Virus record (IMG/VR): IMGVR_UViG_3300038720_000001
Span: 1 to 24,856 of that record
Length of the DNA: 24,856 nucleotides
DNA from: a virus
Direction: 5' to 3' (one strand)
Shown here: positions 1 through 24,856 of the stretch, piece by piece
Numbering within the stretch: the stretch's first letter is position 1
Layout: each line of letters opens with the position of its first letter
Translations under genes and position numbers: made by a program
Notes under the pieces: model-generated
Databases searched by the model: none
What the model was told of the DNA's origin: nothing
Seen by the model: the letters and a program-made list of their open reading frames with translations, nothing else

Positions 1-103
1 CCTGCCTAAAGGCGTTACCATCAGGAGTAATAACAGCATCAGGGGCCATAGCTTCAGCTACAGCTGCCTCAATAGGATCGTTTAGTTCTAAGTGCCAAGT
101 CAT
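1..103 (-). CDS. Partial gene, N-terminus only, unknown virion-module protein
   Basis: An open frame starts with ATG at 103 and runs off the window at base 1, giving about 34 codons that begin MTWHLELNDPIEAAVAEAMA. A good Shine-Dalgarno sequence (AAGGAG) sits about six bases upstream, in the ten-base gap after the stop of the 762-aa gene. This spacing matches the other genes of the block, so it is very likely the next gene of the same operon. The visible part is acidic and alanine-rich, with no signal peptide or membrane segment. I do not recognise the product. Its position directly after the internal virion proteins suggests another virion, tail or lysis gene, but the sequence does not show which. 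Confidence 0.7.
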   Translation of the reverse strand, partial: MTWHLELNDPIEAAVAEAMAPDAVITPDGNAFRQ

Positions 104-113
104 TGTAGACTCC

Positions 114-2402
114 TTAAGGTTTAGTACGGCGGTTGCCATCAGGATCAATCCAACGTGCGCCAGAAGGAAGTGCATCATATTCTTCTTTCGATCCTGGAGT
201 AGAGAAATCTCTGACAAATGTACCAGAACCTAGAGGATCACCGTCACCTATGTCTTCGTTTGTTACCCTTGAGTCTGCTCTCTTCTGAGACTTAAGGCCA
301 GTGGGGTCTACGTAGTATGCTTCCGCTGGTACAGCTTGGAACATCTCATAAGTCATACCCGTTTGCTCAGTAAAGACAATAGGGTCTTCTTCTGTCCCTG
401 AACCCGTCCAGCTTGATGGAGGTAAAGATACAGGTGTAGTTTCAGCAGGAGGAAGATTAGTAGTAACAATCTCACCCCTAGCAATACGAGCCTCGACTGT
501 GCTATCACGAAGAGCATCAGAGGTATCATCAAGGATATCAGCTATACCTGAGTCCACGTTAAGTGCTCTCTCGAAGCTACGTAGTTGACGAAGACGTGTT
601 GAGATACTAGAAACCTTGCTGTACTGAGTAGACAAGCTTCTCCAAATAAGAGATTCGGGTTCACTAGGGTTGATGCCTTTTGTTGCTGCAAGGAAGCTTT
701 CATACTCAGGGCTATCTGGAGTGATTTGACCAGTTGCTGCAAGCCTGTTTTGTAACTTATTAAAAGCTGTTGGACCTTCCTTCCAGAGTGCGTTAAAGTC
801 TCCACCGTAGTACTGATTTACAACACCTTGAATAAACTGGTACTCTGGTGCAGTAGACAACTCAAAGCTTAGTGTATCAGGATCAATAGTAATTTGTGGA
901 ATGCTTTTAATACGTCCAAGAGCATTGACTGCATAGTTAGCAGCATTCTTTTGAAGTGCAGCAGTCATCTGTGCCTTTAAGATAGTAGCAGTTTCGGCGT
1001 CCTTACCACCCATTCCTTCCAAGTCCCTAAGAATACGTAGGTTGCTTGGAGCAAACAAAGAGTCAAGACCTGTCGTAGAGTTTGTCTCTAGACCTCTTAG
1101 CATCAAGAGGTTAGACATGTTAGATATGACAGAAGCCCAAGCCTCTTTAGCATTCGGATCAGCTAGAACTTCTGCTGGGTCAGAAAGAATATCTTTAAGT
1201 AAAGAACTTTGTGTAGTAAGGTTTCTTGCAACTTCTTCTGTATTCCCTTCAATATCACTGTAGGCATCCGTAAGTTCTGTAGGGAAAAGATCAGGAGCAG
1301 CAGCAAGCTGTCCAGCTGTGGTTCCTTCACTGCCAGCTAAGGCAGTTATAGCTGGATCAAAGTTAAGATCACTAAAGCCAACCACGTTGTTCAATACATT
1401 CCCAGAGTCAGCCATTTCTATAGCAAGTTTAGGAGCTATCTGTGCAGCTATCTGTACCATAAACTCAGGAGACTTCATAGCAAGGATAGCTATTGGGTTT
1501 TTTTCAGAAAGATTCAAAGCAATGTTAGCAGCATAGGCTGTCGCTTTTGTAGAAGCTACCTTTTGATCGTAGTTTGTAATTGTCTCAAACATTCTATCAA
1601 TAGAAGCAATCTTTGTTTCCATCTGCCCCCACAGTTCAGCATTCATGTCACCAGCTGGGCGCATAAAGGCTGGTTTTGATCTCAGCTCTGCAAAGGTTGC
1701 CGCATAAGCTACAATCTCTTCAACCCTAAAGTTACCGCCAGAGATTTCAATATCAAGAGCAGCTGAGAGAGTACTCCCAAACCTTTCTAGGGTTTCCATG
1801 TTACCTGCAAAACCACTAGAATAGTTTAAATTACCTGCTACAACGGCTGCTTGAGCCTGTGCAACGTTAGAGGCCAAAGAACCTACGGCTCTAGTAGTAG
1901 CCTGTTCGTAAGTAATTGTCTCTCCATTTGCCTCTGCTTCTTTCAGTGCTATATTTATAAGACCTAACCTAGTGCCCTCACCCTGGTTATTAAACAGAGT
2001 AGTAGCTGTGTCTTGAGCAGATACAGGCTGGACAGGGACAGTGAATACGCCTTGACCAAAAACTCTAGAGGCAACAGCAGTCTGTTCATCATTTAAACCA
2101 AGGTTTGCTAGATCAACTGCGTAGTTTGCAGCTGCTTGATCCCTTGCCATACCACCTGAGATATCCTGTTGAGCACTCTGGATAATGTTAGCAAAAGCTG
2201 CTCTATCTCTTTCTGTCTGTGTTGGAAGGTTAGCCCTTGCTGCTGTAGCCATAGCTCTATCTTGAGCAAGTTGCCCCCTAGCAAAAGTATCTAATCCATC
2301 CAGTAGGTTACCAGCTAAAGCTAACCCTGTAGATGCAGGAGCCTCAATAGCTTGTTCAAAAGCTCCAGCACCTTGCACGTTTTGGTCTAATGTAAAGGCC
2401 AT
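114..2402 (-). CDS. Internal virion protein, about the size of T7 gp15
   Basis: A 762-aa protein in the last part of the ejection-protein block. Its start is three bases after the stop of the 1512-aa gene. It is rich in Ala, Gln and Asn, predicted mostly helical, and has no signal peptide or obvious catalytic motif. Its length is close to that of T7 gp15 (747 aa), a core protein ejected into the host to help DNA cross the envelope. Assignment rests on size and position, not on recognised homology. The last 100 residues differ from the rest: a Pro/Thr linker (about residues 650-670) leads to two copies of a short motif, AVPAEAYYVDPTG near residue 694 and ALPSGARWIDPDG near residue 744, the second almost at the C-terminus. 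In T7 the 15-like gene precedes the 16-like gene; here the order by size is reversed. Confidence 0.65.
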   Translation of the reverse strand: MAFTLDQNVQGAGAFEQAIEAPASTGLALAGNLLDGLDTFARGQLAQDRAMATAARANLPTQTERDRAAFANIIQSAQQDISGGMARDQAAANYAVDLANLGLNDEQTAVASRVFGQGVFTVPVQPVSAQDTATTLFNNQGEGTRLGLINIALKEAEANGETITYEQATTRAVGSLASNVAQAQAAVVAGNLNYSSGFAGNMETLERFGSTLSAALDIEISGGNFRVEEIVAYAATFAELRSKPAFMRPAGDMNAELWGQMETKIASIDRMFETITNYDQKVASTKATAYAANIALNLSEKNPIAILAMKSPEFMVQIAAQIAPKLAIEMADSGNVLNNVVGFSDLNFDPAITALAGSEGTTAGQLAAAPDLFPTELTDAYSDIEGNTEEVARNLTTQSSLLKDILSDPAEVLADPNAKEAWASVISNMSNLLMLRGLETNSTTGLDSLFAPSNLRILRDLEGMGGKDAETATILKAQMTAALQKNAANYAVNALGRIKSIPQITIDPDTLSFELSTAPEYQFIQGVVNQYYGGDFNALWKEGPTAFNKLQNRLAATGQITPDSPEYESFLAATKGINPSEPESLIWRSLSTQYSKVSSISTRLRQLRSFERALNVDSGIADILDDTSDALRDSTVEARIARGEIVTTNLPPAETTPVSLPPSSWTGSGTEEDPIVFTEQTGMTYEMFQAVPAEAYYVDPTGLKSQKRADSRVTNEDIGDGDPLGSGTFVRDFSTPGSKEEYDALPSGARWIDPDGNRRTKP

Positions 2403-2405
2403 CTA

Positions 2406-5400
2406 TTATTCTCCTTGAGCAGCTTGTGCTGTAATTCTTGCGGCATCAGACTGCCCTTGTGTTCTTTTTACTAGGTCAGTTAGTTGGTTAGGGTTCATAA
2501 GACTACGGTAAAGTCTTGTTTGATTCTCAATAGAGAACCCACCATCCTCAACTTCGTTAAAGGCATCATTGTAAAGTGCTTGACCTTCAGCTATTTTATC
2601 TGGGTCACCCGTTGCAATAAGTTCTAACCCTTGATCTGCGTATTTGCTAATACTAGCCAGTGTTTTTCTGAACTTACGATCTTCCCTGAACGAGATATCT
2701 TTAGTGTCGTAGTGATTTAGAACCCGCATAGGTGTAGCACCTGCAACGATAGAGGAAATCAAACCAAGTGTAATCTCATCTTCTCCAAACTCACCTGCAA
2801 TACCCATACGTTTACTACGGTACTGCCCTGTTTCAATAAGCTCAGAGACCTTTGCAAACATATCAATAGACTTAACGCCTCTCGTTAGCCGTACAAGCTC
2901 TTGATAAGCAATAGAGTTGTGTCCAGCGACAAGAGCCTTTACCAGACCGTTGATTGACTTATAACTATCACTAAGGATTTGACCAGATGGGCCTGAGATT
3001 GTCTCAAGAAGTGGGTCTTCACCAAACATTTGCCAGAACTGTTGTGCTGCACCAGACATAGGGCCAATACGAGAACCTAGTGAAACGTCAGTCCCTGCAA
3101 GTTCTGAAAGTGCAAGATCAAAGAGACCAAACTTAACAGCATTTAGTACAGCTGCTGAGTTAGGGTCTTCAGGATCAACACCGAGAGAAGTCATTGCCGC
3201 AATCATTTTAGGTGGAGCACCCATACCTCTTGCTCCGAATGTCAGAGTGTTCCAAGTTGCCATTCTTCTACGTTCTTTTCCTGTAAGGTCTCTACCGATA
3301 AGAAGGTTATCTACGAAGCGCATAGAATATGACTGCCACTGTGTAGCCAAAGCAAGGATTGGACCCTCTTGGTATCTACCCTTCTGTCCAGATGTCATAC
3401 GGAAAGAAAGGGCTTGCTCTCTGTTTGATACATAACGAATACCCTTGTCAGAGAAGACATCACCAGAAATATTCTTAGCATTGTGCTCCATAACGCCAAC
3501 AGCAGCAGCAGCAATTCTACCGTAAAGCTCTCCACCTTTGAAGGGTGTAAGACCAATCTCTAGGGCTTCGTTGAACTTACTCTTTGAACTATTAAAGGTA
3601 GCACCGTTACGTTCAAGAGTGTTAGAACCAATAATGCTTCTGCCTGACTCTTTCATGTAACGTACAGTGTCGATCAACTCCTGCTTAGTCATCAGCAACC
3701 CACCATACTCTTGCATGGTTTCACTTACAAGTCTTTCGATGTCTGCATCAGCTGCTTTACGTGTCTTGAAAAGAAGAGCAGCAATGATAGGTACGTTAGG
3801 AGCAGCCTTCATACCGTATTTAGGAGAGATGAAAGTAATCTGTGCTACGTGAGATGCGTTAAGAATAAACTGGTCGGGGTTAAACAGACCCATCTTCATG
3901 TGAAAGACTGTAGCTCGTGTTCTACCAGCTACGTTACCAATCCAATCAGCAGGATTAGAAACAATCTTTGTTTTATCATAGATAGCTTCTGACAACTGAG
4001 TAGCATATGCTGTCGTGTCATCAGTACGATCCATGAGACCAAGACGAGATTGAATAGCTCGTTGCTGTTGTCTCATCTCACGGTTTATACCCCTGTTTTC
4101 TTTACTTACCTTAGCTAAACGGATAAAGTCTTCAGGGTTGTGAGGGACATCACCATCAAAAGCTACGCTTCCTCTGGGTAACAAACGAGCCTTATTAACC
4201 CATCCATTTACCGCAGACTGAGTAGCCTTGTAGTGTGAGTAACGGTAAGCCTCAGACTTAAACTGCTCTACAATATTTTCAATAGGGCTTTGGTTGATTG
4301 CTCTACCTCCACCGTAAGTCATAGGAGGTGTATCACCACGTTTACGGGTTACCCGCATAGCTTGGTACTCACCAATAGACATACCAGCACCTTCAGGGAT
4401 AGATTCTTCTACTTTACTGTCTCTAGCCTTGACTTCAAACTTGTTAGTGAAGCTCTCGTTATGGTCAGCAGCAATTCTCTTAAGTGTAGTAAAGTCAACT
4501 ACACCTGTGTTCCAAGAGTTGTTACGAGCAATGGTAGCATTGACTTTAACTAAGTCCTCACCAGACAACTCTAGCTTACGGATACCTTTTAGTCCTCGTG
4601 AAGTAATGTAAGGAGCTAAAGCTTCTACAATGTTGTTAAGTTGTGAAGCAGCTGCATCAGCTTCTTTCGTGGAGAAAGAGCCAAGCAGTGTACGGAAACC
4701 ACCTGTAGCCTTACTACCACCTGCGAGTGTGTCAGTGTAAACTGTACCAATGAAGTGTCTAAGTCTATCGTTGTTACGAGGGCCACCTACGTTGTAACCA
4801 AGAACATCAGACTTAAGAGGTACTCTGCTACGGATCACATCTGTTACGTGGTCGTACTTGATACCGTCAGCAGCCTCAAAAGGTTCATCCAGTTTATAAA
4901 CAACTCTATCACCAATCTGGCTTGGGTTTACTTGACCTGACAAACGACTAAATACAATAGTCTTCTCAGGAATAACATCAACTACAACGGCAACAGTGTC
5001 ATAGCCTTCTTCAACAGTGATTGTTCTACCGTTACGTTCAGCTACTCTCTTAAGAATGTCTGTGGCTTTGATATTCCATGCTGCATTGTTAATGTCAGTC
5101 AAGGCATGGTAGGCCTTCATCTGTTTCTCTGAGGGTATTTTACCGTATAGAGAAAAGAAGTCTCTAATAAACTCTGGGTCTGTAGGAGCACCTCTAGTAG
5201 CAGCTAGGCCTGTGTCAATGTCACCAAGTAAACCATCACGGTATCCCGTCATGATATCTTCGATCTGTTTAAACTCTACCTTAGACAAGGCTCTTACATC
5301 CTTGAAGGATTGATCAGCAAACTTAGAGAACCTAGTTACAACACCTTCAGCTGCGTTTGTTAGGAAACCTAGTCGATCTCCCAAAGTCGTCTGAGGAGCA

Positions 5401-6944
5401 GAGATAATACCAGCAATAGCTCTTTTTAGTCCATTCTCTTCAGGGTTCACGTCATCTAAGGTTTCAGCTAGTCTACGTGTATCAAGACGTTCACTGTACT
5501 CAAGGTAGTATCCTTTAGGTGCAACTGTAGCTTCAACACCCTCAGGTAAATCTCCTACTCTCTCAACACTTTCACCTGTATCCTTACGGATAATTCTAGG
5601 TGCATCTACTACAGTGTATGCAGGGTTATCGTTTACAGACTTCAGGGCTGCTTCTCTTGTAGGGAAGGCTCGTCCGTCAATTGGGTTACCTAGTCTTACT
5701 GTTGTTGTAAAGAGGTCAGACCCTTCATCTAGGGTTCTGTACAAAGCTACAGTTGGGTTGTTAGTAACCTTAGCAATACGAGTTACAACACCCTGTACTA
5801 CTGCTTGTAGTTGATCAGGAGAGAAGGCTCTACCACTTACAGAAGACTTCATAAGACGTGACATCTTCTCAAAGACAGAAGAACCGTTAGTTGCCTGTAC
5901 TACAGCAGCAGAGTTAGGCATGTTAACTGGCCCTGTCGGTCCTTGGAAGGGATCAAGGGTACTAGGGCCAGCCTTGTAGGCTACGTTGTCTGGAGCAGAA
6001 CCAGTGTTGAACTGACGAACTGTAGCAGCTGCCCCTGCATCTGGACCTCTTGTTGCTGTAACTGCATCTGTAGCAGAACGAGCAGACATCAATCTTTTAA
6101 GGACTTCTCTGGACGCAGCAGGAATACCTTTAGCAGATTGAAAACCAAGCTTGCCCACACCCCTTATAACTCTTGAAGACATACCAAGTGTACCAAGCTC
6201 TACCATAGCCATAAACTGTTTAAAGTTAGCAGCTGGGTCAGTACCAAAGTTTTCTAATTGTGTTTGAAGCTCTCTGAGGTTCTCGTACTCACGGAAGTTC
6301 CCTAGACCTTCACGTTCAGCAGAGTCAAGTTCATCTTCCCAGAACTGTTTAAACTCTTCTGGTTCCATGTTGAGGGTCTCAGCAAACTCAACAGTCTTGG
6401 ATTCGTCACCCCTAGCTAGGTTTCTAATAGATACTGGAATCCAGCTAAGTGCCTCAACAGACCCAGCTGCAAGCCAACGAGCAGTAGAAGGATCATTGAT
6501 CTCAAGACGTTCCTCAAGACGGTTAGACAACCACTCATAGTTGGATAGCATAGCAAGACCGTAAGGGTTTATCTCTTGGTCATCTGTCATTAGCATACTG
6601 TTAAAGAAGTATTCTCTAACACCAACAGTCTTTTCTTTACGAGCCAGATACTCAGCAACGTCAACTGCTGCTTCCTCTACTGGTACACCAGCTGCAAACA
6701 GAACGTTAAGGAACCTTTCAGAGTCAGGGTACTGACGTACTAAGTCATCATTGGAGAAGTCCCCAGCAACCCTAGCTTGAGACACCTCAACAGGGTCTAC
6801 CTCAAGGATAGTAGACTGTTGATCCACGATACGTTGTTCACGAGGAGACGCAGGGTCTACTCTCACTACAGTCTGCGGTGCTTCCTGACCCAGAGTTTCC
6901 TCTAAGCTAGAAAGGGTGTCTTCAAAGGAAGGGATACCAGTCAT
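2406..6944 (-). CDS. Giant internal virion / DNA ejection protein (T7 gp16 size class)
   Basis: The largest gene here, encoding 1512 aa. T7 gp16 is 1318 aa. By position (after the gp14-like gene) and size it is most likely the large ejection protein, stored in the capsid core and released to form a channel across the cell envelope during DNA entry. The first ~150 residues are acidic and helical. Around residues 1015-1065 there is a more hydrophobic stretch with NPDQFILNAS and VPIIAALLF, the best candidate for a membrane-contacting segment. I looked for the lytic transglycosylase motif found at the N-terminus of T7 gp16 and did not see it, so peptidoglycan cleavage should not be assumed. The ATG at 6944 follows directly on the TAA of the 164-aa gene with no gap, indicating translational coupling. 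The C-terminus is Gln/Ala-rich. Confidence 0.7.
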   Translation of the reverse strand: MTGIPSFEDTLSSLEETLGQEAPQTVVRVDPASPREQRIVDQQSTILEVDPVEVSQARVAGDFSNDDLVRQYPDSERFLNVLFAAGVPVEEAAVDVAEYLARKEKTVGVREYFFNSMLMTDDQEINPYGLAMLSNYEWLSNRLEERLEINDPSTARWLAAGSVEALSWIPVSIRNLARGDESKTVEFAETLNMEPEEFKQFWEDELDSAEREGLGNFREYENLRELQTQLENFGTDPAANFKQFMAMVELGTLGMSSRVIRGVGKLGFQSAKGIPAASREVLKRLMSARSATDAVTATRGPDAGAAATVRQFNTGSAPDNVAYKAGPSTLDPFQGPTGPVNMPNSAAVVQATNGSSVFEKMSRLMKSSVSGRAFSPDQLQAVVQGVVTRIAKVTNNPTVALYRTLDEGSDLFTTTVRLGNPIDGRAFPTREAALKSVNDNPAYTVVDAPRIIRKDTGESVERVGDLPEGVEATVAPKGYYLEYSERLDTRRLAETLDDVNPEENGLKRAIAGIISAPQTTLGDRLGFLTNAAEGVVTRFSKFADQSFKDVRALSKVEFKQIEDIMTGYRDGLLGDIDTGLAATRGAPTDPEFIRDFFSLYGKIPSEKQMKAYHALTDINNAAWNIKATDILKRVAERNGRTITVEEGYDTVAVVVDVIPEKTIVFSRLSGQVNPSQIGDRVVYKLDEPFEAADGIKYDHVTDVIRSRVPLKSDVLGYNVGGPRNNDRLRHFIGTVYTDTLAGGSKATGGFRTLLGSFSTKEADAAASQLNNIVEALAPYITSRGLKGIRKLELSGEDLVKVNATIARNNSWNTGVVDFTTLKRIAADHNESFTNKFEVKARDSKVEESIPEGAGMSIGEYQAMRVTRKRGDTPPMTYGGGRAINQSPIENIVEQFKSEAYRYSHYKATQSAVNGWVNKARLLPRGSVAFDGDVPHNPEDFIRLAKVSKENRGINREMRQQQRAIQSRLGLMDRTDDTTAYATQLSEAIYDKTKIVSNPADWIGNVAGRTRATVFHMKMGLFNPDQFILNASHVAQITFISPKYGMKAAPNVPIIAALLFKTRKAADADIERLVSETMQEYGGLLMTKQELIDTVRYMKESGRSIIGSNTLERNGATFNSSKSKFNEALEIGLTPFKGGELYGRIAAAAVGVMEHNAKNISGDVFSDKGIRYVSNREQALSFRMTSGQKGRYQEGPILALATQWQSYSMRFVDNLLIGRDLTGKERRRMATWNTLTFGARGMGAPPKMIAAMTSLGVDPEDPNSAAVLNAVKFGLFDLALSELAGTDVSLGSRIGPMSGAAQQFWQMFGEDPLLETISGPSGQILSDSYKSINGLVKALVAGHNSIAYQELVRLTRGVKSIDMFAKVSELIETGQYRSKRMGIAGEFGEDEITLGLISSIVAGATPMRVLNHYDTKDISFREDRKFRKTLASISKYADQGLELIATGDPDKIAEGQALYNDAFNEVEDGGFSIENQTRLYRSLMNPNQLTDLVKRTQGQSDAARITAQAAQGE

Positions 6945-7439
6945 TTAGTTTTCACCCAGCTTCTCAAGAAATTCACTGCCTTGTGGAGACATACCAAAGT
7001 TCATAGCACTAAACCCTAAGCTTGCGATACTCTTGTAGTTCTGAGCCTTCAAACCAAGGTTAGAGATTTCAGTAGACAATCCACTCTGTTGTGAACCATA
7101 GCCTAGTTCTGCACCTAGCTGTGACCTACCTGCACCTACGGCTCCTGAAAGACCTGAGGACTGAGCAACACCTGAAGCTTGAGCAGACGATTGTGCCCTT
7201 GCACTAGCAATCATGTTAGACCTAATAGCAGCCCTACGTTGTCTACGTACCTGTAATTCCTGTGCTCTCTGTTGAGCACGAGCCTGCGATTTGGAAGCTT
7301 GAGCAGATTTTACTGTGCCTATGATACCAGCTGCTGCACCTGCTGCTACTACACCGCCCACTGCGGAAGCAGCGGTAAGAGTTCCTGCTACGCCCCCCGC
7401 AATACTTAGTGCTGTACCGATTGCTGTAAAAATAGCCAT
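6945..7439 (-). CDS. Small internal virion protein, T7 gp14-like
   Basis: A 164-aa protein. Residues 5-43 are a long run of Gly, Ala, Val and Ile that could form two short membrane-spanning helices separated by glycines. Residues 48-75 are a Gln/Arg-rich basic helix (QARAQQRAQELQVRRQRRAA), followed by a Ser/Gly/Ala-rich low-complexity region and an amphipathic C-terminus. This layout, and a location between tail tube B/GNAT and the giant ejection protein, fit the gp14 class of T7-like phages (196 aa in T7), which inserts into the outer membrane at infection. It starts with ATG one base after the stop of the GNAT gene and ends immediately before the 1512-aa gene. The sequence is too low in complexity to prove homology by eye. 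Confidence 0.7.
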   Translation of the reverse strand: MAIFTAIGTALSIAGGVAGTLTAASAVGGVVAAGAAAGIIGTVKSAQASKSQARAQQRAQELQVRRQRRAAIRSNMIASARAQSSAQASGVAQSSGLSGAVGAGRSQLGAELGYGSQQSGLSTEISNLGLKAQNYKSIASLGFSAMNFGMSPQGSEFLEKLGEN

Positions 7440-7440
7440 T

Positions 7441-7899
7441 CTATAGCTCCTTCATGTAGTGAGTTTCAGCTTTTGTGTAACCCATTCGTTTATAAACTTT
7501 ACCAAGGTCTGCAATATTCTCTAGATAAGCCATGCCGATAAACTTAGCACCTTGTTCTTTTGCCCAGTTTTCGTAAAATGCCATAAGCTTGAAACCTGCC
7601 TTAGTGTGTCGGTAGTCCTTGCTAACAAACCATGCAATCTCTGAGGCTACTTTCTGAGAAGAAAACAAAGGCTCTGTTACTTGCCCTACTAGGTAACCTG
7701 CAATCTCACCGTCTACCTCTGCTACAAAAGTTTCTACTTCTTTCATTGGCAAAGTTTTCAAGAATACTTCCTGTGTTTTCTTAGCATCCCACGTGTAAGG
7801 CAGTTGTGACTCTTTGTGGAATTGTTTGAAGAGCATGAGACAATCAAGTAGATCATCTTCTGTAGCTTTTCTGATTTTAGATTCCTGAGTTTTTAGCAC
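7441..7899 (-). CDS. GNAT-family acetyltransferase-like protein in the T7 gp13 position
   Basis: A protein of about 152 aa with the GNAT pattern: an N-terminal strand IRKATEDDL, a central strand TFVAEVDGEIAGYLVG (about residues 57-73), then a strand-loop-helix EIAWFVSKDYRHTKAGFKL (about 89-107) that corresponds to the acetyl-CoA pyrophosphate loop, and a C-terminal YKRMGYTKAETHYMKEL typical of GNAT ends. The R-x-x-G-x-G/A loop is degenerate (RHTKAG), so cofactor binding is uncertain. The best start is GTG at 7899: GAGG lies six bases before it, whereas the TTG one codon earlier would be too close. The gene overlaps the end of tail tube B by about 23 bases. T7 gp13, needed for virion assembly, occupies the same slot and also looks GNAT-like; the substrate is unknown in both. 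The protein may be structural rather than enzymatic. Confidence 0.75.
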   Translation of the reverse strand: MLKTQESKIRKATEDDLLDCLMLFKQFHKESQLPYTWDAKKTQEVFLKTLPMKEVETFVAEVDGEIAGYLVGQVTEPLFSSQKVASEIAWFVSKDYRHTKAGFKLMAFYENWAKEQGAKFIGMAYLENIADLGKVYKRMGYTKAETHYMKEL

Positions 7900-10033
7900 C
7901 AATTACCTCATAGCCTACTAAGTGGAAGTCTTTACCTGTTGTACTCTCAAACCGTAGCTTCATTGAACGGCCTCTACCTCTAACCTTAGACTTGGTAACC
8001 ACTGTATTAGTTGGGTAGTGGATAGAGCTAAGATCGTCGGGGTCTACAACTGGTACATCTTTTAGTTTATAGATTTCTCTAGGAGTAGAACCTACCTTGT
8101 TTAAGTTCCAAGATACGGACATCTTACAGCTTGAAGGATTGATGAAGTCATAACCTGCACCGTCTGCTACGTAACCTTCCTCAGTTACTCGCATGTAGGT
8201 TGTAATGTAAGGAGCATTCTTGAACGTACCCATACTACCCATGAAGTCATAACTAGCTTCAGCAAAGCTACTGTAGTCTGCATCACCCCAGTCAAGGTAT
8301 GTATCACCAGAAAACCTAGCAACAGTCATCTTGCTATCTACACCACTTCTAACAAGCAACTTAATCTCAGTCTCACCCTGAAGAAAGTCTCTGTAGAGAG
8401 TAGCTACAACAGTGTCAGAACCGTTAATGATTGTATCGACACCGTTAATAACCTGTGTCTCTGTAGAGGTAGAACCTAATCCACTAAAGTAAGAAGTACC
8501 TACAATGTAATGACCAGCTGCCCCGTCTGCTACTTTCCAAGGGTGGAAGGCTTGAAGGGCTAAGTCTAGTACAAGAATGTTGTTGTACTTGTAGTCAATA
8601 CTCTCGTTTTTGTCAGGGTAGAACCAGTAGATGCGTTGGTTGATTTGGTCGTACTCAACAAAAGCCTGGGCCTTCTTCTCATTAGGGATTTCATTCCAGA
8701 GAGTTTGAATTGTAGAAAGAGATAGGTTGTTAGCAGTAGGTGTGTTTAAACCTTCACCAGCTTGAATTGCGTAGATGCCTGTCTTGGCCCACCAGATAGG
8801 TACGCCTCCACCAACTGTGAAAGTGTTCTCGTTAACAATACCTACATCAGAAATCTGAGTGATAGAAAACTCTGTAGCACGAAACACGTTGTCTACACCA
8901 GCAACAGACCATACACCGTTCTCAGCAAACACGATAAGTGATGCACCTAGTACGTACAACTTACGAATGTTGTGAGCATCTGGGATACTTACTACACCAC
9001 CGTCAGTGTCCAACAAGTCAGCAATGATTTCAGATGTGGGATCGTTAACCTGATAGCAGTTACCAATGTCACGAATGTTTTCAGTCAACCTAGAGAAGTA
9101 AACCTTGCCACCGTTCTTAGCTGAGTCAATACCAGCATAGAAGATACGTCCAGCATAGGCTGCAACACTACGGAATCTACCTGTCTCTACTTCAGTAGGG
9201 ATACTATTTGTACGAACCTTGTTAAAGACATCTAGTACATAGTGACCGTGGGAGGCTAGTGATGAACCTGTGTAGATTTCTTGCCAGTCTGCTTTATTAA
9301 AAGCACCAGCAGCAGTCTTACCTGAGTACCATGCGTGGGTCAAGGGAGGGTAAGTAGTAGGTGCTCCATACGCTGTTAGAGCAGCAGCACCCTTTGTACC
9401 AATCCAGCCTACGTTCTCTGTATCGTACTTTCTCTGGTTAGAGGGAGAAGTTTTGTCTTCAAAGTACTCATCTGTTACTTCAGCAACAGAACCCTGCCAC
9501 TCAAAGTCTCTCTCCTTAAAAGCAATAGCTGTAGCTGTAATCTTGTTAGGAGAAGCTGCTGCATCATACTCAAGGTAGATTGTGTTAATAGCTGGAGAGG
9601 CAACAACGAGAACACCATTCAGGGATGTAACCTGAATACGTTCTTCAGAAGGGGAAAGGTTGTTGCTTGCTGAATAGGTATCAAGGTCTACAGAAGCACT
9701 GCTTACTAATTGAGCAGAAAGAGGGTCTAAAGCTTTCTCATAGAAGGTAATGTCTTTACCGTTCTGTACTACAAGAAACTCTAGGTTAGTCTGTCCTGCA
9801 ACATTGGACCAAGTAGATGTCTGAAACACAGCACCTTCAGGAATGACTGCACCACTTGTAACTGCACCTGTCTCTAAAGTAACAGCCTTACGTCTACGTC
9901 TTGTACCATCACGTTCAAGAGCACAGTTAAGTTCATCCACTGAAGCATTTTCAGGGAACGTAAGTTCAGAGGCCTCAGTGATGAGACCCTTGACAAAGGT
10001 ATTAACCGTTCTCTGAATTAAGCTCTGAGGCAT
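7877..10033 (-). CDS. Tail tubular protein B (T7 gp12-like)
   Basis: A 718-aa protein forming the nozzle end of the short tail. The N-terminus QRTVNTFVKGLITEASEL is a hallmark of the tail tube B family in T7-like phages, and the C-terminus carries the family's RGRGRSMKLRFES followed by GKDFHLVGYEVIG. T7 gp12 is 794 aa, so the length fits. The middle is a beta-rich, propeller-like region with many short repeats of aromatic and Asp/Gly residues. The ATG at 10033 has AAGGA about eight bases upstream and overlaps the end of the 105-aa gene by 32 bases, an unusually long overlap for this genome. In the family the protein binds tail tube A above and the tail fibres at the side, so it is the likely docking site for the appendages encoded at 17-24 kb. 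Confidence 0.9.
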   Translation of the reverse strand: MPQSLIQRTVNTFVKGLITEASELTFPENASVDELNCALERDGTRRRRKAVTLETGAVTSGAVIPEGAVFQTSTWSNVAGQTNLEFLVVQNGKDITFYEKALDPLSAQLVSSASVDLDTYSASNNLSPSEERIQVTSLNGVLVVASPAINTIYLEYDAAASPNKITATAIAFKERDFEWQGSVAEVTDEYFEDKTSPSNQRKYDTENVGWIGTKGAAALTAYGAPTTYPPLTHAWYSGKTAAGAFNKADWQEIYTGSSLASHGHYVLDVFNKVRTNSIPTEVETGRFRSVAAYAGRIFYAGIDSAKNGGKVYFSRLTENIRDIGNCYQVNDPTSEIIADLLDTDGGVVSIPDAHNIRKLYVLGASLIVFAENGVWSVAGVDNVFRATEFSITQISDVGIVNENTFTVGGGVPIWWAKTGIYAIQAGEGLNTPTANNLSLSTIQTLWNEIPNEKKAQAFVEYDQINQRIYWFYPDKNESIDYKYNNILVLDLALQAFHPWKVADGAAGHYIVGTSYFSGLGSTSTETQVINGVDTIINGSDTVVATLYRDFLQGETEIKLLVRSGVDSKMTVARFSGDTYLDWGDADYSSFAEASYDFMGSMGTFKNAPYITTYMRVTEEGYVADGAGYDFINPSSCKMSVSWNLNKVGSTPREIYKLKDVPVVDPDDLSSIHYPTNTVVTKSKVRGRGRSMKLRFESTTGKDFHLVGYEVIGAKNSGI

Positions 10034-10319
10034 CTAGTTTTTCCTTATCGGCCTTACGAGCCTTAGACCTGTCATTAACTGCTTTACGAGGTGTAGGTTT
10101 CTTTAGGGCTAGGTGGGAAGTTACAGCCTTTAAAGCTCCTTCCATTCCTGTCCACTGTCCACTCAACTCACTAGGAACTTGTGCTCCATTTTCGTATTTA
10201 ACTGAGTAGAACTTAAAACCATCCTGAGGTTTGTAAACTACCAAGGCCTTCTCTGTTTTATCACTATGTACTTTGATCTCTTGACCATCTTCACTTTTGA
10301 TTATCTTAACGTCTACCAT
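10002..10319 (-). CDS. Small basic hypothetical protein between tail tube genes
   Basis: A 105-aa protein of unknown function. Residues 1-70 are a mixed alpha/beta region (VKIIKSEDGQEIKVHS, then FYSVKYENGAQVP and SGQWTGMEGALKAV). The C-terminus is strongly charged and basic (KKPTPRKAVNDRSKARKADK). There is no signal peptide or membrane segment. It overlaps tail tube A by 14 bases at its start and tail tube B by 32 bases at its end, so the three are surely translated as a coupled set. Small genes in this slot occur in several marine T7-like phages, where they are unnamed. The basic tail suggests contact with DNA or an acidic partner; that is only an inference. Coding is supported by the tight overlaps and the absence of any gap. 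Confidence 0.75.
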   Translation of the reverse strand: MVDVKIIKSEDGQEIKVHSDKTEKALVVYKPQDGFKFYSVKYENGAQVPSELSGQWTGMEGALKAVTSHLALKKPTPRKAVNDRSKARKADKEKLDASELNSENG

Positions 10320-11055
10320 AGTTATTCTTTGGCCTTCCTACGTTCAGTCTGTGCAAATCATTCTGTACGTACACTTTCTGCCGTCTAGCTGTCTGCTCAA
10401 TCTTAGGATCAGAACCAGTTTTAAACAAGGACATGGCTGTAGACTTTGCTTCTGCTAGGAAGTAAGGAAACATTACATCATCTAAGTCTGGGGTGAAGCT
10501 ATCTGTAAAGGCGTCAAACGTTGGGTACTTAATACCGTAAGCTCTCGTCTTAGCAGAAGTAAGGATTGCGTCTACAGTAGCCATGTAGGAATCAAGCACT
10601 ACGTTCTCATCATCAAAGGATGTGTAGTAGCTAGGCATAACGTCATTACGGATAAGCAAGATACTATCTGCCTGTACGTCATCAACCTGCAAGATGTTAG
10701 AAGCTAAACTGTCTCGACCATCTGACAAAGCAAAGAACTCATCTGGCTCTAGGTAGATAAGACGTTGGTAGTCTACTCCACCAACAACCTTAGTTACGTT
10801 GTAGTCCAGGAACTCAATATTCTTTACACGGGAAGGGAAAGAGAAGTGAGTAGGTCTAACGGAACTAGAAAAAGATGTAAGCTTAATTATCTGGGAGTGT
10901 TCAGGAATGTCACGAGTAGCAATCATTGCGAAGTAAGTATTCTCTACTACCGCAGCAATCTGTCCAGCTTCGTTAGAATCTGAAATGCTATTGATCTCCT
11001 CCGAATCCATGTCGGACAAGATATTCTGGACCATTTGAAGGAGAGTCATTTTCAT
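10306..11055 (-). CDS. Tail tubular protein A (T7 gp11-like)
   Basis: About 249 aa. The start MTLLQMVQNILSDMDSEEIN followed by an Asn/Ser stretch and QIAAVVENTYFAMIATRDIP is the recognisable signature of the gp11/tail tube A family. These proteins form the ring connecting portal and nozzle. T7 gp11 is 196 aa; the longer form is common in marine podoviruses. Start choice: a GTG at 11064 lies inside the preceding gene, but ATG at 11055 (just after the upstream TAA at 11057-11059) or ATG at 11049 fits better with the family N-terminus. No strong Shine-Dalgarno is visible; GGAATGAG lies further upstream, so translation is probably coupled to the head-fibre gene. The C-terminus is basic (VGRPKNNYGRR) and overlaps the start of the 105-aa gene. 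Confidence 0.88.
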   Translation of the reverse strand: MKMTLLQMVQNILSDMDSEEINSISDSNEAGQIAAVVENTYFAMIATRDIPEHSQIIKLTSFSSSVRPTHFSFPSRVKNIEFLDYNVTKVVGGVDYQRLIYLEPDEFFALSDGRDSLASNILQVDDVQADSILLIRNDVMPSYYTSFDDENVVLDSYMATVDAILTSAKTRAYGIKYPTFDAFTDSFTPDLDDVMFPYFLAEAKSTAMSLFKTGSDPKIEQTARRQKVYVQNDLHRLNVGRPKNNYGRR

Positions 11056-11056
11056 G

Positions 11057-11629
11057 TTATGCACTCATTCCAATAATAGAAGCATAGATGTTAGCATAGT
11101 TTACAACTACATTATCTGTATCTGCTTTAGTTTTAATTTCAATGTAGTCATTCTGTACTAGGGAAGTAACAGCCGTTACACTAATGGAACCCCAAGTACC
11201 TGTAGCAATACTACGGATTGTTCGTGATCCTACAATCTCAGTACCATTCTTAAACAAAGCCCACTCTACATTCTTTGTTGGGCCTGTAGCCTGAGTAGAT
11301 GACATTGTTAAATTTATAAGACCTGTAAGACCTGTAGCATCGTCGTATTTAAATCTTAGGTTAGGAGATGTAACAACTGTAAAGCCTGATACAAGAGAAG
11401 CACTAATAGAAGGAGATAAGAACTTCTCAGCTATGTCTGTATCTAAGGCGTAAGCATAAGGTGAAGATGAATTAAAGGCTGTAGCAGCTGCTAGGTGTCT
11501 ATGGATAGGTTGCCATACCCCACTACCAGAACCATTAGCTACGTATGTCTCTCCACTGTTAGCAGCAGATGTACCCTTAGGTTCGTGCAAGGCACTACCA
11601 GTAAGGGATGAATGTTCTACGTTAGCCAT
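11057..11629 (-). CDS. Probable head fibre / capsid decoration protein
   Basis: A 190-aa protein, the first gene after the terminator and promoter that follow the capsid gene. The N-terminus EHSSLTGSALHEPKG followed by SGETYVANGSGSGVW is a motif I associate with phage head-fibre or decoration proteins: a short HxxLxGxxLHEPKG anchor, then a linker. Residues ~50-190 are all beta, Thr/Ser-rich and without Cys, with the strand pattern of a jelly-roll or Ig-like head domain (EWALFKNGTEIVGSRTIRS, then NDYIEIKTKADTDNVVV). It may be a trimer sitting on the capsid surface that touches the host or a glycan, but this is inference. The ATG has AAGGA seven bases upstream and is followed closely by the tail tube A gene. 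Confidence 0.65.
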   Translation of the reverse strand: MANVEHSSLTGSALHEPKGTSAANSGETYVANGSGSGVWQPIHRHLAAATAFNSSSPYAYALDTDIAEKFLSPSISASLVSGFTVVTSPNLRFKYDDATGLTGLINLTMSSTQATGPTKNVEWALFKNGTEIVGSRTIRSIATGTWGSISVTAVTSLVQNDYIEIKTKADTDNVVVNYANIYASIIGMSA

Positions 11630-11664
11630 ATTAAGTATCCTTAGCGGGGGGTCTTGTTAAGACT

Positions 11665-11693
11665 ATTATACACACAAGTGAAATAGTTGTCAA
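11665..11693 (-). promoter_or_regulatory. Consensus sigma-70 promoter P1, before the head-fibre gene
   Basis: On the minus strand TTGACA (11693-11688) is followed by exactly 17 bases and TATAAT (11670-11665), a perfect match to the bacterial housekeeping consensus. Transcription should begin near 11658, about 29 bases before the ATG at 11629. The core TATAATAGTCTTAA and the upstream TTGACAACT are shared with the promoter at 24683-24711. A C-tract (bases 11651-11646 read on the minus strand) lies 7-12 bases into the transcript. This promoter would drive the head-fibre, tail and ejection genes. Confidence 0.85.
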
Positions 11694-11705
11694 GTTAAAA
11701 GTGGT

Positions 11706-11733
11706 AACAGGAGGAGATTTCCCCCCTCCCGTT
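11706..11733 (-). terminator. Hairpin terminator after the capsid gene
   Basis: On the minus strand AACGGGAGG (11733-11725) pairs with CCTCCTGTT (11714-11706), nine base pairs including one G-T wobble, around a ten-base loop. It begins ten bases after the capsid stop. The downstream tract is weak (ACCACTTTTAACTT rather than a clean T-run), so termination is probably partial. T7 has its late terminator T-phi in the same place, just after gene 10, which lets capsid transcripts outnumber tail transcripts. Promoter P1 follows at once, resetting expression of the tail genes. Confidence 0.6.
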
Positions 11734-11743
11734 GTATTTTAGT

Positions 11744-12691
11744 TTAAGCCATTGGCTTTGTAAGAACAGAAACCATGTTCTCTGGACGGTACAATTTCAT
11801 ACCGTAACGTGCAGTAGTAACGAACTCTGTACGCTGGTAGTCTTTGTTGTACTCTGTGTCCACGTTTGGCATCTGACGCCATGCACCAACAAACGGCGAC
11901 ACAGCTTGGTCAGCTGAGAAGAACAAGTTGTTGATTGCGTTAGCTGGAGCAGCAGAACCACTGATAGTCTCTGAAGATTTTGTTGCAAGGTAGTTAGATG
12001 TATAGACATCGAAACCATAGATGTTAGCAACAAAGGACATACCAGAAGCGATACCAGTATTGACGATACCTTCCCAACGTGGGTTGTTAGATACAGATGT
12101 CAAAGCTGAGAGGGTATTCATCTCAAATTCAACAGATGGATCAACGATAGCCACGAGGTTACGCTGTGGTACTTTACCAGTCTTCAATGCACGAAGAGCT
12201 TTTGCGAAGTCTTCAACTGCAATAACACCACCAGTACCTGAACCAATCATACGGTGAGCAACACCATTGATTGCGTTAGGGTTAGCTGCTGTTTGACCAG
12301 TCTGTGCAAGCTTCATGATGTCTGTTTCCAGACGTTCCATCAAAGCACGTTCCTGGAGTGGAACAAACTGAGACATGATCTGATTGGCGTAGTAAACATC
12401 CTGCATCGCTTTGTTAGTGATGTAGTTACTGGACTGAAGGTAGTCAGTAATGGTGAATGTGAACTGTGCATCGTCAATCGGTGTGTAAGACACTGCTGTA
12501 TCTTCAGCATAGTCAGCAATGGTTGCGTCACCCAGCGATGGGATTTTGAATGTGTCACCGTCAGGGAAATCACTCAACCAGTTTACATACTTCATACCTT
12601 GCAGTTCGTCACGCAAGATTTCTTTAAGTTCGGCGGACCAAACCTCTGCACGTTTTGCTAGTGCTAGTGTAGCTACTGTGTTACCAGCCAT
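11744..12691 (-). CDS. Major capsid protein
   Basis: A 315-aa protein, close to T7 gp10A (345 aa), placed directly after the scaffold gene. The sequence is typical of podovirus HK97-fold capsid proteins: a helical N-terminus (LALAKRAEVWSAELKEILRD), a beta-rich extended region with FTITDYLQSSNYITNKAMQD (the family's strand and spine-helix start, about residues 75-110), a long spine helix PLQERALMERLETDIMKLAQ, a domain with NLVAIVDPSVEFEMNTLSAL, and a C-terminal MKLYRPENMVSVLTK. No Ig-like extension is seen, so decoration would depend on a separate protein, perhaps the 190-aa one. The ATG has AAGGA about seven bases upstream. Twelve bases separate it from the scaffold stop. Confidence 0.93.
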   Translation of the reverse strand: MAGNTVATLALAKRAEVWSAELKEILRDELQGMKYVNWLSDFPDGDTFKIPSLGDATIADYAEDTAVSYTPIDDAQFTFTITDYLQSSNYITNKAMQDVYYANQIMSQFVPLQERALMERLETDIMKLAQTGQTAANPNAINGVAHRMIGSGTGGVIAVEDFAKALRALKTGKVPQRNLVAIVDPSVEFEMNTLSALTSVSNNPRWEGIVNTGIASGMSFVANIYGFDVYTSNYLATKSSETISGSAAPANAINNLFFSADQAVSPFVGAWRQMPNVDTEYNKDYQRTEFVTTARYGMKLYRPENMVSVLTKPMA

Positions 12692-12703
12692 TTTCGTATT
12701 CCT

Positions 12704-13471
12704 TTATTTGTAAAAGTTACTGCCCAGACGGTCGGCATCTGCCATCATTTCCCGTTGGGTAGTTGGTTTATAGTATTGACTAGAGTTTTCTCTACGAAGT
12801 CTCTGGTAGTAACCAAAGTCTTTTTCAGAGGATGCTTGCATTGTAGAACCTTCAGTACGAATGCTCCCTTGAATCACTGGAGAACGTCTAGGTGCTGGTT
12901 GACCAAGCAACTGCATAAAAGCAGCAGGTGACTTAGCAGCCATACCTTGTAGTTCTGACAACGATAGCCCTAGTTCAGCAGCCTTTTGCTGCACTGTAGC
13001 AGCAGCTTCTGTACCGTAAGCTTTTTCAAGTTCCGCCTCTACGACAGCAATGTTATTCTTAGTAACACTTTGTTGCTCTCGTTTCATCAGGGTCTGTTCA
13101 ACTAGGCTCTCAATGTTAGCTTCACTCGAACTAGGCTGGGTGTTAGCTGTATTCGAAGTGCCACTCATGTTGTTATTAGGATCAAGAAGTTCGGTTGTGG
13201 GTTCCGAGGCCATTTCTTCCATCTTAGTTGTAACTCCAAGTTTGTATGTTTGTTTTTCTAGGTCAGCTTTTAGTGAAGCATTCTCTTGTTTCATCTGTTC
13301 GATGAACCTGTCAGCTTCTAGCTTTCCCTTTGCTAACGCTTCTACATCGTTGAACTTACGTCCGTCTCCTACAAGATCACCTAGAACGGAAGGGCTGGTT
13401 GGCACTTCACTGGTAATTTCTTGTTGACTCTGTGTTACAGGGGTTACCTGTTCCTCAGAAAATACACTCAT
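12704..13471 (-). CDS. Capsid assembly scaffolding protein
   Basis: A 255-aa protein between the 80-aa gene and the capsid gene. It is hydrophilic and has three parts: an acidic, Gln/Ser/Thr-rich N-terminus; a coiled-coil region at about residues 38-82 (KFNDVEALAKGKLEADRFIE, continuing as EQMKQENASLKADLEK); and a helical middle (residues 115-175) with a disordered C-terminus that ends YYKPTTQREMMADADRLGSN. The VEALAKGKLEADRFIE segment is a recurrent signature of podovirus scaffold proteins. The protein should form the internal core around which the capsid assembles, and then leave. T7 gp9 is 307 aa, so this is somewhat shorter. The ATG follows two bases after the TAA of the 80-aa gene. Confidence 0.87.
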   Translation of the reverse strand: MSVFSEEQVTPVTQSQQEITSEVPTSPSVLGDLVGDGRKFNDVEALAKGKLEADRFIEQMKQENASLKADLEKQTYKLGVTTKMEEMASEPTTELLDPNNNMSGTSNTANTQPSSSEANIESLVEQTLMKREQQSVTKNNIAVVEAELEKAYGTEAAATVQQKAAELGLSLSELQGMAAKSPAAFMQLLGQPAPRRSPVIQGSIRTEGSTMQASSEKDFGYYQRLRRENSSQYYKPTTQREMMADADRLGSNFYK

Positions 13472-13473
13472 TG

Positions 13474-13716
13474 TTAATCCTTGTCTAAGTTGATTAGGTC
13501 CAACACAGTGGTCACTGCTCTATTGAACCCGTTACGGTCTGCTTGCTTGTATGCCCACGATGGTGAGTCATAGTCAGCAGCAGGGGTAGTATCCTTCAGC
13601 ATAGGCTCCAGGATTTCTTTAAGGCGGTCTAGTCCCTCTCTGTTAGAATGGAGGGACTGACTTACTGCCTCTTTTTCTTTCTTAGTCTTGCACTCTTTGA
13701 ACCAAGCTGCCTTCAT
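13474..13716 (-). CDS. Small hypothetical protein between portal and scaffold
   Basis: An 80-aa, charged, helical protein of unknown function. The N-terminal half is rich in Lys and Glu (FKECKTKKEKEAVSQSLHSN), the middle is LDRLKEILEPMLKD, and the C-terminus reads ADRNGFNRAVTTVLDLINLD. The segment with WAYKQADRNGFNRA resembles small proteins in this position in other podoviruses, which are not characterised. Its ATG overlaps the portal TGA (ATGA), and its stop lies two bases before the scaffold ATG, so it is translated with the head genes. It is possibly a head-assembly accessory factor. It has no membrane segment or cysteine cluster; it has one Cys at residue 9. Confidence 0.8.
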   Translation of the reverse strand: MKAAWFKECKTKKEKEAVSQSLHSNREGLDRLKEILEPMLKDTTPAADYDSPSWAYKQADRNGFNRAVTTVLDLINLDKD

Positions 13717-15506
13717 TCAAGAGGCTCCTCAGGAGCTTGCTGTGGTGCAGCCTCTAGCTGTTGCATACCCTGGTCTACCATCTCTTCTTGTTCGGCCTCA
13801 AACTCTACCTGTGCGTCTGTGACGACCTTCTGAGTTTCAAGCTGTTCAGAGACTGCAATGTTCTCACCAAACAAAGCTGGTTCACCCAGTTCATCTGCTA
13901 ACAAACGAGCAAACTCTTTACCTGAAAGATGGGAAGCAATGGTGGGGTCTGACGCTTTGATCTGGAACATAGTAGTGAGGTTCTGTACACGTTGAGCACG
14001 TTCAGCAAAGTGACGAGCACCCATTGGTACAATCTTACCGTTTGAACGTAGATCATCACGAGTAATCTGTGTGAAGAAGTACAGGCCTGTGTCTTCGTTC
14101 AAGACCTTGGCTGTGTCTTCGTAGTCCATGTTACGACGAGCTACTTCAAGCATTGCGTTCAGGATAGGCTCAAGGAACACACGTTCAAAGTGAGCAGTCT
14201 TGTGTTGGAAGATACGACCAGCAGCAGTCATAAGCTGGTTAACTTCAAAGGCTGTCTTCTCACCAGCACTACGGATACCCATAGCCTCACGAGGAGCACC
14301 AGCCATCATCTCCATCTTAGCTTCTAGGTTCTGAATCTGGAAGTCAGCATTAAGAGCAGTAGCATCTGGTACAAGGTAGCCTACGTCACCTTCATCACCT
14401 AGATAGATACGAGCATTAGGGGCAAAGTCAAAGTCTTCTACGTCACCCTTGATCTTAAGAACAGGATAAGCAATCTGGTCAAACACGTCAGCCTTAAGGT
14501 TCTCAAGGTGATCAATGCGGTACTGCATACCAACTAGGTTATCTAGTGGACCCATGCTGTACAGGTTGTCTGGACGGTCTCTCCAGCCTGCGTGGAAGAT
14601 AGGGTCACGTCCGAGGAAGCTAGGGTTCTCTTCGTTAGACAGAACGTAGGAACGGTCTACGATAGTAATGACACGGTTGTTCATAAACTTACCAGTGTCT
14701 GTGTCGTAGATGTCTCCGTAGAACGTAAGGATTTCTACGTAGTCTGATTCGTAGTAGTCTGTCAGGCTAGAGAAGCCATCAGCTATAAAACCCTCAGACT
14801 TGTTTACATCAATCTCGTTACCCTTAGCTGCACCACGGTTACCTAGCATCTTATTGAAGACGCCTTCCATGTAAGCTTTATCTGGGGAAGTCTCAATCAT
14901 ACGTTGTACTTCACCCAAGGTAAGGATAGAACGAATGATCTTAGGAGTATCAGCAAACTCAGCTGCTACAGGGTTAAAGCAAATATCGTATGGTGAAATA
15001 CGAACAAGCTTAGGACCAACATAGTTTACAACACGTTCACCATCTTCAAACTCTGTGACTTTACGTTGATAATCTACTGTAGCAAAACAGTTACCATATA
15101 AAATGTAATCATTGATAAGCTTGCTAGTCGTGTTAACAAAGTCAGACTGACGTAGCTTGTTCTGCATGTAAGCCTGAATGATGTCACGTTTAATCTTAAC
15201 GTCACCCTCTTCGTCGGTAGCTTCAAAGCGGAACCAACGTTTCTGAGGGAACAAAGCTGCAAAGTAGTTTGCGTGGAGGTTATCAGAAATCTGTGTTAGC
15301 TTTGGAGTAGTCGTAGAGTTAGACCACGGCAACTTGTTGTTGCTCGTAGTACGAGTATCTGTAGCGTACACATAGTTGCGCAACTCTTGCCACTCTTTAA
15401 TCTTCTCAGAACGAGCATTGTTCCAGGATGTCCAACGGCTAGAAATATCCACAGCTAGAGTGTGCGGATCAATAACGCCTTCAATGTCGAGTGTAGTGCC
15501 AGCCAT
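13713..15506 (-). CDS. Portal (head-tail connector) protein
   Basis: A 597-aa protein, slightly longer than T7 gp8 (536 aa). It forms the twelve-fold ring at the capsid vertex through which DNA enters and leaves. Support: a position between large terminase and scaffold; an N-terminal region with WNNARSEKIKEWQELRNYVY; the portal-family stretch YILYGNCFATVDYQRKV and PKLVRISPYDICFNPVA (about residues 140-190); and a helical stem/wing region MAGAPREAMGIRSAGEKTAF (about 400-420). The last 40 residues are acidic and Gln-rich (EFEAEQEEMVDQGMQQLEAA), likely the flexible crown inside the capsid. The ATG has AGGAG five bases upstream. It is the first gene behind promoter P3, so the head genes form a separate unit from the terminase. 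Confidence 0.93.
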   Translation of the reverse strand: MAGTTLDIEGVIDPHTLAVDISSRWTSWNNARSEKIKEWQELRNYVYATDTRTTSNNKLPWSNSTTTPKLTQISDNLHANYFAALFPQKRWFRFEATDEEGDVKIKRDIIQAYMQNKLRQSDFVNTTSKLINDYILYGNCFATVDYQRKVTEFEDGERVVNYVGPKLVRISPYDICFNPVAAEFADTPKIIRSILTLGEVQRMIETSPDKAYMEGVFNKMLGNRGAAKGNEIDVNKSEGFIADGFSSLTDYYESDYVEILTFYGDIYDTDTGKFMNNRVITIVDRSYVLSNEENPSFLGRDPIFHAGWRDRPDNLYSMGPLDNLVGMQYRIDHLENLKADVFDQIAYPVLKIKGDVEDFDFAPNARIYLGDEGDVGYLVPDATALNADFQIQNLEAKMEMMAGAPREAMGIRSAGEKTAFEVNQLMTAAGRIFQHKTAHFERVFLEPILNAMLEVARRNMDYEDTAKVLNEDTGLYFFTQITRDDLRSNGKIVPMGARHFAERAQRVQNLTTMFQIKASDPTIASHLSGKEFARLLADELGEPALFGENIAVSEQLETQKVVTDAQVEFEAEQEEMVDQGMQQLEAAPQQAPEEPLE

Positions 15507-15528
15507 GATGACTCCTAGTCTTAGCTAT

Positions 15529-15544
15529 GTGTTAATAATAACAC
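15529..15544. promoter_or_regulatory. Inverted repeat over the -10 box of P3
   Basis: The arms GTGTTA (15529-15534) and TAACAC (15539-15544) are perfect six-base inverted repeats around four bases. The repeat covers the whole -10 element, where a repressor would block polymerase. It may be an operator or just a by-product of A/T-rich sequence; nothing in the window encodes an obvious repressor. Confidence 0.35.
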
Positions 15545-15563
15545 AGTATAATTTATTTGTCAA
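15535..15563 (-). promoter_or_regulatory. Sigma-70-type promoter P3, before the portal gene
   Basis: On the minus strand TTGACA (15563-15558) is followed by 17 bases and TATTAT (15540-15535), one mismatch from consensus. It fills the gap between the terminase stop and the portal ATG, giving a leader of about 20 bases. It lacks the AGTCTTAA and C-tract extension of promoters P1 and P2, so it may fire with different strength or timing. Confidence 0.75.
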
Positions 15564-15566
15564 GTG

Positions 15567-17111
15567 CTAAAATGCAACACCACCGAATTTAGGGTGAAAT
15601 ACTACATTATTATCTTGATTTCTCTTTCGGATAGCAGCGGCACTGGGCTTAATAGCTACTTCCACAGCTGCTGCTAGACAATCTTTACAGTCATCGTGTG
15701 CTGGGTTGTAGGATACAAGCTCTTCTTCTAGTACTTGACAGTGACCACCACGGTAGTGATACATCTGTAAGTTGTCGTACCTTGGTTCAAGGATAGCTGC
15801 GATACGTTCTTCCTTAGAACCTTGGTGACGGTTAGGTCTGTGTTCGTCAACCTTAAGAGCTAGACCATTAGGTTTGATGTAGTTGTCTTTAAGTTCAGAT
15901 ACGATAGCTGACTGAGCAGCAGTACATTCAGCCCGTAGCTTTCTAAAGTCCCAACGATTAAGAAGGTCTAGAATATGTTTGAAGTACTCAGAAATCTTAT
16001 CTGTTTTAAAACGATCAATGTCTAAGACGTAGACGTTGTTCTCATAGTCTACACCAATCACAACAATAGCTGTGTAGTCAGCCCTCTTGCTAACACTGTA
16101 CGCAAAGTCAACAGCTGCACTGACGTTTAGTTTACGTCCCTTGTACTGCCACTGACCGTTATCTCTATCTAGATGCTTACGATCATAGTACTGAAACTTC
16201 TCATAGGCGATAGGTTGTGTGTCAGGATCAGTTGGATCATTGTAGTACTGAGCACGAAACTGTACTCTGTCTAGGTACTGTCCACGTTTCTTAGCTAAGA
16301 TTTTAATGTTAAAGCCAAAGAACTTACCGTCCTTACGAGTTTGACGAGGCCAAAGGAAATCTCCTGTACCGTCTCCTCCGTCTTCTACTGCTCGTTCCAT
16401 TACCTCGTAGATGTTTTCCTTACCTACAAGTTCACCCTTGTCTGAGTACAAATCTTCTTCCATACCCATCAAGTCTGAGTACAAGTCTTTAGGATGGTAA
16501 CGTGTACCTACAACCCATTCCTGTGCTTCACTGCCTTCAATAGAAGATAGAAGAGAGTACTGAGACTTAACCTTGTTTCTACCTTCGTTGGTATAAGCAT
16601 TCTCGAATACAACGACATCATCAAGGACTGCAATGTCACAGTGCATACCAGTAAGAGATGTAGTCAAACCACCAGTAAAGATAGAAGGGTCTCGAACTGC
16701 TTCCTTTTTACGGTCAGGGTGATCAAGAGCAATCTCAGATGTAGTCCACTTCTCTCGTTTACTCTCATCTTTATTCAAGTGTTGAGGCCAGTACTTCTGG
16801 TGGATGTCTGACTCAAAGATGTTTTTGATAAACGATAGCTGCTTCTGGGCTAGGTTTGAAGTAGCTGAGATGTAAAGCACACGAAGGGTAGGGTTCTTAG
16901 TTAACTCCCAGGCAACCCTGTAGGCAACCATAGCTGACTTGCCATGATCTCGTGGAAAGAGAAGAAGCTGGTGTGTCTTAGCTTCCTGCCTTGTCCACCA
17001 CTTACAGACATCCTCGTGACAGTTACCCAGTACACGTTGAGGTGCTACAAGCTTGATAAACGTAATAAGACTACGTTCCGCAGCTTCTTTAATTTCTTCT
17101 ACTGTCGCCAT
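15567..17111 (-). CDS. terL: Terminase large subunit (packaging ATPase-nuclease)
   Basis: A 514-aa DNA-packaging motor. The ATPase half has a Walker A-type loop PRDHGKS at residues 53-59, Walker B DIAVLDD at 159-165, and a likely coupling motif near VVGTRYHP (200-207). The nuclease half has the RNase H-like acidic residues: D335 in AAVDFAYS, E395 in RAECTAAQ and D473/D474/D477 in AHDDCKD. Both halves therefore look intact. The PRDHGKS form of Walker A is typical of the podovirus branch. T7 gp19 is 586 aa. The ATG at 17111 has no clear Shine-Dalgarno. A small hairpin (17114-17127, GGTTT and AAACC arms) sits just upstream, so translation may depend on coupling to the preceding 118-aa gene. It is separated from the probable small subunit by nearly 7 kb of appendage genes. 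Confidence 0.95.
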   Translation of the reverse strand: MATVEEIKEAAERSLITFIKLVAPQRVLGNCHEDVCKWWTRQEAKTHQLLLFPRDHGKSAMVAYRVAWELTKNPTLRVLYISATSNLAQKQLSFIKNIFESDIHQKYWPQHLNKDESKREKWTTSEIALDHPDRKKEAVRDPSIFTGGLTTSLTGMHCDIAVLDDVVVFENAYTNEGRNKVKSQYSLLSSIEGSEAQEWVVGTRYHPKDLYSDLMGMEEDLYSDKGELVGKENIYEVMERAVEDGGDGTGDFLWPRQTRKDGKFFGFNIKILAKKRGQYLDRVQFRAQYYNDPTDPDTQPIAYEKFQYYDRKHLDRDNGQWQYKGRKLNVSAAVDFAYSVSKRADYTAIVVIGVDYENNVYVLDIDRFKTDKISEYFKHILDLLNRWDFRKLRAECTAAQSAIVSELKDNYIKPNGLALKVDEHRPNRHQGSKEERIAAILEPRYDNLQMYHYRGGHCQVLEEELVSYNPAHDDCKDCLAAAVEVAIKPSAAAIRKRNQDNNVVFHPKFGGVAF

Positions 17112-17120
17112 CAGGTTTTA

Positions 17121-17477
17121 TTAAACCATCGTCAGGCCAGCAGGTTGTACCGCCGCCAGTTCCGCTGGAGTTGTAGCTGCATCAATGTCAGCGTGAGTTG
17201 GTGCATCACGCAGGGCTTGCTTGTCAGCAGTGATCTGTGTGGTGTCAGCACCTGTCTCCAAGGCTTTCATAAACGCAGTGTCGAGTGCAGCCAGTGGTTC
17301 TGTACGGGCCTGACGAATCTTGTCACGCCAGATTTCCTTGGCTGCGGTCATGTCTACAGAGATAACCCCTGCATTGGCATCGGCTTCCCAAGCACCACGG
17401 AAAGTCCGTTCGGCTGGTAGTGTGTAGTCTGCGGCGTCATAGGATGTTGCGCCGATCTTGATGAAAGTCTGTGTCAT
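17121..17477 (-). CDS. Tail accessory protein with an FRGAW motif (cassette gene C)
   Basis: A 118-aa protein. It has a short N-terminal beta part, MTQTFIKIGATSYDAADY, then the motif PAERTFRGAWEAD (residues 21-33), then a long helical region with AKEIWRDKIRQARTEPLAAL and FMKALETGADTTQI. This pattern (RxFRxAW, then IxRDxIRxAR, then LxALETG) is common in small tail-associated proteins of proteobacterial phages and prophages, sometimes annotated as tail assembly factors; the biochemical role is not established. GGAG lies about eight bases before the ATG. By eye its base composition is clearly richer in G and C than its neighbours, hinting at recent acquisition. A degenerate second copy of its first codons lies at 17885-17920. 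It is the last gene before the large terminase. Confidence 0.8.
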   Translation of the reverse strand: MTQTFIKIGATSYDAADYTLPAERTFRGAWEADANAGVISVDMTAAKEIWRDKIRQARTEPLAALDTAFMKALETGADTTQITADKQALRDAPTHADIDAATTPAELAAVQPAGLTMV

Positions 17478-17478
17478 T

Positions 17479-17511
17479 TTATTTCTCCGTTCGTTTTTTG
17501 TAATTGCTCAT
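17479..17511 (-). pseudogene. Remnant start of an MSNY-type gene (B')
   Basis: The minus strand at 17511 reads ATGAGCAATTACA, identical over 13 bases to the start of the 130-aa gene at 18693. It then diverges and stops after ten codons (MSNYKKRTEK). In both places the ATG overlaps or abuts the stop of an AKAW-type fibre gene. I read it as the leftover start of a deleted second copy. It could also be a tiny leader that couples translation to the 118-aa gene, since its end contains that gene's GGAG. Confidence 0.5.
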
Positions 17512-17873
17512 TATCTCACCACTACAACTTGAGTTAGGGATGAATCTCTATAAGTACTACCGTCCGCCAAAATCATACGGCAACTTGAAGTGGCAATACT
17601 ATAAAAGTGAACGTCTGTGTTTTGAGAACTCGACCCACTGTGGTCACTTGGTTTACCGTTTCCGACAGGGGCGTTATTGGAGGTTAATGCTACTGAATAG
17701 TTAACACCGTAGTGGCCTGTACCGTAGTCAGTAATACTACTAACGTTCCCATCAGCACGAATAGCGACAGTCCCACTGCCGTTGAAGTTTACCCAAGCCT
17801 TAGCCGTAAAGTTACCAGCAGGGATAGGGCTGGCAGTATCGAAGTTGTCGTCACCTCTAAGTATAGTAGTCAT
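17511..17873 (-). CDS. Small fibre-like protein, AKAW-type paralogue 2 (A')
   Basis: A 120-aa all-beta protein beginning MTTILRGDDNFDTASP. Residues 22-52 carry FTAKAWVNFNGSGTVAIRAD followed by GNVSSITDYGTGHY, a motif widespread in small tail-fibre or receptor-binding proteins of marine phages. It is clearly paralogous to the gene at 18690-19064 (AKAWANFNGIGTVSILADGN, then VSSITDRG). The C-terminal 60 residues have diverged and are rich in Ser, Thr and Val, ending SLTQVVVVR. The start at 17873 is chosen because GGAGG is five bases upstream; an in-frame ATG at 17885 overlaps that GGAGG. The lead-in sequence contains a remnant of gene C. Its role is probably as a host-contact tip or a decoration on the tail; that is inferred from family and position. 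Confidence 0.75.
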   Translation of the reverse strand: MTTILRGDDNFDTASPIPAGNFTAKAWVNFNGSGTVAIRADGNVSSITDYGTGHYGVNYSVALTSNNAPVGNGKPSDHSGSSSQNTDVHFYSIATSSCRMILADGSTYRDSSLTQVVVVR

Positions 17874-17884
17874 GTAAGCCTCCA

Positions 17885-17920
17885 ATGTTAATGAAAATCT
17901 GTGTCATTGGGTTTCTCCGT
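17885..17920 (-). pseudogene. Remnant start of the FRGAW gene (C')
   Basis: Read on the minus strand, this stretch matches the ribosome-binding site and first nine codons of the 118-aa gene (17477) at 30 of 36 bases. ACGGAGAAA is followed by an ATG that encodes MTQIFINIG, against MTQTFIKIG in the intact gene. The frame closes after about 15 codons, inside the start of the next gene. It is too short to be functional, and most likely records a duplicated and then lost gene C. Confidence 0.6.
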
Positions 17921-17923
17921 AGT

Positions 17924-18304
17924 TTACGTTGGGATGCAGGTAATCATGGCGTATTGGACATCAATTCGGGCTGAGGAGCTGGACGTACAGATGAAATTGA
18001 CTTGTGTGGTTGTGTACACTGTCCCGCCATAAGATGTACCAGCCCCAAGAGAACACCAACGAAGACCTGAACCTGAGTTTGATGGTCCAGCGCCAGCGGC
18101 AGTTGTCGAAGTGTAAGCTACGCTTGAAAAGGCAGACGAAAAACTAGCAGTTGTTATGCCTGTACCTGTGTCTGTAATCGAAGATACACCTACGCTACCT
18201 ACAACGTTCTGCGTAGATAGCTGGTTCACTTGGCATGTTACTTGGGGCAACGGCTTAATAACACCTGCACTACTTTGTACTGTGTCTACTTTAATTGTAC
18301 TCAT
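17924..18304 (-). CDS. Small fibre-like protein, MSTIKVDT type (D)
   Basis: A 126-aa all-beta protein. The N-terminus MSTIKVDTVQSSAGVIKPLP is of the MSTxKVxT type seen at the start of many phage appendage proteins, and gene A at 19064 starts the same way. The middle VGVSSITDTGTGITTASFSS corresponds to the SSITDxGTG segment of the AKAW paralogues, but the AKAW stretch itself is missing. The C-terminus is Thr/Ser-rich with four Cys scattered along the protein, unusual in this cluster. The ATG at 18304 overlaps the TGA of the 130-aa gene (ATGA), and GGAGG eight bases upstream supports it over the in-frame ATG at 18319. It probably forms or decorates a tail fibre tip. The exact role is unknown. 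Confidence 0.75.
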   Translation of the reverse strand: MSTIKVDTVQSSAGVIKPLPQVTCQVNQLSTQNVVGSVGVSSITDTGTGITTASFSSAFSSVAYTSTTAAGAGPSNSGSGLRWCSLGAGTSYGGTVYTTTQVNFICTSSSSARIDVQYAMITCIPT

Positions 18305-18693
18305 GCTGCGATCCTCCAAGCATTACGAAACGACCTGTCAGAGGGTACGTCTTCTGTTTTGACAATCTTGAACATCGGTCGGTTGTATTCCTGTGACCAG
18401 ATGTGACGAGGGATGTCTTTCATTACGAGATACTCAATGGCCTCTTCCTCTGTGAGAGGGCCAATACGAGGTGCAGTCCACTGTGCTGCATGTTTCTCTG
18501 GGTCATGTTTGAACTTGTCGTGACGACCCTCTACGATGGCTAGTTTCTCATCGTCCTGCAAAGCCCAGTAAACTGAGATAGGTGGCAGCAGCCCAGCCTT
18601 GGCTTCTTCAAGCCAGTTGTCACTAGGGACAAGCACCATTGCGGGTTGCTCTGGTTGCTCTGGGTCTTCAAAGATTACTCTGTAATTGCTCAT
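18301..18693 (-). CDS. Tail accessory protein ending in FRNAWR (cassette gene B)
   Basis: A 130-aa mixed alpha/beta protein. It opens MSNYRVIFEDPEQPEQPAMV, has a DNWLEEAKAG segment (residues 26-35), an acidic helix TEEEAIEYLVMKDIP near residue 80-95, and ends PSDRSFRNAWRIAA. The final motif matches residues 21-31 of the 118-aa protein (PAERTFRGAW), so the two proteins share a module placed at opposite ends. It is tightly coupled: its ATG overlaps the TGA of gene A (18690-18693), and its own TGA overlaps the ATG of gene D. The bases encoding Trp-Arg of the motif (TGGAGG) also serve as the Shine-Dalgarno of gene D. Function is unknown; a fibre-assembly or chaperone role is an inference from context. 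Confidence 0.75.
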   Translation of the reverse strand: MSNYRVIFEDPEQPEQPAMVLVPSDNWLEEAKAGLLPPISVYWALQDDEKLAIVEGRHDKFKHDPEKHAAQWTAPRIGPLTEEEAIEYLVMKDIPRHIWSQEYNRPMFKIVKTEDVPSDRSFRNAWRIAA

Positions 18694-19064
18694 GCCATGA
18701 CTACCACAGACATGTCGGAAGCATCATACTGCGGACCTGAAGCACTACCATTGACTTTTGCAGTGGTTATGCCAACGCTACCAGTTGATTTTGCAACGTC
18801 ATCGTCTCTACACAAAAGACCAAGATAAGCCACATTATAGGCGTTGTTTGCCCCCCCTGTGACTGACTGATTTGATGTGGGTGTAGTGTTTGATAAGTTG
18901 GCCGTGTAGAAGCCTACGCCTCTGTCCGTAATACTACTCACATTTCCGTCAGCAAGAATAGACACTGTGCCTATGCCATTGAAGTTGGCCCAAGCCTTAG
19001 CCGTGAAGTACGTAGCACCACCAGACGTAGCTTCTTCTAATGTGTTTACTTTGAGAGTACTCAT
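18690..19064 (-). CDS. Small fibre-like protein, AKAW-type paralogue 1 (A)
   Basis: A 124-aa all-beta protein starting MSTLKVNTLEEATSGGATYF. Residues 22-55 read TAKAWANFNGIGTVSILADG then NVSSITDRGVGFYTANL, the same family motif as the gene at 17511-17873. The remainder (YNVAYLGLLCRDDDVAKSTG onward) is unlike that paralogue, as expected for proteins whose tips diversify. The ATG at 19064 is chosen because it gives the conserved MSTLKV start and lies just after the upstream stop at 19066. A longer in-frame reading from 19139 would overlap the fibre gene by 74 bases and adds a non-homologous hydrophobic stretch. It probably contributes to host recognition. Confidence 0.77.
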   Translation of the reverse strand: MSTLKVNTLEEATSGGATYFTAKAWANFNGIGTVSILADGNVSSITDRGVGFYTANLSNTTPTSNQSVTGGANNAYNVAYLGLLCRDDDVAKSTGSVGITTAKVNGSASGPQYDASDMSVVVMA

Positions 19065-19065
19065 G

Positions 19066-19950
19066 TTAAACCACCGTCCATGTTTCGCCAGCACCAACCG
19101 TAACGGTGACACCACTATCAATGGTGATAGGGCCAGCACTCATTGCGTTCTTGCCGTTTGTAACTGTGTAGTTTGTCGTTACGTTTTGACCGTTCTCGTA
19201 GAAGATTTCATCGTTACCACCACCGCCTGCACCCGCTGCAATACCAGTCAGAGCAGAGCCATCACCTGCATAAGACGTGGCTGTCACGGCGTTAAACGTG
19301 GGGCTGTCATTATTTTGCACGGCACTGTCAGCAAGTGTACCCTGTGCTGCTGTAGCATAATCTGTAGCTGCTGTAGCTGCGGCAGTACCAAGAGTAGGCA
19401 AACCTGTTAGGTCGCTGTAGCCACCAGTAGAAGCTACTGTAGCAAGGCCAAGGTTAGTACGAGCAGTAGTAGTATTAGTTAAGTCAGATAGGTTGCTAGT
19501 TGCAAGCAAAGCACCTGACAGAGAAGCATAGGCTGCTACCCAAGACGATCCTTCATATACTTTCATCACATCATCAGTAGTGTTGTAGTACAAAGCACCA
19601 GCAACTAAGGCATTACCATCGTTATCTAGGGTTGGGTCACTTGCCTTTGCCCCTAAGTACCGATCATCAAAACTATCAAGTGCTGCAAGGGCTGCATCCT
19701 TAGCTGCTTCTGCCGCAACCTTAGCAGCTTCTACATCTGAGAGGTAGTCCGTACCATTGATCAGTAAACCAGCTGCACCAATAATGTTATTACCATTAAG
19801 GTCTAGGTCTGCTTCCATAGCATTAGGAAGACTACCATCCAGGGACAGAGTATTATCAAAACCATCACGTAATGCTTCGAAGTTAGCATTCAGGGTCTCA
19901 GTTGAGTTAAACCCTGAAGCTAGTGTAGTTACTGTAGGTTTCTTTGTCAT
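19066..19950 (-). CDS. Tail fibre protein with a short collagen-free shaft
   Basis: A 294-aa protein. The N-terminus KPTVTTLASGFNSTETLNAN followed by NFEALRDGFDNTLSLDGS is a common adaptor of marine phage fibres. Residues 60-95 form an Ala/Lys coiled coil (VEAAKVAAEAAKDAALAALD). Next comes the DDRYLGAKASDPTLDNDGNA module with ALYYNTTDDVMKVYEGSSWV (about 93-137), a widespread phage fibre motif. A run of Asn/Thr/Ala repeats follows (about 150-225), typical of a beta-helical shaft. The C-terminus YTVTNGKNAMSAGPITIDSG then GVTVTVGAGETWTVV is a frequent fibre cap. The gene sits two bases after the previous stop and ends one base before gene A. It is likely a trimeric fibre in the tail appendage, but whether main or side fibre cannot be told. 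Confidence 0.85.
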   Translation of the reverse strand: MTKKPTVTTLASGFNSTETLNANFEALRDGFDNTLSLDGSLPNAMEADLDLNGNNIIGAAGLLINGTDYLSDVEAAKVAAEAAKDAALAALDSFDDRYLGAKASDPTLDNDGNALVAGALYYNTTDDVMKVYEGSSWVAAYASLSGALLATSNLSDLTNTTTARTNLGLATVASTGGYSDLTGLPTLGTAAATAATDYATAAQGTLADSAVQNNDSPTFNAVTATSYAGDGSALTGIAAGAGGGGNDEIFYENGQNVTTNYTVTNGKNAMSAGPITIDSGVTVTVGAGETWTVV

Positions 19951-19952
19951 GT

Positions 19953-20360
19953 TTACAACCAGACACGCTTAGGTGCATCAGGTGTAACACCGTGTGATAC
20001 ATCAAGAGCCTCGACAGCACCACGGCAAACACTGCTAGATAGGCGGATGTTTACATGCCAACCGTCTAATGCTTGCATCTCAGGATACTCCATACCATCG
20101 TCATCTGTGATGGTAACGCCTGTAGGCTCCTGTAAGACCCCTACAACGTCGATAGAGTAGTCTGCTGTACCACTGACCAAGTAAGGCTCACCCTCTATCT
20201 GTGTGCTCTCTACGCCAGTCTCAGGGTCTACGATAGTGCTGTAGTCCTGTTCATAGAAATCAGAGAGGACTGATGGCATGTCAGCCTCAGCATCTAGCTT
20301 GAGGTAGAAGTCGTTCTTTGGAGCTACTACACCATCTTCAAGGATTAGTTCGTCGGTCAT
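19953..20360 (-). CDS. Conserved appendage-module protein of unknown function
   Basis: A 135-aa acidic protein. The N-terminal part is hydrophilic (ILEDGVVAPKNDFYLKLDAE). The recognisable segment is in the second half: EPYLVSGTADYSIDVVGVLQ, then PTGVTITDDDGMEYPEMQAL, then GWHVNIRL and the terminal PDAPKRVWL. Short proteins with this GxPYLVSxxxDYxIDVVG...GWHVNxR...RVW pattern occur in tail regions of phages and prophages of proteobacteria, without a proven role. The pattern suggests a small beta-rich domain. Its ATG overlaps the TGA of the 363-aa gene, and the fibre gene follows after two bases. I would expect it to be a fibre-associated or adaptor protein. Confidence 0.75.
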   Translation of the reverse strand: MTDELILEDGVVAPKNDFYLKLDAEADMPSVLSDFYEQDYSTIVDPETGVESTQIEGEPYLVSGTADYSIDVVGVLQEPTGVTITDDDGMEYPEMQALDGWHVNIRLSSSVCRGAVEALDVSHGVTPDAPKRVWL

Positions 20361-21448
20361 GTTGTTAGCTCCTGTAGCTGTGTATTGGTTAGTCGGCGTG
20401 GGTAGTATTGTATGGACTTGATGTGGCCTGACATGGGGAAACTCGCTCCCCGCAAATACACCCCAAGTCTAAGTAGATCGACTGTAGGTAAAGAGGCTGC
20501 TGTATCAGTAGCAACTGCGCCACCATTTAAGACAGCGGCGAAATCATCTTTAGCATAAACAGTGGCTACTTTTGAAACCTGACTAGCCGTAGCATACGCA
20601 TCAAAGTTTAAGTTTGCTTGGACTGCGCCGACAGTTACAGCCTGATATGATATCCTATTAGCGGGGTAGACTATTGTGGTTATCCCATTTTCAGTCCCAG
20701 CGCCATCTAGATCTAGAGTAAAGACGGTACTGCCGTTAAGTTTTGCACTATCAAACTCGCACACCACAGTACCCTTATCGTTGTTATAACCAAAGGCACT
20801 CGTTGGGATTTCGGCTATGTCTCTAGCACGAGTAGCTGCGGCACCTGTTGTCGGGATGTAGGACGTAGGGAAAGCGCCAGCCTCTATTTGGAAACCATAA
20901 ACCAATAAGTCAACGTTTCCCTGAGATGCGCCGTTTAGTATACCACTGAATTGGTTCACAGTTGAAGGCGAAGTAAAGGTGTGGCTATACCTCACCCACT
21001 CACTTGTTGCTGTAAAATCACCTGAAAGATTAGAATTTAAGCCATAAAGCCTAAACGTGTCTTCACCCGCCCCGTTCGACTTGACCCAAGCAGAGACAGT
21101 GTAATCCCCCGCCACATAAGGGGTGTTTTGGTAGAGTATAGCGTTACCAGTTCCAGCCCAACGATACGCATCAGCTAGACCGCTAGGGGATGTCCCAGCG
21201 GAAGCCGTAACTGTGGAGCTCATTAAAGCCCACGGTGACACAAACTGGTTGCTCTTTAAGTATAGGTTAGTCCGAGCTTCCTCAATCAGTAAGCCTTTGA
21301 CTGCACCAGTAGCATCGTACTCAATGCGAGGTACGTTGTTTGCAGCAGTCTGGAGTAAACCATTGCTACCAAGGAATGTAGCTGAGGATGCACGGGAGAA
21401 CGTAATGAGATCAGTTGCACTGTCGTATGTTTTAGTACCCATAATCAT
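20357..21448 (-). CDS. Lectin-like tail fibre / spike protein
   Basis: A 363-aa all-beta protein. Residues 12-62 contain LITFSRASSATFLGSNGLLQ, then NVPRIEYDATGAVKGLLIEE ending EARTNLYL, a very common opening of phage lectin-like spikes. A carbohydrate-binding-module-like jelly roll follows at about residues 65-205 (PYVAGDYTVSAWVKSNGAGE, WVRYSHTFTS, QIEAGAFPTSYIPTTG). The C-terminal 150 residues resemble a LamG/concanavalin-type domain (GTVVCEFDSAKLNGSTVFTL, SGHIKSIQYYPRRLTNTQLQ). It probably binds host surface sugars. The same EARTNL and SYIPTT landmarks occur in the 840-aa protein, so the two are related. The start overlaps the preceding TGA (ATGA) and has GGAG upstream. ATG at 21442 is an equally plausible start. 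Confidence 0.85.
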   Translation of the reverse strand: MIMGTKTYDSATDLITFSRASSATFLGSNGLLQTAANNVPRIEYDATGAVKGLLIEEARTNLYLKSNQFVSPWALMSSTVTASAGTSPSGLADAYRWAGTGNAILYQNTPYVAGDYTVSAWVKSNGAGEDTFRLYGLNSNLSGDFTATSEWVRYSHTFTSPSTVNQFSGILNGASQGNVDLLVYGFQIEAGAFPTSYIPTTGAAATRARDIAEIPTSAFGYNNDKGTVVCEFDSAKLNGSTVFTLDLDGAGTENGITTIVYPANRISYQAVTVGAVQANLNFDAYATASQVSKVATVYAKDDFAAVLNGGAVATDTAASLPTVDLLRLGVYLRGASFPMSGHIKSIQYYPRRLTNTQLQELTT

Positions 21449-23967
21449 TCACTCCAATCTAGTACGGTAAAGCTGGTTTCACTGCCATCGAAGGTCAGGC
21501 TCAGAGATGGTTCAGTTGATGGTAGAGTTGCTTCCGTAATACCTACGTCACCTAAGTCATCAGACCACATACGGAACTGTCCGATTGTACCCATTAAGAT
21601 GCTACCAAGGATTAAGTCAGTAGCTGACAAGTCAGGGAGAATCGTAGGGGTTGTGTTGGCTGTCAGGAGTGTACCCTCGTGCGCACCGTTGATGAACGTA
21701 GGGCCATTGCGTACTGCAAGGTTGAACGGTACGTCGGTGTTAGGGGAGTAGTCAGTGTTTGTTCCAACAACAAAGTCATAACCAGAAGTTGACTGCCTCT
21801 GGCTAAAGCCCACTTGCCCCGCTCTTCCTGTAAGTGTTGAGAGGCTAGACGCAATGTAGTTAGTTGAGTTTAGCAGCCAACGGTAATATTGAACTTCACC
21901 TGTGATTCCATTATCAGCATACGTCATCTTGCCATCCATCTGGATAGACATGTTAGTGCTGTTATACGGCAGGTTAGCCGCAGGGACTGTTAGTGTCTCA
22001 GCAGCCCGTGTGACTGTAGTTGTTGTTGGGATGTAGCTTGATGGGGTTGAGCCCAGTTCAAACTGTGAACCAGCGATTAGGATAACATCTGCTGCGCTGC
22101 AATTCAGAACATCATCACCGTTGGGCATCTCAGCTACAAAACCACCAGAGGTAGAGGTTGCATTGCGGGAAGCCCAGCATAGCCACCAGCCATCGCCGTA
22201 GTCTACCATTCCGTGGTCTATGATAAGGGTGTCTTTAGAACCAACTACACCGTTCTGTAAGTCAAAGTAAGCCCGTTGGCCAGTATTTACTGTGTCGTAA
22301 GGTCTAATTACGAACCAACCAGAACCAGCAGAATACTTAACCAAGGACCACCCAACGTAGGTTGAACCTGATGTAAGGGGTTTACCGATTTGGTATCTTT
22401 GTGCTGTACCTAGATTGGAATTGTTTTGCGTTGGTGAAATCGTCTGATAAGTACCGAAGGGTGAACCTGCGGTTACTGTACCCAAGGTCATCGTACCAGT
22501 CCAACCAGCACCAGTTAAATCACCAGAGTTAGTCACAAGGTTAGTCCGAGCTTCACTCTCGTGGAGGATGCCTTCGTTAACCCAAGCAGAGCCATTGTAG
22601 ATGTGATGACCACGACGAGAAAGGTAGAGATTAGTAGTTGTCGTTGGAACGTAGCTGCTACTAGTGTCAGGGTTGTTCACCATTCCACCGAGGTCATTGC
22701 GGTTAAGCTGTGAACCAGCTATTAAGATAACATCTCCTGAGTTACCATCTGTTGCACCATCAGCAGTAGTCACCCCAAGGTTAATTCCACCAGAGGTAGA
22801 GGCAGTAACTTTAGATACCCAACATAACCACCAGCCATCACCGTAATCTATCATTCCGTGGTCTATGAGAGTAGTGTCTTTAGAACCAACGACGCCATTT
22901 TGTAAGTCAAACCAACCACGATTGTTGTTACTACCTGTGTCGTACAAGCTGACGCTAAACCAACCATTACCCGCAGAATACTTGGCTAACGACCAAGCAA
23001 CATAAGTAACCCCTGACGTTAGGGGTTTGCCTATTTGGTAGGATTGGGCCTCAGTTGAGCTTGTTGAGGTAGGAGAGGCACTTTGATAAGAACCGAAAGG
23101 TGAACCCGTAGCAGTCGAAGTCACGCCAATTTGTTGAACCCAACCGCCAGTAGTCACATCACCAGAGTTTTTCAACAAGTTATGCGGACGCCACTTGAGT
23201 ACTGGGGATTCACGGACGGATACGTTGTCGAAAGCTGACACGTTACCCACACTCCCAAATGTTATAGCGGAAATGTAAGACGTTGTTGCTGTTGCCGTAA
23301 AGAAAAGACCTAACGGCGCATCAGTGGTAGTATAGTTTATGGTACCACTCTGAATCGTAGTGCCAAAATTATTTGTAAGGTAAAGTGATGCCGCTTTTCC
23401 AGCTGTACCAGATATGACTCGCCCAACACCGCTGACCTCATACCGCCTTCCGACGACAGTGGGGATAGCTGTTACAACTCTGCCATTGCTTGAGACATTA
23501 GTAACTTGCATTTCACCACTAACAGCGGCAGAGGTTGCAGCGGAGGCACCAGACGCCCAACCAGCAGTATCAGTACCAAACTTACCATTAGTAACCACCT
23601 CAGGGCCGTAGCCGTCTGTCATGGTTGCATTAGTGGAAGCTGCGTGAGTAATTGATGCAGGGAACGTAGATGCAGTTGCACTCTTACGGAAGTAGTTACC
23701 TTTGAAGTCAAACACCAAAGCAGGATCAAAACCATTGACTGCATATGCTGAGATCAAAGAGAACACTGAAGTACCATTACGTAAGTCTCTCATAGCAGCA
23801 TAGTAGCTACCGTACTTAAACGTGAGGTAGGCATGGATACGATCATTCAAGGAACCAGTGTAACCTAAGTCACCCATAGCCTTAAAGTGCATATCGTTAA
23901 TGGAACCAGTATAACCTTGGCTCCTAAAATACTGTACGTCTTCATCCACTGTTGGAAAGAAAAGCAT
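21445..23967 (-). CDS. Modular tail fibre with duplicated sugar-binding domain
   Basis: An 840-aa protein, the longest appendage gene. Domains in order: an N-terminal tail-attachment region with two GYTGS(I/L)ND motifs at residues 18-25 and 35-42, followed by KYGSYYAAMRDL; a jelly-roll-like domain at about 120-255 (NGKFGTDTAGWASGAS, VVGRRYEVSGVGRVIS); two tandem copies of a ~185-residue carbohydrate-binding-like domain at about 263-448 and 477-656, each with QIGKPLTSG, FDLQNGVVGSKDT, DHGM(I/V)DYGDGWWLCW, DVILIAGSQ and SY(V/I)PTTTT; and a C-terminal LamG-like domain (662-840). It should be the main receptor-binding fibre; substrate and trimer state are inferred. AAGGA lies about ten bases before the ATG. 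The hairpin at 24013-24053 separates it from the small terminase, so it may be expressed at a different level. Confidence 0.87.
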   Translation of the reverse strand: MLFFPTVDEDVQYFRSQGYTGSINDMHFKAMGDLGYTGSLNDRIHAYLTFKYGSYYAAMRDLRNGTSVFSLISAYAVNGFDPALVFDFKGNYFRKSATASTFPASITHAASTNATMTDGYGPEVVTNGKFGTDTAGWASGASAATSAAVSGEMQVTNVSSNGRVVTAIPTVVGRRYEVSGVGRVISGTAGKAASLYLTNNFGTTIQSGTINYTTTDAPLGLFFTATATTSYISAITFGSVGNVSAFDNVSVRESPVLKWRPHNLLKNSGDVTTGGWVQQIGVTSTATGSPFGSYQSASPTSTSSTEAQSYQIGKPLTSGVTYVAWSLAKYSAGNGWFSVSLYDTGSNNNRGWFDLQNGVVGSKDTTLIDHGMIDYGDGWWLCWVSKVTASTSGGINLGVTTADGATDGNSGDVILIAGSQLNRNDLGGMVNNPDTSSSYVPTTTTNLYLSRRGHHIYNGSAWVNEGILHESEARTNLVTNSGDLTGAGWTGTMTLGTVTAGSPFGTYQTISPTQNNSNLGTAQRYQIGKPLTSGSTYVGWSLVKYSAGSGWFVIRPYDTVNTGQRAYFDLQNGVVGSKDTLIIDHGMVDYGDGWWLCWASRNATSTSGGFVAEMPNGDDVLNCSAADVILIAGSQFELGSTPSSYIPTTTTVTRAAETLTVPAANLPYNSTNMSIQMDGKMTYADNGITGEVQYYRWLLNSTNYIASSLSTLTGRAGQVGFSQRQSTSGYDFVVGTNTDYSPNTDVPFNLAVRNGPTFINGAHEGTLLTANTTPTILPDLSATDLILGSILMGTIGQFRMWSDDLGDVGITEATLPSTEPSLSLTFDGSETSFTVLDWSE
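22016..22540 (-). repeat. Fibre internal repeat, copy 2
   Basis: The second copy of the duplicated domain inside the 840-aa fibre (residues ~477-656). It aligns with copy 1 at an offset of about 618 bases at its C-terminal end, 645 in the middle and 639 at its N-terminal end; all are multiples of three, so small in-frame indels have accumulated. Blocks of 20-30 bases are still nearly identical at DNA level, for example at 22183-22265. Confidence 0.85.
22634..23180 (-). repeat. Fibre internal repeat, copy 1
   Basis: The first copy of the duplicated domain (residues ~263-448). The best-kept DNA block is 22787-22908. It is slightly longer than copy 2 because of an insertion reading NRNDLGGMVNNPD before the SSYVPTTTT end. 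Conservation of DNA as well as protein suggests a duplication that is recent compared with the rest of the module, or ongoing recombination between the copies. Confidence 0.85.
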
Positions 23968-24012
23968 TAGTCTGTTATCCTTTATAAAAAGAAAGTACTA
24001 AACAAGAGAAAG

Positions 24013-24053
24013 GTTACAGTGTGCTTTAAGGATAGCTTCACACAAACTGTAAC
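24013..24053 (-). terminator. Hairpin between small terminase and main fibre
   Basis: On the minus strand GTTACAGT (24053-24046) and ACTGTAAC (24020-24013) are perfect eight-base arms, with a further GTG/CAC pairing inside after a two-base bulge. The downstream tract is pyrimidine-rich (CTTTCTCTTGTTT) but not a clean T-run. It is either a weak, leaky terminator or an RNA processing or stability element. No separate promoter is visible between it and the fibre gene, so read-through must occur. Confidence 0.45.
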
Positions 24054-24070
24054 GGAGTCAACTTGCTTTC

Positions 24071-24562
24071 TTAGTTCATTAAACCAATTCTATTGGCATC
24101 GTCTTCTGTATCAGCTTTATCCATAGCTGCTTGCTTCAAGGCACCATTAAGTTCATCCTTAGATGGTCTGCCTCTCTTCTTATCGTTACCCTCTAAGTAA
24201 CCTGCATCAGCTAAGTACTTCTGAGCATTGTAACTAGCCTTACCCTCATTCAGATCATTGATCATACCCTTAACAGTACGAGCCTTTAGTTTAAGAACTA
24301 ACTCTTTCTGCATCTGAAGATGATGGTGTTTAAACCAGGAAAGGTTACACAAGTTCTCCCAAACGGAGAAGTCATCAAACACAGCAATAGCAAATTCATA
24401 CTCAGTTGGGTCTTCCATACTAAGATAAATCTTATGCAGTGATAGGTAAGTCTTATCCTTTACTACATGATCTTTCTTCTTCAAAGAGTACAGAGTAAGT
24501 TCATTACGAGTATCTGGAAGGGTGGTTTCATAGAACCAAGTCTTACTATGTTTCTTAGCCAT
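24071..24562 (-). CDS. terS: Probable terminase small subunit
   Basis: A 163-aa protein, first in the transcription order. It opens MAKKHSKTWFYETTLPDTRN and has a compact helical middle (YEFAIAVFDDFSVWENLCNL, then SWFKHHHLQMQKELVLKLKA), a helix with NAQKYLADAGYL, and a C-terminal KKRGRPSKDELNGALKQ. The RGRPSK tract is AT-hook-like and recurs in small terminase subunits, where a basic element contacts the packaging site. The FDDFSVWE...LSWFK pattern with NAQKYLADAGYL is the type found in podovirus packaging proteins, but I cannot confirm it by search. T7 gp18 is 89 aa, so this is a longer class. AGGTAGG lies four bases upstream of the ATG. Normally small and large subunit genes are adjacent; here ~7 kb of appendage genes lie between them. 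Confidence 0.65.
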   Translation of the reverse strand: MAKKHSKTWFYETTLPDTRNELTLYSLKKKDHVVKDKTYLSLHKIYLSMEDPTEYEFAIAVFDDFSVWENLCNLSWFKHHHLQMQKELVLKLKARTVKGMINDLNEGKASYNAQKYLADAGYLEGNDKKRGRPSKDELNGALKQAAMDKADTEDDANRIGLMN

Positions 24563-24682
24563 GTAACCTACCTGTGTTAAGAAAGAGAGAGAGAGAATAT
24601 AAGAGTGACTAGTTACTCTCTTAATCCTTATTAGTCTTACTTACCCTTAACTGTATATATGGGCGGGGGCAGTATTAAGACT
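24563..24682 (-). promoter_or_regulatory. Leader of the small terminase transcript
   Basis: About 110 bases from the P2 start site (near 24676) to the ATG. It begins with a C-tract (24670-24661), then an A-rich stretch, then a weak stem (AGAGT and ACTCT arms, 24602-24619), then a CT dinucleotide run (24597-24581), and ends with AGGTAGG as the ribosome-binding site. This leader is much longer than those of the other two transcripts (about 20-30 bases). No open frame of note is seen. Confidence 0.5.
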
Positions 24683-24711
24683 ATTATACACGTACTCTTT
24701 TAAGTTGTCAA
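24683..24711 (-). promoter_or_regulatory. Consensus sigma-70 promoter P2, before the small terminase
   Basis: TTGACA (24711-24706), 17 bases, TATAAT (24688-24683): a perfect match to consensus. It is identical to P1 over TTGACAACT and over GTGTATAATAGTCTTAA, with the same five-base gap to a C-tract. A/T-rich sequence just upstream (24734-24712, with TTTCA/TGAAA inverted arms) could act as an UP element. It should drive the small terminase, the appendage module and the large terminase. Confidence 0.87.
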
Positions 24712-24856
24712 CCCTTAATTTCAATATAATGAAACTTTCTTATGCACATGTGTGGTATTAGGAACTGTCTAAGATTTCTATTAGTAAATGTTTTGGTGTG
24801 ATGTACATACAAGCGGCTACCCCCTAACCCCCCTTGCACCCCCTAAGTCTCATGCC
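24712..24856. other. Non-coding upstream region with G-tracts
   Basis: There is no supported gene in these 145 bases. On the minus strand, 24845-24820 contains three G-runs of five or six (GGGGGTGCAAGGGGGGTTAG and a further GGGG), enough for a two-layer quadruplex, or a three-layer one if a fourth run lies outside the window. An eight-base palindrome CACATGTG is at 24745-24752. The region may be a gene-module boundary. Confidence 0.4.

Follow-up and report, generated by a model that had tools for sequence, protein, structure and literature searches.

In the cobaviruses (Zobellviridae, Cobavirinae), represented by SIO1, P12053L and Lentibacter phages ICBM1/2, a genomic region that contains several fibre and tail assembly genes varies in both gene count and gene content (PMC6775973). 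Neither duplication nor recombination, and hence no junction stub, is mentioned in that study (PMC6775973). In Puniceispirillum phage HMO-2011, homologues of two proteins described below, B (gp36, 41%) and C (gp35, 52%), lie inside a run of small tail-fibre genes (array gp28–gp43). The tail-fibre cassettes of phages Mu and P1 are invertible and combine alternative tips with assembly genes and partial duplicates. Invertible tail-fibre cassettes of this kind have also been discussed elsewhere (PMC3945230). Modules of a tail fibre and its cognate chaperone, as in Alteromonas phages A5 and V22, are common to unrelated phages (PMC10579305). Such modules, like mosaic fibres, are familiar from earlier work (PMC10579305, PMC3945230). 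Phage mosaic joints at gene boundaries have been explained by boundary-sequence and by illegitimate recombination models (PMC3233612), and there is an old dispute as to whether mosaics arise by targeted short boundary homology or by illegitimate joins that occur at random and are then sorted by selection (PMC3233612, PMC3945230).

We analyzed a 24.9-kb viral contig, hereafter called the window, which is a partial genome of a marine virus of bacteria. The order of its ORFs (fibre genes, terminase, portal, scaffold, capsid and tubular proteins) fits a cobavirus-like podovirus as far as the partial contig extends, and a DNA search with the window gave distant matches to Siovirus and P12053L in the fibre-to-terminase region. 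Gene order and these distant DNA matches suggest that the region studied here is the tail-fibre tip array of a cobavirus-like podovirus. As in the cobaviruses, the array adjoins the terminase gene; the isolates SIO1, P12053L and ICBM1/2 gave no match to B or C. HMO-2011 shares homologues of both genes with the window, but its tip genes are located outside the B–C pair, whereas in the window tips are also found between B and C. An ORF located among the virion genes (7441–7902, minus strand) reads like a GNAT acetyltransferase, and such a gene has been reported in this gene cluster of cobaviruses (PMC6775973).

Read on the minus strand, the array has the order A (tip)–B–D (tip)–C'–A' (tip)–B'–C and is flanked by a fibre shaft gene on one side and the terminase gene on the other. 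This order and the reading frames, as claimed in the original prediction, were borne out by the ORF list, with all genes on the minus strand. The shaft gene (19066–19950), upstream of the tip array, has many tail-fibre PHROG matches and is followed by the slot 1 fibre-tip gene A (18690–19064; PHROG 11355, tail fibre, E 6.6e-9). The stop codon of A overlaps the start of B (18301–18693; 130 amino acids) in an ATGA, and the stop codon of B overlaps the start of D, the fibre-tip gene of slot 2, or X (17924–18304; PHROG 11355, E 1.6e-4). Next comes the C' stub (17857–17907), in which the start of C (about 26 bases) is joined to the leader of A'. Its start codon at 17907 opens a frame of 16 codons (MTQIFINIGGLHDYYT, then a stop), and its GGAGG sits at the position expected for the A' ribosome-binding site. 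The fibre-tip gene of slot 3, or Y, is A' (17511–17873; PHROG 11355, E 1.9e-11), whose protein has an N-terminus of the RGDDNFD type. The stop codon of A' overlaps by one base with the B' stub (17479–17511), which consists of the first 13 bases of B and a linker with the C ribosome-binding site; its start codon at 17511 begins a 10-codon open frame (MSNYKKRTEK and a stop). The conserved gene C (17121–17477; 118 amino acids; PHROG 20196, E 9e-25) and the gene for the terminase large subunit (15567–17111; PHROG 38, E 5e-91), the fixed right flank of the array, complete the region. Because D belongs to the same tip family as A and A' (PHROG 11355), there are three tip genes, not two, and the repeating unit is a tip plus the start of the next gene, present three times.

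Alternative tips in opposite orientation, as in an invertible tail-fibre cassette, were not seen, every gene in 15567–23967 being on the minus strand; unlike the cassettes of Mu and P1, the array has all its genes on one strand and no inverted cassettes. Further upstream, two adjacent large tail genes (20357–21448 and 21445–23967, minus strand) both match PHROG 5939, and the 840-residue product of this pair has an internal repeat around NSGDxTxxxW...SPFGxYQ. The shared PHROG and the internal repeat suggest that duplication may extend into more upstream parts of the fibre region.

To characterize the conserved genes, we compared their products with profiles and structures. The C protein matched PHROG 4912 (tail fiber assembly) with E 6e-5, and its match to Phage_tail_APC (PF16778), at 18.8 bits, fell below the Pfam gathering threshold of 26.6; matches below this threshold were also obtained for C in 36 of 45 relatives. 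Profile and sequence searches with B gave no Pfam, PHROG or PDB match, and its predicted fold, which is confident, resembled no solved structure in a fold search. A motif, P-(D/E)R(S/T)FR-AW, is present at the end of B and at the beginning of C (B of the window ends with P-DRSFRNAW), and a single protein in L218 combines this motif with a C-like domain. Considering the shared motif and this protein, B and C probably contribute to a single assembly function. Judging from sequence, C is a probable tail-fibre assembly chaperone and B is probably a fibre assembly factor. A sequence search of the PDB with B, C and the tips yielded no usable match. The model of A' (mean pLDDT 78.5) is a predicted beta-sandwich from residue 24 with 62 matches at E ≤ 0.001 in BFVD, a database of predicted viral structures, several of them named tail fibre; the fold search of the PDB gave weak tailspike and pyocin-fibre matches only (best E 0.09). 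We infer that the tips are receptor-binding parts.

The original prediction regarded C' and B' as remnants of C and B. Over positions -13 to +23, 30 of the 36 bases of C' (17885–17920) are those of the C start, including ACGGAGAAA. The runner-up in the window reached 23/36, the best of 30 shuffles 24/36, and the pairwise mean among the 23 gene starts in the window was 13/36. B' is identical to B over exactly 13 bases (17499–17511 and 18681–18693), and this 13-mer occurs just twice in the window, at B and B', where none is expected. Within the window the matches are short for B' (13 bases) and imperfect for C' (differing from C at 6 of 36 positions), a point against the exchange history given below.

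The related loci, 849 kb in total, were then searched for both gene starts. The opening 13-mer of B, with one base left ambiguous, was found 17 times at B, 13 times no more than 90 bases before C, and twice at other tip junctions (before C' in L024 and before a C that is truncated at the end of its contig). The degenerate start of C occurred 46 times at C and three times at tip junctions. Neither sequence was found elsewhere or on the other strand in these loci. These results bear on the explanation that the stubs are generic translation-start signals conserved in front of unrelated genes, which the original prediction had itself named as what would refute it. Short purine-rich sites do recur before many genes, but the matches reach far into the coding sequences and are confined to B, C and tip junctions. 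The remaining gene starts of the window agree with one another at only about 13 of 36 positions, and the slot 3 tips of a sister clade, which belong to the same N-terminal family as A', have ordinary short leaders and lack C'. The objection fails in these controls, and we consider a generic signal extremely improbable. An assembly error at the A'–B'–C joint was also rejected, since the joint is present in a near-identical contig from a separate metagenome. C' and B' are genuine vestiges of the corresponding genes, their matches are specific, and they mark real joints.

Searches with B, C and A' in IMG/VR gave about 110 nonredundant loci, 88 of which contain both B and C and were used for counting architectures. 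A plain A–B–C order, the unduplicated form that the original prediction had proposed to look for, was found in 28 of the 88 loci, the stop codon of B usually overlapping the start of C. One tip lies between B and C in 41 loci, and two or more in 19. Among the approximately 110 loci, none carries B or C twice, even if copies as short as 30 residues are counted. In a tree of B and C, the nearest relative of the window is L015, which has one tip and no stub; the change between no tips and some tips in between B and C occurs at least 11 times, about four of these switches being forced by well-supported branches. Mean column identity is 78% for B (56 relatives) and 74% for C, as against 23% for the tips; B and C are conserved and the tips hypervariable.

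Two further features of these relatives were observed. In a sub-clade (L055, L061, L064, L067 and L084), B has an in-frame doubled start (M-[KE]-Y-TKYR), which looks like a four-codon B-start stub fused to the front of B. In L144, a gene starting with MxITITEVRNAQSL and an RGSDNFDS tip gene are located between B and C in reversed order, in comparison with sister-clade loci in which both genes were seen; this is a sign that whole slots can swap.

B-start stubs of 13–32 bases occur before C in about 15 relatives. In addition to the window, they were seen in L234, L105, L041, L231, L100, L233, L045 and L065, and further in L032, L229, L026, L113, L097, L098, L025 and L023; in L024 the B-start stub stands before C' instead, the two stubs being adjacent. 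A pattern of C' with window-specific letters had no match, and a relaxed pattern of C' plus leader matched four contigs. Together with the window, C-start stubs before a slot 3 tip are known from L016/L236, L023/L238, L024/L237 and L095. Among the slot 3 leaders comprising these matches and the window, five have C', and those of L018 and L242 have a B-type stub and no C'. Stubs always begin at the gene start and never extend beyond about 32 bases. The reverse case is represented by L067 and L123, which hold only the first bases of a slot 2 tip between B and C. A stub is not obligatory: it is absent from several one-tip loci, and stub-free junctions are common.

In several phages, B' is closer to the B of other phages than to their own B. 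At the junction of slot 2 and C in L065, for example, the B' stub MTKYRIILEDP scores 26 against B of L167 and 12 against its own B; this far better fit makes the stub look imported with the tip. The linker is alike in many B' stubs (CAC-AAA-CC-ACGGAG), and these stubs may therefore descend from one or a few original joints rather than from many events.

The N-termini of the tip proteins are specific to the slot: MSTLKVN or MATIKLQG in slot 1, MSTIKVDNLQTT in slot 2, and M-T-LRGDDNFD in slot 3. Their C-terminal domains are hypervariable, and tip domains recur from slot to slot, each preceded by the N-terminus typical of its slot and followed by the start of B or C. For example, an identity of 92% over 316 bases was measured between the slot 1 tip of L100 and the slot 2 tip of L113, whose N-termini are unrelated; it fades about 10 bases into B in L100 and into B' in L113. 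The slot 3 tip of L023 and the slot 2 tip of L026 are 88% identical. D of the window is 80% identical to the slot 3 tip of L016/L236, and this similarity continues through the C ribosome site into the start of C or C'. Such cross-slot cases are few (about seven pairs).

The original prediction explained the array by one tandem duplication of A–B–C, or of A–B–(D)–C once D is included, after which the first copy lost most of C and the second most of B. The order in the window fits this history exactly, both C' and B' are homologues of the genes in question, and the simple A–B–C order exists in relatives; a complete duplication that lasted only briefly before rapid deletion would leave identical scars. 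These parts of the reading stood, but the single duplication with complementary loss did not. It needs two full copies, which no relative shows (neither second copies nor long remnants of at least 30 amino acids at any locus), and the stubs hold just the first 13–32 bases of a gene. A' is not a copy of A, as its RGDDNFD N-terminus belongs to another slot family, which in the sister clade is present without C'. Moreover, tip number changes repeatedly on the B and C tree, and several B' stubs, such as that of L065, are nearer to a foreign B than to their own. We regard duplication and loss as quite unlikely.

Repeated exchange fits these observations better than one duplication. A history that we consider likely is the repeated gain, loss and exchange of tip genes between nonallelic positions, each event carrying 10–30 bases of the next gene. 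Conserved single-copy B and C would frame slots that hold small, fast-changing tip genes, with the left edge of an exchange just behind the slot-specific N-terminus and the right edge 10–30 bases inside the next gene. A B-start stub would then accompany any tip copied from the position ahead of B, and a C-start stub would remain where a new tip was inserted at the beginning of C. In the window, D was most likely gained first between B and C, changing A–B–C into A–B–D–C. A' would then have been joined to the beginning of C, a CGGAG micro-match being the probable site, so that C' stayed ahead of it; B' behind A' would indicate that A', or its tip domain, originated in a slot that precedes B.

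The possible parents of C' exist separately: a C start, AAGATCGGAGCC, in L049 and L120, and a slot 3 leader, CACGGAGGCTTACATG, in L242, where it stands without C'. Joining the two at CGGAG yields the C' joint observed. We infer the order of events, the crossover at the micro-match and the direction of transfer, the last because no donor–recipient pair was caught in one lineage. This repeated exchange resembles the A5/V22 modules in that a host-recognition gene associated with an assembly factor appears to be horizontally mobile; in those modules fibre and chaperone move as a pair, whereas in the array the tips alone would move and B and C stay.

The stubs might also have a function. One suggestion is that they are kept as leader cistrons that carry a ribosome-binding site and couple translation along the array. 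Among the 16 stubs having a start codon, this start overlaps the stop codon of the tip in 15, the TGA of the stub overlaps the next ATG in 12 (an exact ATGA overlap), and in all 16 the distance from the stub end to the next start is at most about 20 bases. However, they represent about seven joint types, just four of which have the exact overlap, so that chance frames could suffice; the ATG is lost in the L045 stub, the frame is shifted in the L098 stub, and junctions without a stub are common. Selection on the stub reading frames was considered; the exact overlap in 12 of 16 is not significant once reduced to about seven joint types. A role as leader cistrons therefore appears doubtful.

Alternatively, the stubs may be retained as recombination handles, equal flanks (a tip start at one end, a B or C start at the other) keeping the slots interchangeable by homologous recombination. 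The edges of cross-slot exchange fall at stub sites, and short boundary homology is one of the two standing models of phage mosaicism (PMC3233612). On the other hand, 13–32 bases are short for homologous recombination, retention could be passive, and the window represents the structural arm only; we mention handles as a tentative possibility. Both roles would meet in a rather speculative scheme, which we think unlikely, in which the stubs are maintained as portable end tags that make every tip slot translatable in coupling with its neighbours and exchangeable with all others. If so, the phage would carry a modular tip-swapping system without an invertase or a reverse transcriptase.

Tail-fibre mosaicism is known, and what appears new here is the use of gene-start stubs as marks of tip exchange, of which we found no description in a small literature search. 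The exchange edges resemble boundary mosaic joints in being near gene boundaries; the difference is that in the window the off-boundary remainder is still readable as a gene-start stub. From these excess bases, environmental contigs may reveal which slot a tip came from, where it was joined and, in some cases, which lineage donated it. B, C and the slot-specific N-termini would stay and the tip domains move, a rule that could be used to annotate and predict fibre tips in abundant marine podoviruses, in which such scraps would record the shuffling of host-recognition parts.
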